Assembly (NCBI GenBank): GCA_902586435.1
Contig: CACIHJ010000001.1
Coordinates: forward strand, 62,001-126,000
Reading direction: 5' to 3'
Source of the DNA: an uncultured Bacteroidota bacterium
GTDB lineage: Bacteria > Bacteroidota > Bacteroidia > Flavobacteriales > Flavobacteriaceae
Length of the DNA stretch: 64,000 nt
The number at the start of each line of letters is the position of its first letter. The stretch's first letter is position 1. The position numbers and the translations under genes were made by a program. The notes under the pieces were generated by a model. It saw only the letters and a program-made list of their open reading frames with translations, searched no databases and had not been told where the DNA came from. Positions 1 through 64,000 of the stretch are shown here, one piece after another.

Positions 1-1
1 T

Positions 2-370
2 AGATCAGGATTTGACAAAATTAAATCTAGTAATAATGATGAGTCAACTGGAATTCAAATAATCAACAAAGCACTTGAAGCACCTCTTAGAACAATAGTT
101 GAAAATTCTGGAGGAGAAGGTTCTGTAGTCATTTCGAAAGTTCTAGAAGGAAATAAAAACTTCGGATATGATGCCAAAGAAGGAAAGTTTGTTGATATGC
201 TAAAGAATGGTATAATTGATCCTAAGAAAGTTGCTAGAGTTGCTTTAGAGAATGCAGCTTCAGTAGCTGGAATGATTTTAACAACAGAATGTGCATTAAT
301 TGACATCAAAGAAGAGGCGCCTCCTCAGATGCCGCCTATGGGTGGTGGTGGAATGCCAGGAATGATGTAA
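2..370 (+). CDS. groEL: Chaperonin GroEL, C-terminal part (5' truncated by window edge)
   Basis: This is the last 122 codons of the 60-kDa chaperonin, the ATP-driven cytosolic folding chamber. The open frame enters at the window edge. It carries the C-terminal equatorial-domain signatures of GroEL: 'DESTGIQIINKAL', 'NAASVAGMILTTE' and the Gly/Met-rich tail ending GGGGMPGMM. The start and most of the gene lie outside the window, so groES cannot be assessed. A strong hairpin terminator follows 17 bases after the stop. Identity is certain from the tail; only completeness is unknown. Confidence 0.97.
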   Translation, partial: RSGFDKIKSSNNDESTGIQIINKALEAPLRTIVENSGGEGSVVISKVLEGNKNFGYDAKEGKFVDMLKNGIIDPKKVARVALENAASVAGMILTTECALIDIKEEAPPQMPPMGGGGMPGMM

Positions 371-387
371 TTAAAGTTTTAAAAACT

Positions 388-416
388 AAACCTGCTAATT
401 ATAGCAGGTTTTTTTT
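388..416 (+). terminator. Rho-independent terminator after groEL
   Basis: A 9-bp perfect stem (AAACCTGCT / AGCAGGTTT) with a 6-base loop is followed by a run of T. It separates groEL from purH, so purH probably has its own promoter between about 411 and 440. Confidence 0.9.
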
Positions 417-440
417 GTATTTTAGAATTTCGATAAATTA

Positions 441-1937
441 ATGAAGAAAATCACTTCTGCTTTAATCTCTGTTTTTGATAAGTCTGGTATCGATCAGATA
501 GTTAAAAAGCTTCATTCATCTCAAGTTAAATTATATTCTACTGGTGGAACTTATGATTATATCAAAAAGCTAAATATTAATGTTACAAAAGTTGAAGATA
601 TAACAACTTATCCTTCAATTTTAAAAGGAAGGGTTAAAACTCTTCATCCAAAAATATTTGGAGGAATCCTAAAAACAGATTCAGAATCAGACAAAAATGA
701 TGCTGATAAATATGATATTCCAGATATAGATCTGGTGATAGTTGACCTATATCCTTTCTCAGATACTGTTAAAAAAACAAATGATGCTGATCAAATAATT
801 GAAAAAATTGATATTGGAGGAATCTCTCTTATTAGAGCAGCAGCAAAAAATTTTAAATCAGTACTATGTATATCATCAAAATTACAATATCAAGATTTAA
901 TGACACTTTTAGATAAAGATTGTAGTTCAAACATTGAGATTCGAAAAGAGTTTGCAAATAAAGCGTTTAATAATACAATGAATTATGATTCTGATATTTT
1001 TAAATATTTCAATCAATCTAACATAAATAAAAAACAGCTTAGATATGGAGAGAATCCTCATCAAGAAGGTTTCTTTATTGGAAACTTAAATAAGATTTTT
1101 AATCAATTAAATGGAAAAGATATTTCATATAATAATCTTTTAGATATTGATTCTGCAATTAATCTAATGAAAGACTTAAATTTTGAAAAAAATGTATTTG
1201 CAATATTAAAGCATAACAATCCATGTGGAGTTGCAATTAGATCAAAATTAGTTGATTCCTATAAAGATTCGCTCTCTAGTGATAATGTCTCTGCTTTTGG
1301 GGGTGTTTTAATCACGAATAGTGAAGTAGATTTTGAAACAGCTAATGAAATAAACAAGTTGTTTTTTGAAATATTAATTGCACCATCATTTGAAAAAGAT
1401 GCATTAGATATATTAAAATCTAAAAAAAATAGAATAATACTAGAGTTGATTAAATACCCAGATAACAAAAAAAATTATAGAAGCTGCCTGGGCGGTGAAT
1501 TAGTACAATCTATTGATAATATAATTGATGTCTCAAAAAACTTTGACATTGTTACTAAAGAATCTCCTGATATTGCAATTATCAATGATCTAGTCTTTGC
1601 CTCAATAATTGCAAAACATACAAAATCAAACTGCATAATTTTAGCGAAAGATTATAAATTAATTGGATCAGGAATGGGTCAAGTATCGAGAATAGATGCT
1701 TTAAACCAAGCTATTGAAAAATCTAAAAATTTTGGTTTTAAATCTGAATTAAGTAGCTGCGTAATGGCAAGTGATGCATTTTTCCCATTTAAAGACTGCG
1801 TAGAGCTAGCAAACCTAAATAAAATTAAAAATATTATCCAACCTGGAGGGTCAATAAGAGATAATGAATCTATAAAGTTTTGTGACAAACACAAAATGAC
1901 AATGGTTTTTACTGGAACTAGACATTTTAGGCATTAA
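441..1937 (+). CDS. purH: Bifunctional AICAR transformylase / IMP cyclohydrolase PurH
   Basis: PurH carries out the last two steps of de novo purine synthesis, formylating AICAR and closing the ring to IMP in the cytosol. The N-terminal MGS-like cyclohydrolase domain shows 'STGGTYDYIK' (about 33-42), 'GRVKTLHPKIFGGIL' (63-77) and 'IDIGGISLIRAAA' (123-135). The transformylase domain has LRYGENPHQ (200-208), the catalytic Lys-His pair in KHNNPCG (257-263), and 'GSGMGQVSR' and 'QPGGSIRD' near the C terminus. At 498 residues it is close to the usual length. No Shine-Dalgarno is visible before the ATG. The mre genes follow after 49 bases, the usual flavobacterial order. purF and purN lie elsewhere in this window. 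Confidence 0.97.
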   Translation: MKKITSALISVFDKSGIDQIVKKLHSSQVKLYSTGGTYDYIKKLNINVTKVEDITTYPSILKGRVKTLHPKIFGGILKTDSESDKNDADKYDIPDIDLVIVDLYPFSDTVKKTNDADQIIEKIDIGGISLIRAAAKNFKSVLCISSKLQYQDLMTLLDKDCSSNIEIRKEFANKAFNNTMNYDSDIFKYFNQSNINKKQLRYGENPHQEGFFIGNLNKIFNQLNGKDISYNNLLDIDSAINLMKDLNFEKNVFAILKHNNPCGVAIRSKLVDSYKDSLSSDNVSAFGGVLITNSEVDFETANEINKLFFEILIAPSFEKDALDILKSKKNRIILELIKYPDNKKNYRSCLGGELVQSIDNIIDVSKNFDIVTKESPDIAIINDLVFASIIAKHTKSNCIILAKDYKLIGSGMGQVSRIDALNQAIEKSKNFGFKSELSSCVMASDAFFPFKDCVELANLNKIKNIIQPGGSIRDNESIKFCDKHKMTMVFTGTRHFRH

Positions 1938-1986
1938 TTTGTAATATTTCATTAAATTTGGAATCCAATTAATTTTAAACTAGAAA

Positions 1987-3006
1987 ATGGGAATCTTTAC
2001 AGAAGAAATTGCTATTGACCTTGGTACAGCAAATACCTTAATTATCCATAACGATAAAGTTGTTATAAACAGTCCTTCAATTGTTGCAATTGATAGGACT
2101 ACTAACAAAATTATAGCTATTGGTGATGAAGCTAATATAATGCAAGGTAAAACCCATGAAAACATAAAAACTGTTAGGCCTTTAAAAGATGGTGTAATAG
2201 CTGATTTTGAAGCATCTGAACAAATGATAAGTACTCTTATTAAGAGTATTCCAACTCTTAAAAGAAGATGGTTTTCTCCTTCTTTAACAATGGTTATCTG
2301 TATTCCTTCAGGAATAACTGAAGTTGAAATGAGGGCTGTTAAAGAATCTGCAGAAAGAGTTAATGGGAAAGAAGTATACCTAATTCATGAACCTATGGCA
2401 GCTGCAATAGGTATAGGTGTGGATATTGTTAAACCAAAAGGTAATATGGTAGTGGATATTGGTGGTGGAACAACTGAAATAGCTGTAATTGCACTTTCGG
2501 GTATAGTTTGTGATAAATCTATAAAAGTTGCAGGAGATGTATTAACAAATGATATTGCATACTATATGAGAACTAAGCATAATTTATTCATAGGAGACAG
2601 AACTGCTGAAAAAATAAAAATTGATGTTGGATCTGTTACTGAAAATTTAGATAACCCTCCTGAGGATATGCGTGTACAAGGAAGGGATTCAATATCTGGT
2701 AAACCTAAAGAAAAGGTAATCTCTTATATTGAAGTATCAAAAGCTGTAGACAAGTCAATAATAAGAATAGAAGACTCTATAATGGAGACATTATCTCAAA
2801 CACCTCCTGAATTAGCTGCTGATATATATAATACAGGTATATACTTAGCTGGTGGAGGAGCTCTTTTAAGGGGACTAGATGAAAGACTATCTAAGAAAAC
2901 AGATCTTCCTGTATATATTGCTGAAGATCCACTTCAAGCTGTAGTTAGAGGGACTGGAATCTGTTTAAAAAATCTTGAAAAGTTCAAATCTGTTTTAATT
3001 AAATAA
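1987..3006 (+). CDS. mreB: Rod shape-determining protein MreB
   Basis: This is an actin-like cytoskeletal ATPase that forms membrane-bound filaments guiding lateral peptidoglycan synthesis. The phosphate-1 loop 'DLGTANT' (11-17), the phosphate-2 loop 'VDIGGGTTE' and the adenosine motif 'LAGGGALLRGLDERL' near the C terminus are intact, and 339 residues is a normal length. It is the first of five cell-shape genes (mreB, mreC, mreD, mrdA, rodA), separated by a few bases or overlapping, so co-transcription is likely. Confidence 0.97.
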   Translation: MGIFTEEIAIDLGTANTLIIHNDKVVINSPSIVAIDRTTNKIIAIGDEANIMQGKTHENIKTVRPLKDGVIADFEASEQMISTLIKSIPTLKRRWFSPSLTMVICIPSGITEVEMRAVKESAERVNGKEVYLIHEPMAAAIGIGVDIVKPKGNMVVDIGGGTTEIAVIALSGIVCDKSIKVAGDVLTNDIAYYMRTKHNLFIGDRTAEKIKIDVGSVTENLDNPPEDMRVQGRDSISGKPKEKVISYIEVSKAVDKSIIRIEDSIMETLSQTPPELAADIYNTGIYLAGGGALLRGLDERLSKKTDLPVYIAEDPLQAVVRGTGICLKNLEKFKSVLIK

Positions 3007-3012
3007 GATTTA

Positions 3013-3807
3013 ATGCAATCAATAATTAATTCTATTATAAAGTATAGGAACTTAATTATTTATTTTTTCTTACTACTATTCTCATTTAATAATCTCTATA
3101 ATAATAGTGGAATACACTACACTAAACTTGGGAATATTTCAACAGGCATTGCAGGATATTCTGCAAATCAAATAAATAATATAAAAAGTTATTTTAATCT
3201 AATAACTGAAAACAAATTACTTAAAGAAGAAAATCTTATTCTTAAAAGGAAAAAGTTAAGTTATTCTCCAAATAAAATGGAGTCTAAAAATTCAGCGCCT
3301 AATATTATCTCAGCTAATGTGATTAAAAACACTATTAATAAAAGGAGAAATTTTATTTTGATTGATAAAGGATCAAAAGATGGGATAATAACTGACAGTG
3401 GAGTAATAAACTCCTCAGGAATAATTGGAATTATTAATAATGTTAGTCCAGACTACTCAAGTATTATCTCTATTTTAAATACAGATTTAAAAATTAATGT
3501 AATGATAAAAAGATTATCAACAATCGGTTCTCTTTATTGGGATGGATATAGCCCTAGTAAAATGATTCTTTCTGACATTCCATCTAGCAATCAAATAAAA
3601 TTGGGGGATACCATTGTTACTGGAGGAATGTCATTTTACTTTCCGAAAGGGATTCCTATAGGTACAATTTCAAATTATGAGACTAATTTAACCGAAGGGT
3701 ATTTTGATATTGAGGTTTCAATATTTAATAATTTTTCTTCCTTAAACAATGTCTATGTTATTGATAACCTTGATAATGAGCAAATAAACAAATTAATAAA
3801 CAATTGA
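3013..3807 (+). CDS. mreC: Rod shape-determining protein MreC
   Basis: MreC is a periplasmic scaffold that links MreB/MreD to the elongation transpeptidase PBP2. One N-terminal membrane anchor lies at about residues 13-31. A Lys/Glu-rich helical stretch at about 62-80 fits the MreC coiled coil. It is followed by the double beta-barrel region with 'VIDKGSKDGI'-type sequence and 'VTGGMSFYFPKGIPIG'. The length (264) is typical of the family. The gene starts 6 bases after mreB and its stop overlaps the mreD start. Sequence identity to well-studied MreC is low, as usual, and the call rests on topology plus synteny. Confidence 0.92.
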   Translation: MQSIINSIIKYRNLIIYFFLLLFSFNNLYNNSGIHYTKLGNISTGIAGYSANQINNIKSYFNLITENKLLKEENLILKRKKLSYSPNKMESKNSAPNIISANVIKNTINKRRNFILIDKGSKDGIITDSGVINSSGIIGIINNVSPDYSSIISILNTDLKINVMIKRLSTIGSLYWDGYSPSKMILSDIPSSNQIKLGDTIVTGGMSFYFPKGIPIGTISNYETNLTEGYFDIEVSIFNNFSSLNNVYVIDNLDNEQINKLINN

Positions 3808-4310
3808 ATCAAGAAAATCTAAAATTATTGTCATCAGTATTAATTATTACCATATTTCAAATTGGTATTTTTAATAATATGAATTTATTTAATTTAATTA
3901 ATCCTAGTTTTTATCTTTTAATCTTTATTCTGTATAGAACAACTTTCGATAGAACTTTATTTATTTTACTAGGATTTTTTGTTGGTTTACTCATTGATTT
4001 AACAGCGCAAACCTATGGTTGTCATACAATTGCTGCCATTACAATCTGCTTTTCAAGAGAGTTATTAGAGAAATATTCATTTGGCGTTAATGCCAATTTA
4101 CCTAAGCCAATGATATCAGGCACGATATTAACAAATAGATTATTTTTCTTCTTTTCAATAGTATTCATTCACCAACTAATTTATTTCTCTTTAGTTTTTT
4201 TCAGTTTTAGTTTTATTAGTACAATAATCTTTTACACTTTATTAAACTCTATTGTTACTTTTATTGTAATTTGGGTAACAACTAAAATTTTCTTCGAGAA
4301 AAAAAGATGA
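3804..4310 (+). CDS. mreD: Rod shape-determining membrane protein MreD
   Basis: A small, very hydrophobic inner-membrane protein (168 residues, about five membrane segments) sits between mreC and mrdA, the fixed position of MreD. The chosen start is TTG at 3804, which overlaps the mreC stop (TTGA) and suggests translational coupling. The nearest in-frame ATG (3879) would remove about 25 residues, including part of the first membrane helix. The 3' end overlaps the mrdA start by four bases (ATGA). MreD sequences diverge strongly, so context carries most of the weight. Confidence 0.88.
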   Translation: MNQENLKLLSSVLIITIFQIGIFNNMNLFNLINPSFYLLIFILYRTTFDRTLFILLGFFVGLLIDLTAQTYGCHTIAAITICFSRELLEKYSFGVNANLPKPMISGTILTNRLFFFFSIVFIHQLIYFSLVFFSFSFISTIIFYTLLNSIVTFIVIWVTTKIFFEKKR

Positions 4311-6166
4311 TTAGAAAGAGTTTACTTATTTGGATAACAATAATTATATCTATAATATTCATCTTTCGTCTTGGAAACCTTCAATTATCAAATGATTTTT
4401 ATAAATCTGCCTCAAATAATAATGCTATACAAGAATTAGCTATATATCCAGAAAGAGGACTAATTTTTGATAGGAATGGAAACCTACTTGTATCTAATCA
4501 ACCAATGTATGATTTAGAATTAATTCCTGAAAACCTATCTGAATTTGATACACTTGAATTAAGTGAAATACTTGGTATAAGTAAAAATAATCTAATTAAT
4601 AAAATAAAGGATGCTTATAGTTATTCAAGAAAAATACCTTCAATTATTAGGAGTCAAATTACAAGAGAAGAGAATGCTTTAATACAAGAAAAAATTTGGA
4701 AGTATAATGGTTTTTATTTAGTAAAAAAATCTACCAGAGACTACATTTACCCAGTTGCAAGTAATGTAATTGGATATATTGGAGAAGTAAATCCTAACGA
4801 GCTAGAGAAAGATGAATACTACAAAAAAGGAGAAAATATAGGTAAACAAGGCATTGAAAAATATTATGAAAAGGAATTGAGAGGAACGAAAGGAAAAAAA
4901 TTTTTACAGAAGAATAGATTTAATAAAGTGATAGGCCCATACAATAATTCAAGTAATGATATACCTCCTGTAAAATCAAAGAATTTAACCCTTACTATTG
5001 ATGCTGAATTACAAAAGTATGCTGAGGGATTAATGGAAAATAAAAGAGGAGGAATTGTGGTTATTGAGCCTCAAACAGGAGAAATCCTTAGTCTAGTTAG
5101 TTCACCCATATACAGCTTAAATATGCTTTTGGGTAATAAAAGGTCAGAAAATTATAATGTACTATTAAGTGATACAATTAATAAGCCTCTATTTGACAGA
5201 TCATTACAAGCTCAATATTCGCCAGGCTCTCCATTAAAAGTTTTAAATGCATTAATAGGTCTTCAAGAAAATGTAATTGATACAAATACATCATTTACAT
5301 GTAATGGAGGACATTATTACGCTAGAAATGCATTTATGAGATGTCATAATACGCCTGGAACAATTAGTGATTTAAAAAATGGAATATATAACTCTTGTAA
5401 TACATATTTTGCTAGAACATATAAGAGGATTATTGAAAAGTATGGGACTTCTGCTGAAGGAGTTGATTCATGGTCCAACCATTTGAAAAGCTTTGGACTT
5501 GGAGACTATCTTGGATATGATCTACCGATAGGGAAAAAAGGCTTCATCCCTGAATCAGATTATTATGATGGTTTGTATGGGGAAAATAGATGGGGGGCTT
5601 CAACAATAATTTCTAACTCAATTGGTCAAGGAGAGGTTCTTACAACTCCAATACAGATGGCTAATATTGTTTCTGCAATTGCAAATAGAGGGTTTTATGT
5701 TCAACCCCATTTTGTAAAGAAAGTTGATAATGGTCTAATCAATTCATATGAAAGGAAATATACTTCAATCAACAAAGAAAACTTTGATATTGTAATAGAT
5801 GGGATGTTTGATGTTGTTGAAAAGGGTACTGCTAGAATAGCGAAGGTTAATAATTTAAAAATTGCAGGAAAAACTGGTACAATTGAAAATTTTACTATAA
5901 TAAATAATGAAAGAAAGCAGCTAACTGATCATTCCACATTTATTGGTTTTGCTCCTATTGATAATCCGCAAATTGCTATTTCAGTATTTATTGAAAATGG
6001 CTACTGGGGAAGTAGGTGGGCAGCTCCAATAGCAAGTTTAATTATTGAGAAATATATTAATGGAGAGGTTAACAGAAAATGGTTGGAGCAAAGAATGTTA
6101 AACGGAAGTTTATCAGAGGAGTATGAGAAACCATACAAATTTGAGATATTTGAAATAAATGAATAA
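4307..6166 (+). CDS. mrdA: Penicillin-binding protein 2 (elongation transpeptidase)
   Basis: This is the class B penicillin-binding protein that cross-links peptidoglycan during rod elongation, acting outside the inner membrane with RodA. It has one N-terminal membrane anchor (about 6-24), then the dimerisation/linker domain with 'IYPERGLIFDRNG'. The transpeptidase domain has an active-site SPLK (308-311) in a PGSPLK context, SCN (363-365) and KTG (522-524). All three catalytic motifs are intact and 619 residues is normal. The gene overlaps mreD by 4 bases and rodA by 8. Confidence 0.96.
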   Translation: MIRKSLLIWITIIISIIFIFRLGNLQLSNDFYKSASNNNAIQELAIYPERGLIFDRNGNLLVSNQPMYDLELIPENLSEFDTLELSEILGISKNNLINKIKDAYSYSRKIPSIIRSQITREENALIQEKIWKYNGFYLVKKSTRDYIYPVASNVIGYIGEVNPNELEKDEYYKKGENIGKQGIEKYYEKELRGTKGKKFLQKNRFNKVIGPYNNSSNDIPPVKSKNLTLTIDAELQKYAEGLMENKRGGIVVIEPQTGEILSLVSSPIYSLNMLLGNKRSENYNVLLSDTINKPLFDRSLQAQYSPGSPLKVLNALIGLQENVIDTNTSFTCNGGHYYARNAFMRCHNTPGTISDLKNGIYNSCNTYFARTYKRIIEKYGTSAEGVDSWSNHLKSFGLGDYLGYDLPIGKKGFIPESDYYDGLYGENRWGASTIISNSIGQGEVLTTPIQMANIVSAIANRGFYVQPHFVKKVDNGLINSYERKYTSINKENFDIVIDGMFDVVEKGTARIAKVNNLKIAGKTGTIENFTIINNERKQLTDHSTFIGFAPIDNPQIAISVFIENGYWGSRWAAPIASLIIEKYINGEVNRKWLEQRMLNGSLSEEYEKPYKFEIFEINE

Positions 6167-7418
6167 TATTTTTTCTATAAAATATGACTTAATTTCTTTA
6201 TCAATTTACTTTGCGATTGTTGTATTTGGATTAGTTAATATTTTTTCATCAAATTATAATGAAAACTTAATTTCTTTTTTGGATATATCCTTTCCTATAG
6301 GGAAACAAGTCGTTTTTGTTTTAATTTCTATAATATTACTTTTTATAATATTATTTACAAAAAGTAAATTTTTAAATGACAACTCATTTATTTTTTACTT
6401 TATCTCTATTATTCTTCTTCTGGGATTATTCATTTTTGGGATAAAAGCTGGTGGAGCAAGATCATGGTATGACCTAGGGTTCATTAATTTTCAGCCCTCA
6501 GAATTTGTTAAAATAACAACAAGTCTTTTTTTGGCAAAGTATCTAAGTATTATCCAAACAGATCTATCTAAAAATAGAGATTTATTTTTTATCTCTTTAA
6601 TAATTCTTATTCCGATATTTTTAATAGCAATACAACCTGATCCTGGAACCGCAATAATTTTTTTAGCATTTTTGTTTCCTATATTCAGAGAAGGCCTAAA
6701 TATTAAATTTCTATATCATTTAGCTTTCATATTTTTTATATTAATCTTATCATTATCTATAGGGACATATTTCACAATTGTTTTGTTTTTAGCTTTATAT
6801 ATCTCTTATATAGTTTATGAAACTAGAAGTAAAAGAAAAATTAAAATTTCAAAATTCGTACTAACTATTTTCTTATATACATCTTTAGCATTATCTACCA
6901 ATTACGTTTTTGAGAATGTCCTTGAACAAAGGCATAGAGATAGAATAAATATTGTTTTAGGGAAAGATTTTGATACAAGAGGAATTGGGTATAATACTAA
7001 TCAATCTAAGATAGCTATTGGATCTGGAGGTTTTGCTGGAGTTGGTTTTTTAAAGGGCACCCAAACAAAAGGAGATTTTGTACCAAGGCAACATACTGAT
7101 TATATCTTTAGCACTATTGGGGAGGAATGGGGCTTTTTAGGAAGCAGCTTTATAATATTTCTTTTTTGTTATTTGATAGTCAGGGTAATTCAACGGGCAG
7201 AGAAACAACATATTCACTATAGGAGGATATATTGTTATTGTTTTGCAAGTCTATTATTTATGCATTTTTTTATTAATATCGGGATGTCATTAGGAATTAT
7301 ACCAACAATAGGGATTCCTCTTCCATATGTGAGTTATGGAGGTTCTAGCTTTTTATCCTTTAGTATAATGTTTTTTATCTATCTCAATTTTGACTCAAGT
7401 AGATTAAAAGAGAGTTAA
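6159..7418 (+). CDS. rodA: Rod shape-determining protein RodA (SEDS glycosyltransferase)
   Basis: RodA is a polytopic SEDS-family protein that polymerises lipid II glycan strands together with PBP2. About ten hydrophobic segments are visible. Family signatures include 'GGARSWYDLGFINFQPSEF' after the third helix, 'QPDPGTAII', 'GSGGFAGVGFLKG', 'TDYIFSTIGEEWGFLG' and 'GIPLPYVSYGGSS'. The length is 419. It is the last gene of the shape operon and its stop overlaps the stop of the convergent protease gene by 4 bases, leaving no room for an intergenic terminator. Confidence 0.96.
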   Translation: MNNIFSIKYDLISLSIYFAIVVFGLVNIFSSNYNENLISFLDISFPIGKQVVFVLISIILLFIILFTKSKFLNDNSFIFYFISIILLLGLFIFGIKAGGARSWYDLGFINFQPSEFVKITTSLFLAKYLSIIQTDLSKNRDLFFISLIILIPIFLIAIQPDPGTAIIFLAFLFPIFREGLNIKFLYHLAFIFFILILSLSIGTYFTIVLFLALYISYIVYETRSKRKIKISKFVLTIFLYTSLALSTNYVFENVLEQRHRDRINIVLGKDFDTRGIGYNTNQSKIAIGSGGFAGVGFLKGTQTKGDFVPRQHTDYIFSTIGEEWGFLGSSFIIFLFCYLIVRVIQRAEKQHIHYRRIYCYCFASLLFMHFFINIGMSLGIIPTIGIPLPYVSYGGSSFLSFSIMFFIYLNFDSSRLKES

Positions 7419-9547
7419 TTGTTTTCTTGAAGAGAAAGGCGGTTTAAATAAAATGAGGAAAGATCACTCAGTATGTTAACTGCTTCATCTACATATAAAT
7501 CTTTTTTTAAATCATCTATCCATCTATTCCTTCTTTCTATTATTTCATCTGGTATTTCATCTCCCATTATTCGGTTATCTCTCAACCATTCAAATTTATA
7601 ATTAGATTTAAAATCTTCTATTTTTTTAAATTTTTCTGATTCTTTTTTATTATTATCCATATCCATTTTGTAGTTATCATAGTTCAATGAAACAATATTA
7701 TCCTCCTGTTGTTCTTTTACCCACTTTGCCTGCTCATTTATAATATTAAAAAATTCATTTTTTGAAATCCTATTCTTGCTGTTTTCAAGAGATTCATCAT
7801 AATATAACTGCTTATTCAGTGGGGAATAATTGGCTGAATTAATTTGATCCCAAGATAAAGGATTTTCAAGATCTCTTTCTCCAATATCTACGTATGAATA
7901 TCTATTAGGTAATACAATATCACTTTTAACTCCCTCCAATTGTGTTGATCCACCGCTAATTCTATAAAATTTATCTGTTGTTAATTTTATAAAACCTAAT
8001 TCACCATAAGTATTACCTGAAATAAACTGATTAAGAGAAAGTACATTTTGAACTGTACCTTTTCCATATGTTTGTTTACTTCCAATTATAATTGCTCTAT
8101 TATAATCTTGTAGAGCGGCAGCTAAAATTTCAGAAGCAGAGGCTGAAAATTCATTAACAAGAATAACTAAAGGTCCATCCCATATAACCGAAGGGTCCGT
8201 GTCTTTTAAAACCTCTTTTCTCCCTCCAATGCTTTTAACCTGGACAACTGGGCCTTTATCAATAAAAAATCCTGTAATATCAACAGCTGTCTTGAGTGAT
8301 CCTCCTCCATTACCTCTCAAATCCATTATAATACCATTTACATTTTCATTTTTTAATTTTAGTATTTCTTTCTTTATATCACTAGCTGCATTTCTTTGAC
8401 CATAGTCATTAAAGTCAACATAAAAACTTGGAAGAGTTATGAAACCATATTTTTTAGACTCTTGATAAATAAGAGACGATTTTGCATATGTTTCCTCTAA
8501 TTCAACAATATCTCTTGTTATTTCAACTTGTTCAATACCACCATCTACTCTTTTGACCATTAAATATACTTTTGTTCCTTTTTCTCCTTTGATTAAGTCA
8601 ACAGCATCACTAAGCTTCATAATAGATATATCTACTGCTTCTTCATCCGGGTTTTGAGATACCCCTAGAATTAAATCACCTACATTCAAAAGTTTATCTC
8701 TCCATACTGGCCCACCAATAATAATTTCAGCTATTTCAACTTGCTGATTCTTTTTTAGTAATCTAGCACCAATTCCTTGAAATCTTCCAGATATATTTTG
8801 ATCAAAAACATCTTTTGCTTGAGGAGCAAGGTAGACTGTGTGAGGATCAAATTGATTAACAATTGAATTTAAGTATATAGAGAACCAGTCCTTTCTTTCC
8901 AGATCATCATTGAAATCAAAAAAGTCTTTTAAGTTTTCAAGGATTGCATTTCTAGATTCTATTTCTAACTCAATATCTGATTTTAGTTCTTTTTCACTAT
9001 CATCTAGGGAATCCTTTTCTTCTTGAACTATTTTCTTTGTTGCAAATCCATCAAGTGTTGATAGTTTTAATCTTTTTCTCCAGATAGAAATTTTATCATT
9101 AAGGCCTAAAGCATAATCTAATTGTTCAAAATCTGTAGTTAAATTTTCATCAATGTTAAAATCAAAAGGATTATCTAAAATATCCATATAAAAAGACTCT
9201 ACCTCATCAACTCTTGACATTAAAGTCTCATAGGTTAAATTAAAGAAATCTATGCTTGATGATTTTATTTGATCATCAATCAACAATTTGTATTGATCAA
9301 ATTTTTCAATATCTGATTTAAGTAAAAATCTTTTTTGCGGATCAATTGCTTTGATATAGTCATCATATACACTTTTTGAAAAGTTATCATCAATTATTTT
9401 AGGATCATAGTGAAGTCTGTCCAAAACTACAGAAACTAACTCAACTAAAAGTTTATCTTTATTTGGATCATCAAACTTATTAGCAGATAATTCAAAAAAA
9501 ACAATTACTGATATGATCCCAGATGCAAGTATTCCTATTAACCTCAT
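7415..9547 (-). CDS. prc: Carboxy-terminal processing (tail-specific) protease, Prc type, peptidase family S41
   Basis: This is a periplasmic serine protease that cleaves C-terminal tails; in the Prc group it acts on lipoproteins and peptidoglycan enzymes. The order is signal/anchor segment (first about 20 residues), long helical N-terminal domain, PDZ domain ('GIGARLLKKNQQVEIAEI'), S41 core and helical C-terminal domain. The catalytic Ser-Lys dyad is visible as 'VNEFSASASE' and 'GSKQTYGKGTVQ'. I use the ATG at 9547 (710 residues). An in-frame TTG at 9565 would add six residues, but it lies inside a perfect TAnnTTTG promoter box. The stop overlaps rodA by 4 bases. Confidence 0.93.
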   Translation of the reverse strand: MRLIGILASGIISVIVFFELSANKFDDPNKDKLLVELVSVVLDRLHYDPKIIDDNFSKSVYDDYIKAIDPQKRFLLKSDIEKFDQYKLLIDDQIKSSSIDFFNLTYETLMSRVDEVESFYMDILDNPFDFNIDENLTTDFEQLDYALGLNDKISIWRKRLKLSTLDGFATKKIVQEEKDSLDDSEKELKSDIELEIESRNAILENLKDFFDFNDDLERKDWFSIYLNSIVNQFDPHTVYLAPQAKDVFDQNISGRFQGIGARLLKKNQQVEIAEIIIGGPVWRDKLLNVGDLILGVSQNPDEEAVDISIMKLSDAVDLIKGEKGTKVYLMVKRVDGGIEQVEITRDIVELEETYAKSSLIYQESKKYGFITLPSFYVDFNDYGQRNAASDIKKEILKLKNENVNGIIMDLRGNGGGSLKTAVDITGFFIDKGPVVQVKSIGGRKEVLKDTDPSVIWDGPLVILVNEFSASASEILAAALQDYNRAIIIGSKQTYGKGTVQNVLSLNQFISGNTYGELGFIKLTTDKFYRISGGSTQLEGVKSDIVLPNRYSYVDIGERDLENPLSWDQINSANYSPLNKQLYYDESLENSKNRISKNEFFNIINEQAKWVKEQQEDNIVSLNYDNYKMDMDNNKKESEKFKKIEDFKSNYKFEWLRDNRIMGDEIPDEIIERRNRWIDDLKKDLYVDEAVNILSDLSSFYLNRLSLQENN

Positions 9548-9562
9548 AGATATTGTAATCCC

Positions 9563-9570
9563 CAAAATTA
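9563..9570 (-). promoter_or_regulatory. Putative -7 promoter box of prc
   Basis: The minus strand reads TAATTTTG, a perfect match to the Bacteroidota -7 consensus TAnnTTTG, 15 bases upstream of the ATG at 9547. No good TTTG -33 element is seen about 19 bases further upstream. It overlaps the alternative TTG codon and so argues for the ATG start. Confidence 0.45.
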
Positions 9571-9678
9571 AATAAAAAAGATGATTATATACGAGCTATA
9601 TTACTAAACTTTAGTTAAACTATTTCTACTAGTAATGCTTTTTATATATTTACTGAATTATTTTGTAATACTAGTAGT

Positions 9679-10449
9679 ATGGAAAAACCACTGATTTTAG
9701 TTACTAATGATGATGGTATCAATGCCCCGGGAATTAGATGCTTAATCGATGTTATGTCTGAAATTGGTGAGGTTATAGTTGTGGCGCCAGATAGTCCTCA
9801 ATCTGGTATGGGACATGCAATAACTATAAACTCTACCCTACACTGTTCAAAAATTTCATCAAAGTCTTCAGAAAGACTGGAATATAGTTGTTCTGGAACT
9901 CCTGCTGATTGTGTTAAACTTGCTGTTAATGAATTAATGCCCAGAAAACCTGATTTATGTGTTTCAGGAATAAATCACGGATCTAACTCTTCAATAAATG
10001 TAATATATTCAGGGACTATGAGTGCTGCTATAGAAGCTGGTATTGAAGGTATACCTGCTATTGGGTTTTCACTTTTAGATTATAGATGGAATGCCAACTT
10101 TTCTGATAGTAAAAAATTTATTAAAAAAATTACTTTAAATGCGTTGAAAAACAAGATACCAAAAGATGTAGTTCTAAATGTGAATATACCTGCTTTAAAG
10201 GAATCTGAGATAAAAGGAATCAAGATATGTAGACAAGCAAAATCCTATTGGCTTGAAGAATTTGATAAAAGAAAAAATCCTTTAGGTCAAGAATATTATT
10301 GGCTAACTGGAAAATTCATTGACAAAGATAAAGGTGAAGATACAGATGAGTGGGCTTTAAAGAATGGATTTATATCTATAGTTCCAGTTGAATTTGATTT
10401 AACTGCTCACTCAGCTATTAAAGATTTAAATCAATGGAACTTTAAATGA
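9679..10449 (+). CDS. surE: 5'/3'-nucleotidase SurE
   Basis: SurE is a divalent-metal-dependent nucleoside monophosphate phosphatase of the cytosol. The N-terminal metal-site motif 'LVTNDDGINAPGI' (about 6-18), 'VAPDSPQSGMGHAIT', 'GTPADCVKLA' and 'SGINHGSN' are all present; 256 residues is normal. lpxB follows with a 4-base overlap (ATGA), a pairing common in flavobacteria. The 113-base gap to prc is divergent and should hold promoters for both; on the plus side only an imperfect -7 box (TTATTTTG at 9658-9665) was found. Confidence 0.95.
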   Translation: MEKPLILVTNDDGINAPGIRCLIDVMSEIGEVIVVAPDSPQSGMGHAITINSTLHCSKISSKSSERLEYSCSGTPADCVKLAVNELMPRKPDLCVSGINHGSNSSINVIYSGTMSAAIEAGIEGIPAIGFSLLDYRWNANFSDSKKFIKKITLNALKNKIPKDVVLNVNIPALKESEIKGIKICRQAKSYWLEEFDKRKNPLGQEYYWLTGKFIDKDKGEDTDEWALKNGFISIVPVEFDLTAHSAIKDLNQWNFK

Positions 10450-11546
10450 GGTATTATTTAATTGCAGGTGAAGCCTCTGGGGATATATATGGCTCCCAAC
10501 TTATTTCAGAAATTCAAATTTTAGATCCTAACTCTAAAATACGGTTTTGGGGAGGAGATTTAATGAAATCTAAATCTAATAATCTTGTTAAACATTACAA
10601 AGATACATCTGTAATGGGGTTTTTTGAAGTACTAAAACATATTTTCAAAATCCTAAGGAATATAGATTATTGTAAAAATGATATTCTAGAATTTAAACCT
10701 GATAGAATAATATATATAGATTATCCAGGTTTTAATTTAAGAATTTGTAAATGGGCCAAAAAGAAAGGATTTAATAATCATTACTATATAAGTCCTCAAA
10801 TTTGGGCTTGGAAAGAAAATAGAATTAATGCAATTAAAAGAGATGTAGATCATCTACACGTAATTCTTCCTTTTGAAAAAAATTATTATAAAAAAAAACA
10901 TGGACTTGAAGTAAATTATTCAGGTCATCCTCTTGTTAATTACATAAATAAATTTAAACCTGATGATAAATTTTTTGATAAAAATAAAATTGATAAAAAT
11001 AAGCCTGTAATTGCTCTATTGCCAGGAAGCAGATTACAAGAAGTTAAAAAGATATTACCAGTTTTTTTGTCAATTATAAAGAGTTTTGAATCATATCAGT
11101 TCGTTATTGGAGGAGTAGAAAGTATTAATAAAGAGAAGTATAGTAAATTAATAAAAAATAAGAATGTAAAAGTTGTATTCAATCAAACATATAATTTACT
11201 TGCAAATGCAGATGCAGCTATAGTTACAAGTGGGACAGCATCATTAGAAGCTGCTATTTTCTTTGTTCCTCAAGTTGTTTGTTATAAAACAAGTATTATC
11301 ACTTATTTAATTAGTAAGATATTAGTAAATATTAAGCATATATCTTTAGTTAATCTTATTCTTAATAATGAAGTAGTTGATGAGTTAGTTCAAGGAAACT
11401 TAAATTCAATTAGTTTGAAGGATAGTCTTAATAAGATTTTGAAAAAGGACAACAAATCAAAACTACTCGAGTCATATAATGAACTAAAAAGTATGCTCTA
11501 TAAAGACAACCCATCCAAAAGAACTGCAGAGCTAATTATTAGATAA
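10446..11546 (+). CDS. lpxB: Lipid-A-disaccharide synthase LpxB
   Basis: LpxB is a GT-B glycosyltransferase that joins UDP-diacylglucosamine to lipid X at the inner face of the cytoplasmic membrane, a committed step of lipid A synthesis. The N terminus 'YLIAGEASGDIYGSQLI', 'IDYPGFNLRICKWAK', 'YYISPQIWAWKENR', 'LLPGSRLQEV' and 'TSGTASLEAA' are family signatures; 366 residues is normal. It overlaps surE by 4 bases and ends 4 bases before the stop of the convergent peptide transporter. lpxH and lptC elsewhere in the window belong to the same pathway and its export. Confidence 0.96.
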   Translation: MRYYLIAGEASGDIYGSQLISEIQILDPNSKIRFWGGDLMKSKSNNLVKHYKDTSVMGFFEVLKHIFKILRNIDYCKNDILEFKPDRIIYIDYPGFNLRICKWAKKKGFNNHYYISPQIWAWKENRINAIKRDVDHLHVILPFEKNYYKKKHGLEVNYSGHPLVNYINKFKPDDKFFDKNKIDKNKPVIALLPGSRLQEVKKILPVFLSIIKSFESYQFVIGGVESINKEKYSKLIKNKNVKVVFNQTYNLLANADAAIVTSGTASLEAAIFFVPQVVCYKTSIITYLISKILVNIKHISLVNLILNNEVVDELVQGNLNSISLKDSLNKILKKDNKSKLLESYNELKSMLYKDNPSKRTAELIIR

Positions 11547-11550
11547 CTTA

Positions 11551-13101
11551 CTATTCAATTCCATGCATCATTTTAACAATCTTCCTACTGGAAAGAATCA
11601 TTAAAATACCCACAATAGCAGGAAGTATTGTAAAAATTAAAAAGAAAGATGCCATACCATATTCATCAACAATAGGATCTATATAACTACCCGTAATTCC
11701 GGCACTATAGTTTGCTATAAAGTTCGCGACAAACCAAACACCAAACATTAAACCAATTAAATTTTTAGGAGCAAGTTTACTAACATAAGAAAGTCCTACT
11801 GGTGAAATACATAACTCTCCAAGTGTATGAAATAAATACGCTAATATTAAGAAAACCATACTCTGAGAAGCTGTAACTGCACCAAGAGGTATATTAATAG
11901 AACCATAGGAAAGAATAGCAAAGCCTGTTGCAAGGAGAAATAATCCTAATCCAAATTTTACAGGTCCTGAAGGATTATACTTAGTCTGCCAAATTTTTGA
12001 TAAGATAGGTGCAAAAACAATTATAAAGAATGAATTAAGAATAGCAAACCATGAGGCGGGAACTTCGGTTTCAGAGTTACTAAACTCTCTAGATAACATC
12101 CAAATAACAATCCCCCAGATTATTAAAAAACTAGTGCCTAAAAATAAATTTGAAATCATATACTTTGAAAATGTATTTTTAAATAACATAAATAAAATAA
12201 TGGTAAGTATTATCATTGGCACAACAGTTAGTAGTGTATTAATTATTTTAAAAATAAGTGCACCTGTTCCTGCTAAATCTCTATTTGTATAGTCATTAGC
12301 AAAAATTGTCATACTTCCTCCAGATTGTTCAAATCCCCACCAGAAGAAAATTGTAACAAAAGAAAAAATCCCTATAACTAAAAGCCTATCACGTATTACT
12401 TTTTTTGAAACAGGAGCTGATTCAATATCTATATTTTCTTTATCAATTAGAGTCTTTTTATGAAGACCTATATTACCAAATATATTTTGTCCATAATGGA
12501 ATTGGAGCATTCCAAAAAACATAAATATACCTGCCAGTCCAAAACCATAATGCCAATTTACAGTCTCTCCTATATAACCACATAGTAAGATCCCTAAAAA
12601 TGCACCCGCATTTATACCCATATAAAAAATTGTATAGGCAGCGTCTTTAATTTTTCCATCATCTTTATATAGTTGGCCTACAATTGATGATATATTGGGT
12701 TTAAAAAACCCATTTCCTATAATTAAGAAACTAAGTCCAACATATAAATAAAAGTCATAAAAAACTTCTAAAGCCATTGAAGCATGGCCAAGTGTCATTA
12801 ATAGGGCCCCAATAATTACTGCTTTTCTATAGCCTAAATATTTATCTGCTATAATACCACCAAAAATGGGTGTTATATAAACTAATCCTGTGTACCAAGC
12901 ATAAAGCTTGAGTGCGTCTGCCCTTTCCCAACCCCATCCTTGATCAGCCATAGATGAAACCAAAAATAAAATTAGTATAGCTCTCATCCCATAATAAGAA
13001 AAACGTTCCCACATTTCAGTGAAAAACAATGTAAACAGTCCTGAAGGATGTCCTAGGATGGTTCTCTGATTTATTTCGTCTCCGTTAAAAAGGTAATTCA
13101 T
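11551..13101 (-). CDS. Proton-dependent oligopeptide transporter (POT/PTR family, MFS)
   Basis: This is an inner-membrane proton-coupled di/tripeptide importer with about 12-14 hydrophobic segments. The POT signature 'TEMWERFSYYGMRAILILF' occurs near the N terminus, 'GGIIADKYLGYRKAV' in the loop after helix 2, and 'GELCISPVGLSYVSKLAP' late in the protein. I place the start at the ATG at 13101 (516 residues). The frame stays open for 47 more codons upstream, but those encode a non-homologous stretch and run into the divergent HMG-CoA reductase gene. The substrate range cannot be read from sequence. Confidence 0.93.
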   Translation of the reverse strand: MNYLFNGDEINQRTILGHPSGLFTLFFTEMWERFSYYGMRAILILFLVSSMADQGWGWERADALKLYAWYTGLVYITPIFGGIIADKYLGYRKAVIIGALLMTLGHASMALEVFYDFYLYVGLSFLIIGNGFFKPNISSIVGQLYKDDGKIKDAAYTIFYMGINAGAFLGILLCGYIGETVNWHYGFGLAGIFMFFGMLQFHYGQNIFGNIGLHKKTLIDKENIDIESAPVSKKVIRDRLLVIGIFSFVTIFFWWGFEQSGGSMTIFANDYTNRDLAGTGALIFKIINTLLTVVPMIILTIILFMLFKNTFSKYMISNLFLGTSFLIIWGIVIWMLSREFSNSETEVPASWFAILNSFFIIVFAPILSKIWQTKYNPSGPVKFGLGLFLLATGFAILSYGSINIPLGAVTASQSMVFLILAYLFHTLGELCISPVGLSYVSKLAPKNLIGLMFGVWFVANFIANYSAGITGSYIDPIVDEYGMASFFLIFTILPAIVGILMILSSRKIVKMMHGIE

Positions 13102-13177
13102 ATTTACTATTTGACTAATACAAGATAAACTAAATTGAGATTCATTTAGCTTATATTTACATAAAGAAAAGAAAATT

Positions 13178-14488
13178 ATGTCAAAAAAAATAATCGGTTT
13201 TTCAAAACTTTCTAAACAAGAAAAAATTGAATGGATTTGCACTAATTACTTAGATGATTGTCAAGCCGATATAGAAATATTAGAGAAATATTTAAATACT
13301 GATATTAACATTCAATCAATACATGATGCATTTTCTGAAAATACTCTTTCAAATTTTTACTTCCCTTTCTCTATAGCACCTAATTTTCTTATTAATAATA
13401 ATGATTATTGTCTTCCAATGGCAATAGAAGAGAGTTCTGTTGTTGCTGCTGCATCTAATTCTGCTAAATTTTGGTATGATAGAGGAGGTTTTATTGCTAA
13501 AACTGTTAGTATAGAAAAAATTGGACAAATTCACTTTTTATTTCGAGGTGATTTTAAAAAGATAAATAGTTTCGTGAATGAAAATAAAACTAAACTTATT
13601 AATTCAACATCTTCAATATCATTAAAAATGAAAGGGCGAGGAGGTGGAATTAATTCTATTACTCTAATTGACAAATCAAGTGAATACAATAATTATTATC
13701 AACTTTCTATTTCTTTTAACACAATCGATTCCATGGGGGCCAATTATATAAATTCTTGTTTAGAAATTATTACAAAAAAAATGATTGAGGAAATAGAAAG
13801 CTCTAATGATTTAACTGAACAAGAAAAAGAGATAAATATTATAATGTCTATTTTATCTAATTCCACTCCTAATTGTATTGTTGAGGCTAAGGCAGAATGC
13901 AAAATAGATGAGATAGGAAATATCAATGGATTAAATGGTAATGAATTTATAGAGAAATACTTTCATGCAATTGAAATATCCAAAATAGATCTTGGAAGGG
14001 CTGTAACTAACAATAAAGGTATAATGAACGGTATTGACTCTGTCTTAATTGCTACTGGTAATGACTTTAGAGCAGTTGAGGCTGCTATTCACTCCTATGC
14101 AAGCAAAGATGGTAAATATAAAGGATTATCTGAATGCTCAATTGATAATAATATCTTTTCAATTAAACTTAAACTTCCTATAGCTATTGGAACAGTTGGA
14201 GGTATAACTGATCTTCATCCTTTGGTAAAATTATCACATAAAATCTTGGGTAAACCAAACTCATCAAGTTTGATGGAAATAATTGCAGTAGCTGGACTAG
14301 CTCAAAATTTTGGTGCAATTAAATCTCTAATTACAACAGGCATACAAAAGGGTCATATGAAAATGCATTTAATTAATTTATTGAAAAAATATAATGCTAA
14401 TGAAGAGCAAATTAATAATGCTACAGATTTTTTTAAAGAGAGAAAAATAACTAATAAGGCTGTACAAGATTTTTTAAATTCAAGTTAA
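13178..14488 (+). CDS. mvaA: Hydroxymethylglutaryl-CoA reductase (class II type)
   Basis: The enzyme interconverts HMG-CoA and mevalonate, here most likely in the biosynthetic direction for isoprenoids. Signatures include 'PFSIAPNFLIN' and 'PMAIEESSVVAAAS' (catalytic Glu), 'SMGANYINS', 'NNKGIMNG' (catalytic Lys), 'GNDFRAVEA' (catalytic Asp), 'HPLVKLSHKILG' and 'KGHMKMH' with the C-terminal catalytic His. The length of 436 and lack of a membrane domain fit the soluble class II form. A GHMP kinase follows 3 bases later, supporting a mevalonate-pathway pair. The intergenic region to the divergent peptide transporter is only 76 bases. Confidence 0.94.
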   Translation: MSKKIIGFSKLSKQEKIEWICTNYLDDCQADIEILEKYLNTDINIQSIHDAFSENTLSNFYFPFSIAPNFLINNNDYCLPMAIEESSVVAAASNSAKFWYDRGGFIAKTVSIEKIGQIHFLFRGDFKKINSFVNENKTKLINSTSSISLKMKGRGGGINSITLIDKSSEYNNYYQLSISFNTIDSMGANYINSCLEIITKKMIEEIESSNDLTEQEKEINIIMSILSNSTPNCIVEAKAECKIDEIGNINGLNGNEFIEKYFHAIEISKIDLGRAVTNNKGIMNGIDSVLIATGNDFRAVEAAIHSYASKDGKYKGLSECSIDNNIFSIKLKLPIAIGTVGGITDLHPLVKLSHKILGKPNSSSLMEIIAVAGLAQNFGAIKSLITTGIQKGHMKMHLINLLKKYNANEEQINNATDFFKERKITNKAVQDFLNSS

Positions 14489-14491
14489 CTT

Positions 14492-15409
14492 ATGAATTTA
14501 TATAGTAATGGAAAATTACTGATTACTGGAGAATATTTAGTTCTGAATGGGGCTGAAGCATTAGCTTTACCATTAAGTTGTGGTCAATCATTAAATTACA
14601 AAAAGACTACAAATAATCTTATAAAATGGGCTAGTTATGACTTGAAGAACAATATTTGGTATAGTGCAGTAATTGATAAGAATAATCTAAAAGTAATTGA
14701 GTCCTCAGACTATAATATATCTAAAAGGCTTCATGGAATATTAAAGTCTATACGAAATTATAATCCCGAATTTTTAACTCAAAATGGTTATGAAATTGAG
14801 ACAAAATTAAACTTTGATAAAAATTGGGGATTAGGAAGTTCATCGACCCTAATATCTAATCTATCAAAATTGGCAGATGTTGATCCTTATATTATTTTAA
14901 ATGAAACATTTGGAGGGAGTGGATATGACATAGCATGTTCTAATCTTAACCAACCTATTTTGTATAGTTTAAAAAATGGCAAAAGAGTTATACGAAAAGT
15001 TAAATTTAATCCTGCATTTAGAGATAATCTTTATTTTGTTTATTTAAACAAGAAACAAGATTCAGGTAAAGAAATCATCAGCTATCGTAATCTAAGTATA
15101 TCTGATTCTGATATTGATAAAGTAACATCTATTTCAAAACAAGTTCTTAAAGCTAAAAGTCAACAAGAATTTAACCTATTACTAGATTCTCATGAGGAAA
15201 TTTTATCTACTATTTTAAAAAGAGACACAATAAAAAAAGAATTTTTCTCTGATTTTGAAGGTTCAATTAAAAACCTTGGGGCTTGGGGTGGGGACTTTAT
15301 ATTAGCCTCCTGTTCATATAATCCTTCTTCCTATTTTAATGGTAAAGGGTTTAATATAATTTTTAGCTTTAATGAAATGGTTAATAATACAAGCTTCGAT
15401 TATCTATAA
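14492..15409 (+). CDS. GYDIA-family GHMP kinase (probable mevalonate-pathway kinase)
   Basis: This is an ATP-dependent small-molecule kinase of the GHMP fold. It has the N-terminal 'SNGKLLITGEYLVL', the glycine/serine phosphate-binding loop 'WGLGSSSTLISNL', the 'GGSGYDIA' motif that names the bacteroidotal subfamily, and a C-terminal 'LGAWGGDFILA' glycine motif. At 305 residues it matches that subfamily. It follows HMG-CoA reductase by 3 bases, so I infer that it phosphorylates mevalonate or phosphomevalonate; the sequence alone does not say which. Its last 29 bases overlap the 3' end of the convergent PpiD-like gene. Confidence 0.88.
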   Translation: MNLYSNGKLLITGEYLVLNGAEALALPLSCGQSLNYKKTTNNLIKWASYDLKNNIWYSAVIDKNNLKVIESSDYNISKRLHGILKSIRNYNPEFLTQNGYEIETKLNFDKNWGLGSSSTLISNLSKLADVDPYIILNETFGGSGYDIACSNLNQPILYSLKNGKRVIRKVKFNPAFRDNLYFVYLNKKQDSGKEIISYRNLSISDSDIDKVTSISKQVLKAKSQQEFNLLLDSHEEILSTILKRDTIKKEFFSDFEGSIKNLGAWGGDFILASCSYNPSSYFNGKGFNIIFSFNEMVNNTSFDYL

Positions 15410-17156
15410 TTTCTGCGTTAGATTTAAGGACCTCTACTATAATGGATGAGATTCTTTCAATCTCTCTATCGGTCATCGCACTAGAAATAGCACTATTAAA
15501 ACTTAAATCTTCAGCAACTTCTCTTGATATAGATTCAATAATATAAATCCCATTGTTACCTAATAATAAACTTGAAACTTTACCAGGATCAAGAGCAAAA
15601 GCAGCTCCTATAATATAAGGTTCAGCTCCAGCACCAACAAGTACAGGATCATTTTGAGTTATAGCTGTGGCTCTTTGAACATCAACATTAAAGTTTTCTG
15701 CTAATAATTCAAGTGATGGGTTTTTGTAATTCTTATTTAAATAATCAAATTTTACTGTTTTTATAATCTTACTTTTAACATCGTCATATACATCAACTAC
15801 TTCAGGAAGCTTTTCTTTATTTATTGATTTGACAATAGCTACTATATATCCTTGGGTTAAATTAAATCTTTTCACATCTTCAACATTAGTTGACTTTTCA
15901 TATAGCCATTTGATTACAGATCTTGAGTCAGGAATGCCAGGAATTTCTGAATCAAAAGGGTCTAGGCTTTCATAATTCAAAACATTTAATGTATTAGAGT
16001 CTAAAATCAAATTATTTTTTGCATCGAACTCAATTTGTGATGCAGTTCGATAATTTTGGTTTGAAGTTTCATTAGATGGAACTATTTGTTGATAAATACT
16101 CGCTAATAAAACTTTATTAATTCCTTCTTCTCTTTTTTTGTCAACCATTCTTGACAGAACATAATAACTTCCATCTTTGTATGGTCCAAAAGTCTGACCT
16201 TTTCCCAATCCATAGAGAATATCTGCAAACTGTCCAGGAAGTTGATCTCTACTCATATATGTTTCTTCATATGGTATTTCAGAATAAGTGTCTACAAATT
16301 CAGGAATGTCTTTCACATTTTTAAAACCCTCAATAGAGTCAACTAGTTTAGTTACATCATTATATTGAATAATTCCATCTCTTATGACCTCAAGATTTGT
16401 TCTAATATTATTTTCATCAAGATTAGAGGCAATATCTGGAACATAAACATAATCAATAACTCTTGATGGGTCCATCATGAAATTATCTTTATTTTTTCTA
16501 ATATAATTTGATACCTGCGAATTAGAAATATTAAATAGGGAGTCTGGAATATCTTCAAAAGAAACTTTCACATAATCAATTGTCACTTTATCATTCTCTA
16601 AATGATATTCAAGATCAGATTCAATATCAGTGTATGTTACACTAGATGAGATTAGATTAAAAAATATATTTTTCTTAGCTATTGAGATAATATCCTGCTC
16701 CTGCATTTTCCAAGAATTGTATGCAGCTGGATTCATTTGTTTTAAATCACTAATAAATTTAGTAAACTTTCTAAAGTCAAAAATCCCTAATTCATTCTGA
16801 AAACTTGGATCTGAAACAAGCTCTGGTTGGGCTGATAAGATTTGTTCAAGCTGCTCTTTTCCAACATTAATTCCTAATTTTTCTAACTCTTGAACTAAAA
16901 CCATATCCTGTAATCCAATTTCCCAAGCATAGTCAACAGCACTGCTATAGTCAAGACCATAAGCATCTTGAACCTGCTGTACCATTAGATTAAAAGATTC
17001 GTAGTCTATCTCTTCTCCATTTATTTCACCAACTTTTTGACCTTGAGTCATACCAGATCCTACAAAAACACCAGATATAACAAAAGCAAATAGCGCCATC
17101 CCAATAACTACTATTAAAAAAAACGATCTTTTTCTTATTTGACCTAGTATAGCCAT
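15381..17156 (-). CDS. PpiD/SurA_N-type periplasmic chaperone lacking the parvulin domain
   Basis: This is a membrane-anchored periplasmic folding factor. A single membrane segment (about 10-34, after 'MAILGQIRKRS') precedes the SurA_N-like helical domain ('EINGEEIDYESFN' onward) and the family's beta-rich regions. In the flavobacterial proteins I know (about 700 residues) a PpiC/parvulin rotamase domain follows the 'GPYKDG' segment. Here GPYKDG (324-329) runs through 'MVDKKREEGINKV' straight into 'IYQQIVPSNETS' (354-365), which normally comes after the parvulin domain. The protein is 591 residues, about one parvulin domain short, so a chaperone-only role is inferred. First hydrophobic segment and synteny with the CNNM and lptC genes support the family call. 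Confidence 0.87.
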   Translation of the reverse strand: MAILGQIRKRSFFLIVVIGMALFAFVISGVFVGSGMTQGQKVGEINGEEIDYESFNLMVQQVQDAYGLDYSSAVDYAWEIGLQDMVLVQELEKLGINVGKEQLEQILSAQPELVSDPSFQNELGIFDFRKFTKFISDLKQMNPAAYNSWKMQEQDIISIAKKNIFFNLISSSVTYTDIESDLEYHLENDKVTIDYVKVSFEDIPDSLFNISNSQVSNYIRKNKDNFMMDPSRVIDYVYVPDIASNLDENNIRTNLEVIRDGIIQYNDVTKLVDSIEGFKNVKDIPEFVDTYSEIPYEETYMSRDQLPGQFADILYGLGKGQTFGPYKDGSYYVLSRMVDKKREEGINKVLLASIYQQIVPSNETSNQNYRTASQIEFDAKNNLILDSNTLNVLNYESLDPFDSEIPGIPDSRSVIKWLYEKSTNVEDVKRFNLTQGYIVAIVKSINKEKLPEVVDVYDDVKSKIIKTVKFDYLNKNYKNPSLELLAENFNVDVQRATAITQNDPVLVGAGAEPYIIGAAFALDPGKVSSLLLGNNGIYIIESISREVAEDLSFNSAISSAMTDREIERISSIIVEVLKSNAEIIDNRSLYY

Positions 17157-17201
17157 TACTTAATTTTAAGCCTCGAAATTACAACTTAGAATCTATTTTT
17201 A

Positions 17202-18455
17202 CTATTCTTCGTTAATATTTTTTGAAATTAATATTTTTTCAATTTTTGAGGAGGTTGCCTCTTTAATTTTGATCTTATAATCATCAATTATTATTATTTC
17301 TTCTTCATTAGGTATATACTCAATTTTATTAAATATTAGCCCTCCTAAAGTTTCATATGAATCACTTAAGGGCAATTCCATATTGTATTTGTTATTTATG
17401 TATTCAACCTCTAGTCTAGCAGAAACTTCAATTACATCTTTATTAACTCTTTTTTCAAAATATTCCACATTATCATGTTCATCTTCAATTTCGCCAAAGA
17501 GCTCCTCCACTATGTCTTCAATAGTTAAGATTCCTGATGCACCTCCGTATTCATCAATAACAACAGCCAAACTTTTTCTTTGTCTAGTTAATATTTGAAG
17601 TACTTCATTTACAAACATCGGTTCAGGAATAAACTCAATTGGTAACAAAAAGCTTTTAATATCTTCTGGTTTTTTTAGAAAATCAAATGAATGTATATAA
17701 CCAATTATATTATCAATAGACTTTTTATAAACAGGTAGTTTTGAAAAACCAGTATCAATAAATACTTTCTTTACATCTCCTATATCCATTTTAAGATCTA
17801 TAGCAGTAATTTCTGTTCTAGGAACCATGATATCTCTTGCTTTTATTTCAGATAACTCTAGAGCATTTTGAAAAATTTCAATTTCAGTATCAATCTCTTC
17901 TTGAGAATGTTGAATTTCATTCTCTATAAAGTTCTCTAATTCAACTTTGGTAAAAGAAAGTCTGCTTTCTTTTGAATCTGTATTAAAAAATTTATTTAAT
18001 ATGTAATCTGAAATCAATGTAACTGTATTAGTTAAAGGTGAAAAAATTATATAGAAAATATATGCAGGAACTGCAAAAATTCTCATAAAAAAGTCAGAAT
18101 AAATTTGGAATACAGTTTTAGGTATAAATTCTGCTGCGATTAAAATTATAATAGTTGAGATTGATGTTTGTATAAGAACTATAGTTAGTTCATTTAATTC
18201 AGAAATTATATTAATTAAAAGATAATTAATAATAAAGTCTCCCATAAAAAAACCATAAACAACCAATGCAAAATTATTTCCTATTAGCATTGTTGAAATA
18301 AATTTTGATGGCTCTTTAGTTATTCTTCTCAGAATATTTGAGATAAATCCAACCTGCTTTTTTTGAATTTCAAGATTAAGTTTATCTGAAGAAACGTAAG
18401 CAATTTCCATTCCAGAAAAAAAAGCAGAAAGGATAAGACTAATGATTATTATCAT
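17202..18455 (-). CDS. CNNM/CorC-family membrane protein with CBS domains (hemolysin family)
   Basis: This integral membrane protein of the CNNM (DUF21)-CBS-CorC_HlyC type is linked in the family to divalent cation efflux or homeostasis. Residues 1 to about 150 hold four hydrophobic segments with 'SAFFSGMEIAYVSSDKL'. Two CBS repeats follow ('ARDIMVPRTEITAI' and 'VNEVLQILTRQRKSLAVV'), then 'DEYGGASGILTIEDIVEE' and a C-terminal CorC_HlyC domain. The 417 residues are complete. GldE of gliding motility is a paralogue of this fold; the location beside lptC and the PpiD-like gene fits the non-Gld 'hemolysin' member. It overlaps the preceding small membrane protein gene by 4 bases. Confidence 0.88.
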   Translation of the reverse strand: MIIIISLILSAFFSGMEIAYVSSDKLNLEIQKKQVGFISNILRRITKEPSKFISTMLIGNNFALVVYGFFMGDFIINYLLINIISELNELTIVLIQTSISTIIILIAAEFIPKTVFQIYSDFFMRIFAVPAYIFYIIFSPLTNTVTLISDYILNKFFNTDSKESRLSFTKVELENFIENEIQHSQEEIDTEIEIFQNALELSEIKARDIMVPRTEITAIDLKMDIGDVKKVFIDTGFSKLPVYKKSIDNIIGYIHSFDFLKKPEDIKSFLLPIEFIPEPMFVNEVLQILTRQRKSLAVVIDEYGGASGILTIEDIVEELFGEIEDEHDNVEYFEKRVNKDVIEVSARLEVEYINNKYNMELPLSDSYETLGGLIFNKIEYIPNEEEIIIIDDYKIKIKEATSSKIEKILISKNINEE

Positions 18456-18640
18456 TTATTTCTATTTGAATATTTTTTTCTAAAATATCTCCTGAACATT
18501 GCCATAAACACAGATAATATTGCAAAAAATAAAAAAATATTTGCTTTCTGTCTGTTTATACTCCAATATTGAAAAACACTAATAATTGAAATTACAGCGA
18601 TTACCCAATATATTATTTCTGATATAATAAAACTTCTCAT
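18452..18640 (-). CDS. Small two-helix membrane protein
   Basis: A 62-residue protein has two hydrophobic helices (about 5-23 and 33-49) and a very basic C-terminal tail (RRYFRKKYSNRNK), which by the positive-inside rule would be cytosolic. I do not recognise a function. It is accepted as real because it is locked into the operon: it starts 6 bases after the lptC stop and overlaps the CNNM gene start by 4 bases, and small membrane proteins occupy this place in related genomes. No function is claimed. Confidence 0.75.
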   Translation of the reverse strand: MRSFIISEIIYWVIAVISIISVFQYWSINRQKANIFLFFAILSVFMAMFRRYFRKKYSNRNK

Positions 18641-18646
18641 ATATTA

Positions 18647-19186
18647 TTAATTATCATCTGAAATATTTATTGATCCTACTAGACTCCCAGTTAATAAATC
18701 TGAAAACTCTCTATTTGAATCTAACCTATTCGCTATTATATTATTATTATCATCAGTATATCTAAACCTTCCCTCGGTAAATAACCATTCATTCTCAGTA
18801 TCAAAATATAACTGATCTGAAAATAATGACTCACCTAGGCTAGATATTATAACAACATTACCCTGAAAGTCAATTAATCTAAATTTATTATAAAGAATGG
18901 CATAATCAGAGGTAATAGTAGTTGTTCGATCCTCATCAAAAAGGGTAACCTTAATTCCATCAACAAATTCAGAGTAATTAATTGGATGATTAGAAAAATC
19001 TTTGTGAGTAGGAGCATTAATTAAAGATTTTATTTTCATAGAATCTGTATATGTCATCTCAAAATCTTTTGCAATACCAATAGGGAGCCTATCTGCCATA
19101 TTTGAAGTATTGATATAATCTGATGTATCACAAGAAATAAATTGGAAAAATAAAAGAAATAGTAGAAAGCTGCTAAATTTTAACAT
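18647..19186 (-). CDS. lptC: LPS export component LptC
   Basis: LptC is the periplasmic, membrane-tethered part of the Lpt bridge that passes lipopolysaccharide from LptB2FG toward LptA. It has an N-terminal signal with lipobox-like 'QFISC' (Cys19), suggesting a lipoprotein anchor as is common in Bacteroidota. A beta-jellyroll region follows with 'SEFVDGIKVTLFDED' and 'LYNKFRLIDFQGNVVI', typical of the LptC/OstA fold. The length is 179. It immediately follows the TPR gene (no gap) and precedes the 62-residue membrane protein. Confidence 0.85.
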   Translation of the reverse strand: MLKFSSFLLFLLFFQFISCDTSDYINTSNMADRLPIGIAKDFEMTYTDSMKIKSLINAPTHKDFSNHPINYSEFVDGIKVTLFDEDRTTTITSDYAILYNKFRLIDFQGNVVIISSLGESLFSDQLYFDTENEWLFTEGRFRYTDDNNNIIANRLDSNREFSDLLTGSLVGSINISDDN

Positions 19187-20593
19187 CTATAGATTTGGAA
19201 CTTTTACACTTCTTGCTATCCAGCAAGAAAACCTAACTGTCTGTCCCTGATTACCTTCTGTAAAAATATCTGTTTTTGATGGTGCTCGTCCATTATAACT
19301 CGCAGCAGTCCTATTGGCTATCTTTCTAATTGAAGCATCAACTCTACCTGCCTTTTGAGCTGTTTGAGCAGCCAACCAATATACTGCCCTCTTATTAAAC
19401 TGTGAATCTCCACATGCATTTGCACTACTTGCATAAAGATTGGCAATTAATATATATGCTTTACCCATTGAAGGTTGAAAGCTAAGAGCTCTTTCAGCAT
19501 AACTTCTAGATGAAGTTTTTCTTCCAGAATTTTTAAATTTTACTGCAATTCTATAAAGGATATTTGCTTTTTTATAGTCATCTGATTCAAGGGTAACCGA
19601 TTCTTGATAATATTTTAACGCCTGATCAGAATTTCCACTCTTATCATTTAATATCCCTAGATAATATGCTGAGTCTGCTGAAGGTTCTAGGCTATGGAGC
19701 TGCTCTACTAGTGTGACAAAAAGAGGAGCATCAGAACATTCTTTTCCATCTAGTCTTCCGGCAGCTCTTTTAATCCAAAGAGAATTATCTTTATTTGCTT
19801 CAAAACTTTTTGAATATAGAGGAATTAATATATCACAGGTTGCCTCTTTTGCAATCCTTTGATCAATAAGCTGCAGATAAGCACCAACAGCATTAGAATT
19901 AGTATCATATATTCGTTTATTTCTTTCTTCCTTTGATGATAGTGCAATTCCAGACTCTTCCTTTTTAAGGATAATATCAATATTTTTTGCTATATCTATT
20001 CTAAGAGACTCAAATCTCTCTGTTAATTCTTCATACTTATTAAATAATACCTCTAGTGGAACTTCTGAATTACCCATTTTGTATAAATCATATGCTGTTT
20101 GAAAATAGTAGGCAAGTGATTTTGGGTTTGAAAAGCTATTTATATCATTATTGTAAGCATACTCAAATGTTTGATAGATTTTTACTTTATCCTCGACATT
20201 ATTATCAATCATTGCTTGACCCTTACTACTATATATCTTACCTATTTGGTTTACACCTTTTCTTATTGGAAAATTTGCAGCCCATTCATCATATAGTTTT
20301 AACAGATCATCTACATAATTCATTTTCTCTTGTTCACCAGAAGAGCTTTTTATAAAATCCTTAAGAATTAATTCCCCATATTGAAAAGTAGCTAAACTAT
20401 ATTTAGGACAATTAGTCCTAACAGACATCCAGGGCTCATATGCAGCTTTATAGTTCTTTATTTTTGCAGATTCTGCAAAAATTGAAAGGTTTTCTCTACA
20501 ATCTTCTGAAGAATTCTGAGATTGTAGTTGAAAAAATGGAAAAGTTAGAACAAAATAAAATAAAAATTTAGGGATATTCATTTTAATTTTCAT
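19187..20593 (-). CDS. Secreted tetratricopeptide-repeat protein
   Basis: A 468-residue protein has a Sec signal (hydrophobic 'FLFYFVLTFPFFQLQSQ', cleavage after about residue 25) and several degenerate TPR-like helical repeats. The clearest is at about 315-400, beginning 'SAYYLGILNDKSGNSDQAL'. A Cys-containing C terminus ends 'TVRFSCWIARSVKVPNL'. Proteins of this architecture sit next to lptC in many flavobacteria; no specific function is known to me. It abuts lptC and shares one base with the outer-membrane protein gene upstream, so an envelope role is likely. Confidence 0.82.
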   Translation of the reverse strand: MKIKMNIPKFLFYFVLTFPFFQLQSQNSSEDCRENLSIFAESAKIKNYKAAYEPWMSVRTNCPKYSLATFQYGELILKDFIKSSSGEQEKMNYVDDLLKLYDEWAANFPIRKGVNQIGKIYSSKGQAMIDNNVEDKVKIYQTFEYAYNNDINSFSNPKSLAYYFQTAYDLYKMGNSEVPLEVLFNKYEELTERFESLRIDIAKNIDIILKKEESGIALSSKEERNKRIYDTNSNAVGAYLQLIDQRIAKEATCDILIPLYSKSFEANKDNSLWIKRAAGRLDGKECSDAPLFVTLVEQLHSLEPSADSAYYLGILNDKSGNSDQALKYYQESVTLESDDYKKANILYRIAVKFKNSGRKTSSRSYAERALSFQPSMGKAYILIANLYASSANACGDSQFNKRAVYWLAAQTAQKAGRVDASIRKIANRTAASYNGRAPSKTDIFTEGNQGQTVRFSCWIARSVKVPNL

Positions 20594-21867
20594 TAATTAT
20601 ACTTTCTTCTTATAAACCAAATATCGTTTAAGGATAACCCCAACCTTAGAGAAAAATAATTTTCCTTAACAATTAAACTATTCTGTTCTCCAATCTGGCC
20701 AAACTCTAGACCTACATTAGCTTTTGAGAGCCCAGCAAGAGGAAATCCAACCCCCAAATTTAAACTAAATTGATTTATAGGCAAATTATTTACAATAATA
20801 CTTTTTTTCTCATTTTTAATTCCAAACCTATAAATAACTCTTTTCCAGAAACTAGTTAATGAAGTATACTCTGGAATATATGATGCACCAATTGAAATAG
20901 ACTCTGAATCTCTATATTCTACATTATTAATATCTAAAAATTCATTTTTAAAATTTGATGAAAACTTTTTTTCAATTTGTGCTCCAATAAACCATTTATT
21001 TATATCTCCTAGACCTACTCCATATATGTACTTTTTTGGAACACTAAGCTCTGTTGATCTTAAGCCTCTCTCTTCTAAATTAACCTCTACATAATCACCT
21101 AAACTATTTGCATTAATAAGATTTGTTGTTGATGTATAAAGATCTTGCAAATTAACAGACTTTAAAACAGAACTTGGTGAGTAAGATAACAAAATGTTAA
21201 ATTTTAGTTTCTTATTTATTGGTATATCTATATTCGAAGAAAATTGATGATTAAAACCGGTTATTTCTGAAGAACTCATTGAATATATTCCATAATTAAC
21301 TCCTTCATAAAGATTGAAAGACTCATATTCAAATTTTCCAAAATTATAGTTTGATGTTAAACCAAAAGACAAAAATTTTGTTAGCGGGAAACCAATAGAT
21401 AAAAAGACTCGATTAACACCTCCATTTGCAGCATAAAGTCTTGTATCAATTGAGTTTTCGTCATTAAATTCTTGATTTGTCTGTAAATTAAATCCAGTTG
21501 AAGAATATGGAAGAACTCCAAAACCAAAACCAAATTTTTTTGTTGGTATCGCAATAGCTATATAATTAATATTTGCACTTGAAATGTTTTCACTTGAAAT
21601 AGTATTAGAAATACTTGATGTTTTTAGAAAAGTTCCTACTAAATAGTTTGATGTCTTAAGTTTTGCATAGGATGCAGGGTTGTTTAAATTAACTTCTATT
21701 GAGTCAATTTTTACATCAATTCCACCCATAGATAAATTTGAAACATTTCCAGAAAAATTTATCTCCCCAAGTTCATTTATTGAATATGGTGAACCGGTGT
21801 TTGTCTGAGAAAAAAGTATACTTGAATAAAGAAGTATTGCAGTTATTAAAAAATGTTTATTCATCAA
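20593..21867 (-). CDS. Putative outer-membrane beta-barrel protein
   Basis: A 424-residue protein begins with a signal peptide (about 1-20, ending 'SILFSQ'). It then alternates aromatic/hydrophobic beta strands to the C terminus, as in FadL/PorV-like barrels: 'MGGIDVKIDSIEVNLNNPAS' is followed by repeated strands such as 'FGFGFGVLPYSSTGF'. The final residues 'IWFIRRKYN' do not match the usual aromatic end. The function is unknown. It sits between coaX (4-base overlap) and the TPR gene (1-base overlap), an arrangement I associate with flavobacterial genomes. Confidence 0.78.
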   Translation of the reverse strand: MMNKHFLITAILLYSSILFSQTNTGSPYSINELGEINFSGNVSNLSMGGIDVKIDSIEVNLNNPASYAKLKTSNYLVGTFLKTSSISNTISSENISSANINYIAIAIPTKKFGFGFGVLPYSSTGFNLQTNQEFNDENSIDTRLYAANGGVNRVFLSIGFPLTKFLSFGLTSNYNFGKFEYESFNLYEGVNYGIYSMSSSEITGFNHQFSSNIDIPINKKLKFNILLSYSPSSVLKSVNLQDLYTSTTNLINANSLGDYVEVNLEERGLRSTELSVPKKYIYGVGLGDINKWFIGAQIEKKFSSNFKNEFLDINNVEYRDSESISIGASYIPEYTSLTSFWKRVIYRFGIKNEKKSIIVNNLPINQFSLNLGVGFPLAGLSKANVGLEFGQIGEQNSLIVKENYFSLRLGLSLNDIWFIRRKYN

Positions 21868-22586
21868 GAATTTATTTGTAAAATATGATTTAAGCCATGA
21901 GCTAGAAAGTCTTGGTCAGCAAAGATTACATTTTTTATCTTATTAAGCAAAAAGTTTGCTCCACCACCAGAAATAATTGTTTCTAGATCTGGCAAGTCAT
22001 TCTTATGTCTTGTTATATTGTAGTTGATCTCCCCTATTACACCATTAAATACTCCAGCATGAATATGTTCTTCTGTAGATTCTCCAATTATGGATTCTAT
22101 AGGCATAACATCCAGCTTTGGGAGATTAGAAGTATAGTCATGTAAACTAGAGTATCTTAAATTAAACCCTGGGGATATTGAACCCCCAATATATTCTTTA
22201 TTTGATGATACTAAATCATAAGTAATACATGTTCCTATATCAATAATTAATAAATCTTTATCAGGATATAGATTTAAGCCAGCAGAAACTAATGCTACTC
22301 TATCCTCTCCTAAAGTCTCATCTTTATATTGGGTGCTAAAGGGTAATTTGAGATTCTCATCTTTTAAAGAAATTATTTTTGAATTTTTAAAAATATCTGA
22401 CAATTTTTCCCCTTTATCATCAATAACAGATGAGTAAATTAATTTATCAATATTTCCTTTAGAGTTTATACCTAATATGTTCTGATCAAAATTTCTAGAA
22501 ATAAAGCTTCCTCTCTCAACTACCATATTATTTTGAACAAAAAAATACTTAGTGAAACTATTGCCAAAGTCAAAGATTAAATTCAT
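21864..22586 (-). CDS. coaX: Type III pantothenate kinase CoaX
   Basis: CoaX performs the first step of coenzyme A synthesis, ATP-dependent phosphorylation of pantothenate. The ASKHA-fold signatures are present: 'FDFGNSFTKYF' at the N terminus, 'GEDRVALVSAG', 'LLIIDIGTCITYDLV' and 'GGSISPGFNLRYSSLHDYT', plus a late 'ISGGGANFLL'. The start chosen is the ATG at 22586 (240 residues). The frame is open for 37 more codons, but that extension would run across the tRNA-Phe gene on the other strand. It is the first gene of the seven-gene minus-strand envelope cluster. Confidence 0.94.
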   Translation of the reverse strand: MNLIFDFGNSFTKYFFVQNNMVVERGSFISRNFDQNILGINSKGNIDKLIYSSVIDDKGEKLSDIFKNSKIISLKDENLKLPFSTQYKDETLGEDRVALVSAGLNLYPDKDLLIIDIGTCITYDLVSSNKEYIGGSISPGFNLRYSSLHDYTSNLPKLDVMPIESIIGESTEEHIHAGVFNGVIGEINYNITRHKNDLPDLETIISGGGANFLLNKIKNVIFADQDFLAHGLNHILQINS

Positions 22587-22651
22587 ATTAATACTATAAT
22601 TATCAAAATTACTGAAAGATTTGAAGAACACTAGAATTGTTTTAAAATTAA

Positions 22652-22659
22652 TATATTTG
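22652..22659 (+). promoter_or_regulatory. Putative -7 promoter box of tRNA-Phe
   Basis: TATATTTG is a perfect TAnnTTTG match, ending 11 bases before the first base of the tRNA. The same octamer occurs 10 bases before tRNA-Asp. No TTTG -33 element sits at the usual 19-base spacing. Confidence 0.5.
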
Positions 22660-22670
22660 CCAGTGCTTTT

Positions 22671-22743
22671 GGTACCATAGCTCAGTTGGTAGAGCAAAGG
22701 ACTGAAAATCCTTGTGTCCCTGGTTCGATTCCTGGTGGTACCA
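22671..22743 (+). tRNA. tRNA-Phe (anticodon GAA)
   Basis: The 73-base cloverleaf has a 7-bp acceptor stem (GGTACCA / TGGTACC), discriminator A, D-arm 'GCTCAGTTGGTAGAGC', and an anticodon stem AAGGA/TCCTT around loop CTGAAAA (anticodon GAA). The T-loop is TTCGATT, on a stem with a single T-T mismatch at the middle pair. The CCA end is not encoded. A strong hairpin terminator follows directly. Confidence 0.97.
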
Positions 22744-22746
22744 CTA

Positions 22747-22776
22747 AAAAACCTTACATTTTAGTAAGGTTTTTTT
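22747..22776 (+). terminator. Rho-independent terminator after tRNA-Phe
   Basis: The stem ACCTTAC / GTAAGGT, extended by flanking A/T pairs, has a 6-base loop and is followed by a T run. It lies 4 bases past the tRNA and just before the carotenoid gene. Confidence 0.88.
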
Positions 22777-22788
22777 ATTTTAGCATAT

Positions 22789-23439
22789 ATGTTTTCAAAT
22801 CTCTATAATAATAAAGAATTTTTAAGATTTTCAATCTTTTTTGTTTGGCTAATTAATATTAGTGGATTTTTTGGTGTATTGTCAGATCAAAAAGATTTCT
22901 TCTTAAGCACATCTCCTTTTGCAATACTAATATCCTTTATTCTTTTGGTACTAAACCATAACTATAGACAAAAGGGGTTTGCTACTGCTTTAATTTCAAT
23001 TATAATAATCGGATTTTTGGTAGAATTTCTTGGTGTTAATTATGATTTATTCTTTGGCTCTTATGAATATGGTAATAATCTAGGGTATAAAATAGGTGGA
23101 GTTCCAATTATAATGTCTGTAAACTGGTTAGTGCTTATATTTTTAACTGGAAGTTTTACAGAAAAAATAATTCCTAATTCACTACCTCTAAAAGTAATAT
23201 TTGCATCATTATTGATGGTATTTATAGATATCTTTCTAGAGATCTGCGCACCAAAACTTGATTATTGGAAATTTAATGAAGAGATTGTCCCAATGAGTAA
23301 CTATAATTCTTGGTTTATAATATCTGCAATATGCCTATATATATATTTTAGATCAATTAAAGATAAAGAGCATAAACTATCAACAAATATGCTAGTAATT
23401 CACCTTGCCTTCTTTGGACTATTATCTGTTTTTCTTTAA
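22789..23439 (+). CDS. cruF: Carotenoid biosynthesis protein, CruF-like (putative carotenoid hydratase)
   Basis: A 216-residue integral membrane protein has about six or seven hydrophobic helices and the conserved polar motifs of the CruF/DUF422 family: 'GFLVEFLGVNYDLFFGSYEYG', 'KIGGVPIIMSVNWLV', 'DIFLEICAPKLDYWKF' and 'PMSNYNSWF'. Characterised CruF enzymes hydrate the psi-end of gamma-carotene or bacterioruberin precursors (C-1',2'). The exact substrate here is unknown. It starts 12 bases after the tRNA-Phe terminator and is followed after 22 bases by an unknown lipoprotein gene. The crtI gene lies about 11 kb away. Confidence 0.82.
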   Translation: MFSNLYNNKEFLRFSIFFVWLINISGFFGVLSDQKDFFLSTSPFAILISFILLVLNHNYRQKGFATALISIIIIGFLVEFLGVNYDLFFGSYEYGNNLGYKIGGVPIIMSVNWLVLIFLTGSFTEKIIPNSLPLKVIFASLLMVFIDIFLEICAPKLDYWKFNEEIVPMSNYNSWFIISAICLYIYFRSIKDKEHKLSTNMLVIHLAFFGLLSVFL

Positions 23440-23461
23440 GTTTGCAGAAAACAAATCAAAT

Positions 23462-24097
23462 ATGAAATACTTATATACAATTTTAGCATTGGCTCTAATT
23501 ACATCATGTGATGCTCCAATGCAAGATAATGGAGAGCCTGAAGGCCCTCATACATCAGCTGAATGGCAAATTTGGGCGTATTCTACTGCTGCTCCTGCAT
23601 ATATAGCTGCAAATGCAACAGTCTTTGATGGACCTCCAGATATGGGTGGTAACTTACTTAGAGAAGGAACTAATGGCTGGACTTGTTTGCCAGCAAACCC
23701 AAGAGGACAATCTGATCCTGAAAATGGATGGGTTGATGCACATGAAGCTATGCCTTTATGTGGTGATGCAGAAGTTTTCAAATGGATTGGAGCTTACTTT
23801 GCAGGAGAAACTCCTGTAATGGATAAAGATGGTTATGCATGGATGTTACATGGAGATATGGGTGAAGATAATACAATGGCTGGAGTAATGTCTGAAGAAG
23901 ATTCTACTCCAGGAGAATGGATTGAATCAGGACCTCACTTAATGAGGATGCCTAAAGATCCTTCTTCACTTGATGGTATGACAACTGATTTTACATCTGG
24001 TGCCCCTTATGTAATGTTTGGCGGAACTATTTATGCACATGTTATGTATCCTATGGCAGGTTACTATGATTACCAACCAGAATCTGCTCCTGAATAA
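23462..24097 (+). CDS. Lipoprotein of unknown function with conserved Cys pair
   Basis: The start is the ATG at 23462 (211 residues); an upstream open extension of 19 codons is out of character and lacks homology to a signal. The signal peptide ends at the lipobox 'ALITSC' (Cys16). The mature part is rich in Gly, Ala, Pro, Asp and Met, unlike its Lys/Ile/Asn-rich neighbours. Notable motifs are 'REGTNGWTCLPANP' (Cys75), 'AMPLCGDAE' (Cys100), 'DGYAWMLHGD', 'ESGPHLMRMPKD' and 'GAPYVMFGGTIYAHVMYPM'. I recall an uncharacterised bacterial family sharing a GTNGWTCLP segment and a C-terminal YAH-x-M motif, but no function. It is probably co-transcribed with the CruF-like gene and is followed by a terminator. 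Confidence 0.85.
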   Translation: MKYLYTILALALITSCDAPMQDNGEPEGPHTSAEWQIWAYSTAAPAYIAANATVFDGPPDMGGNLLREGTNGWTCLPANPRGQSDPENGWVDAHEAMPLCGDAEVFKWIGAYFAGETPVMDKDGYAWMLHGDMGEDNTMAGVMSEEDSTPGEWIESGPHLMRMPKDPSSLDGMTTDFTSGAPYVMFGGTIYAHVMYPMAGYYDYQPESAPE

Positions 24098-24114
24098 AAA
24101 ATTAGTTTATTATA

Positions 24115-24142
24115 AAAAGCCCTCAAATGAGGGCTTTTTTTT
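24115..24142 (+). terminator. Rho-independent terminator after the lipoprotein gene
   Basis: The GC-rich stem AGCCCTC / GAGGGCT (loop AAAT), flanked by A and T runs, closes the cruF-lipoprotein unit. Confidence 0.9.
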
Positions 24143-24162
24143 ATTATTAACTACAATATTTA

Positions 24163-24192
24163 TTGAACTAAAGTTAGTTTTCATTAAATTTA
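24163..24192 (+). promoter_or_regulatory. Putative promoter of rmuC
   Basis: TTG (24163-24165), a 19-base spacer and TAAATTTA (24185-24192; one mismatch to TAnnTTTG) fit the Bacteroidota promoter layout. The -7 box ends 3 bases before the ATG at 24196, which would give a transcript with almost no leader. Confidence 0.4.
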
Positions 24193-24195
24193 AAT

Positions 24196-25245
24196 ATGGA
24201 AATAGTTATTCCAGTTATTGTCTTGCTAGTCGTTGCAATAGGTCTTTATATTCTTATAAAAGATCAGATTAATAATAATTCCAATAAAACTCAAGAGCAA
24301 ATGGAATTACAACTAAATTCTTTTGTAGAGTCCTTTAAGTTGACATCAGCTGAAAATATGGCTAAACAATTAAAAGAGTCTAAGGATGATAAAGATAAGA
24401 TGACAGAGACTTTAACAAAGTTGACAAGAGAATTAGAAAAAATTAAAGGAACTAATGATCAAGTACTAACTTTTGCGAATCAAATGAAAACCTTAGAAAA
24501 AATACTTGGAAATCAAAAACAAAGAGGTATACTCGGAGAGATACAATTAGAAAATCTTCTGGCAAATGTTCTTCCTCCAGAACTTTTTGATATGCAATAT
24601 TCTTTTAGTAATAATGAAATAGTAGATGCAGTTATTAAAGTTGGAGAATATATAATACCAATCGATGCTAAGTTTTCTCTTGATAATTATAATAAAATGA
24701 TAGAATCAGAAGAAATAGATACTGAAAAACTAAATGATTTAGAAAAAAAATTCAAATCTGATATTAAAAGTCGAATAGATGAAACATCAAAATATATTAG
24801 GCCTAATGAAGGAACAGTTGACTATGCTTATATGTTTATCCCTGCTGATGGGTTATATCAAGACCTTCTTAATAATAAAGTAGGAGCTCTAAAAATCAAC
24901 CAAAGAGATTTAGTTTCTTATGCGTATCAAAAAAAGGTGATGATAGTTTCTCCAATGAGTTTATTCCCTATGTTACAAGTTACTAATAAGGCACTAAATA
25001 ATATGAAAGTTGAAGAGTCTATTAGTGAAATTCAAATGAACATTGAAAAATTAGGTAATCACTTAAAGGCATATGTTAGCTATCATGAAAAATTAGGTAA
25101 TAGTATTGGAACTGTTGTAAACCACTACAATAATAGTTCAAAAGAATTCAAAAAAATAGATAAGGATGTTACCAAATTATCTTCTGGAAAATCAGAGATT
25201 GGTATAACTTCAGATGCTTTAGAAAGACCTCTAGTTGAGGAGTAA
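24196..25245 (+). CDS. rmuC: DNA recombination protein RmuC homologue
   Basis: RmuC is a membrane-anchored putative nuclease-fold protein that, in E. coli, limits recombination at inverted repeats; its biochemical role is not settled. It has an N-terminal helix (about 3-22), a coiled coil (about 30-100), then the RmuC core with 'RGILGEIQLENLL', 'DAVIKVGEYIIPIDAKFSL', 'DYAYMFIPADGLYQDLL' and 'MIVSPMSLFPMLQ'. At 349 residues it is shorter than many homologues, mainly through a brief coiled coil. It has its own promoter-like sequence and a single-gene context. Confidence 0.9.
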   Translation: MEIVIPVIVLLVVAIGLYILIKDQINNNSNKTQEQMELQLNSFVESFKLTSAENMAKQLKESKDDKDKMTETLTKLTRELEKIKGTNDQVLTFANQMKTLEKILGNQKQRGILGEIQLENLLANVLPPELFDMQYSFSNNEIVDAVIKVGEYIIPIDAKFSLDNYNKMIESEEIDTEKLNDLEKKFKSDIKSRIDETSKYIRPNEGTVDYAYMFIPADGLYQDLLNNKVGALKINQRDLVSYAYQKKVMIVSPMSLFPMLQVTNKALNNMKVEESISEIQMNIEKLGNHLKAYVSYHEKLGNSIGTVVNHYNNSSKEFKKIDKDVTKLSSGKSEIGITSDALERPLVEE

Positions 25246-25338
25246 AAAAAAAAGCCCCCCAAAAGGAAAGCTTATTTAGTTGCCTAACATAGACAACACA
25301 CAACACTGTAAAGTTACTAATAATTATTTAATTTACTA

Positions 25339-25641
25339 TTAATATAATATTTCCCAACTAAAATACTCTCCATCGTAGATAACAGATACTGTATATGAAT
25401 ACTCTTCTCCATATTCAATTGTTTCCAAAACTCCTGAATATTCATTGTCTGATTTGTGTACAAGTATGAAAGACTTAAGTTCTACTTCATCTAGTTCTTC
25501 CTCACTGTATAATTCCTCCCATTTCTCTAAAATATGCTCCTGAACCTGTTCTGTTAATTCAGTTGTTGTTAATCTTGTATTTATATCACAAGATGTTATC
25601 ATCATAAGCATTAGGGCAAGAAGTTTAATACTAGTTTTCAT
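25339..25641 (-). CDS. Small lipoprotein, unknown function
   Basis: A 100-residue protein has a signal peptide and lipobox 'MMITSC' (Cys19). It continues with an acidic helical part ('VQEHILEKWEELYSEEELDEV') cut by 'LKSFILVHKSDNEYSG', and a short beta-like C terminus with 'EYGEEYSYTVSVIYDGEYF'. I do not recognise the family. It lies alone between rmuC (convergent) and dacB (same strand, 37 bases upstream) and could be transcribed with dacB. Lipobox and clean codon use support a real gene. Confidence 0.75.
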   Translation of the reverse strand: MKTSIKLLALMLMMITSCDINTRLTTTELTEQVQEHILEKWEELYSEEELDEVELKSFILVHKSDNEYSGVLETIEYGEEYSYTVSVIYDGEYFSWEILY

Positions 25642-25678
25642 AATTTTTTATTACAAATTAAGAATTTTCTAAACACAA

Positions 25679-26920
25679 TCACCCATTGCGATTTACATAT
25701 AACAAAAAATCTACTATAGATTCTTTAATATCTGATAAATCTGAATTAAAATGATTAATCATAATTGAAAAAACATAATATTTTCCTTTTTTATTTTTAA
25801 TAAAGCCAGAATAATTATGGTTATTTCTTAAAGTACCTGTTTTACCCCAAACAAAAGCCTGTTTATCTTCTAATATATAGTTGTTTGGAAAATTCTCTTT
25901 AATTTTTTCTAGCCCCCAATGATTATATATCTCATTAAGAATATATATAATTGCTTGTGGTTGAACCATATTATATCTAGATAGCCCTGAACCATCAAAC
26001 CATTCAACACCATTTTGAATTTCAGGCATTAACTTCTCCAAAGTTTTGTCAATACCCTTCCTAATTGAAATAGTATCAGTATAGGTGTAACCAACATTTG
26101 CTAATAGACTTTCAGAGATTAAATTATCTGATTTTTTCAATATTGCCTGATAAATTTTTTCAGGAATCTTAGAATAGATTTTTTTCGAATCCATTAACTC
26201 ACTCGATTTGCTTATAACTTCTTTTTGAGTTATATGTTTTAATAACCTATTTATGGTTTCATCAGAGACAATATATGGTATCAGTAATGTATCATTTAAT
26301 TTTATCTTTAATGGATTAATAGTAAAATCATTTATATTTTCTTTACGAGTATGAGATTTATTAGATGTTGAATCGAGATGAATATTAAAAATATTTGGTT
26401 TAACTCTTAATTCCCCTTTCTCTGATTTTGTTATCATTATGACATTACCATAAATAGGTAATGAACTTCTTTCTGGAGAAAAATATTCTGTAAAATCATC
26501 CCATGCCCAAGCAGGTCCATATCTTTCAATCTTTTCTGAACTTTTGTGATAAACAATAGTATTAGCTGATCTAAGCAAATTGGCTAGTTCAAGATCAGGA
26601 TATAGAGGGTGCTCTAATAATGGATAGCCTGTTGGAGATATATGTAAGGTATCACTATCGAATTTATATTTCAAGGAATTAATTGAATCTCCAGATTTTA
26701 TGGAAGCCAATACAGTAAGTAATTTAATATTTGAAGCTGGAGTCATAAACTTACTAATATTTACTCCTTTTATTTTTTTATTTTTTTGTATAGGTTTAAG
26801 TGCTATGGATACATAAGCATTTTTAAGATTATCTTGAGAAGAGACCCATCTTTTAATCTTACTATTACTTAACTGAGCATTTAGATTAAAACCTATTAAA
26901 AGAAAAATTAGTAGTCTCAA
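25679..26920 (-). CDS. dacB: D-alanyl-D-alanine carboxypeptidase/endopeptidase (PBP4 type, peptidase S13)
   Basis: This is a periplasmic penicillin-binding protein that trims or opens peptidoglycan cross-links. A short signal peptide (about 1-15, ending 'FNLNAQ') precedes the catalytic motifs SNIK (63-66), SGLSRYN (311-317) and KTG (360-362), all in the expected order. At 413 residues it is shorter than classic DacB (about 480), so the insert between the first and second motifs is reduced. It lies just downstream of tRNA-Asp on the same strand, separated by that tRNA's terminator. Confidence 0.92.
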   Translation of the reverse strand: MRLLIFLLIGFNLNAQLSNSKIKRWVSSQDNLKNAYVSIALKPIQKNKKIKGVNISKFMTPASNIKLLTVLASIKSGDSINSLKYKFDSDTLHISPTGYPLLEHPLYPDLELANLLRSANTIVYHKSSEKIERYGPAWAWDDFTEYFSPERSSLPIYGNVIMITKSEKGELRVKPNIFNIHLDSTSNKSHTRKENINDFTINPLKIKLNDTLLIPYIVSDETINRLLKHITQKEVISKSSELMDSKKIYSKIPEKIYQAILKKSDNLISESLLANVGYTYTDTISIRKGIDKTLEKLMPEIQNGVEWFDGSGLSRYNMVQPQAIIYILNEIYNHWGLEKIKENFPNNYILEDKQAFVWGKTGTLRNNHNYSGFIKNKKGKYYVFSIMINHFNSDLSDIKESIVDFLLYVNRNG

Positions 26921-26964
26921 ATTGTATTACTTTATTTGACAATTAAAGATAGAGAATTATTATA

Positions 26965-26989
26965 TAAAAAATCCTCCTAAAAGGAGGAT
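26965..26989 (-). terminator. Rho-independent terminator after tRNA-Asp
   Basis: The stem ATCCTCCT / AGGAGGAT has a 3-base loop; on the minus strand it is followed by a T run. It lies 7 bases beyond the tRNA 3' end. Confidence 0.88.
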
Positions 26990-26996
26990 GATTTTG

Positions 26997-27070
26997 CGGT
27001 CTGGACGGGACTCGAACCCGCGACCCCATGCGTGACAGGCATGTATTCTAACCAACTGAACTACCAGACC
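26997..27070 (-). tRNA. tRNA-Asp (anticodon GTC)
   Basis: The 74-base cloverleaf on the minus strand has acceptor stem GGTCTGG / CCAGACC, discriminator G, an anticodon loop with GTC in CTGTCAC, and a T-arm 'GCGGGTTCGAGTCCCGT'. G73 is the expected Asp identity base. The CCA end is not encoded. Confidence 0.97.
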
Positions 27071-27080
27071 AAATTGGTTG

Positions 27081-27088
27081 CAAATATA
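27081..27088 (-). promoter_or_regulatory. Putative -7 promoter box of tRNA-Asp
   Basis: The minus strand reads TATATTTG, a perfect TAnnTTTG match identical to the box before tRNA-Phe, ending 10 bases before the tRNA. A -33 TTTG is not seen at the usual spacing. Confidence 0.5.
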
Positions 27089-27126
27089 ATGTATTTTATA
27101 AAGTTTGTTTAATAAAAGAGATAAAA

Positions 27127-27444
27127 CTATAATGCAGAATTAATTGCATCTTGATAGGTCTGTTTTGGTGCAACACCCACTTGTCTAGAAATCATTTCTC
27201 CATCCTTGAAGAGCAAAACAGTAGGAATATTCCTTACTCCATATTTTGCTGCAAAAATCTGGTTAGCATCTACATCAAGTTTTGCAATAATTGCCTTACC
27301 TTCATTTTCATTACTAAGTTCATCAATAATAGGCCCAACCATCCTACATGGTCCACACCATTCTGCCCAGAAATCTACAAGAACTGGTTTGTCAGATTTT
27401 AAAACAATTTCTTCAAAATTTGAATCAGTTAATTCTAATGCCAT
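27127..27444 (-). CDS. trxA: Thioredoxin
   Basis: A cytosolic 105-residue disulfide reductase. The active site WCGPC is at 29-33 in 'DFWAEWCGPCR'. The cis-proline loop 'RNIPTVLLFKDGE' and the terminal helix 'AINSAL' complete the fold, and no signal peptide is present. It is divergent from a small lipoprotein gene; the shared 39-base region contains an inverted repeat with two perfect -7 boxes. Confidence 0.96.
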   Translation of the reverse strand: MALELTDSNFEEIVLKSDKPVLVDFWAEWCGPCRMVGPIIDELSNENEGKAIIAKLDVDANQIFAAKYGVRNIPTVLLFKDGEMISRQVGVAPKQTYQDAINSAL

Positions 27445-27458
27445 ATTTTTAATTTTTT

Positions 27459-27481
27459 ATCAAATTTAAATTAAATTTGAT
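27459..27481. promoter_or_regulatory. Palindromic divergent promoter region between trxA and a lipoprotein gene
   Basis: A perfect 10-bp inverted repeat (ATCAAATTTA / TAAATTTGAT, 3-base spacer) contains TAAATTTG on each strand: 27461-27468 on minus, 17 bases from the trxA ATG, and 27472-27479 on plus, 4 bases before the lipoprotein ATG. Both match TAnnTTTG. The palindrome may simply be two back-to-back -7 boxes or may also bind a dimeric regulator. Confidence 0.4.
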
Positions 27482-27483
27482 TA

Positions 27484-27765
27484 ATGAGAAAGATTATACT
27501 TATTACATTTTGTTTTTTATTCTTTTCATGCAATACAAATCAGAAAAATTCTATTAAATGGACCGATACTGAAAAAGATGAGATTTTTAAAGAATGTATA
27601 AGGTTTGCTATAGAAATTGATAAGATGGGTAGTGAAACAGCAAATAAATATTGCTATTGTACTCTAGATATTCTACTTGAAAAATATGAAAATAAACAAA
27701 TAGCTGAAGAACAAATAGCTGAAGATCCTAGTCAAAGATTAGTATGGTACGAAGGTTGTAAATAG
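27484..27765 (+). CDS. Small lipoprotein with Cys-rich YCYC motif, unknown function
   Basis: A 93-residue protein has a signal peptide and lipobox 'LFFSC' (Cys16). The rest is mostly helical and charged, with Cys residues in 'FKECIRF', 'NKYCYCTLDIL' and at the penultimate position ('YEGCK'). Four Cys outside the lipidation site in so short a protein could form two disulfides or bind metal. Small Cys-containing lipoproteins of this look are common in Bacteroidota but I know of no function. Expression is probably from the divergent promoter shared with trxA. Confidence 0.75.
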   Translation: MRKIILITFCFLFFSCNTNQKNSIKWTDTEKDEIFKECIRFAIEIDKMGSETANKYCYCTLDILLEKYENKQIAEEQIAEDPSQRLVWYEGCK

Positions 27766-27800
27766 AAGCATCTATTATTAATCTGATATAACTGCTTTAA

Positions 27801-30800
27801 TTAATTTAATTTATAGTGTAATTTATTCTCCTCAAGTGTTTTTAATAAATCTCTAGTAATAGAGACTTTGTTTTTTCCACTTATTAATGATAGTTTAATT
27901 TCCTTTTCAGAATCATAAACATCAAAATATAATGGGTTTTTCCCTTTATGTTTAGATAGCTTTTTACTTAAAAGTTTTATCTGTTCTTCTTCAAGGTTTT
28001 TTATATCCATTTTTAAAGTGATTTTTTTTGCATTAGTCTCAATGATTCCATTTAAAAGTTCAAAATTTAAAAATTGTATTCTTGGCTCTCCTGGCTTCCC
28101 TGTTTCTTTATTTATCCAACCTTCTCTAATACTTAATCTTATTCTGAGGATTTCACTTTCTTTTAAAAAATGTTTATACTTTAAATAATCCTCTCCAAAA
28201 ATTCTAAACTTATACTGATCATTAAAATCCTCAAATGAAAAGACAGCATATCCATTACCATTTTTTGTAAAAAGATGTTCAACTTCATTAATTATTCCTC
28301 CAATATAAAAATCTTTATTTTTCAATTTATTTAAATCATCTAAAATGCTTAAATCGGCTGAAGTAAAGTTCTCTATCTCTCTCTTATATTCTTCAAGAGG
28401 ATGGGATGATAAGTATATACCAACAACTTCTCTTTCTTTTCTTAACTTTTCTAGATTAATCCACTCGTCACAATCTGGAATATTTAAATTAGTATATGCA
28501 TCATTTGTTTTATTTGCAAACATTGAAATCTGAGCTGAATTTTCAGATTCTTGATATTTTCCTCCATACTTAATTGCTTTCTCAATAAAAGTATATCCAT
28601 CATTATCTATATTAAAATATTGTGAACGATTTAGATTAAAAGAGTCAAAACCACCAGCAAGAATCAAGTTCTCAAAAGTTGTTTTATTTGCAAGTCTAAG
28701 ATTTATTCTTTTAGCAAAGTCAAAAATTGACTTGTATTCTCCATCTTTCCTGTTTTCAATAATTGTTTGAACAGCCCCTCTTCCAACACCTTTAACAGCT
28801 CCCATCCCAAACCTAATCGCCTTTTGCTCATTAACATTAAACTTATAATATGATTCATTTATATCTGGTCCTAATACCTTTACTCCCATCCTTCTACATT
28901 CCTCCATAAAAAAAGTTACTTGTTTAATATCATTCATATTATTAGATAGGACAGCAGCCATATATTCAGATGGATAATTTGCCTTTAAATAGGCAGTTTG
29001 ATAGCCAATTAGAGCATAACAGGTCGAATGAGATTTATTAAATGCATATGAAGCAAATGCTTCCCAATCCTTCCAGATTTTTTTTAGTACTTCTTCACTA
29101 AAACCATTCTTATCTCCTCCTTTCATAAATTTAGGTTTTAGCTTTTCAATTAATGAAAAGATCTTTTTTCCCATAGCTTTTCTTAAGAGATCTGCATCAC
29201 CTTTTGAAAAGCCTGCAATTTTTTGTGATAGAGACATTACTTGTTCTTGGTACACTGTAATTCCATATGTTTCATTTAGAAACTCTTCCATCTCTGGGAC
29301 ATCATATGAAATTGGTTCACTACCATTTTTTCTGGCAACAAATGAAGGGATGTATTCTAGAGGACCTGGCCTATACAAAGCATTCATTGCTATTAAGTCA
29401 TTAAAATTTGTTGGTTTAAGATCTTTGAGGTATTTCTGCATTCCAAGTGATTCATATTGAAAAACTCCAACTGTTTCACCTCTCTGAAAAAGCTCATAAG
29501 TTTTTTTATCATCTAGTGGAAATTCTTCAGGCACTAGTTCTTTTTGATATTTATATTTAATTAATTTAACTGTATCCTTAATAATAGTTAATGTTTTTAA
29601 ACCCAGAAAATCCATTTTTAAGAGTCCCGCATCTTCAACTACTGAATTATCAAATTGTGTTACATAAAAATCTGAATCTTTTGCTCTAGTAATAGGAACA
29701 AAATCTGATATATCACTTGGAGTTATTATTACTCCGCATGCATGAGTTCCAGTATTTCTTATTGATCCCTCTAATAATGTAGCTTGTTGTAGGGTTTTAC
29801 TTGATAATTGTTCAGCTTTGTAAAGCTGTTTTAATTCACTAACTCTACTATATTCATCTGTTCTTAAAGTTGATTTAAGATCAAAGTCTTTAGAATAAAA
29901 GATATCATTTAAGCTTAAGTTTGGGACTAATTTAGCTATTCTGTCTACCTCTCCAAGAGATAAATCTAGCACTCTTCCTGTATCTCTAATTGATGATTTT
30001 GCAGCCATTCTTCCATAGGTTATAATCTGTGCAACCTGATTAGAACCATATTTTTCAATAACGTATTCAATTACTTTATTTCTCCCCTCATCATCAAAAT
30101 CTATATCTATATCTGGGAGACTAACTCTATCTGGATTAAGGAATCTCTCAAAAAGAAGATTATATTTTATTGGATCTATATTTGTAATTCCTAAAGAAAA
30201 TGCCACGACAGAACCTGCAGCAGACCCTCTCCCAGGACCAACAGATACACCCATATCCTTTGCAGCATTAATAAAATCTTGAACAATTAAAAAATAACCA
30301 GGATACCCTGTTTTTTGGATTACATCCAACTCAAAATCTAACCTTTCTTTTAGTAGTTTATTCAATTTTCCATATTTTTTCTCAGCTCCTTTATATGCTA
30401 GATCTCTTAAGTAGAGATTCTGACCTTTTTTACTATCAAAATCATTTTCTTGTACAAATTTCTTAGGAACTTTAAATTCTGGAAGTAAGACCTCTCTAGA
30501 CAAGTCAAATGTCTCAACTTTATTAATTATTTCTTCTATAGATGCTAAGGATTGAGGTATTTCTTTAAATAATTCAAACATTTCATTCTTCGGTTTATAC
30601 CAATATTCATGGTTAGGTAGACCATTTCTAAAACCTCTTCCTCTTCCTATTGGCGTAGATTGTTTCTCTCCATCTCTAACACATAATAAAATGTCGTGGG
30701 CATTTGCATCATCCTTTTCAGTATAAAATGTATTGTTTGTAGCTACTAATTTTACACCATGTTTAATGGAGTAATCAACTATAATTGGATTTAAATAATT

Positions 30801-32120
30801 TTCGTTTTCTTGATTATGATTCATTATTTCAAGATAAAAGTCCTCATCAAAATTATTTTTCCACCATTTTATAGAGTCTTCTGCCATTTCCTCTCCAAGG
30901 TTTAATATTTTTGATGACACTTCGCCTTTTAGACCACCTGATAAGACAATCAAATCCTCTTTATACTCCATAAGAATATCTTTATCTATTCTTGGGACAT
31001 AATAAAATCCATCAATATGAGCTATTGAACTTAACTTAGAGAGATTTCTGAAACCATTTTTATTTTTCGCTATAAATACAAGTTGATATCCATCATCTCT
31101 TCTAGATTTATCTTTGTGATCCTCACAAATATTAAACTCACAACCTATGATTGGTTTAATATATTTTTCATCATCAACTAAGTTTTCATTATAGTTCTTC
31201 ATGACCTTAATAAAATGAAATGCTCCCATTAAGTTAGACTTGTCAGTTATTGCAACTGCATCATGAGAGTATTTTTTTGCTGATTCTAACAGATCTTCAA
31301 TCTTTGAGGTTGATTGTAAAATTGAAAACTGACTGTAGGTGTGAAGGTGGGCAAATGAACTATGTGAGACAGAACTATCTATTTTATCTGATTTTTGTTC
31401 TTTATGTTTATCCTCTTTATCCCTTAAAATTTTTGATTGCTCTGATAGATTTATATGCTTGATCCCTTCTGCTATAACCTTATCGAGATCTATTTCTTTA
31501 AATTTCTCATAAGTATTTTGATCATTTTCCAATGACTCAGGATGAATTTTATTCTCTTTTAATAATTTAAATAAACATCTTGCTGTTGCTTCAACATCTG
31601 CTGATGCATTATGTGCAGAATCAAATTCCTTCCCAAATAAATTTATATGAAGCTCCGTTAAAGTAGGTAATTTATATTTTCTACCTCTTCCCCCTGAAAG
31701 CTGACATAAAGTTGCTGTTTCTTCAGTACAAGTATCAATTCTAGGGAAGTCTTGTAATGGATTCTTTCCGTGTATTCTTAAAAATTCAGAGCCAATAATT
31801 TTTTCATCAAAATTTAAATTATGTCCACAGATGTATTCTGATTTATTTAATGCCTTATTAAAATTATCTAAAACTTCATTTATGTTTTTACCAATTTTCT
31901 TAGCTAGTTGAGTTGATATCCCATGAATATTTTGAGAGTCATAAGGAATAGTATAACCCTCAGGGTATATTAAATGACTTTCATTTGAGATACACTTTCC
32001 ATCTTCCGAATGAATCTGCCAAGCAATTTGGACTGCCCTTGGCCAATTATCAAAATCTGTTAATGGTGAGTTCCATTTCTTTGGTAGGCCGGTAGTTTCT
32101 GTATCAAAAATTAAAAACAT
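27801..32120 (-). CDS. dnaE: DNA polymerase III alpha subunit with fused N-terminal DEDDh exonuclease
   Basis: The replicative polymerase, 1439 residues. Residues 1 to about 190 form a DnaQ-like 3'-5' exonuclease with the DEDDh set visible: D6 and E8 in 'FDTETTG', D105 in 'NLNFD', H170 and D175 in 'HNASADVEA'. A linker leads to the PHP domain at about 256 ('FAHLHTYSQFSIL'), whose metal ligands look degenerate ('ITDKSN', 'ATNNTFY'). The palm has 'PDIDIDFDDEGR' and 'FNKSHSTCYALIGYQTAYL'; helix-hairpin-helix and OB-fold ('IGGIINEVEH') regions follow. Exonuclease-DnaE fusion is usual in flavobacteria. The two genes on its flanks are divergent (metG) and convergent (lipoprotein). Confidence 0.96.
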   Translation of the reverse strand: MFLIFDTETTGLPKKWNSPLTDFDNWPRAVQIAWQIHSEDGKCISNESHLIYPEGYTIPYDSQNIHGISTQLAKKIGKNINEVLDNFNKALNKSEYICGHNLNFDEKIIGSEFLRIHGKNPLQDFPRIDTCTEETATLCQLSGGRGRKYKLPTLTELHINLFGKEFDSAHNASADVEATARCLFKLLKENKIHPESLENDQNTYEKFKEIDLDKVIAEGIKHINLSEQSKILRDKEDKHKEQKSDKIDSSVSHSSFAHLHTYSQFSILQSTSKIEDLLESAKKYSHDAVAITDKSNLMGAFHFIKVMKNYNENLVDDEKYIKPIIGCEFNICEDHKDKSRRDDGYQLVFIAKNKNGFRNLSKLSSIAHIDGFYYVPRIDKDILMEYKEDLIVLSGGLKGEVSSKILNLGEEMAEDSIKWWKNNFDEDFYLEIMNHNQENENYLNPIIVDYSIKHGVKLVATNNTFYTEKDDANAHDILLCVRDGEKQSTPIGRGRGFRNGLPNHEYWYKPKNEMFELFKEIPQSLASIEEIINKVETFDLSREVLLPEFKVPKKFVQENDFDSKKGQNLYLRDLAYKGAEKKYGKLNKLLKERLDFELDVIQKTGYPGYFLIVQDFINAAKDMGVSVGPGRGSAAGSVVAFSLGITNIDPIKYNLLFERFLNPDRVSLPDIDIDFDDEGRNKVIEYVIEKYGSNQVAQIITYGRMAAKSSIRDTGRVLDLSLGEVDRIAKLVPNLSLNDIFYSKDFDLKSTLRTDEYSRVSELKQLYKAEQLSSKTLQQATLLEGSIRNTGTHACGVIITPSDISDFVPITRAKDSDFYVTQFDNSVVEDAGLLKMDFLGLKTLTIIKDTVKLIKYKYQKELVPEEFPLDDKKTYELFQRGETVGVFQYESLGMQKYLKDLKPTNFNDLIAMNALYRPGPLEYIPSFVARKNGSEPISYDVPEMEEFLNETYGITVYQEQVMSLSQKIAGFSKGDADLLRKAMGKKIFSLIEKLKPKFMKGGDKNGFSEEVLKKIWKDWEAFASYAFNKSHSTCYALIGYQTAYLKANYPSEYMAAVLSNNMNDIKQVTFFMEECRRMGVKVLGPDINESYYKFNVNEQKAIRFGMGAVKGVGRGAVQTIIENRKDGEYKSIFDFAKRINLRLANKTTFENLILAGGFDSFNLNRSQYFNIDNDGYTFIEKAIKYGGKYQESENSAQISMFANKTNDAYTNLNIPDCDEWINLEKLRKEREVVGIYLSSHPLEEYKREIENFTSADLSILDDLNKLKNKDFYIGGIINEVEHLFTKNGNGYAVFSFEDFNDQYKFRIFGEDYLKYKHFLKESEILRIRLSIREGWINKETGKPGEPRIQFLNFELLNGIIETNAKKITLKMDIKNLEEEQIKLLSKKLSKHKGKNPLYFDVYDSEKEIKLSLISGKNKVSITRDLLKTLEENKLHYKLN

Positions 32121-32193
32121 TAATGGAATAGTTTCATTTACTAATTTAATATTTTATCTTGGATTCTGTTTTGATATAAAGACAAATTATTAA

Positions 32194-33891
32194 ATGTCAG
32201 AGAAAAATAAAACATTTACTGTAACAGCTGCACTTCCATACGCTAACGGACCCCTTCACATAGGGCATCTTGCAGGAGTATATATTCCCGCAGATATTTT
32301 TTCTAGATATCAAAGACTAATTAATAATGATGTAGCATTTATTTGCGGAAGTGATGAGCATGGTGTAGCAATATCTCTTCAAGCTAGAAAGGAATCTATT
32401 ACACCTAAAGAACTTATTGATAGATATGACAAATTAATTAGAGACTCGTTTGAGGAGTTTGGAATTTCGTTTGATAATTATTCTAGGACCTCAAGAAAAA
32501 TTCATCATGAAACTTCAATAGAGATGTTTAACGATTTAAATAAAAAAAATTTGTTTTCATCAAAGACAACAAAACAGTTTTATGATGAAGAGGCTAAACA
32601 ATTCTTAGCTGACAGATATATTATTGGCACATGTCCATCTTGTAAATTTGATGAAGCCTATGGAGATCAATGTGAGAAGTGTGGAGCAACATTAAGCCCA
32701 GATGAACTAAAAAATCCTAGATCAGCAATCTCAAAATCTAAACCTATTTTAAAGGATTCTAAACATTGGTATATAAATTTAGATGAGTTTGAAGATTTTA
32801 TAAGAGATTGGATTACAAAAGAACATAAAGATGATTGGAAACCTAATGTTTTAGGTCAGGTCAAATCATGGCTTGATAATGGTTTAAAACCTAGAGCGGT
32901 TACAAGAGATTTAGATTGGGGGATTCCTATTAAAATTGATGGAGAAGAAGGTAAAGTTCTTTATGTGTGGTTTGAAGCCCCTATTGGATATATATCTGCA
33001 ACAAAAGAATGGGCAGAAAAAAACAATAAAAATTGGAATAAATATTGGAAAGATAAAGACACCAAACTAGTTCACTTTATTGGTAAAGACAATATTGTCT
33101 TCCATTGTATAATTTTTCCAATAATATTAAAAATGACAGGAGATCATATTCTTCCATTTAATGTGCCTGCAAATGAATTTTTAAATCTTGAGGGAAATAA
33201 AATTTCTACTTCTAGGAACTGGGCAGTATGGCTTCATGAGTATCTGAAAGATTTTCCAGATATGCAAGATGTTTTAAGATATGTATTAACAGTAAATGCC
33301 CCTGAAACAAAAGATAATGACTTTACCTGGAAAGAATTCCAAATGAGAAATAATAGTGAATTAGTTGCTATCTATGGAAACTTTATAAATAGAGTGCTTA
33401 CACTAATTATAAAATACTATAATGGGATATTACCTAATCCTGAAAGTATTGATGAAGAAAATCAAAAAATTATTAATGAAGCTAAAACCTTCCCAAAATT
33501 AATTGGCAATTTCTTAGACGAATTCAAATTCAGGGAAGCTATAAAGTCACTTATGAACCTTGCAAGAAATGGTAATAAATTTCTAGCTGAGAGTGAACCG
33601 TGGAAACTACAAAAGTCTAATCCTGAAAAGGTTAAAGAAATTTTATATGTAGGATATATTATTAGTTGCTATCTGTCTATTCTTTCTGAGCCATTTCTTC
33701 CATTTACTTCTAACAAACTTAAATCACAACTAAATTTAGGTGAGATAGATAGCTGGAGTGAATTAGAAAATTTAGATTCTAAAATAGATTTTTCTTTTAA
33801 AATTAAATCAGAAGGGGTTCTGTTTAGAAAGATTGAAGATGATGAGATAATAAAACAGGTTGAGAAGTTAAACAAAATGTCTAGTCAATAA
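32194..33891 (+). CDS. metG: Methionyl-tRNA synthetase, short form without C-terminal tRNA-binding domain
   Basis: This enzyme charges tRNA-Met in the cytosol. The class I HIGH motif is 'HIGHL' (22-26), the zinc knuckle CPSC/CEKC is at 147-163, and the KMSKS loop appears as KISTS (336-340). The anticodon-binding helical domain follows with 'NFINRVLTLIIKYY'. The protein stops at 565 residues, 'VEKLNKMSSQ', exactly where other flavobacterial enzymes (about 690 residues as I recall) continue into an EMAP-II/Trbp111-like dimerisation and tRNA-binding domain. The 3' end overlaps the convergent lipoprotein gene by 11 bases, so no remnant domain follows. Confidence 0.94.
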   Translation: MSEKNKTFTVTAALPYANGPLHIGHLAGVYIPADIFSRYQRLINNDVAFICGSDEHGVAISLQARKESITPKELIDRYDKLIRDSFEEFGISFDNYSRTSRKIHHETSIEMFNDLNKKNLFSSKTTKQFYDEEAKQFLADRYIIGTCPSCKFDEAYGDQCEKCGATLSPDELKNPRSAISKSKPILKDSKHWYINLDEFEDFIRDWITKEHKDDWKPNVLGQVKSWLDNGLKPRAVTRDLDWGIPIKIDGEEGKVLYVWFEAPIGYISATKEWAEKNNKNWNKYWKDKDTKLVHFIGKDNIVFHCIIFPIILKMTGDHILPFNVPANEFLNLEGNKISTSRNWAVWLHEYLKDFPDMQDVLRYVLTVNAPETKDNDFTWKEFQMRNNSELVAIYGNFINRVLTLIIKYYNGILPNPESIDEENQKIINEAKTFPKLIGNFLDEFKFREAIKSLMNLARNGNKFLAESEPWKLQKSNPEKVKEILYVGYIISCYLSILSEPFLPFTSNKLKSQLNLGEIDSWSELENLDSKIDFSFKIKSEGVLFRKIEDDEIIKQVEKLNKMSSQ

Positions 33892-34402
33892 TCATTGACT
33901 TATTATCAACTATATATTTCATTATATTATTACAGTTATTAAAATACTGGAATATTTTATCAAATTCTTCAATTAAAGCTAACTTGCCAAACTCATCTAA
34001 TACAATTTTAGTATTTGTTACTTGAATGTTTAATAGTTTAAATCTGCTGACTAGTTCAGGCGTGTCAAATATTTCAGGATACTCTGATTTTCTTAAATTT
34101 ATTAAATACTTTTCTATAACATTTAACTGGTTTTCAATATCACCCTCATCATTATTTATAAAAGTAGTTATTGAATTTGCTAATACTAGAATATTATACT
34201 CTACTAAATTGTAGTTACTCCAATCGGATATATTGTTGTTTTCTTTAAATTCTTCAGATAGAATAATTGGAATTGTATATTCAATAATCAATTCCTCAGA
34301 TGAATTAGCATTTTCCTCTAAGGAACTATTTTTCTGGTTTTGTTTACATGAAGAAAATAGAATTAACGATATAAACAAGAAATATTTTAAATAATCATTC
34401 AT
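33881..34402 (-). CDS. Lipoprotein of unknown function
   Basis: A 173-residue protein has a signal peptide and lipobox 'LFSSC' (Cys19), a Ser/Glu/Asn-rich linker, then a mostly helical domain with 'NYNLVEYNILVLANSITTF', 'IEKYLINLRKSEYPEIFD' and 'LLNIQVTNTKIVLDEF'. This resembles four-helix-type periplasmic domains of unknown role. I do not recognise a named family. It is a single gene, convergent with metG (11-base overlap) and divergent from the small ORF before crtI. Confidence 0.72.
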   Translation of the reverse strand: MNDYLKYFLFISLILFSSCKQNQKNSSLEENANSSEELIIEYTIPIILSEEFKENNNISDWSNYNLVEYNILVLANSITTFINNDEGDIENQLNVIEKYLINLRKSEYPEIFDTPELVSRFKLLNIQVTNTKIVLDEFGKLALIEEFDKIFQYFNNCNNIMKYIVDNKSMIID

Positions 34403-34455
34403 ATTGATTTTTAAATCTACGATATTTTATACTTTTATCATTCAATATTTAAATT

Positions 34456-34551
34456 ATGAGTAAATCGTTTGTGACTTTTATTGTAATCTTCTCAATAATC
34501 ATAGTTTTAATTTTAATTTTCTATGATTATTTAAAAACCAAAGATGAGTAA
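34456..34551 (+). CDS. Candidate 31-residue single-span membrane peptide upstream of crtI
   Basis: The ATG at 34456 opens 31 codons ending in TAA at 34549-34551. The peptide starts 'MSKSFVTFIVIFSIIIVL', forms one hydrophobic helix (about 5-22), then a charged tail ending 'YLKTKDE'. It overlaps the crtI start by 8 bases (its last codons contain the crtI ATG), the arrangement expected for translational coupling. It fills the space between the divergent lipoprotein gene and crtI. Chance hydrophobic ORFs are frequent in AT-rich DNA, so conservation is needed to confirm it. No known function. Confidence 0.45.
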   Translation: MSKSFVTFIVIFSIIIVLILIFYDYLKTKDE

Positions 34552-36016
34552 AAAAATAATTGTTATAGGTTCTGGATTTTCATCTTTATCTGCAGCAACT
34601 TACCTCTCTAAATATGGATATCAGGTAACTATTCTTGAAAAAAATAAATCTTTTGGTGGAAGAGCCAGAAAATTTAATGCTGATGGATTTACATTTGATA
34701 TGGGACCATCTTGGTATTGGATGCCAGATGTATTTGAAAAGTTTTTTAATGATTTTGGGAAAAAAGTTAAAGATTACTATTCTCTAAAAAAATTAAATCC
34801 TGCCTATAGGGTTTACTTTGGCAAGAAAGATTTTATAGATATAGAAGATGATCTAAAAAAAATTAGTAACTCATTTGAAGAAGTTGAGACCGGTTCTTCA
34901 AAAAAATTAATCAAGTTTATGGGTGAAGCAAAAAAAAACTATTTTATTGCAATGGATAAGATTGTATATAAACCAGGTCAATCAATATTTGAATTAATTA
35001 CTCTAGATACATTTTTAAGATTAAGATATTTTATTACAAATATAAAATCAGAAGTAGGTAAGTATTTTAAAAATGAAAAGCTTAGAAAAATTCTAGAGTT
35101 TCCTGTTCTATTTCTTGGAGCTAAGCCAGAAAATACTCCTGCATTCTATAATATTATGAATCATGCAGATTTTGGACTGGGAACATGGTTCCCAGAAAAA
35201 GGAGGGATGTATAGAGTAGTTGAATCTATGGTTGAGCTTGCAAAAGAAGTAGGAGTTAAATTCAAATCTGACTCTCAAGTTGATAAAATATTAATACAGG
35301 ATAAAAAGGTTGTTGGCGTTATAGCTAATGGTAAGAATCTTTCATGTGATATTGTAGTAAGTGGTGCTGATTATAATCACACTGAACAACTTATTCCTAA
35401 AAATTATAGAAATTATAGCAGTTCATATTGGGATAAAAAAGTTTTCGCCCCTTCTTCACTTCTTTTTTATATAGGTTTAGATAAAAAAATTAAAAAATTG
35501 AGTCATCATAATCTTTTTTTTGATGTTAGCTTCGATAAACATGCTTCTGAGATCTATGATAATCCTCAATGGCCTGAATCCCCTCTTTTCTATGTTAATT
35601 TTCCATCAATAACAGACAATGATATGGCCCCAGAGGGTTGTGAAAATTGTTTTATATTAATTCCTATTGCACCTGACTTGAAAGACAATAAGGAAATAAG
35701 AAATAAATATTTAAATATTGTACTTAAAAGAATTGAGGATATAGCAGGAGAGAAGATTAGTGAAAATATTATTTATAAAAAGTCATTTTGTGTTAATGAT
35801 TTTATAAGTGAGTATAATTCATACAAGGGGAATGCATATGGATTAGCCAATACATTATTCCAAACTTCAATTTTTAAACCTAAAATAAAGAGTAAAAAAA
35901 TAAAAGGTCTTTACTTTACAGGTCAACTCACTGTCCCAGGACCAGGAGTTCCCCCTTCTTTAATTTCCGGAAAAATTGTTTCTAAAACTATTATGCAGGA
36001 TTTCCCGAATCAATAA
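34544..36016 (+). CDS. crtI: Phytoene desaturase (CrtI family)
   Basis: An FAD-dependent carotenoid desaturase converting phytoene to more conjugated carotenes, peripheral to the membrane. The N-terminal dinucleotide fold reads 'VIGSGFSSLSAATYLS' with 'EKNKSFGGRARKF'. The substrate region 'FTFDMGPSWYWMPDVFEKFF' and the C-terminal signature 'FTGQLTVPGPGVPPSLISG' are the classic CrtI marks; 490 residues is complete. The close relative CrtD is possible, but the match to flavobacterial CrtI sequences I know is strong. Unusually, no phytoene synthase (crtB) follows; the next gene is convergent and overlaps by 26 bases. Confidence 0.92.
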   Translation: MSKKIIVIGSGFSSLSAATYLSKYGYQVTILEKNKSFGGRARKFNADGFTFDMGPSWYWMPDVFEKFFNDFGKKVKDYYSLKKLNPAYRVYFGKKDFIDIEDDLKKISNSFEEVETGSSKKLIKFMGEAKKNYFIAMDKIVYKPGQSIFELITLDTFLRLRYFITNIKSEVGKYFKNEKLRKILEFPVLFLGAKPENTPAFYNIMNHADFGLGTWFPEKGGMYRVVESMVELAKEVGVKFKSDSQVDKILIQDKKVVGVIANGKNLSCDIVVSGADYNHTEQLIPKNYRNYSSSYWDKKVFAPSSLLFYIGLDKKIKKLSHHNLFFDVSFDKHASEIYDNPQWPESPLFYVNFPSITDNDMAPEGCENCFILIPIAPDLKDNKEIRNKYLNIVLKRIEDIAGEKISENIIYKKSFCVNDFISEYNSYKGNAYGLANTLFQTSIFKPKIKSKKIKGLYFTGQLTVPGPGVPPSLISGKIVSKTIMQDFPNQ

Positions 36017-39000
36017 AACTTTCTTTTTCCATTATTGATTCTATTATTTCTCTAATAAAATTTTCTATTTTACTTATCTCTATGTCTTCTGAATTTTCAA
36101 TAAACTCATAAGGATTATTATTTTTTTTAAAATAACATAATCCAATCTCATTAACATCTTGATGTTTCTTTGAAACCAAAAGTTTATAAAATAAAAGTTG
36201 AAGCATATTAGAGTATTTATGATTATTCTTTAGAATTTCAAAACCTTTAAACTTCAAATAGTTAGTTTCTATTTTTCCTGATTTATAATCAATGATTCTC
36301 AAATTATTATTAAAAGTATCAATCCTATCAATAGTTCCAGTTAATATAACATCTAAATTATGATTAACTCTTATCATCGATGTCATCTTATTTTCAAGTG
36401 ATAAAATTTTAATCTTATCCCCTTTTTTAACTAGTTCTCTTTCATAATTTAATATGTTAATGATACACTTTTTTAGCACCTCAATAAATATTAGATCTTT
36501 TCCTTCTGGACTATTTGAATTAAGTTCCATATAACACTCCATTGAAATCGTATCTAATTTTTTTATTATTTCATTAAAATGTTCAACTTTGAAAATTTTA
36601 TTTATATATGGGGAATATGCTTTATCCATAACTGTGTGAAACAGCGTGCCTTGATCTTTGAAATTTAAATAATTTGACTCCTCATAGTCATTAATGCGAA
36701 GGATCTTTTGCTGGTAGAATAGGTAGGGGTTTTTAATAAAAAGGTTTAAAGTTGATGCAGATATTCCGTTTTTTAAAATATCATCAATCCTTTGATTAAT
36801 CAAATCGTCTTTTTTAATTATCTCTGAATCAATATTTTTAATAATCTTTTTTGATTGGATTACCTCTTCATTATAATTATATAATCCGGAAAATTCTATT
36901 TGTTTAATAAATCTACTTGCCTCACCACTCATTAATGAACTTAAGTCTGAGTCATAAATTAAATGTACTTCTTTTGCTTTATGGATTAAATCATAGAAAA
37001 GATCGTGAATATGATTTTCCTGTTCATGTTGCGACTTATTATCAAAATTTATTTTTTCTGATTCTTCTATAACACCCTCATTAATATTTGAAAAAGGGAA
37101 GAAACCTTCATTCATATTTGTAATTATAACATAATCACAGTCTAAAGAACCTGACTCTAGAATATGATGATTTGAGGAAATTTTTAAATTCTGATTATAG
37201 TCATAGATATTAATAAGATTAAGTAATTTTTCATTAGCAAAAAAAACATAAACTTTTGCGGATTTATCTTTATCATAAATTTTGGTAAGAATGTCAGATA
37301 CATATTTTGCTTGATTAACATTTTTTGAGGTGGATCTTATATTAATTATTTTCTTGCTGAGATTATTTGAGTCATATTGAGGGCTACTTTTTTTAGATAT
37401 TATCAATTTTTCACCAATTGAATATTTATCCAAACTTGACTTATAAGCTAAAAAGTCTTTAACTAGGTTAGAAGAAGAATTATTTTCAGAATTGTCTTTT
37501 TTTGAAATAATAAAAAGTTCTTTTTCAGCTCTAGTGAAAGCAACGTATAGTAAATTAACTGAATCGATTAAATTGTTTAGGATACTTCTATCATATATTT
37601 CTTTTGCATTTTCTCCCATATTTCGAAGATTTTTTGATGTTCTCATTAAAGTCCATTTTAAATCTTTTAAATTTTCAAAAGGATCATCCAACCATATTAG
37701 ATCTTTAGAAAGATTTTCATCTAGCTTATCATCATAGATAGGAATTATTACAGCAGGATATTCAAGACCTTTAGATTTATGAATTGTAGAAATACTTATA
37801 GAGTTTTGATTATCAGGCATACTTAACATTATGTTGTCAGATTTTTTTTCCCAATAGTTCAGATATGACTTGATTGAATCATCATTATTATCAAGAAATT
37901 CAAATATATTATCAATTAGAGCAACTATAAATGGATCTTCAATATCTAGGTTAAAAATATATGCACAGTATTTAATAGCATTAAGAATATTAAGAGATAA
38001 AAAGTGTTTTAATTCAAATTTTTCATTATTTGAAATCCTTAAGAAAAAGTCATTTATCTTAACTCTTGAAAGGTTAAAAGAAAAGCATTGATTCAAATTA
38101 TCATGATTGTTTTCAAAAAAATTCTGGTTATATAGATAGTTTATAACTTTTTTTCTCTCAACGTAATCATTTTCAAATAAACTTAATTTAAAAATTGAAA
38201 TAATAAATTGAACATTATCAGAATTATTTATTTGAAGAATATCACTAGAAATAAAGTCAAATTCTGAGTTACTAATATTCTCTATTATCTCTTTTGCATG
38301 TTTATGCTTTCTAACTAAAATAACTATTTCTGAAGGTGAATATCCTCGATTTAAAAGATCTAAAATTTGGTTCTCTATTTTTGAAAAGAATGATTCGTTA
38401 TCACACATATCAATTGAAACATATCCGGTTCTTTGCCTATGTGATTTTTGTCTAAAATTTAAATCATCTGAATTGTATATTCCTAAATCTAAATTATTTG
38501 ATAAAAAACTAAAAAATTCTGAATTAAAATCAACTATTTCTTTACAACTTCTATAATTTATATCTTCTTTATCATCTAATATTCTTTTTAGATGAAATGG
38601 ATTTTTTCGATTATGTATTAAGTTTAAAAATTGATTAAATTCTCCTCCACGCCACCTATAGATCGACTGCTTAGGATCCCCTACAATTAATAAAGAACCC
38701 TTGGATCCATCATGATCTTCACTATGAATAGAATTTGAAATTAAAGGAATTAGATTTTCCCACTGAAGTTCTGATGTATCTTGAAACTCATCAATAAAAA
38801 AGTCTACAAATATAGAACCTAACTTCTCGTATATATATGGGGCATCATTTAATTTAATAAGTGTATTAAGTTGAGTGTTGAATTTACTTATTAATCTTAC
38901 TTTATTTTGATTTTGTATTTTATCAATTTTATCCTCAATTCTTGAGATTAGAGATATAGATGGAATAAATGATAATGTTGAAGTTATTTTATCAATTTCT

Positions 39001-39941
39001 ATAATTGATTTTTTAATTTTTAAATAATTTTTTAAAAGGCTTGGCCTAATTTTTTCGATAATATCTACTTTATTTTTTTCTAAAGTTTTGTTATATAAAT
39101 TTGATTCTCCTTTTAAAGACTTTTCAGAAGATTCATTTATGTTAAAATTGGATTGACTTTTTAATTTTTTAAGATATTTTGGGAAATAACCTCCTTTAAA
39201 ATCCTTTTCATTAAGTCCACTTTGATTAATCAAATCAAGTGTTTCATTGCTTAAATCATGAATATATTTTGTTTTTTTATAGTATAGTGCAAGAATTTTT
39301 TCCCTTATTTGAGAAAAAAACTTAAGATCCTTTTTCTTAAAATACTCTACCTGATATCTATTTGATTCTTTATCAATAAAAAGTCCAAAGTTTACTAAAT
39401 CATATGTAACATCCCAGCTTTTATTAATTGTAAGTTTATATTTTGCAAATTCGACAAGTAATTCTTTTAATTCTTTATCCTGATTTATTTCAGAAATTAA
39501 TTCTTCAACAGCTTGATCTATATATATTTGATTATCGAACTCAACAAGAAAATCATCCTTGTTTTCTAACTCTGCATTTACAGTTTTAATAATATTATTA
39601 GTAAAGCTATCAATTGTAATAACATTAAAATTTGAATAGTTATATAAAATTTTTTCTAAAATAGTAGAGGATCTTTTTTGAATTGTAGATTCATCCAGAC
39701 CTGTTATTTTTAATATTTCATCCAATACAATTTTATTACTTTGGTATTTTAGATCATTTAAATAGAGTAGTATTCTATATTTCATTTCAGCAGAAGCTTT
39801 ATTTGTAAAAGTTAAAGCTAGCATTGATTTAAAATGCTCATCATTTTTTTTACTGAATAGTTTTGATATATATTCAATGGCAAGTTTAAATGTTTTCCCT
39901 GAACCAGCTGATGAGTTTATAATTTTAAATGAATAATCCAT
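35991..39941 (-). CDS. Helicase-nuclease fusion: AddA/RecB-like UvrD helicase joined to AddB-like nuclease half
   Basis: A 1316-residue DNA end-processing enzyme for double-strand break repair. Residues 1 to about 815 form an SF1 (UvrD/RecB) helicase: Walker A 'SSAGSGKT' (10-17), 'LTFTNKASAEMK' (43-54), DEFQD (384-388), 'GDPKQSIYRWRGG' (421-433), 'STIHKSKGLE' (718-727), 'LLYVAFTRAEKEL' (797-809). From about 870 on, the sequence resembles the C-terminal half of bacteroidotal AddB-like proteins: 'TNMNEGFFPF' (941-950), 'SGEASRFIKQIEF' (1005-1017), 'SASTLNLFIKNP' (1061-1072). The nuclease motifs are GTLFH (1098-1102), GTIDRID (1202-1208), DYKSGK (1218-1223) and QLLFY (1248-1252), an intact PD-(D/E)XK site. 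Normally AddA and AddB are separate proteins. Confidence 0.85.
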   Translation of the reverse strand: MDYSFKIINSSAGSGKTFKLAIEYISKLFSKKNDEHFKSMLALTFTNKASAEMKYRILLYLNDLKYQSNKIVLDEILKITGLDESTIQKRSSTILEKILYNYSNFNVITIDSFTNNIIKTVNAELENKDDFLVEFDNQIYIDQAVEELISEINQDKELKELLVEFAKYKLTINKSWDVTYDLVNFGLFIDKESNRYQVEYFKKKDLKFFSQIREKILALYYKKTKYIHDLSNETLDLINQSGLNEKDFKGGYFPKYLKKLKSQSNFNINESSEKSLKGESNLYNKTLEKNKVDIIEKIRPSLLKNYLKIKKSIIEIDKITSTLSFIPSISLISRIEDKIDKIQNQNKVRLISKFNTQLNTLIKLNDAPYIYEKLGSIFVDFFIDEFQDTSELQWENLIPLISNSIHSEDHDGSKGSLLIVGDPKQSIYRWRGGEFNQFLNLIHNRKNPFHLKRILDDKEDINYRSCKEIVDFNSEFFSFLSNNLDLGIYNSDDLNFRQKSHRQRTGYVSIDMCDNESFFSKIENQILDLLNRGYSPSEIVILVRKHKHAKEIIENISNSEFDFISSDILQINNSDNVQFIISIFKLSLFENDYVERKKVINYLYNQNFFENNHDNLNQCFSFNLSRVKINDFFLRISNNEKFELKHFLSLNILNAIKYCAYIFNLDIEDPFIVALIDNIFEFLDNNDDSIKSYLNYWEKKSDNIMLSMPDNQNSISISTIHKSKGLEYPAVIIPIYDDKLDENLSKDLIWLDDPFENLKDLKWTLMRTSKNLRNMGENAKEIYDRSILNNLIDSVNLLYVAFTRAEKELFIISKKDNSENNSSSNLVKDFLAYKSSLDKYSIGEKLIISKKSSPQYDSNNLSKKIINIRSTSKNVNQAKYVSDILTKIYDKDKSAKVYVFFANEKLLNLINIYDYNQNLKISSNHHILESGSLDCDYVIITNMNEGFFPFSNINEGVIEESEKINFDNKSQHEQENHIHDLFYDLIHKAKEVHLIYDSDLSSLMSGEASRFIKQIEFSGLYNYNEEVIQSKKIIKNIDSEIIKKDDLINQRIDDILKNGISASTLNLFIKNPYLFYQQKILRINDYEESNYLNFKDQGTLFHTVMDKAYSPYINKIFKVEHFNEIIKKLDTISMECYMELNSNSPEGKDLIFIEVLKKCIINILNYERELVKKGDKIKILSLENKMTSMIRVNHNLDVILTGTIDRIDTFNNNLRIIDYKSGKIETNYLKFKGFEILKNNHKYSNMLQLLFYKLLVSKKHQDVNEIGLCYFKKNNNPYEFIENSEDIEISKIENFIREIIESIMEKESFIDSGNPA

Positions 39942-40018
39942 ATATCTAATATTACTAAAATATAGATTTAGTTATTTGAATCATAAAAAGATTGTAATTT
40001 TATAGAAAATTAAATATT

Positions 40019-40624
40019 ATGGCTTTTGAATTACCAAAACTTAATTATTCATTTGATGCACTAGAACCTCACATTGATGCAAAAACAATGGAGATTCATT
40101 ATGGAAAACATCATAATGGTTATACAAACAATTTAAATAATGCGATTAGTGGAACTGAACTTGAAAGTAAAACTATAGAAGAAATTTTAAAAAATCTAGA
40201 TTTAGATAATATGGCTTTAAGAAATAACGCAGGGGGGTATTTTAATCACAACTTATTTTGGGAAATAATGGGTCCAAATTGTGGAGGTAATCCGAGTGGT
40301 GAAATTTCTGAAGCAATTAATTCAAATTTTAATTCATTTGAAAACTTCAAAGAAGAATTTAAAAAAGCAGCAGCGACCAGATTTGGTTCTGGTTGGGCAT
40401 GGCTTTGTGTACTTGGAGATGGGAAATTAGAAATTTGTTCAACTCCCAACCAAGATAATCCACTTATGGAAAACTCATGCGGTGGTAATCCTATTCTTTG
40501 CCTTGACGTCTGGGAACACGCGTATTATCTTAATTACCAGAATAGAAGACCTGATTATATTGAAGCCTTTTTCAGTTTAATTAATTGGGATGAGGTTAAT
40601 AGTAAATATTTGAATTTTAAATAA
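40019..40624 (+). CDS. sodA: Superoxide dismutase (Fe/Mn family)
   Basis: This cytosolic enzyme dismutates superoxide. Metal ligands are visible in the usual contexts: His in '[17 protein letters not shown]', His in '[12 protein letters not shown]', and Asp and His in '[20 protein letters not shown]'. '[17 protein letters not shown]' is the family core. At 201 residues it is complete. Fe versus Mn use cannot be decided from sequence; the symbol follows the family. It stands alone between the divergent fusion helicase and a strong terminator. Confidence 0.96.
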
Positions 40625-40626
40625 TA

Positions 40627-40655
40627 AAAAAGGGAGAATAAATTCTCCCTTTTTT
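40627..40655 (+). terminator. Rho-independent terminator after superoxide dismutase (possibly bidirectional)
   Basis: The stem AGGGAGAA / TTCTCCCT with loop TAAA has A runs on the left and T runs on the right, so it could also stop transcription from purF on the other strand. The following 110 bases to the purF stop hold no other visible feature. Confidence 0.9.
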
Positions 40656-40766
40656 GCCCCAAATCTTACCATGAACTTAACCTACTTATGTTCTGGTAAA
40701 ACCAATGTAGTATTTTTTTTTAATAAACAAAACTTATTTTGGAATTATTTTTTATTATAGTGTAAA

Positions 40767-42587
40767 CTAATAAGCCCTTCCTTTTTTATTCTCCACATAA
40801 TTTATAAATGCTTGATTAACAACCTTATTACCTCCAACTGTTGGGTAATCACCTGTGAAATACCAATCTCCCTTATGATTAGGACAAGACTTATGTAGAT
40901 TCTCTATTTTTTGAAAAATTATTTGGAGTTTGACTTTTGATTCATCCCCTAAAAGCATTTCTGCCATTTTTTTTGAAATTTGTTCAGGGGAAAAAGGCCT
41001 ATAGACATCCTTTACATAATTCTTTTCTATATCACCCCCAACTGATAATGCTTTTAAACAATTCTTATATACTACTTTGATTACTTTATTATACGTCTTT
41101 TTATCTTTATGTAGCTCTAATGCTGCCTTAAATGCAATAAACTTATCTAGTCTGGACATATCTATTCCATAACAATCAGGGTATCTTATTTGAGGTGCAC
41201 TTGAAACAATAACTATCTTTTTTGGGTTAAGTCTAATAAGCATTTTTAATATGCTTTCTCTTAAAGTAGTACCCCTTACAATACTATCATCAATTATGAC
41301 AAGAGTATCTTTATTAGATATAACTCCATAGGTTATATCGTAAACATGTGCTACCAAATCATCTCTTCCTTTGTCTTCAGAAATAAATGTTCTTAATTTT
41401 GCATCTTTAATTGCGATTTTTTCAACTCTTGGATTATGACTTTTAGCTCTAGAAAGCAAGCCATAAAAAGATGTTTCAGCTGTGTTAGGAATAAAAGAGA
41501 AAACGGTATTCTTAAAATCTGATTTAATCGCATCTCTAACCTGGGGAAATAATCTACTCCCTAATTCTTTTCTCTCTCTGTATATATCAGCATCACTTCC
41601 TCTGGAGAAGTATATTCTTTCAAAAGAGCAAGCTTTATTTGGTTGTTGTTTCAATATTTGTTTTAATAAGATCCTTCCTTTTTTATTTATGATCAAAGCA
41701 TTACCCCTAGGTATTTCTTTGATTTTTTGATATGAAACATTAAATACTGTTTGGATTGCAGGTCTTTCAGAAGCAACAACAACAACTTCATCATTTTCCA
41801 TATAAAATGCAGGTCTAATTCCAGATGGATCTCTTAAAATAAATGAGTCTCCATGTCCAAGCATTCCTGCAATTACATAACCTCCATCCCAGTTTTTGGA
41901 TGAATTTTTTAAAATTTTAACAATATTTAGTTTTTCCTCAATTAATGGTGGCATCTCTTCTTTGCTATAGCCACCGTCTTTTAATTTATCATAAATTAGT
42001 GAAACTTCAGAATCTAAAAAATGACCAATTTTTTCCATTATTGTAATTGTATCTGACTGTTCTTTTGGATGTTGACCAAGCCTAACTAAGCTATTAAAGA
42101 GTTCATCATTATTACTCATATTAAAATTGCCAGCAAGAATTAAGTTTCTATGCATCCAGTTATTTTGCCTCATAACAGGCTGAACATAATCGATTGAATT
42201 TTTTCCATATGTCCCATATCTAACATGACCAAGCATAACCTGACCAACATATGGTAATTGTGAATAGAATTTTTTAGAGTTTTTATTTAATGATTTATTA
42301 GAATCAACAAATTGGAATATTTTTTTATTAATTTTTTTAAATACATCATGAATTGCCTGAGAATTATATGATCTTGCTCTATATAGATATTTCTGACCTG
42401 GGTTGAGATCAAATTTTATACTTGCATACCCTGCACCATCCTGACCTCTATTCTTTTGCTTCTCCATCATTAAAAACATCTTATCTACACCATATAGATT
42501 TGACCCATATTTTTTTGTATAATATGATATAGGGCGCTTTAGGTGAATCAGTGCTATTCCGCACTCATGTTTTATATGATCACTCAC
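40767..42587 (-). CDS. purF: Amidophosphoribosyltransferase, long bacteroidotal form
   Basis: The first committed step of de novo purine synthesis: glutamine plus PRPP gives phosphoribosylamine. The N-terminal nucleophile domain has the catalytic Cys9 in 'HECGIALI', implying removal of a short propeptide, with 'EKQKNRGQDGAG' and 'GHVRYGTYG'. The phosphoribosyltransferase domain carries the PRPP loop 'LVIIDDSIVRGTTLRES'. At 606 residues it belongs to the long variant found in flavobacteria (usually near 630), with a C-terminal tail containing 'CPNHKGDWYFTGDYPT'. Standard PurF is about 480-510 residues. It overlaps the PfkB gene by 8 bases. Confidence 0.92.
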   Translation of the reverse strand: MSDHIKHECGIALIHLKRPISYYTKKYGSNLYGVDKMFLMMEKQKNRGQDGAGYASIKFDLNPGQKYLYRARSYNSQAIHDVFKKINKKIFQFVDSNKSLNKNSKKFYSQLPYVGQVMLGHVRYGTYGKNSIDYVQPVMRQNNWMHRNLILAGNFNMSNNDELFNSLVRLGQHPKEQSDTITIMEKIGHFLDSEVSLIYDKLKDGGYSKEEMPPLIEEKLNIVKILKNSSKNWDGGYVIAGMLGHGDSFILRDPSGIRPAFYMENDEVVVVASERPAIQTVFNVSYQKIKEIPRGNALIINKKGRILLKQILKQQPNKACSFERIYFSRGSDADIYRERKELGSRLFPQVRDAIKSDFKNTVFSFIPNTAETSFYGLLSRAKSHNPRVEKIAIKDAKLRTFISEDKGRDDLVAHVYDITYGVISNKDTLVIIDDSIVRGTTLRESILKMLIRLNPKKIVIVSSAPQIRYPDCYGIDMSRLDKFIAFKAALELHKDKKTYNKVIKVVYKNCLKALSVGGDIEKNYVKDVYRPFSPEQISKKMAEMLLGDESKVKLQIIFQKIENLHKSCPNHKGDWYFTGDYPTVGGNKVVNQAFINYVENKKGRAY

Positions 42588-43497
42588 TCTCCTTTTTTAA
42601 TATTTTTATTCTTTCTTCGATTTTATTCTTCGGCAAATTTAATAAGTTTCTAGTTCCTACCATTTCTAAGTTAAATGATGCAATACTAGTCCCAAAATAT
42701 ATTGCAGATTTTAAAGATTCAAAAGAAACCTCATTTATTTCAGATAAGTATCCTGCAATTCCAGCTATGAAGCAATCTCCTGCACCTGTAGGATCAACTA
42801 CTTTATCTATTTTATATGCTGGGGCAAAATATGTTTTTCCTTCGCCAAATAGAACAGCTCCATCTTCACCTTTTTTAATAATAACATATTTAGGGCCCAT
42901 CTTATGAAGAATATTAGCTGCTTTCTCTATGTCTTTTTCACCCGTAATTAATAATGATTCTTCTTCATTTATTGAAATAATGTTGACATTACTAATGACT
43001 TTCTCCAGAGTATCCCAAAATTTTTCAATCCAAAAATTTATAGTATCCAGAATAATTGCTTTTGGTTTATTAGTAATTTGATTCATTGCTAAAAGCTGAA
43101 TTTCTGGATGTAAATTTCCTAATAACATTATATCTGGTTCTCTCTGATCAATTGGAACTAAAGGCTTAAAATCTTCCATTACATTTAATACTGTTTCTAG
43201 AGTTTCCCTTTCATTAAAATTATTCCGATAAACACATCTCCAGTAAAATGTCTTTTTGTTTAAATTAATTTCCAAGCCGTCTAAGTTAACACCACATGAT
43301 TCTAATAATCTTATATCTGATTCTTTAAAATCATTTCCAACTACAGACACAATTCCAGAAAATAGATTGAAGTGCTTAATAGATAAGCAAATATAGGTGC
43401 CTGCTCCACCTAATTCTCGATCTACTTTTATTTCTCCAGTATCAATGCCATCATAAGCAAGACTAGCTACTATTAGCAACTTATTATTCTTGTTCAT
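42580..43497 (-). CDS. PfkB-family carbohydrate/nucleoside kinase
   Basis: A 305-residue ribokinase-fold kinase. The N-terminal 'ELGGAGTYICLSIKHF' is the substrate-side glycine motif and 'VDPTGAGDCFIAGIAGYL' is the PfkB signature 2 with the catalytic Asp. The substrate is not defined by sequence; its fixed position between rnhA and purF suggests a link to nucleoside or ribose metabolism (inference). It shares one base with rnhA and overlaps purF by 8 bases. Confidence 0.87.
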   Translation of the reverse strand: MNKNNKLLIVASLAYDGIDTGEIKVDRELGGAGTYICLSIKHFNLFSGIVSVVGNDFKESDIRLLESCGVNLDGLEINLNKKTFYWRCVYRNNFNERETLETVLNVMEDFKPLVPIDQREPDIMLLGNLHPEIQLLAMNQITNKPKAIILDTINFWIEKFWDTLEKVISNVNIISINEEESLLITGEKDIEKAANILHKMGPKYVIIKKGEDGAVLFGEGKTYFAPAYKIDKVVDPTGAGDCFIAGIAGYLSEINEVSFESLKSAIYFGTSIASFNLEMVGTRNLLNLPKNKIEERIKILKKESE

Positions 43498-43973
43498 TAT
43501 AACCCTTTTATATTTTTTTCATAATATGTATCACTAATAAGATTAGAGCTTTTTGCTGAATTATTAGCGATATAATCACACCTTTCATTTTCAGGGTGAT
43601 TGTTATGTCCTTTAATCCATGTAAAAGTTACATTATGTTTTCTATATATCATCAAGAATCTTTTCCACAAATCAGGATTCTTTTTCTTCTTAAAATTTAT
43701 TTTTTCCCATTCAAAAACCCATTTTTTATCAACAGCATCTGATACGTATTTTGAATCAGTAAATACTTCAACATTACAGTTTTTAATTTTTATACTTTCA
43801 AGTGCAACGATAACTGCTAGAAGTTCCATTCTATTATTTGTAGTTAATTTAAACCCTTTACTAAATTCTTTTTTGTATTCCCCATTATCTGAAATCATAA
43901 TTATACCATACCCGCCAGGTCCAGGATTACCAATTGATGATCCATCTGTATATATGTTAATTTTTTTTGTCAT
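43497..43973 (-). CDS. rnhA: Ribonuclease HI
   Basis: Cleaves RNA in RNA-DNA hybrids during replication and R-loop removal. The catalytic Asp/Glu/Asp set is visible: 'NIYTDGSSIGNPGPGGYG' (Asp10), 'TNNRMELLAV' and 'EVFTDSKYVSDAV'. 'WIKGHNNHPENERCDYIA' supplies the late His and Asp. The 158-residue protein is the single-domain form. It starts directly at the purN stop and overlaps the PfkB gene by one base. Confidence 0.95.
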   Translation of the reverse strand: MTKKINIYTDGSSIGNPGPGGYGIIMISDNGEYKKEFSKGFKLTTNNRMELLAVIVALESIKIKNCNVEVFTDSKYVSDAVDKKWVFEWEKINFKKKKNPDLWKRFLMIYRKHNVTFTWIKGHNNHPENERCDYIANNSAKSSNLISDTYYEKNIKGL

Positions 43974-44536
43974 TTAAATATCTAGCAACGATGCAATTAT
44001 TTTAGGATAATATTCATATTCTAAATTATGAACTTTTTTTTCAATTAAAGATGCATTATCCCCTTTATTAACAGTTATTTTTTTTTGAAAAATAATTTCA
44101 CCTGAATCATATTCCTGTGAAACAAAATGAATAGTAATTCCTGTTTCTTTATCATTAGAATCTATAACCTTTTTATGAATATGCATTCCATACATCCCCT
44201 TACCTCCATATTTTGGAAGAAGAGATGGGTGGATATTAATAATCTTTTTTGAAAAAAAGTTAATATACTTTAGTGAGATTTTTTTAAAAAGCCTGCTAAT
44301 ACAATTAAATCTGGATTAATTTTTTTAATTTTTTCAAAGACTTGATTATCAAAATCTCTTAGATTAAAAAATTCGGTGGGGGCATCATATTTTTTTATAT
44401 TTTCAAAAATAGGAGAATTTTTATTGTTACTTAGTATGAGACTGACTTCTACTGAATTATTATTTTGAAAATAATTTGTAATGTTTATAGCATTAGTTCC
44501 TTTACCTGAAATTAAAAGAATAATTTTCTTTTTCAT
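43974..44536 (-). pseudogene. purN: Phosphoribosylglycinamide formyltransferase PurN, interrupted by a -1 frameshift
   Basis: PurN transfers a formyl group to GAR in purine synthesis. The first frame (44536 to 44270) encodes 88 residues, from 'KKIILLISGKGTNA' to 'DLIVLAGFLKKSH' and a stop. A shift of -1 at the A7 run (44279-44285 region, minus strand T5A7) restores the frame: 'IINIHPSLLPKYGGKG' with the catalytic Asn and His, then 'HIHKKVI', 'FVSQEYDSGEI' and the C terminus at 43974. The joined product would be 187 residues, the normal length. Everything else is intact, so this is a very recent mutation, a sequencing indel in a homopolymer, or a gene rescued by slippage. Operon order purN-rnhA-PfkB-purF is conserved. 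Confidence 0.88.
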
Positions 44537-44672
44537 AAATTTTAATAACTATGGATAATTTTCAGAAAAAAACTTTTTTATTTAACAAATAAAGGTATAT
44601 TTTCGAACTATAAGAAGAGTTTTATTCAAAGTTTCTTAATTTTGATTTATATAACTCATAAATAATTATATT

Positions 44673-44906
44673 ATGTCAGATATTTCTTCAAGAGTTAAAG
44701 CAATAATTGTCGATAAGTTAGGTGTTGATGAAAATGAAGTTGTCCCCGAGGCTAGTTTTACTAATGACCTTGGTGCCGATTCATTAGACACTGTAGAATT
44801 AATAATGGAATTTGAAAAAGAATTCGATATCCAGATCCCTGATGATCAAGCTGAGAATATTATCACAGTAGGTCAAGCAATAGAGTTTATAGAGAAATCA
44901 GACTAA
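44673..44906 (+). CDS. acpP: Acyl carrier protein
   Basis: A 77-residue acidic four-helix carrier of fatty acyl chains. The phosphopantetheine site is the Ser in '[16 protein letters not shown]'; the following helix '[13 protein letters not shown]' is canonical. It lies 9 bases before fabF. The 136-base gap to the divergent purN gene holds the promoters but no clear consensus TAnnTTTG box and no other gene. Confidence 0.97.
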
Positions 44907-44915
44907 GTTCATAGT

Positions 44916-46163
44916 ATGAATCCAAGAAGAGTTGTAGTAACTGGAATGGGAGCTCTAACTCCTATAGGTAATACACTTCACCAATTTTGGGATGGACTTA
45001 TTTCTGGGACTAGTGGTTCAAGTAATATTACTCACTTTGATGCAGCTAAATTCAAAACAAAATTTGCATGTGAAGTAAAAGGCTATGATCCATTAGACTT
45101 TTTTGAAAAAAAGGAAGTCAGAAGATATGATAAATTTACCCAATATGCATTGATAGTTGCAAAAGAGGCAATTGAAGATGCAAAATTAATTGAATCTAAA
45201 GTAAATAATGACAAGGTTGGAGTAATTTGGGGAGCAGGCATAGGTGGTTTAGAAACATTTCAAAACGAAGTTTTAAACTTTGCAGAAGGTGATGGAACTC
45301 CAAGATATAATCCCTTTTTTATTCCAAAAATGATTCCAGATATTGCACCAGGACTTATATCTATAGAGTATGGGTTTCATGGGCCTAATTTTGCTACAGT
45401 CTCTGCATGTGCATCCTCTGCAAATGCAATTATAGATGGTTTAAATTATATAAGAATGGGATACTCTGATATCATTGTAGCGGGAGGATCAGAAGCACCA
45501 ATTACAATTTCTGGTATCGCTGGGTTTAATGCAATGCATGCTCTTTCTACTAGAAATGATGATCCTTTAACTGCATCGAGGCCTTTTGATAGAGACAGAG
45601 ATGGTTTTGTCTTAGGCGAAGGTGGAGGAGCTCTAATTCTCGAAGAATATGAACATGCAAAAAATAGAGGTGCTAAAATGTATGCTGAAGTTTCTGGATT
45701 TGGTTTGTCTAGTGATGCATATCATATGACGGCTCCTCACCCAGATGGAAAAGGAGCAATTAAAGTTATGAAGCATTGCCTTGATGATGCTAAATTAAAT
45801 TCATCTGAAATTGATTTAATTAATATGCATGGAACATCTACTTCACTTGGTGATATTGCTGAGAGTAAAGCTGTTAAAGAAGTCTTTCAAGAAGACGTTT
45901 ATAACCTGAATATTAATTCTACAAAATCTATGACTGGTCACCTTTTAGGAGCTGCTGGAGCAATAGAAGGGATTTCTTGTATTCTATCAATGAATAACAG
46001 TATGGTCCCTCCAACAATTAATCATTTTAATAGAGATGAAAATATTGATCCAAAACTAAATCTAACTTTTTCAAAACCTCAAAAGAAAGAAGTTAACGCC
46101 TCCCTTTCAAATACTTTCGGATTTGGAGGACATAATGCATGTATTATATTTAAAAAATTATAA
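44916..46163 (+). CDS. fabF: 3-oxoacyl-[acyl-carrier-protein] synthase II FabF
   Basis: Condensing enzyme of fatty acid elongation. N-terminal 'RRVVVTGMGALTPIG', nucleophile Cys in 'TVSACASSANAI', the two catalytic His in 'NMHGTSTSLGD' and 'STKSMTGHLLGAAGA', and the C-terminal 'NTFGFGGHNACIIF' identify it. At 415 residues it is complete. In most flavobacteria rnc follows; here the next ORF is the IPExxxVDY-type protein, which begins at or beside the fabF stop. Confidence 0.97.
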   Translation: MNPRRVVVTGMGALTPIGNTLHQFWDGLISGTSGSSNITHFDAAKFKTKFACEVKGYDPLDFFEKKEVRRYDKFTQYALIVAKEAIEDAKLIESKVNNDKVGVIWGAGIGGLETFQNEVLNFAEGDGTPRYNPFFIPKMIPDIAPGLISIEYGFHGPNFATVSACASSANAIIDGLNYIRMGYSDIIVAGGSEAPITISGIAGFNAMHALSTRNDDPLTASRPFDRDRDGFVLGEGGGALILEEYEHAKNRGAKMYAEVSGFGLSSDAYHMTAPHPDGKGAIKVMKHCLDDAKLNSSEIDLINMHGTSTSLGDIAESKAVKEVFQEDVYNLNINSTKSMTGHLLGAAGAIEGISCILSMNNSMVPPTINHFNRDENIDPKLNLTFSKPQKKEVNASLSNTFGFGGHNACIIFKKL

Positions 46164-46639
46164 TTGTAAAACTGAAAAACAATAAAAGCAATAAGACTTT
46201 ATTTTTAAAACCTTTAAAAAAGGAAAAGCTAAAACTTATTGGATTACATTCAAGTTTAAAGGATTACCAAATTTCCTATAACATAAACTATTTATTAAAA
46301 TCTAAATTCAAGCGTTCAAAAAAGGATATAATATTAGAACAGCATTTTTATTCTAGTCATTATAGGTGGAAATCTGAATCTAAAGGTATAGATTTTGAGC
46401 TATTTTCTAACAAGCTAATAGGGCATAATGATGCCAACCAAGATATCACGGGACTTTTTAGCTATCCAGAATTAAATGAATTATATTTGATTAATAAGTA
46501 TAAAGAAGTAGATTTTTTTATTAAACAAAATTGTTTTTATTCTACAGAAAAAATAATTAAAGCTCTGAAAAAAGTAAAAGGAATATATTTTGTTTATAGA
46601 ATATATGACATTGAGGAAAATTTAAATTTTGATTTATGA
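46163..46639 (+). CDS. IPExxxVDY-family protein with non-canonical start codon
   Basis: The stretch from fabF to pyk (over 450 bases) is one open frame with codons in phase with a TGA at 46637-46639, open from 46154. It encodes about 155-158 residues, with 'LKLIGLHSSLKDYQISYNI' near the N terminus, 'KFKRSKKDIILEQHF' and 'LYLINKYKEVDFFIK'. These match the IPExxxVDY family of flavobacteria (usual motif YLIPE-xxx-VDYF), which occupies this spot before pyk. No ATG, GTG or TTG precedes the homologous region. Candidate starts are ATT at 46163 (overlapping the fabF stop, used here) or CTG at 46172. The TGA overlaps the pyk ATG (ATGA). Function unknown. Confidence 0.72.
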   Translation: MVKLKNNKSNKTLFLKPLKKEKLKLIGLHSSLKDYQISYNINYLLKSKFKRSKKDIILEQHFYSSHYRWKSESKGIDFELFSNKLIGHNDANQDITGLFSYPELNELYLINKYKEVDFFIKQNCFYSTEKIIKALKKVKGIYFVYRIYDIEENLNFDL

Positions 46640-48066
46640 AGAAAATTAAAAAAACTAAAATAATTGCTACTATTGGCCCCTCATCTTCATCTTCTTCGAT
46701 AATGGAAAAGATGATGATAGAAGGTGTAGATGTTTTTAGAATTAATTTCTCTCATGCAAAACATAATGAAGCAAAAAAAATTATCAAACAGATAAGACAA
46801 ATTGACAATAAACTCTCATTAAATACTGCGATTATTGCTGATCTTCAAGGGCCAAAACTAAGAATTGGTAAAATGAGAAAAAATTCTTCTTTAAAAATAG
46901 GAGATGAGATAACTATAGATTGTAAATCCCAGCTTGTAGGTAACAACAAAAAAATGTATGTAAATTATAAAGATCTTGCAAAGGACATTAAAAAAGGAGA
47001 AAAGATATTAATAGATGATGGTAAAATCATTTTAAAAGTATTAAGTTCAAATAAAAAGACTCAAATTATAGCAGAAGTTGTCCAAGGAGGTGAAGTTAAA
47101 TCTAACAAGGGTTTTAATCTCCCTAATACAAAAATTTCTTTGTCTCCGCTGACAGATAAAGATGTCAAAGACGCAATCTTAGCTATAGAAGAGAATGTGG
47201 ACTGGATAGCTCTTTCTTTTGTTAGAAAGAGAAGTGATATTGAAAGTTTAGTGAAAATAATTAACAAAAAATCTGAATATAGCATTCCTGTTATTGCCAA
47301 AATAGAAAAACCAGAAGCTCTTAAAAATATTGATGAAATTATAAAAGTTTCAAGTGGTTTAATGGTTGCGAGAGGAGATCTTGGTGTTGAACTTCAATCA
47401 TCTGAGATTCCTTTAATTCAAAAGAGATTAGTTGCAAAAGCAAAGAAATCTAGAATTCCTGTTATAATTGCTACTCAAATGATGGAAAGCATGATGGAAA
47501 GTGTTACTCCATCTAGAGCAGAGGTAAATGATGTTGCTAATTCAGTAATGGATGGAGCAGATGCAGTAATGTTATCAGGAGAAACTTCTGTTGGGAAATT
47601 CCCTACAGAAGTTATAAAGACTATGTCATCAATTATCAATAAAGTTGAAAATTCAAATCTAATTTCTCTTGCAAACAAGAGACCTAAAGATCAAAAGTCT
47701 AAAAGATATATAACAAAGTCTATTTGCTTTAGCGCAGCTAAAATGGCAAATGATATTAAAGCTAAGGCTATAAGCACATTAACAAATAGTGGTTATACTG
47801 CATTTCAAATATCATCTTGGAGACCTTCAACACATGTACTTGTATTTACATCAAACAGAAGAATATTAACGCAGTTAAATCTTTTATGGGGAGTTAAAGC
47901 TTTTTTTTATGATGGCTTTGAAAGTACTGATAGTACTGTAGAGGAAATAAATAAAATTGCAATGGAAAATAAATACTTACAGAAAGGTGATAAGGTAATC
48001 AATTTAACTTCAATGCCAATAGATCAAAAGGGTATGACAAACACATTAAGAATTTCAGAATTATAA
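46636..48066 (+). CDS. pyk: Pyruvate kinase
   Basis: Final glycolytic step, phosphoenolpyruvate plus ADP to pyruvate plus ATP. 'TKIIATIGPSSSS' and 'RINFSHAKH' at the N terminus, 'ADLQGPKLRIG', the catalytic Lys region 'IPVIAKIEKPEAL', 'VARGDLGVEL' and 'MMESMMESVTPSRAEVNDVAN' are diagnostic. The 476 residues include the C-terminal allosteric domain. The start overlaps the stop of the preceding ORF (ATGA), implying coupling. The aldehyde dehydrogenase gene follows after 4 bases. Confidence 0.97.
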   Translation: MKKIKKTKIIATIGPSSSSSSIMEKMMIEGVDVFRINFSHAKHNEAKKIIKQIRQIDNKLSLNTAIIADLQGPKLRIGKMRKNSSLKIGDEITIDCKSQLVGNNKKMYVNYKDLAKDIKKGEKILIDDGKIILKVLSSNKKTQIIAEVVQGGEVKSNKGFNLPNTKISLSPLTDKDVKDAILAIEENVDWIALSFVRKRSDIESLVKIINKKSEYSIPVIAKIEKPEALKNIDEIIKVSSGLMVARGDLGVELQSSEIPLIQKRLVAKAKKSRIPVIIATQMMESMMESVTPSRAEVNDVANSVMDGADAVMLSGETSVGKFPTEVIKTMSSIINKVENSNLISLANKRPKDQKSKRYITKSICFSAAKMANDIKAKAISTLTNSGYTAFQISSWRPSTHVLVFTSNRRILTQLNLLWGVKAFFYDGFESTDSTVEEINKIAMENKYLQKGDKVINLTSMPIDQKGMTNTLRISEL

Positions 48067-48070
48067 TTGT

Positions 48071-49606
48071 ATGGATATTAAAGAAAATTTAATGAAAAAG
48101 CTTAACATAAAAGATGAAGAATTGGGATGTTCTTCTGGATCAGAATGGTTTGGTAATGGAGAGGCTATCAGTTCTTTTTCTCCCGTTGATGGAAAAACCA
48201 TTGGGAAAATAAAGACAGGTTCAAAAGAAGATTACGAAAAAATTATTAGAGCAGCTCAGGATGCATTTGTTAAATTTAGAAAAATCCCTGCTCCCAAGCG
48301 CGGAGAACTTGTAAGGCAATTTGGGGAAAAATTGAGAGAAAATAAAGAAGAATTAGGGACACTTGTATCATATGAAATGGGGAAATCATACCAAGAAGGT
48401 CTTGGGGAGGTTCAGGAAATGATTGATATCTGCGATTTTGCAGTCGGGTTATCTAGGCAACTTCATGGACTTACAATGCATTCTGAGAGACCTGAACACA
48501 GGATGTATGAGCAATACCATCCACTAGGGATAGTTGGTGTTATATCTGCATTTAATTTCCCTGTGGCAGTTTGGAGTTGGAATGTAACTCTAGCTTGGGT
48601 ATGCGGTAATGTTACTGTTTGGAAACCTAGTGAAAAAACACCACTATGTAGTATTATATGCCAAAGATTAATATCAAGCGTATTTAAAGAAAATAATATC
48701 CCGGAGGGAGTTTCGTCTCTTATAAATGGTGATTATAAAATAGGTGAGCTACTATCTTCTGATAATAGAATGCCTTTGGTTTCAGCAACTGGTTCAACTA
48801 TAATGGGGAAGAAAGTTGCAGAAAAGGTTGGCTCTAGATTAGGTAAAACATTACTAGAGTTAGGAGGAAATAATGCCATCATTGTTACACCAGATGCAGA
48901 TCTTAAAATGATGTTAATGGGGACTGTTTTTGGAGCTGTAGGGACTTGTGGACAAAGATGTACATCTACAAGAAGATTGATTGTTCATGAAACAGTTTAT
49001 GATAAGGTTAGAAGTTCACTTAAAGAAGCATATAATCAGATTAAAATAGGTGACCCACTTAATTCTGAAAACCATGTTGGACCTTTAATTGATAAAGATG
49101 CTGTTAAAAATTATTTAGATGCATTGAATATGATAGAAGAACAAGGAGGTAGTTTTCTTGTTCCCGGTGGAGTTTTAAATGGTCAAGAATTTGAAAGTGG
49201 ATGCTATGTTAAGCCTGTAATTGCTGAAATTCATCATTCACAAAAAATTGTACAAGAAGAAACATTCGCTCCAATTTTATATTTAATTAAGTATTCTGGT
49301 AGTGTTGAATCTGCAATTGAAATACAGAATGAGGTTAAACAAGGATTATCTTCAGCAATTATGACAAATAATCTACAAGATGCTGAATGTTTTTTGTCAC
49401 ATTGGGGAAGTGACTGTGGAATTGCAAATGTAAATATTGGAACATCTGGGGCAGAAATTGGAGGAGCATTTGGAGGAGAGAAAGAAACAGGAGGTGGGAG
49501 AGAAAGTGGATCTGATGCATGGAAAGTATATATGAGAAGGCAAACTAATACTATAAACTTTTCACCGGAGCTTCCTTTAGCTCAAGGAATCAAATTTAAT
49601 TTATAG
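48071..49606 (+). CDS. amaB: Aldehyde dehydrogenase, ALDH7 family (probable alpha-aminoadipic semialdehyde dehydrogenase)
   Basis: NAD-dependent oxidation of aminoadipate semialdehyde in lysine breakdown is the known role of the ALDH7A1/AmaB family. Family features seen are 'HRMYEQYHPLGIVGVISAFN', 'WKPSEKTPLCS', catalytic Glu in 'LLELGGNNAII', nucleophile Cys in 'GTCGQRCTSTRR', 'ETFAPILYLIKY' and 'GGAFGGEKETGGGRESGSDAW'. At 511 residues it is full length. Its place directly after pyk is common in flavobacteria. The stop lies one base from the stop of the convergent pheS. Confidence 0.88.
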   Translation: MDIKENLMKKLNIKDEELGCSSGSEWFGNGEAISSFSPVDGKTIGKIKTGSKEDYEKIIRAAQDAFVKFRKIPAPKRGELVRQFGEKLRENKEELGTLVSYEMGKSYQEGLGEVQEMIDICDFAVGLSRQLHGLTMHSERPEHRMYEQYHPLGIVGVISAFNFPVAVWSWNVTLAWVCGNVTVWKPSEKTPLCSIICQRLISSVFKENNIPEGVSSLINGDYKIGELLSSDNRMPLVSATGSTIMGKKVAEKVGSRLGKTLLELGGNNAIIVTPDADLKMMLMGTVFGAVGTCGQRCTSTRRLIVHETVYDKVRSSLKEAYNQIKIGDPLNSENHVGPLIDKDAVKNYLDALNMIEEQGGSFLVPGGVLNGQEFESGCYVKPVIAEIHHSQKIVQEETFAPILYLIKYSGSVESAIEIQNEVKQGLSSAIMTNNLQDAECFLSHWGSDCGIANVNIGTSGAEIGGAFGGEKETGGGRESGSDAWKVYMRRQTNTINFSPELPLAQGIKFNL

Positions 49607-49607
49607 A

Positions 49608-50618
49608 TTAAGATTTAAATTGTTCTAAAAACCTGATATCGTTTTCAAAAAATAATCTTATGTCCGGTATCTCATAGATTAACATTGCAATTCTTTCTAT
49701 CCCAAGTCCAAATGCATAACCTGAGTATTTTTCTGGATCTATATTACAATTCTCTAGAACTTTTGGATCTACCATTCCACAACCCATAATTTCTAACCAA
49801 CCAGTTCCTTTAGTTAGCCTATAATCACTCTCTGACTCTAAACCCCAGTATATATCAACTTCTGCACTAGGTTCAGTAAAAGGGAAAAAAGATGGTCTAA
49901 ATCTCAATTTAGACTTTCCAAACATTGCTTTTGTAAAATATAAGACCATTTGCTTAAGATCAGCAAAAGAAATATTTTCATCAACCACTATTCCTTCTAC
50001 TTGATGAAAAAGACAATGTGATCTTGCGGATATAGCCTCATTTCTATAAACTCTACCAGGGGAGATTATATTAATAGGAGGTGAATTATTTTCCATATAT
50101 CTTACTTGAACTGATGAGGTATGGGTTCTTAAAAGAATATCAGGGTTTGTTTGAATAAAGAACGTATCTTGCATATCACGAGCAGGGTGATCTTTAGGAA
50201 GGTTCAAGGCAGTAAAGTTGTGCCAGTCATCTTCTATTTCAGGTCCATCAGATAAATCAAATCCTACTTGAGAAAATATATCTATGACTTTATTTTTAAT
50301 AATTGTGATCGGATGGAGTGAGCCTGATTTAATAGGGAATCCTGGCTTAGATATATCTTCACTTGATAAATTATCTTGATTACTACCAATTTTATTTAAT
50401 AAATCATCATATTTATTCTGAACTAAATCCTTTAATTCATTTATCTTTAACCCCACTTCTTTTTTTTGTGTATCTGGAACTTCTTTAAACTTTGAAAATA
50501 AATCGTTGACAATACCTTTTCTTCCTAAATATTTTATTTTAAAGTCATCCAACTTATCAACTTTATCAGAATTAAATTTTTTAATAGAATCTAGATGGTT
50601 TTGGATTTCTTTCTTCAT
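49608..50618 (-). CDS. pheS: Phenylalanyl-tRNA synthetase alpha subunit
   Basis: Catalytic subunit of the alpha2beta2 enzyme that charges tRNA-Phe. An N-terminal coiled coil (about 1-90, binding tRNA) precedes the class II core: motif 2 '[17 protein letters not shown]', '[18 protein letters not shown]' and motif 3 '[18 protein letters not shown]'. The 336 residues are complete; pheT is not adjacent. The upstream 76 bases hold a perfect -7 box and a small leader with alternative hairpins and a 12-codon ORF. Confidence 0.96.
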
Positions 50619-50702
50619 TTTAGTTTAGTGTTGACAAATTACATTTAAATAATCTCATAATATATAATCTCTAAGATTAAGGTTATGTATATTGCAAATA
50701 TA
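50619..50702 (-). promoter_or_regulatory. Promoter and leader of pheS with competing hairpins and a 12-codon leader ORF
   Basis: The minus strand has TATATTTG (50702-50695), a perfect -7 box, giving a leader of about 70 bases. In it one TAATCT (50679-50674) can pair with either of two AGATTA copies (50670-50665 or 50655-50650), so the two hairpins exclude each other. A 12-residue ORF (50658 to 50620, beginning MRLFKC, one Phe codon) overlaps the second copy and stops one base before the pheS ATG. An attenuator is possible but unproven; these short AT-rich pairings could be chance. Confidence 0.3.
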
Positions 50703-50713
50703 ATTCAAGTTTA

Positions 50714-51211
50714 ATGAATTTATTTGATTTAATTTCAATTGGGCTAATTGGATATGGTTCTTTCAGAGGCTTTTCTAAAGGATTAATTGTTGAAATGTCC
50801 AGTTTACTAGCTATTTTCCTTGGGTTTACTATAGGAGTCAATTTTGATGATTTAATTTCAAACTTTTTATACAATAAATTCAATATTGAGTTCAGTTTAT
50901 TAAAGATATTTGTTTTTTTGATCATCTTTTTCATTATTTATAGCTTGGTAATCCTAGTTGCGAAATCAATAACAAAATTTATTAAAGTAGTTAACCTTGG
51001 ACTGTTAAACAGTGCTCTTGGTAGTTTGTTTGGTTTAACTAAATGGTCCTTATTATTTATACTATTAGTATGGATTCTTGATTCTATAGAGTTTTCTAGT
51101 TTTGAGGAAATATCAAACTCATTTATGTATGAATTGTTACTTGATTTATCTGAAGTCTTTTTTAATATAATAGAAACTGAGGATTCAGTATTTGTTCAAA
51201 AATTTACTTAA
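50714..51211 (+). CDS. cvpA: CvpA-family membrane protein
   Basis: A 165-residue inner-membrane protein with about four hydrophobic segments and the family N terminus 'FDLISIGLIGYGSFRGFSKGLIVEMSSLLAIF'-like pattern (positions 4-35; Gly/Arg/Phe spaced as in CvpA). In E. coli CvpA is required for colicin V production and bile tolerance; here the role is unknown. It is divergent from pheS. Its start overlaps the stop of a 9-codon ORF (TAATG). The 3' end overlaps the convergent batE by 8 bases. Confidence 0.85.
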   Translation: MNLFDLISIGLIGYGSFRGFSKGLIVEMSSLLAIFLGFTIGVNFDDLISNFLYNKFNIEFSLLKIFVFLIIFFIIYSLVILVAKSITKFIKVVNLGLLNSALGSLFGLTKWSLLFILLVWILDSIEFSSFEEISNSFMYELLLDLSEVFFNIIETEDSVFVQKFT

Positions 51212-51950
51212 TTGATTTAATAAAATCAGTGTAAAGCCAACCTGTTGTCCCATTTTCTAATCTAATATTTGTCCAGTCCTGAGCTTGATTTAACAATTGA
51301 ACTTTTGTTCCTTCATGCAGTAAAAATTTAAGTTCAGATAATTTATTAGGTTCACTCCAAACTTCAATTTCTTTTGGATAAATAATTCCATAAAATTTAT
51401 CAGACTCTATTTCTTTTTCATAACTAATCCAGTAAATAAGGGATGAGAATATTATCAATACAATTGAGATATTAAAAAAAAGTTTTTTCTTGTAAGGTTC
51501 ACCATAGTAAATATAAAGGAATAAGGATATACATAGTAGCCAAATGAAAATCAAGAATAGTACTTTCCATGAGTTAACTGAAAATAGATTTATTACATTA
51601 AGTCTGATTGCTTCAAGTTGGGAAATAGGTAGTCTTTCTATTTTATCAACTCTCATGTTTTGCGCAAAAGATAAGTTTATGGCTATATCTGAATCATTTG
51701 GAGATAATTTCTTTGCCATTTCAAAATAATAGTTACTTTCTGCTATATTATTAAGCTTATAGTGAGCATTACCAAGATTATAGTAGAGAGAGTGGCTTTC
51801 ATAGCCTGAATCAACAATTTGGAGATAAAGATTTATTGCACTATTATAGTCTCCATTAATATAATCATTAGTTGCTGATTCAAATATTTCATCATTAGAT
51901 TGGGAAGAAATAAAAAGAGAGAATAGTATGAAAATGATATTTATATTCAT
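51204..51950 (-). CDS. batE: BatE-like protein: TPR, two membrane helices and SH3 domain
   Basis: A 248-residue envelope protein. A signal peptide (about 1-17) is followed by two TPR units ('NDYINGDYNSAINLYLQI', 'HSLYYNLGNAHYKLNNIAES'), two hydrophobic helices (about 127-147 and 158-174) and a C-terminal bacterial SH3-like domain ('EIEVWSEPNKLSELKFLLHE' to 'GTTGWLYTDFI'). This is the arrangement of BatE, last gene of the Bacteroides aerotolerance operon. It overlaps batD by 4 bases and the convergent cvpA by 8. Confidence 0.88.
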   Translation of the reverse strand: MNINIIFILFSLFISSQSNDEIFESATNDYINGDYNSAINLYLQIVDSGYESHSLYYNLGNAHYKLNNIAESNYYFEMAKKLSPNDSDIAINLSFAQNMRVDKIERLPISQLEAIRLNVINLFSVNSWKVLFLIFIWLLCISLFLYIYYGEPYKKKLFFNISIVLIIFSSLIYWISYEKEIESDKFYGIIYPKEIEVWSEPNKLSELKFLLHEGTKVQLLNQAQDWTNIRLENGTTGWLYTDFIKSIK

Positions 51951-53695
51951 TTGTTGTTTTTTAATATTTCATCAAATATTTTGTTTGCTATACCAAGATC
52001 ATTAGCCATCTCATTATTTGATGAATCAGAATACCTTGCTCTTTCGCAACTTTCGACTAATTTTAAAATTATCTCTATAGATTCATTAGCTATTCCTTCT
52101 GAAATCATTTGTTTTGAAATAGACTCTTTATTTAGTTTATTGGTTTCGATTGAAAATCGAACCTGTAGAAAGTTATAAATTGATTTTTCTATTAAATCAT
52201 AAAATTTGTCTTTATTACCTATTGACTTTTCTGCATTAATAAGATCTAGTTTTATTTTTTTATATACCTGTTTTATCTTTTCATTTTTGTTTAATTCTTT
52301 TCTTCTAGGAAGACTATAAAAAATCATAAAAGATAAAAGGGATAAAATAGGAAATGACAGAAGAATAAGAAAAGTGTTTGAATTTGAAAATTGATCTTTA
52401 TCTATTCTAGTAAAATTTTTTTCTGTTTTTATAAACTTAAAAGACTCATTTGAGGGTGCAATTATATTGTCATTATTTGAAGATAAGGTTGGACCCTCAA
52501 AAACATCAATATTCAGTTTTTGAGACTTTAAAGTCTTATATCTTCTTTCATATGGATCAAAATATGAAAACTCAACCTCTTGTATTGGGAATTTTCCTTG
52601 ATATTTTGGAACAATAGTATATGTATTCTCAACTGTCCCAGACATTCCTGATAAATTTGTTCTAACATTTTCTTTTCTTTCAGGCTCATAAAGCTCCATT
52701 GATGCAGGAACCATTATTTTTGGCAAATCAAATAATTTTAGATTTCCTTCACCTGTAACTTTGACATTAGCTTGAAAAGATTCGGATGCTTTTAATGAAT
52801 TCTTATTCAGAATTATATCAAATTCAAATTGTCCAACCGCACCTGTAAAATTTTTAGGTTTTCCATTATCTGGCAATTCTTTTACATTTATATTTTTAGT
52901 TCCTGTGGTAATAATCTTAGAAGTTTGGTCATATATTATATTGCCAAAGAAATCCCTTCTATTTGTTGGGAAATCAAGAACCAAATTTAACGACAATGGA
53001 CTAATTTCAAGAAGACCAGACTTTTGAGGATATAAAACTACCTTTCTCCATTGAACAACATTATAAGTCTGTCCCTTATAATTTCCTCTTTCAACTTTAA
53101 GTTGGGGAATTTTAATAATTTGACTCCAAAAGTCTTTATATTTTGGTGATTCTGATTCTCTTGCATCTGAAACATTTATAGGACTTTTATAATATAGTTT
53201 ATATACAATAGTAATTGGTTCATTAATATATGGAGAGCCTTTTGATATACTAGCAATTAGTTCAATATTGTCATCATCAAAATAAACCTCATCAGAATTC
53301 GAATTAGCACCTTTTACAGAGTCAGTAACATTTAGTTCAACAGGAAGAGATTTATATTCCTGCCCATCAATTGTTACTGAAGCTTGATATATAACTAACC
53401 TTCCTTTCTTCAAGGGCTTTAAAAAATAAGAATACGTTTTTGAGAAACTTTGCTCTCCATTAACATATGAAGTCTTTATTGATTGGTTTGGACCGCCAAT
53501 TATTTGAAAATTTTCAAAATTTGGTGGTGTAAAATTATCTCCATTCTCATTCATTATAAAATCTATCCTTAATCTTTCATTAAGTCCAAGTTTATTCTTG
53601 CTAACCTTTGCCTCAAAATTAACTTGCGAAATAACCATAGTTGAATTAAGTAATAAAATATAAAGCCCTATATGTTTATAAAGTGTCTTCACCAA
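51947..53695 (-). CDS. batD: BatD protein (aerotolerance operon)
   Basis: A 582-residue protein has a signal peptide (about 1-23), a long periplasmic beta-sandwich region with 'VNFEAKVSKNKLGLNERLR', 'NEPITIVYKLYYKSPINVSD' and 'SFQANVKVTGEGNLKLFDLPKI'-type segments, then one membrane helix ('FLILLSFPILSLLSFMIFY', about 451-469) and a cytosolic helical tail. This matches the BatD (oxygen tolerance) family. Role: part of a membrane complex served by the MoxR ATPase; the biochemical activity is not established. It overlaps batC by 7 bases and batE by 4. Confidence 0.9.
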   Translation of the reverse strand: MVKTLYKHIGLYILLLNSTMVISQVNFEAKVSKNKLGLNERLRIDFIMNENGDNFTPPNFENFQIIGGPNQSIKTSYVNGEQSFSKTYSYFLKPLKKGRLVIYQASVTIDGQEYKSLPVELNVTDSVKGANSNSDEVYFDDDNIELIASISKGSPYINEPITIVYKLYYKSPINVSDARESESPKYKDFWSQIIKIPQLKVERGNYKGQTYNVVQWRKVVLYPQKSGLLEISPLSLNLVLDFPTNRRDFFGNIIYDQTSKIITTGTKNINVKELPDNGKPKNFTGAVGQFEFDIILNKNSLKASESFQANVKVTGEGNLKLFDLPKIMVPASMELYEPERKENVRTNLSGMSGTVENTYTIVPKYQGKFPIQEVEFSYFDPYERRYKTLKSQKLNIDVFEGPTLSSNNDNIIAPSNESFKFIKTEKNFTRIDKDQFSNSNTFLILLSFPILSLLSFMIFYSLPRRKELNKNEKIKQVYKKIKLDLINAEKSIGNKDKFYDLIEKSIYNFLQVRFSIETNKLNKESISKQMISEGIANESIEIILKLVESCERARYSDSSNNEMANDLGIANKIFDEILKNNK

Positions 53696-54420
53696 TCCTT
53701 TTCTGACTTTTTAGATGTTTTAATCTTCGTTTTATTAGCATTAACCTTCTTATTTACATCATTCTCGATATTATTTATCGCTTCTAATAAGTTTTCCATT
53801 TGCTGCTTTGATAATCCCCCTCCTTTTTCTTCATTGTCCTTTTGATCATTTGGTTTTTGATTCTTAGATTGCTCTTCTTCTTGGTTATCATTTTCTTTTT
53901 CCTGATCCTTATCTTTTTCTTCTGATTTATCTTCTTTTGATTCTTCGGAATCTTTATTATTATTTTGAGATTTATTTCTTTTATCTCCTTCAAGAAACTT
54001 TTTTGCTATTGCATAGTTATATCTTGTTTCATCATCTTCTGGATTATTTCTTAATGCATTTTTATAAGACTCCACAGCTTGTCCGTAATCCTTCTTTTTC
54101 ATATATGAATTTCCAAGATTATGAAATGCAGAGTGCTTCTCTAAATCAATATCTGAGTTTTTTTGAGTTTTAAAATATTCTTGAATTGCTTCATCATAAT
54201 TATTATTCTCAAATAAAACATTACCTAAATTATGGGATGCTCTTGTCTCTTTTTCAGAATTAGAAAGAGCTTTTCTATAGTTTATCTCAGCCTTATTATA
54301 TTCCTTACTAATTACATTTTTATTTCCCTTAAATGTGCTATTATCTCTTGTATCTTGAGAGTATAATCCTGACATTGATATTGAGAGGCAGATTATATAT
54401 TTTAAAATTCTATTTTTCAT
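53689..54420 (-). CDS. batC: BatC tetratricopeptide protein
   Basis: A 243-residue secreted or membrane-anchored protein. A signal peptide (about 1-21) precedes three TPR units ('YNKAEINYRKALSNSEKETR', 'SHNLGNVLFENNNYDEAI', 'FHNLGNSYMKKKDYGQAV') and a long Lys/Glu/Asn/Gln low-complexity region (about 155-205), ending in a short helical tail. BatC is the TPR partner of BatB in the operon. The low-complexity part creates a lysine-rich ORF in another frame that is not a gene. It overlaps batB by 11 bases. Confidence 0.9.
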   Translation of the reverse strand: MKNRILKYIICLSISMSGLYSQDTRDNSTFKGNKNVISKEYNKAEINYRKALSNSEKETRASHNLGNVLFENNNYDEAIQEYFKTQKNSDIDLEKHSAFHNLGNSYMKKKDYGQAVESYKNALRNNPEDDETRYNYAIAKKFLEGDKRNKSQNNNKDSEESKEDKSEEKDKDQEKENDNQEEEQSKNQKPNDQKDNEEKGGGLSKQQMENLLEAINNIENDVNKKVNANKTKIKTSKKSEKDW

Positions 54421-55444
54421 TAAACAAGTTTAATTTTTGTATCCATTTTGTCTTAGTTTCAAATAAAAATAAGTCAGCTATAATAAAAAATAAAGAAAGT
54501 GAAAGAAATAATTGGAACCTTTGTCTATAGTCAACAAATTTATTTGTTTCAAATTCAGTCTTATCAATTTCATTTAATTGATTTTTAATATTATCTAAAA
54601 CTATCTCTGTATCATTACCATCAAGATATATGCCATTAGATACTTTAGCCATTTTTTTTAAAATTTCTGAATTTCTCTTTGTTATAACAACCTGCCCATT
54701 AGCATCCTTTTTGTAAGAATCTATTACACCATTTATTTTCAATGGTATAGTTGCACCATTATCATCTCCAATTCCAACTGTCAGTAGATTGATCCCTTGA
54801 TCAGGAATTGATTGTACAACTTTCTGAGAAATATCATCATGATCTTCTCCATCTGAAAGCATAATTAGTACTCTATTTGTATCTGAGTTTTCATCAAAAA
54901 ATTTTATTGATAGGTTTAGAGCTGAGTCAATAGATGTACCCTGAGATGATAGAATATCTGTGTCTATCATCTGCAAAAAGTTTTTTGCTGATGCAAAATC
55001 AGTTGTTAGAGGAACTTGAGGGACAGCTTGTTCTGCATAAACTATAATTCCAACTCTATCGCTACCCAGAGAATTGATAATCTCAGAGATTAGACGTTTT
55101 GACTTTTGGAGTCTATTAGGAGCGACATCTTCTGCAAGCATACTTTTAGATATATCAAGAGCAAATACTATATCTACTCCTTCTCTTTTAACAGTTTTTA
55201 ATTCAGTCCCAATTTTTGGGTTAACAAGAGCTATTATAATGAAAAGTATAGCAAGTATCTCAAAAATCATTTTCAATTTTATCTTAAAGTTTGAACGATT
55301 TGGACTTAATTTTTCTAATAATTCACTTGAAGAAAAATTTTCTTGAGTTTTCTTTCTCCATAACATATATATTATATTAATAATTAAGAGAAATGGAATA
55401 ATTATTAGAAGATATAGATAATATGGAGAATCTAATTGATACAT
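54410..55444 (-). CDS. batB: BatB, von Willebrand factor A domain membrane protein
   Basis: A 344-residue protein has two N-terminal membrane helices (about 8-27 and 60-77), a VWA domain with an intact MIDAS start 'ALDISKSMLAEDV' and 'MLSDGEDHDD', and one C-terminal membrane helix. In the Bat system BatA and BatB are paired VWA proteins acting in the periplasm. It ends 11 bases inside the batC start and begins 2 bases after the batA stop. Confidence 0.93.
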   Translation of the reverse strand: MYQLDSPYYLYLLIIIPFLLIINIIYMLWRKKTQENFSSSELLEKLSPNRSNFKIKLKMIFEILAILFIIIALVNPKIGTELKTVKREGVDIVFALDISKSMLAEDVAPNRLQKSKRLISEIINSLGSDRVGIIVYAEQAVPQVPLTTDFASAKNFLQMIDTDILSSQGTSIDSALNLSIKFFDENSDTNRVLIMLSDGEDHDDISQKVVQSIPDQGINLLTVGIGDDNGATIPLKINGVIDSYKKDANGQVVITKRNSEILKKMAKVSNGIYLDGNDTEIVLDNIKNQLNEIDKTEFETNKFVDYRQRFQLFLSLSLFFIIADLFLFETKTKWIQKLNLFNEK

Positions 55445-55446
55445 AA

Positions 55447-56454
55447 TTAAATAAAACTTTTATATATAGTTTTTCTAGAAATAACTTCAATAGATAAGAA
55501 GATAAGAGCTATAATCGAGTATAACCTGTATTTTTCATCATAATTTGTATAGACTGTTTCATTTATTTCCGTTTTTTCTAATTTATTTATCTCTTCATAG
55601 ATATTTGCAAGCTCTAAATTATCGGTAGCCCTAAAATATCTTCCAGATGTCCTATCCGAAATATTCCTTAATAAATCTTCATCTATTTCAACATTAGTTA
55701 AGCTAAACTGGAACTCTCCGTTTGGGAGAATAGAAACAGGGGCAAGAGCTCTTCCATTACTTCCTAAACCAATTGTATAAGTTTTTATTTCATATTCTGC
55801 TGCTAATTCTGCAGCAATTCTAGGGTCAATGAAACCCGAATTATTGACTCCATCTGTTAGCAATATAATCACCTTACTTTTGGCTTCACTATCTTTTAAC
55901 CTGTTAACAGCAGTAGATAATCCCATTCCAATTGCTGTTCCATCTTCCAGTATAGGGTCATAACTTATTTCTGAAAGAACCTGTTTTATTATATTTTTAT
56001 CACTAGTTACTGGAGTTTTAGTATAACTCTCTGCTGCATATACAACAAGGCCTATTCGGTCATTTGGTCTATTATCAACAAAATTTGATGCAACATTTTT
56101 TAGTGCTGATAATCTATTGGGTTTTAAATCTTTTGCGAGCATACTAGAGGAAATATCAATAACCATAACAATATCTATCCCTCTAGTTGTTTTTATCCTA
56201 CTTGAGGTCTCTTTTGTTTGAGGTCTGGCTAAAGATATAATGATCAAAATAATTGCTAATAATCTTAAAACATATAAGACTGGTCTAATCTTGGCGATAT
56301 TAGTTTTATTTTCCTTTAAAACATCTGTTGATGGAAACTTCAGAGTAGCCTGAAGTTGTTTTGATATAATAACTAGATAATAGATTATGATTGGAACTAA
56401 AATCAATAATAATAAGAATCTAGGATTTGCGAAATAGGAATCAGTAAAAATCAT
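55447..56454 (-). CDS. batA: BatA, von Willebrand factor A domain membrane protein
   Basis: A 335-residue paralogue of BatB with the same layout: hydrophobic helices at about 10-30 and 58-77, a VWA domain with MIDAS 'VIDISSSMLAKDL' and 'LLTDGVNNSGFIDP', and a C-terminal membrane helix at about 310-326. It overlaps the preceding gene by 4 bases (ATGA). Order and sequence support BatA rather than BatB. Confidence 0.93.
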   Translation of the reverse strand: MIFTDSYFANPRFLLLLILVPIIIYYLVIISKQLQATLKFPSTDVLKENKTNIAKIRPVLYVLRLLAIILIIISLARPQTKETSSRIKTTRGIDIVMVIDISSSMLAKDLKPNRLSALKNVASNFVDNRPNDRIGLVVYAAESYTKTPVTSDKNIIKQVLSEISYDPILEDGTAIGMGLSTAVNRLKDSEAKSKVIILLTDGVNNSGFIDPRIAAELAAEYEIKTYTIGLGSNGRALAPVSILPNGEFQFSLTNVEIDEDLLRNISDRTSGRYFRATDNLELANIYEEINKLEKTEINETVYTNYDEKYRLYSIIALIFLSIEVISRKTIYKSFI

Positions 56455-58034
56455 AGCTCTTTAATTATATTTAAACTTTCTAATATTCTTCTTTCAATCT
56501 TATCTGAGTATCTATCTTCTTTAAGGTATATGATAGTAATAGAAATAGTAACTTGATCATATGGAAAAATAATAGATGTATAGCTTGACCTAACTTCACT
56601 AGTATTTTCACCAAAATCTAAGCTTCCATAAAACTTATAGCCAGTATCCCCAGATTTTATTGTAAATGATTCATCATTCATTAAGATATTTTTTGCACCT
56701 AAATCCTGAAGTTTTTCCAGAGAATTATTTAATAACGTATTTAAATCAGAAACCTGCTGACCTTTGATTACATCATTAAATCTTAATTCAATAAAAAAAG
56801 GATCTGTTGAGTTTCCAAAATTAAATTTAGTTATTCCTAGAGTATCTTTAGATCTAGATAATATTTCAGGTGTTTGAATCTCAACAGGAGGAGAACCATA
56901 TTGACTAGAATACCATTGCTTCGCATATAGTTTTCTAGTTGGATGAAGTAATAGTGTGTCTCTTACTGGATAGTATCCAAAGAATATAAATGAAAATAAC
57001 AAAACTGATAAAACAGCACCTGTAAATATATAGGCTAACTTTTTTAATTTGAAACCATCATTTTCTTGTTTGTTGTAAGTTGTTAATTTCTCAGCATCAA
57101 TTTCTAATTCAATTTCTTTTAGATGGTAATCATTAACTGTTTTTATAAAGCTAGAAATAGTTTTGATATCATTAGATACCTCGTTTTTTGACGGTAGGGA
57201 CTTAGCAAATTTAATTAAGTCCGATTTAGTGAATAATTTTTCAAGATCTTTAAAATTATTATTTTCTATATTATATTTTTTATTATCAGAGAATACTTTG
57301 ATTCTAATTAATAGTTCACTTGATGTGCTTTCCAATGCAGGGATTTGAAATTGTGATTCTAGATACTCCCTTAAGGAATCAACTAGATTAGTGTAGAATT
57401 CTTTAAACTCATTTTGATTTTTTGGTGATATAGACTTTAATTTGTTAATTCTTTTTATTGCAATCTCATAGAAAGACTCATTATCATCTAAATTACTACG
57501 TGAGCTCTCTTTTGATCTTTTTGATATAAAATACCAGAGAGCTAATGATATTAGCAAAAGAGAAAATATAACTGTGAAAATATTGGTATAATTCCTTTTA
57601 ATAGGTATAATAGGTTTTATATTATATAAATTCTGCTTAAGAGTATCTACTTCAACATCATTAATAGTTATAAGCAAAGAGTCAGAAAATTTAATTGCAG
57701 TATCGAACAATATTTTCTGTGGAGGTATCCAAAATTCACCAGGCTCAAAATTAATTAAAGAGTATTTTTTAATAATTGAGAATTTGTCAGTATCATTGAT
57801 TGTATCTGTTTCAAATGATTCTAAAACCTCAAAAGGCAAGAAGTTTGGCTTTTCAGAAAACTTGATATCATACTTATTTTTAAGAGAGATTTTAATAGAG
57901 TAATCTATTTTTTCTCCAATCTTAAAACTTGTTGTATCTAATTGACTTTCAATCTGAATAGAAGGATCAAAACTTGCTGATTGGGCAAACAATATTCCGC
58001 TGTTAAGAATTAATATGAGGAATACCTTTTTCAT
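56451..58034 (-). CDS. Uncharacterised Bat-operon membrane protein (BatD-like N terminus)
   Basis: A 527-residue protein sits between DUF58 and batA. It has a signal peptide (about 1-18), a beta-sandwich domain (about 25-135, 'IQIESQLDTTSFKIGEKIDY'), a membrane helix (about 150-170), a cytosolic helical region like the tails of DUF4381/BatD proteins (about 185-320), a second membrane helix (about 335-352) and a C-terminal mixed domain. Proteins of this layout hold this position in flavobacterial Bat operons; the function is unknown. The last 150 residues, with 'GTTGY'-like beta pattern ('SGDTGYKFYGSLDFG'), resemble no domain I can name. Confidence 0.8.
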   Translation of the reverse strand: MKKVFLILILNSGILFAQSASFDPSIQIESQLDTTSFKIGEKIDYSIKISLKNKYDIKFSEKPNFLPFEVLESFETDTINDTDKFSIIKKYSLINFEPGEFWIPPQKILFDTAIKFSDSLLITINDVEVDTLKQNLYNIKPIIPIKRNYTNIFTVIFSLLLISLALWYFISKRSKESSRSNLDDNESFYEIAIKRINKLKSISPKNQNEFKEFYTNLVDSLREYLESQFQIPALESTSSELLIRIKVFSDNKKYNIENNNFKDLEKLFTKSDLIKFAKSLPSKNEVSNDIKTISSFIKTVNDYHLKEIELEIDAEKLTTYNKQENDGFKLKKLAYIFTGAVLSVLLFSFIFFGYYPVRDTLLLHPTRKLYAKQWYSSQYGSPPVEIQTPEILSRSKDTLGITKFNFGNSTDPFFIELRFNDVIKGQQVSDLNTLLNNSLEKLQDLGAKNILMNDESFTIKSGDTGYKFYGSLDFGENTSEVRSSYTSIIFPYDQVTISITIIYLKEDRYSDKIERRILESLNIIKEL

Positions 58035-58900
58035 TATGCTCTTAATTTGAAATATCCTAAAAGTTTTTTAACATAGCTCTCATCAACACGACAATCTATT
58101 ACTCCTGCTCCGTTTTTTTTAAATAAACTGTGAAAATGTTTAATATTTCTTTTATAATTACTCTTATAATTCTCCCTTACTCTTCTGGAATTAGTGTCAA
58201 TCCATTCAAGTTGACCTGATTCCGCATCAACTATTGGAACTATTCCTATTTTTGGGATTTCAGTTTCTTTTATATCATAAACTCTAATACCCGTAAGATC
58301 AAATTTCTTGGATGCAAGTTTTAGAGACTTATCATATTTTTCATCAATAAAATCAGAAAGCATGAAGACAATTGCTTTTTTTTGAATTACGTTTAATAAA
58401 AACCTTAAAGATGAGTCAATATTAGTCTTTATACTATTGGGAGTAAATTCGATTAGCTCTCTAATAATTCTGAGAATATGTGATTTACCTTTATTTGGTG
58501 GAACAAATAGTTCAACTTTATCAGAGAATAATATTGCTCCAACTTTATCATTATTTTTTAAAGCAGAAAAAGCTAGTGTTGCAGCTATTTCAGTTATTAT
58601 TTCTTTTTTTAATTTATTCTTTGTTGCAAATAATTCAGAACCACTGACATCAACTAGGAGCATTACCGTTAATTCTCTCTCTTCTTCAAAAATTTTTATA
58701 AATGGCGAATTGTATCTTGCTGTAACATTCCAATCTATCGATCTAATATCATCTCCAAATTCATACTTTCTAACTTCACTAAAGGTCATACCTCTTCCTT
58801 TGAAGGTACTTAAATACTCCCCGCCAAAAAGGTTGTCGCTTAAGCGCCTACTCTTGATTTCAATTTTCCTTACTTTCTTAAGTAGTTCTTTTGTATCCAT
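58034..58900 (-). CDS. DUF58 domain protein (MoxR partner)
   Basis: A 288-residue soluble protein has the DUF58 signature 'EVRKYEFGDDIRSIDWNVTAR' spread over about 43-63, followed by a VWA-like region with 'VDVSGSELFATKN' and 'FMLSDFIDE'. DUF58 proteins are adaptors or substrates of MoxR AAA+ ATPases. It abuts the next gene (one shared base) and starts 7 bases after the moxR stop. Confidence 0.93.
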   Translation of the reverse strand: MDTKELLKKVRKIEIKSRRLSDNLFGGEYLSTFKGRGMTFSEVRKYEFGDDIRSIDWNVTARYNSPFIKIFEEERELTVMLLVDVSGSELFATKNKLKKEIITEIAATLAFSALKNNDKVGAILFSDKVELFVPPNKGKSHILRIIRELIEFTPNSIKTNIDSSLRFLLNVIQKKAIVFMLSDFIDEKYDKSLKLASKKFDLTGIRVYDIKETEIPKIGIVPIVDAESGQLEWIDTNSRRVRENYKSNYKRNIKHFHSLFKKNGAGVIDCRVDESYVKKLLGYFKLRA

Positions 58901-58907
58901 AATTCTA

Positions 58908-59903
58908 TTATGGGACCTCTATAGTATTTATAATCTTTGTTATTAAATCTTCAGTAGAAACATTTTCTGCCTCAGCTTCATAAGTTAGCCCTATTCTATG
59001 TCTAAGAACATCATGAACAACTTCTCTAACATCTTCTGGTATAACATATCCTCGATGTTTAATAAATGCATAGCATTTTGAAGCAAGAGCCAAATTTATA
59101 CTACCTCTCGGAGATGCACCAAATGAAATTAATGGTGATATATCATCAAGTTTATATTTATCAGGATATCTAGTACAAAAGATTAAATCTAGTATATACT
59201 TTTCAATCTTTTCATCCATATAGACTTCTTGAATAGCTTCTTGTGCAGTTAATATTTGCTTTGTGGAGACTACGGGTTTTATCTTATCCACAGATTTATT
59301 AAGGTTTAAATTAATTATTTTCTGTTCCTCATCAATTTCTGGATAGTCTACAACAACCTTAAGCATAAATCGGTCTATTTGAGCCTCTGGTAAAGGGTAT
59401 GTGCCTTCTTGTTCTACAGGGTTTTGAGTAGCCATAACTAAGAAAGGATCAGAGAGTTTAAAAGTCTTATCACCAATAGTAACTTGCTTCTCCTGCATAG
59501 CCTCAAGAAGAGCAGATTGAACTTTTGCTGGAGCTCTATTAATTTCATCTGATAAAACAAAATTTGCAAAAACAGGACCCTTTTTTATAGAAAAGTCTCC
59601 CTCTTTCATATTATATATCATTGTTCCAATTACATCTGCAGGCAAAAGATCAGGGGTGAACTGAATACGATGGAAAGTTCCTTTTACAGCATCACTAAGG
59701 CTATTTATAGCTAAGGTCTTGGCTAAACCTGGAACTCCTTCCAATAAAACGTGTCCTTTCCCTAATAGTCCTATTAAAAGCCTTTCAATCATTTTCTTTT
59801 GACCAATAATTTTTTTATTAATCTCCATTGTAAGAAGATCAATAAAAGCACTCTCCTTCTTTATTTTTTCATCTTTTTTACTTAAATCTATTTTGTCTTT
59901 CAT
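58908..59903 (-). CDS. moxR: MoxR-family AAA+ ATPase
   Basis: A cytosolic chaperone-like ATPase that heads the Bat operon and presumably remodels the VWA proteins encoded downstream. Walker A 'LEGVPGLAKT', Walker B region 'LSDEINRAPAKVQSALLEA', 'EQVTIGDKTF'-type sensor segment, 'MATQNPVEQEGTYPLPEAQ' and 'SFGASPRGSINLALASKCYA' are diagnostic; 331 residues is normal. The 96-base gap to hflX holds a promoter-like TTG-N19-TATTTTTT. Confidence 0.95.
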   Translation of the reverse strand: MKDKIDLSKKDEKIKKESAFIDLLTMEINKKIIGQKKMIERLLIGLLGKGHVLLEGVPGLAKTLAINSLSDAVKGTFHRIQFTPDLLPADVIGTMIYNMKEGDFSIKKGPVFANFVLSDEINRAPAKVQSALLEAMQEKQVTIGDKTFKLSDPFLVMATQNPVEQEGTYPLPEAQIDRFMLKVVVDYPEIDEEQKIINLNLNKSVDKIKPVVSTKQILTAQEAIQEVYMDEKIEKYILDLIFCTRYPDKYKLDDISPLISFGASPRGSINLALASKCYAFIKHRGYVIPEDVREVVHDVLRHRIGLTYEAEAENVSTEDLITKIINTIEVP

Positions 59904-59933
59904 CTCTAAATTGATTAAATGAGCACAAATTTT

Positions 59934-59963
59934 AAAAAATATTTAAAACATCACTGTTAACAA
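59934..59963 (-). promoter_or_regulatory. Putative promoter of the moxR-bat operon
   Basis: On the minus strand TTG (59963-59961), a 19-base spacer and TATTTTTT (59941-59934; one mismatch to TAnnTTTG) lie 30 bases upstream of the moxR ATG. The -33 part is inside an inverted repeat TTAAC-AATTG-GTTAA (59957-59971), a possible operator. Confidence 0.35.
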
Positions 59964-59999
59964 TTGGTTAAAATATCAATATTTACAGTCATTACAAAA

Positions 60000-61211
60000 C
60001 TATGACTTTGAAAAATATTCAGGGTATAAGTAATCATTTTTTGGATAATGACTCATATCTACTTGCTTTATTATTTGATAGATTTGCTTTTTAAAATTTT
60101 CTATATTAAGCTTTCTTGTAGCTGAAATAAATAGAGCCTTCCCTCCTGTTTTATTCATCCAAGTATTTCTCCATTGCACTAATGATATATTATCTCCATT
60201 TTCTGAAAGTAATCTTTTCCTTTCTACAAAATCGTCATTATTATAATTATCTATTTTATTAAAGACCATAAGGGTATACTTGTTATGGCAATTAATCTCA
60301 TGCAATATTTTGTTTACTGAGGCAATATGTTCTTCAAAACTAATGTGAGATATATCAACTACATGAAGAAGGATATCTGCATCTTTAACTTCCTGAAGAG
60401 TACTTTTAAACGACTCGATTAATTGAGTAGGCAATTTTCTTATAAATCCCACAGTATCCGTTAAAAGAAAAGGCAGTGTATTAATTACAACTTTTCTAAC
60501 GGTAGTATCTAATGTAGCGAAAAGCTTATCTTCAGCAAATACATTAGTTTTTGAAATAAGGTTCATTATTGTTGATTTGCCAACATTTGTATAACCCACT
60601 ATAGCAACTTTAACTAATGAGCCTCTGTTTCCTCTTTGTACTTTCATTTGTTTATCAATAACCGTTAACTTTTTTTTCAATAAAGAGATTTTATCTCTAA
60701 CTATTCTTCTATCGGTTTCAATCTCTGTCTCACCAGGACCTCTCATTCCTATTCCACCCCTTTGTCTTTCAAGGTGAGTCCATAAACCTTTTAACCTAGG
60801 CAACAGATACTCATATTGAGCTAATTCAACCTGAGTCTTCGCATAGCTTGTTTTAGCTCTTTGAGCAAAAATATCTAAAATCAAAGCAGTTCTATCTAGG
60901 ATTTTACATTTTAAAAATCTTTCAATATTTGCTTGTTGAGTTGGTGAAAGTTCATCATCAAAAACAATCATTGAGACTTTATTGTTATTAATAAACTCTC
61001 TAATGTCTGCCATTTTACCCTTTCCAATAAAAAATTTTGGATTTGGATTTACAACCTTCTGTTTAAATTTCTTAACAACTTTACCGCCTGCAGTTCTAGT
61101 TAAAAATTCTAACTCTTCTAGGTATTCATTTAATTTAAATTCATCTTGGCTAGAATTAGTAACTCCAACTAATACTGTATTTTCAAAATTAGATTTTTTT
61201 AAGTCAAGCAT
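60000..61211 (-). CDS. hflX: GTPase HflX
   Basis: Ribosome-binding GTPase, known to split stalled or heat-damaged ribosomes. The N-terminal HflX domain shows 'FIGKGKMADIREFI', 'VFDDELSPTQQANIE' and 'RQRGGIGMRGPGETEIETDR'. The G domain has G1 'VGYTNVGKST', G3 'DTVGFIRKLP' and G4 'NKID'. At 403 residues it is complete. The stop codon is followed, on the minus strand, by the moxR promoter region. lpxH ends 1 base upstream, so hflX is probably the third gene of metB-lpxH-hflX. Confidence 0.95.
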   Translation of the reverse strand: MLDLKKSNFENTVLVGVTNSSQDEFKLNEYLEELEFLTRTAGGKVVKKFKQKVVNPNPKFFIGKGKMADIREFINNNKVSMIVFDDELSPTQQANIERFLKCKILDRTALILDIFAQRAKTSYAKTQVELAQYEYLLPRLKGLWTHLERQRGGIGMRGPGETEIETDRRIVRDKISLLKKKLTVIDKQMKVQRGNRGSLVKVAIVGYTNVGKSTIMNLISKTNVFAEDKLFATLDTTVRKVVINTLPFLLTDTVGFIRKLPTQLIESFKSTLQEVKDADILLHVVDISHISFEEHIASVNKILHEINCHNKYTLMVFNKIDNYNNDDFVERKRLLSENGDNISLVQWRNTWMNKTGGKALFISATRKLNIENFKKQIYQIIKQVDMSHYPKNDYLYPEYFSKS

Positions 61212-61212
61212 T

Positions 61213-61971
61213 TTAAGGATTAAAAGTTCTTAAATTAAAATTTTTACCATCGAATACACCGAAGGTATAATGTGATATCCAATCTCCTAAGTTTATATAT
61301 TTTGATTTATTTTTTAAAGAATGAGTTATTGGAAGATGTCTATGGCCAAAAATAAAATAATCAATATGCTCTTTATCTAATTTTCTTTTACAGTATCTTA
61401 TCAGCCATTCATTTTCTTCGCCTTTAAAGCTCAGATCTTTTTCTCCAGAGATTAACTTATTTTTTTGAGAAAAATACTTTCCAAGAGAAATTCCAATATC
61501 AGGGTGTATGAGTTTAAATATCCATATAAAGAAGGGATTTGATAATATAAACTTCATTCTTTTATATCCTTTATCGCCAGGGCCTAAACCATCACCATGT
61601 CCAATAAAAAAGGACTTAGAATTAAATACAAAGACTTCAGGCTTTTTAAAAACTTTAATTCCTAATTCTTTTTCAAAATAATCATTCATCCAATAATCAT
61701 GATTCCCAACAAAAAAATAAATTTTTATTCCCATATCTGATAATTCAGCTAGCTTTCCAAGTGTTCTAGTAAAACCCTTAGGAACAGAATGTTTATACTC
61801 AAACCAGAAATCAAATAAATCTCCAAGTAAAAAAATTATTTCAGCATCTTCTTTTATACTATCAAGCCACAAAATAAATTTTCTTTCTCTAATTCGACTT
61901 TCTTTGTCTGAAGGAGCTCCAAGGTGATTATCTGAAGCAAAGTAAATTTTTTTATCTTTTAAAATATCCAT
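61213..61971 (-). CDS. lpxH: UDP-2,3-diacylglucosamine diphosphatase LpxH
   Basis: Manganese-dependent metallophosphoesterase that makes lipid X for lipid A synthesis at the inner membrane. The calcineurin-type motifs are 'FASDNHLGAPSD', 'FLLGDLFDFWFEY', 'FVGNHDYWMNDYF', 'IGHGDGLGPGDKGYKRM' and 'FGHRHLPIT'. The 252 residues fit the LpxH/YbbF group of Bacteroidota. It shares one base with metB and is followed after one base by hflX. Its substrate is used by LpxB (10446-11546). Confidence 0.92.
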   Translation of the reverse strand: MDILKDKKIYFASDNHLGAPSDKESRIRERKFILWLDSIKEDAEIIFLLGDLFDFWFEYKHSVPKGFTRTLGKLAELSDMGIKIYFFVGNHDYWMNDYFEKELGIKVFKKPEVFVFNSKSFFIGHGDGLGPGDKGYKRMKFILSNPFFIWIFKLIHPDIGISLGKYFSQKNKLISGEKDLSFKGEENEWLIRYCKRKLDKEHIDYFIFGHRHLPITHSLKNKSKYINLGDWISHYTFGVFDGKNFNLRTFNP

Positions 61972-63122
61972 TATCCTATTGCTTGCTTAAGATCCTCAAT
62001 CAAATCATCTACATCTTCTATCCCAACACTTAATCTCAAAAGAGAATCTACAAGTCCTGATTTTTTTCTATCCTCTGGTGTTATTGAAGAATGAGTCATA
62101 CTTGCAGGATGACAACATAAACTCTCTACTCCCCCAAGAGACTCAGCTAAAGTGAATAGTTTTAATTTTTCTGCTATCTTTTTTGCAGTTTTAAAATTTG
62201 ATTTTTTTGGAATAAATGAGACAATCCCCCCAAAATCTTTCATTTGTTTTTTAGCAATTATGTGATTAGTATGATTTGTGAAACCAGGCCAGTATACCTT
62301 TACTATTTTAGGATTACGTTTTAAAAAATTTGCAATCTTCCTTGCGTTTTCAGAGTGCCTTTTCATCCTAACGTGTAGAGTTTTAATCCCCCTTAGAGTC
62401 AAGAAGCAATCCATTGGTCCAGGAGTAGCTCCAGATGCATTTTGTATAAATGATAATCTTTTATGTAGACTTTTACTATTTATTACAATAGCCCCAATTA
62501 TCACATCACTATGACCTGCTATATATTTAGTCGCAGAATGAATTATTATATCAGCTCCTAAATCTAAAGGTCTTTGGAGATAAGGAGAGGCAAAAGTATT
62601 ATCAACACATAAAAGGATATTATTTCTTTTGGATAATTTTGCAAGAGATTTAATATCAATTATATTCATCATTGGATTTGTTGGTGTTTCAAGCCATATA
62701 AGTCTAGTTTTTTTTGTGATACTATCTTCAATGTTTTTTATATCCTCCATATTAACAAAATGAAATTTGATATCATACTTCTGAAATATTTTTTTAAATA
62801 ACCTGTAGCTTCCTCCATATAAATCATTCGTAGAGATTACTTCGTCTCCTGGTTTTAATGTTTTTAAAAGTGCATCAATAGCTGCTAGTCCTGAGGAAAA
62901 TGCTAAACCATATTTTCCATTCTCTAAAGAGGCTATAGAATTTTCAAGATTTGTTCTTGTTGGATTATGAGTCCTACTATATTCATAGCCTTTATGCTTG
63001 CCAGGAGAGGATTGAGCATAAGTTGAAGTTTGGTAAATCGGGGTCATTACAGAATTATATGCAGGATCTAAGATCTGCCCTCCATGAATTGCCTTAGTAT
63101 TAAATTTCATTTTTTTCTTCAT
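61971..63122 (-). CDS. metB: Cystathionine gamma-synthase / gamma-lyase family PLP enzyme
   Basis: A 383-residue Cys/Met-metabolism PLP enzyme. The PLP Lys lies in 'IIHSATKYIAGHSDVI'; 'YQTSTYAQSSPGKHKGYEYSR', 'SSGLAAIDALL', 'VDNTFASPYLQRPLDLGAD' and 'SLGGVESLCCHPASMTHSSI' are family signatures. Gamma-synthase (methionine synthesis) and gamma-lyase (cysteine formation) cannot be told apart reliably from sequence; the symbol is the most usual annotation. It is first gene of the metB-lpxH-hflX unit. Confidence 0.88.
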   Translation of the reverse strand: MKKKMKFNTKAIHGGQILDPAYNSVMTPIYQTSTYAQSSPGKHKGYEYSRTHNPTRTNLENSIASLENGKYGLAFSSGLAAIDALLKTLKPGDEVISTNDLYGGSYRLFKKIFQKYDIKFHFVNMEDIKNIEDSITKKTRLIWLETPTNPMMNIIDIKSLAKLSKRNNILLCVDNTFASPYLQRPLDLGADIIIHSATKYIAGHSDVIIGAIVINSKSLHKRLSFIQNASGATPGPMDCFLTLRGIKTLHVRMKRHSENARKIANFLKRNPKIVKVYWPGFTNHTNHIIAKKQMKDFGGIVSFIPKKSNFKTAKKIAEKLKLFTLAESLGGVESLCCHPASMTHSSITPEDRKKSGLVDSLLRLSVGIEDVDDLIEDLKQAIG

Positions 63123-63127
63123 GTAGA

Positions 63128-63135
63128 CAAAGATA
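63128..63135 (-). promoter_or_regulatory. Putative -7 promoter box of metB
   Basis: The minus strand reads TATCTTTG, a perfect TAnnTTTG match, ending 5 bases before the metB ATG, so the transcript would be nearly leaderless. No -33 TTTG at the usual spacing. Confidence 0.4.
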
Positions 63136-63198
63136 AAGATATTGGAATATAGTGTGTGGTTATATTAAAATCATTTTCTTTGCTTCTGAAATCTTAAC

Positions 63199-64000
63199 AT
63201 GAAGAAAAGACATCTTGCATTAGTAGCAGCATTTCTAGCAACCACTATATATGGTATAAATCATACCATTGCTAAAGAGGTTATGCCTATATATATTGGA
63301 TCATTTGGTTTTATAATGTTGAGGCTACTAGGTGCAACTGCACTTTTCTGGATAATTAGTCTCTTCACTCCAAAAGAGAAAGTTGAAAGAAAAGATTTCA
63401 TAACCATATTTTTTGCAGCTATTTTTGGTGTTTGTATAAACATGTTGGCCTTTTTTAGAGGACTTGAACTTTCAACTCCTATTAATAGCGGGGTAATAAT
63501 TACACTTTCTCCTGTCATAGTATTAATTTTATCATATCTATTCTTAAAGGAAAAAATAACATTTTTAAAACTATCTGGAATATTAATTGGATTTTCAGGT
63601 GTATTATTTTTAATTTTTAATAGTTCTAAAACTGGAATAAATGCTCCAAATATTCCAGTTGGAAACTCTCTTTTTCTATTAAATGCTTCAGCTTATGCAG
63701 GTTATCTAGTAATTATTAAACCCTTAGCAAAAAAATATAATGTGTTTACACTAATGAAGTGGACATTCTTATTTGGGTTAATATTATCTGCACCTCTAAC
63801 ATATAATCAATTTAATGCTGTAGAATGGAATACTCTTCCATGGTTTGCAATTTGGAGAATGGCCTATGTTGTAATAGGTACAACTTTTCTAACCTACCTA
63901 TTAAATATATATGCATTAAAAACATTATCCCCCACAACCGTAGGATCATTTATTTATCTTCAACCAATCATTACAATAATTTTTGCACTTATAATTGGAA
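63199..64000 (+). CDS. DMT-superfamily (EamA) transporter, 3' truncated by window edge
   Basis: An inner-membrane drug/metabolite transporter. The 267 codons present encode about nine hydrophobic helices, with the EamA features 'ATTIYGINHTIAKEV' in helix 1, 'RGLELSTPINSGVI' and 'LSPVIVLILSYLFLKEKI' in the first repeat, and 'LKTLSPTTVGSFIYLQPI' starting the last helix of the second. The frame is open to the last base of the window; perhaps 20-30 residues are missing. Substrate unknown. Divergent from metB with a 76-base gap. Confidence 0.9.
   Translation, partial: MKKRHLALVAAFLATTIYGINHTIAKEVMPIYIGSFGFIMLRLLGATALFWIISLFTPKEKVERKDFITIFFAAIFGVCINMLAFFRGLELSTPINSGVIITLSPVIVLILSYLFLKEKITFLKLSGILIGFSGVLFLIFNSSKTGINAPNIPVGNSLFLLNASAYAGYLVIIKPLAKKYNVFTLMKWTFLFGLILSAPLTYNQFNAVEWNTLPWFAIWRMAYVVIGTTFLTYLLNIYALKTLSPTTVGSFIYLQPIITIIFALIIG

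Follow-up and report, generated by a model that had tools for sequence, protein, structure and literature searches.

The complexity of the RecBCD and AddAB helicase-nucleases is usually put down to the need to switch from destroying DNA to repairing it at Chi. In mycobacterial AdnAB, a RecB-like helicase-nuclease, both of the two subunits contain a helicase and a nuclease domain, and Cromie is said to have treated the shuffling of RecBCD and AddAB in 2009. Bacteroidota AddAB comprises an AddA of about 1050 aa and an AddB of about 920 aa. In Bacillus subtilis AddAB, the single AddA motor travels on the 3' strand, which is cut by the AddA nuclease, while the AddB nuclease cuts the 5' strand. Binding of Chi to the helicase-like N-terminal region of AddB protects the 3' strand against the AddA nuclease (PMC4027173, PMC4824097). 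The residues of B. subtilis AddB that contact Chi are F68, R132 and F210, the latch partner E129 lies in the 1A/1B part, and the 2A fold, which holds the latch, contributes to the Chi scanner (PMC4824097). Single chains that combine a helicase with a RecB-family nuclease are known from eukaryotic Dna2 and from Bad, the bacterial Dna2-like protein of Geobacillus (PMC7430649).

We analysed a window of 64,000 nucleotides from an uncultured member of the Flavobacteriaceae (GenBank assembly GCA_902586435.1, contig CACIHJ010000001.1, positions 62,001 to 126,000), in which a single gene encodes an AddA-like helicase joined to the C-terminal part of AddB (Table 1). A preliminary description of this DNA, made from the letters alone, had proposed such a protein; its coordinates proved exact, and the minus strand, which it left unstated, can be added. 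All of the SF1 helicase motifs that it placed in residues 1-815 are there (NSSAGSGKT at residue 9, DEFQDT at 384, GDPKQ at 421, IHKSKGLE at 720 and YVAFTRA at 799), as is every AddB-like motif that it listed for the C-terminal part (among them NMNEGFFPF at 942, SGEASRF at 1005, GTLFH at 1098, GTIDRID at 1202, DYKSGK at 1218 and QLLFY at 1248). Pfam searches of the 1316-residue protein found UvrD-helicase, UvrD_C reaching residue 814, and PDDEXK_1 at residues 1060-1304 (E 9e-21), and NCBIfam searches found RecB-like helicase models over residues 9-819 and AddB models over the C-terminal part. The match to the RecB-like helicase model NF010485 (E 4e-70 over residues 9-819) is under the curated cut-off, as is that of the two-gene AddA used for reference below. 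The protein thus carries an AddA/RecB-like SF1A motor with motifs I-VI and the RecB-type 1B and 2B domains.

Table 1. Features of the fusion locus, with positions in the window, and loci of a second Flavobacteriales family with a nuclease-less AddA, with positions in those loci.
Feature	Position	Strand	Remarks
addA-addB fusion gene	35991..39941	-	1316 aa; stop codon included; single uninterrupted ORF; ATG start
AddA/RecB-type SF1A helicase (1A, 1B, 2A, 2B), complete	37437..39941	-	residues 1-835
Variable fusion linker	37368..37436	-	residues 836-858; no match to AddA57 or AddB57; low pLDDT
Remnant 2A (RecA-like) fold of the AddB inactive helicase	36855..37367	-	residues 859-1029
AddB-type PD-(D/E)XK nuclease	36027..36776	-	residues 1056-1305; H1102, D1205, D1218 and K1220 present
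sodA-like gene	40019..40624	+	conserved upstream neighbour; marks the ancestral addA-addB locus
crtI-like gene	34544..36016	+	conserved downstream neighbour
Nuclease-less AddA family	L086:7444-10023, L087:5805-8456, L093-L096

To trace the two parts of the protein, we used as reference the separate addA (1047 aa) and addB (909 aa) of a related MAG, Flavobacteriaceae bacterium TMED121 (locus L057; henceforth AddA57 and AddB57). Residues 4-835 of the fusion matched AddA57 5-849 (35% identity, E 1e-129), residues 859-916 matched AddB57 261-320 (E 5e-5, weak alone but collinear) and residues 927-1305 matched AddB57 507-897 (32% identity, E 2e-49). Given E-values of 1e-129 for AddA and 2e-49 for AddB, the joined matches are not due to chance. 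The segments with no counterpart in the fusion in these pairwise matches are AddA57 850-1047, AddB57 1-260 and AddB57 321-506. The first of them contains the AddA57 nuclease (GILIH, PDRIV and DYKTG at 911-1005), and the proposed loss of AddA's own nuclease is therefore upheld; the profiles agree, as the match to an AddA-type profile of 909 positions runs to profile position 905 for AddA57 and stops at 709 for the fusion. Could residues 860-1316 nevertheless be the ordinary C terminus of AddA? This is ruled out by the pairwise matches and by profiles which we built from 28 AddA and 31 AddB C termini: the C termini of 15 fusions scored 216-253 bits against the AddB profile and at most 11.6 bits against the AddA profile. 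The switch from one parent to the other, which had been placed after about residue 870, does exist but falls slightly earlier, in the linker at about 836-858.

Structure models refined the account of what remains of AddB. For residues 836-1316, the AlphaFold model (mean pLDDT 80.5) had B. subtilis AddB as its best match (Z 17.6 over 411 residues; the large rmsd of 15 Å is due to how two domains are placed relative to each other), and in most entries AddB was aligned from residue 281-309 to its end. Residues 6-194 of this model superposed on UvrD 301-658 over just 162 residues (3.7 Å), which indicates a 2A fold without the 2B insertion, and its second part superposed on RecB-family nucleases. 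A fold search was needed here, as the sequence profile of the AddB part matched only the Rep 2A region in the PDB. According to the models, the AddB piece keeps the 2A fold and the nuclease, and 1A, 1B and 2B are gone, 2B having been excised between about residues 916 and 927 of the fusion. The claim that AddB's inactive helicase is lost thus holds for 1A, 1B and 2B but not for the RecA-like 2A fold, retained at about residues 859-1029. In a second model, of residues 117-1316, the helicase (117-843) superposed on RecB 131-865 over 608 residues (5.9 Å) and the best structural match was B. subtilis AddA (Z 17.6); with a pTM of 0.58 for these 1200 residues, the domains fold and their overall arrangement is not reliable.

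Among known systems, B. subtilis AddAB (PDB 4CEH, 4CEJ, 3U44) is therefore the best structural match to both parts, but it has a Chi scanner and an AddA nuclease, and the fusion has neither. Also unlike the B. subtilis enzyme, the fusion nuclease is without the conserved four-cysteine Fe-S pattern, as are the other flavobacterial AddB proteins aligned; its only cysteines past residue 835 (935, 1136, 1159 and 1269) are not a conserved set, which rules out an Fe-S nuclease. Structures of mycobacterial AdnA are close matches to the model of the AddB part (Z 16.2). Bacteroidota AddAB represents the direct ancestor type, with the same locus, motor and AddB nuclease motifs, although there the enzyme consists of two proteins with a nuclease each and the helicase-like region of AddB is complete, whereas the fusion is one chain with one nuclease and no AddB 1A, 1B or 2B. 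Dna2 and Bad resemble the fusion in being single chains with a helicase and a RecB-family nuclease; by contrast, they have an N-terminal Fe-S nuclease and a 5'-to-3' SF1B helicase, and we rejected membership of this group since the fusion has a C-terminal nuclease without the four Fe-S cysteines and an SF1A helicase of the RecB/UvrD type. Two defence systems were also discarded. Models for Gabija and DRT genes match the shared helicase core only, and Gabija GajB is a UvrD-like helicase that lies beside gajA and lacks a nuclease, whereas the fusion has one and its neighbours are sodA and crtI.

These neighbours tie the fusion to the ancestral locus. A sodA-like gene also lies beside addA in six two-gene relatives (L057, L088, L089, L090, L091 and L092) and a crtI-like gene also follows addB in four of them (L057, L088, L089 and L092), where the order is sodA - addA - addB - unknown gene - crtI; in the window, the 3' end of the crtI-like gene overlaps that of the fusion by 26 bp. 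The genes addA and addB are 4-133 bp apart in these four relatives, and L090 and L091 have one or two genes between them. Because relatives keep addA and addB adjacent at this same locus, we conclude that an in-frame deletion joined the two genes in the ancestor of one small-genome genus of the Flavobacteriaceae. This deletion removed the AddA nuclease and the first ~260 residues of AddB, and a second deletion, internal to AddB, took away a further ~186 residues. All fusions formed one clade in our trees (helicase 100/100; nuclease SH-aLRT 100, in a quick tree with long branches), which is most simply explained by a single fusion event. There is no need to invoke the horizontal transfer of a fusion from elsewhere, and we rejected it, as both the locus and its neighbours are ancestral and each of the halves forms one group only. 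Two side observations concern these loci: a gene of ~280 aa between addB and crtI (L057:11943-12794, L088:10346-11182, L089:11915-12769) is absent from the window's locus, and one genome with 7% contamination (G313) has two AddA-like genes, one of them very long-branched (L064 and G313:C5:307683-310439).

We next consider how widely the fusion occurs. Matches were found in 19 of 25 genomes of the genus, with full-length ORFs of 1313-1326 residues down to 54% identity; the gene is a single full-length ORF in 13 congener genomes and near-full in one more. That the source assembly is incomplete, in 24 contigs, might suggest that assembly or binning had joined two genes, but the same joint recurs in independent assemblies of many species, and the full-length ORFs of the 13 congeners refute this explanation, to which we assign a negligible probability. 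Whether a separate addB exists, as the preliminary description asked, was searched across the genus, and neither one nor any second PDDEXK_1 gene was found in any of the 25 congener genomes. Exactly one PDDEXK_1 match was present in 18 of the 25, and it always lay in the fusion itself or in a fragment of the fusion at a contig edge, so that the fusion accompanies the match in 18 of 18; the seven genomes with no match are 54-81% complete, and in one of these (G212) the gene is cut by a contig end. A two-subunit AddAB encoded by separate genes is accordingly not what these 25 genomes contain. It is possible that a second nuclease subunit lies in a gap of the source genome, which is 84% complete, and unlikely that one has been missed across the genus; the enzyme may also have a non-homologous partner subunit.

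Nor is the long protein carried by most relatives. Among the matches listed for 397 family genomes from 237 genera and for 396 genomes of the order from 109 genera, no joined AddA-AddB match lay outside the genus; the two samples overlap and cover about 310 other genera of the order, and an unrelated fusion elsewhere may have escaped notice. In the samples taken, the fusion thus appears specific to one genus. We found no report of a natural one-chain AddA-AddB fusion in the literature searched, where an earlier mention is possible.

Both ends of the fusion are under purifying selection. The median dN/dS was 0.18 in the helicase, 0.20 in the nuclease and 0.28 in what remains of AddB 2A; the linker had the highest value of the protein, 0.48. 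These values are approximate, many pairs having high dS, and close pairs agree. In 15 fusions, the motifs of the SF1 helicase and of the nuclease are conserved. A gene decaying towards loss from a shrinking genome would be in keeping with genome reduction and with a reading frame that a stop or frameshift interrupts near residue 100 in one congener (G201; loci L035 and L055, G201:C22:28580-32537), but the full ORF and catalytic motifs persist in 13 further genomes, down to 54% identity, with dN/dS of ~0.2 at both ends. Decay, which we hold to be highly improbable, is refuted for the genus by this result and could apply to G201 only, where the interruption is either a sequencing error or a young pseudogene. 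Separately, the nuclease segment of the source genome and of G201 (35994-36701, residues 1081-1316) shows, from residue ~1081 onwards, a drop in identity to its nearest relatives (L036 and L037) from ~72% to ~50%, and these two remain ~83% alike. The pattern is a mosaic that suggests exchange of the segment by recombination, or else a burst of changes confined to it.

What might such an enzyme do? The explanation that we favour, and consider probable, is that AddAB has here been reduced to a single chain that resects the 5' strand at any sequence and is fixed in the post-Chi mode. It has kept the 3'-to-5' SF1A motor of AddA and the AddB nuclease, whose target in B. subtilis is the 5'-ended strand, and it has lost the AddA nuclease for the 3'-ended strand together with the Chi-binding scanner of AddB 1A/1B. 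The enzyme, presumably acting as a monomer, would load on double-strand ends and unwind along the 3' strand while cutting only the 5' strand. The product would be a 3' overhang at any sequence, as AddAB gives only after Chi, and RecA would then be loaded by RecFOR; RecO and RecN-like proteins do occur in the genus. The two losses fit together: because the 3'-strand nuclease is gone, Chi would have no activity left to switch off. It is reasonable to suppose that Chi control was lost, since F68, R132 and F210 of B. subtilis AddB belong to the N-terminal part that is missing; what is said here of strand roles and of the meaning of Chi is transferred from B. subtilis AddAB, and flavobacterial AddAB may not use Chi.

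Two other modes of action were weighed against 5'-strand resection. The first is that Chi control persists in some other way, a sequence being read by the 2A remnant, by the channel of AddA or by a small, separate partner. Retention of the 2A fold at a dN/dS of 0.28 speaks for it, this fold being part of the scanner and the latch carrier in B. subtilis AddB, but the Chi-contacting residues and the latch partner E129 belong to the lost 1A/1B part (PMC4824097) and the remnant is the least constrained of the folded parts, which makes this mode very doubtful. The second is an unregulated, degradative exonuclease, in which one nuclease cuts both unwound strands and destroys linear DNA (phage DNA, broken ends), leaving recombination to RecFOR and RecN alone. 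A single nuclease freed from the complex could reach both strands, the variable linker could let it reach either of them, loss of the Chi scanner takes away the known brake, and the congeners have RecO as well as RecN-like proteins, the latter just under the curated cut-off. We still judge it unlikely, given that destruction of the 3' strand in AddAB is the work of the very nuclease that was lost (PMC4824097) and that an enzyme without a brake would do harm whenever a fork breaks, whereas purifying selection on the gene is strong. The congeners also have a separate UvrD (752 aa in most); no UvrD/PcrA helicase was found in the window's own assembly, probably on account of a gap in that genome.

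Under 5'-strand resection, the whole genus would seem to have neither the Chi switch nor the nuclease that Chi restrains. We see about even chances that the fusion is a natural Chi-free resection enzyme, i.e., an AddAB fixed in its post-Chi, recombination-ready state within one polypeptide; if so, Chi control would be dispensable once the 3'-strand nuclease is gone. The fusion would also offer an enzyme more accessible to study, being compact and made of one chain, a way to test whether minimal bacterial break resection amounts to one motor and one 5'-strand nuclease, and an example of a shrinking genome simplifying a multi-subunit machine by deletion fusion.

The logic of these losses is supported by another family of the order, with 0.6-Mb genomes and one of 1.3 Mb, whose AddA (859-883 aa) ends after the helicase and whose separate AddB (888-913 aa) has the catalytic H, D, D and K intact (Table 1). 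As in the fusion, the AddA nuclease has been lost and the AddB nuclease kept; unlike in the fusion, AddB remains a protein of its own (about 890-913 aa in the 0.6-Mb genomes). The loss of the AddA nuclease beside a full AddB occurred independently here, and this state may represent a first step towards a fusion. In one genome of this family (G535), AddB is split into two frames.

Follow-up and report, generated by a model that had tools for sequence, protein, structure and literature searches.

The purN gene on this contig is read in two frames that join at a run of adenines, and the question is whether the break belongs to the organism, as a gene lost or somehow rescued, or to the sequence assembled from it. 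The window analyzed here is the whole stretch of 64,000 nucleotides (C1:62001-126000) from a genome of 1.02 Mb in 24 contigs that is 84% complete and whose same-genus relatives are read as small marine Flavobacteriales. The break is real in the assembled sequence and is ordinary in kind. How it arose is weighed below with degrees of confidence that express our judgement. An unprogrammed contraction from A8 to A7 is the account adopted, with a consensus error or a minority allele somewhat more likely than a fixed mutation.

On the minus strand (window 44536-43974), the two frames of purN join, and overlap, within a T5A7 run (Table 1). The zero frame (44536-44270, 88 aa) ends as ...GGC TTT TTA AAA AAA TCT CAC TAA, and the -1 frame continues as ...KISLKYINFFSKKIINIHPSLLPKYGGKG... 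to a stop at 43974, directly before rnhA. The first-pass annotation had described a gene split by one -1 shift exactly at this run, and the two frames and their coordinates confirm it. Reading through the junction gives the normal 187-residue enzyme that it had proposed, the zero-frame stop follows shortly after the A run as stated, and the heptamers T_TTA_AAA and A_AAA_AAA both lie at the run in phase. Apart from the shift at the A run, purN carries no further lesions.

Table 1. Features of the split purN gene, its neighbors and other purine-synthesis genes, in window coordinates.
Feature	Position	Strand	Remarks
purN 5′ part, zero frame	44282..44536	-	85 codons before the junction; PF00551 1-90, E 7.3e-8
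T5A7 run, frame change -1	44279..44290	-	T5A8 in the closest relative, L005
Zero-frame TAA stop, met owing to the shift	44270..44272	-	
purN 3′ part, -1 frame	43974..44288	-	104 codons plus stop; PF00551 92-180, E 1.3e-25
rnhA (ribonuclease HI), open, downstream neighbor	43497..43973	-	NF001236, 172 bits, over the cut-off of 160
PfkB-family kinase, open	42580..43497	-	PF00294, E 2.3e-31
purF-like amidophosphoribosyltransferase, 606 aa, open	40767..42587	-	TIGR01134, E 2.7e-38, 132.5 bits, below the cut-off of 350
purH, 498 aa, open	441..1937	+	TIGR00355, 482.7 bits, below the cut-off of 528

The identity of the interrupted gene is clear from both of its parts. PF00551 (Formyl_trans_N, 181 positions) matches the two halves consecutively, so that little is lost except phase. 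The joined 187 aa align with positions 1-185 of the 192 in TIGR00639 (PurN; E 2e-40), which is still the best NCBIfam match even though the score of 138.4 bits misses the curated cut-off of 150.1, and they also align with solved PurN structures, of which 3tqr is the best (E 2e-30). The stretch NIHPSLLP, aligned with the PurN chains 3tqr and 1c3e, is present solely in the -1 frame; we take it to be an active-site stretch of PurN with a catalytic role. Since it lies past the junction, the 88-aa product alone would presumably be inactive as an enzyme. In the second frame the first start listed, an ATG at 44195, is downstream of this stretch, so an independently started second half would also be without it.

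Sixty relatives were searched for purN, 24 of them from the same genus. In 19 of these 24 genomes a match of more than 215 bits was found, each without stops; the other five (57-81% complete) gave either no match (two) or a weaker one of paralogue length (three, 42-51 bits). The alignment comprises the 29 loci that were given (19 same-genus, 10 further), the other genomes with a match having no locus listed, and a stop within the match occurred in none of the 29. All 19 same-genus genes encode Leu-(Lys/Arg/Ile)-Lys-Ile at the site, always in frame, and none shares the interruption. The first-pass annotation had said that relatives with A8 and no slippery conservation would refute its reading, and relatives with A8 and an unconserved interruption are largely what was found: the A run at the aligned codons is 8 long in 11 genes, with shorter in-frame runs (7 in four, 6 in two and 5 in two) in the remaining eight. 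In the closest relative, L005 (76% identity), the site reads GGG TTT TTA AAA AAA ATC (T5A8) where the window has GGC TTT TTA AAA AAA TCT, and the simplest history would be that an A8 run was shortened by a single A. Measured against L005, the N-terminal half of purN has a dN of 0.16 and a dS of 0.55 (ratio 0.29) and the C-terminal half a dN of 0.12 and a dS of 0.63 (ratio 0.18), and the gene therefore looks as constrained after the shift as before it. Low dN/dS in both halves implies a change that is recent, unreal or bypassed, among which these ratios do not choose because nearly all of the divergence is probably older than the lesion.

We hold, with slightly better than even confidence, that the purN run records a consensus error or a minority allele. 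The ancestral gene would have carried an in-frame A run, as in the TTT TTA AAA AAA ATC of the nearest relative, and the assembled sequence is one A short (A8 to A7), which places the rest of purN in the -1 frame. The missing base may have dropped out of the consensus by a homopolymer error, or a minority allele may have been chosen in metagenome assembly; in either case most living cells would have an intact purN. The uninterrupted genes in 19 of 19 same-genus matches, the lack of a backup enzyme over cut-off (discussed below), the constraint after the shift and the occurrence of a single lesion are all consistent with such an origin. Homopolymer indel errors occur in assembled genomes, and the purN case resembles them in being one base short, in one genome and in a housekeeping gene. 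It differs from them in that the contig has no general excess of such errors. The otherwise clean contig counts against an error, and one recent mutation would account for the sequence equally well.

How clean the contig is was judged by a survey of frameshifts in which frames are open frames that match a relative's open frame. A first survey, with G018 and G007 as references, yielded three rows that fall at two places, purN being one. Broken genes proved to be frequent in G018, and the survey was redone with three further relatives added, so that open frames from stretches of five same-genus genomes were compared with 241 kb of C1 (the window and its flanks, 2 kb overlap). It returned five candidate frameshift places in 211 homology-supported frames; these frames include both purN parts, some antisense frames and genes truncated where a stretch ends, which makes 211, like the 190 used for the motif counts below, a rough gene count. 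Four of the five places were rejected: 22638-22748 covers a tRNA-Phe gene and then an open frame, two overlapping candidates at 58386-59187 run antisense to a pair of open genes, and the candidate at 34484-34413 lies on the strand opposite a small ORF. That small ORF, at window 34456-34551 (+), encodes 31 aa of membrane-like sequence (MSKSFVTFIVIFSIIIVLILIFYDYLKTKDE), is under the usual gene-length limits and has a similar counterpart on the minus strand of L099 in the same-genus G018 (MSKSFVVFIVILSMIVVLGAIFYDYMTSKND).

We judged purN to be the sole true frameshift among the five places. With the first-survey references only, 87 of 127 simulated one-base losses were recovered, against 60 of 73 in the middle 60% of genes, which means that lesions near gene ends are often missed. 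The same survey gave two candidate places in 142 frames of G010, three in 138 of G017 and one in 117 of G022; these are raw candidates, among which neighboring rows may be one lesion. The window contig is of good quality, and purN stands alone as a lesion within the reach of the survey. One frameshift judged true in 211 frames, despite 286 A/T runs of at least 7 in the 190 frames, speaks against a general homopolymer error. The stretches of G018 (L089-L108, G018:C1:426001-826000) had 50 raw candidate places in 238 frames, though neighboring rows may be one lesion, and these candidates include rnhA, a pfkB-type gene and purF, which neighbor an uninterrupted purN. G018 is probably error-rich, and gene loss should therefore not be inferred from it.

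A serious but less probable account is that the run truly lost one base to replication slippage in recent time, which knocked out purN in an organism that takes up purines from its surroundings, or in a short-lived variant. Runs of A are natural hot spots for such events, and with 58 A8 and 13 T8 runs in the 190 frames one slip is unsurprising. The otherwise clean contig also favors a true mutation, as do the five same-genus genomes that gave no purN, though these are incomplete. Against a knock-out stand the constraint that both halves of purN still appear to be under and the state of the remainder of the purine pathway as far as it was searched, which is open. The purN step belongs to this pathway. 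The purF and purH genes, reported as intact by the first-pass annotation, are indeed open (Table 1), as are purD (444 bits, over the cut-off of 288), a PurM-type protein (104 bits for purM, below the curated cut-off of 236) and a PurK-like protein. That purM, purF and purH fall under their curated cut-offs may reflect divergent members of these families.

The search for a purT or a second purN that the first-pass annotation had proposed gave neither over cut-off in the 84%-complete genome. No TIGR00639 match reached the cut-off, the split purN parts themselves scoring 86 and 41.6 bits, and the best purT match had 106 bits, far below the cut-off of 502, in a 388-aa protein that resembles PurK. 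Two other formyltransferase matches were also set aside as backups. One is a 316-aa protein on C7 that was read as Fmt-like; the other, of 269 aa, lies on C1 beside sugar-pathway-like genes and was read as sugar-type. A purT or a second purN may lie in the missing 16% of the genome. With no backup over cut-off, and with purD, purF, purH and the PurM-type and PurK-like genes open, a loss of purN should cost purine synthesis. Of the causes offered by the first-pass annotation, homopolymer error and fresh mutation both fit the data, and its emphasis on the slippery site does not.

How common the slippery motifs are was counted over 190 homology-supported frames on this contig (62,540 codons, GC 30%, both purN parts included). 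A_AAA_AAA is found in phase 101 times, spread over 67 of these frames, and T_TTA_AAA 105 times, over 76, and of the A/T runs 79 reach a length of at least 8. Both heptamers are also found in the uninterrupted purN of L005. As they occur in more than a third of the frames and in an intact relative, the apparent slipperiness comes from the lysine codons of this genome, and the purN run is the spelling of Leu-Lys-Lys-Ile in an A+T-rich genome. The one 74-nt stretch of RNA downstream of the run that was folded has a z of -0.33 and is matched by 65 of 200 shuffles. Together with the unshared interruption, these results leave the weight placed on the slippery site unsupported.

It is unlikely, in our judgement, that A7 is real and fixed and that PurN is made by RNA polymerase adding an A or by ribosomes slipping -1 on A_AAA_AAA. 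The run is suited to slippage, and the low dN/dS in both halves counts in favor; published work on such rescue points in both directions. Interruption in none of the 19 same-genus genes gives no sign of long maintenance, the downstream fold adds nothing in its favor, and no rescue is shown by anything in the sequence. Original reports of poly(A) frameshifted genes in Blochmannia and Buchnera are said to have appeared in PNAS in 2008 and in MBE in 2010. PMC3017870 proposes that transcriptional slippage corrects the frame in eight genes of Blochmannia vafer, and it cites demonstrations of such slippage in other Blochmannia and Buchnera genes. The likeness to purN is a small A+T-rich genome with a single indel in an A run of an otherwise intact gene. 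The differences from these cases are that the purN run is only A7, below the tracts of at least 9 counted and the 11-A tract named there (PMC3017870), that the lesion is unshared in the genus and that 241 kb hold one such gene. Blochmannia and Buchnera are also host-bound symbionts, whereas the purN lineage is suggested to be marine plankton.

A laboratory precedent is given in PMC3812077, where the 8A repeat of M.HaeIII lost one A during drift in E. coli and the lesion was bypassed at basal expression. Both cases concern an A8 that is short of one A, although the M.HaeIII construct was made in the laboratory and its activity was measured, whereas purN is known here from sequence. It would take a still less probable combination for a streamlined free-living marine flavobacterium to have its sole PurN fixed in frameshifted form while slippage at A7 still supplies enough of the enzyme, an extension of the endosymbiont type of rescue to bacteria of the open ocean. 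Should A7 nevertheless prove fixed, purN would offer a clean way of testing slippage rescue in a lineage that is free-living.

Programmed -1 frameshifting of the dnaX and insertion-sequence type uses heptamers of the A_AAA_AAA kind. A programmed -1 shift conserved for regulation, for which the two in-phase heptamers and the close zero-frame stop might argue, is hardly credible in purN and was rejected on conservation (an interruption in none of the 19 genes), motif background and the one RNA fold, and the 88-aa zero-frame product would be without NIHPSLLP. The likeness to the dnaX and insertion-sequence type (reviewed in PMC5009743) is confined to the heptamer; the purN interruption is unconserved, the 74 nt folded downstream of it show no structure above shuffles, and one full-length enzyme is wanted from it, not two products.

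The purN case is mostly of little consequence, as one-off indels in homopolymers are to be expected when A+T-rich genomes are recovered from metagenomes. It does caution that in genomes of this sort slippery heptamers belong to the background and that one frameshift is insufficient to call a metabolic loss. A pattern scan of the viral_contigs set, which may omit near-identical records, gave no second copy of the purN site. Elsewhere on C1, outside the window, T5A7 runs occur at L079:14760 (+) and L082:10401 (+), where no same-strand ORF exceeds 60 aa, and at L084:5677 (-), which falls within a 495-aa frame that is open on that strand.
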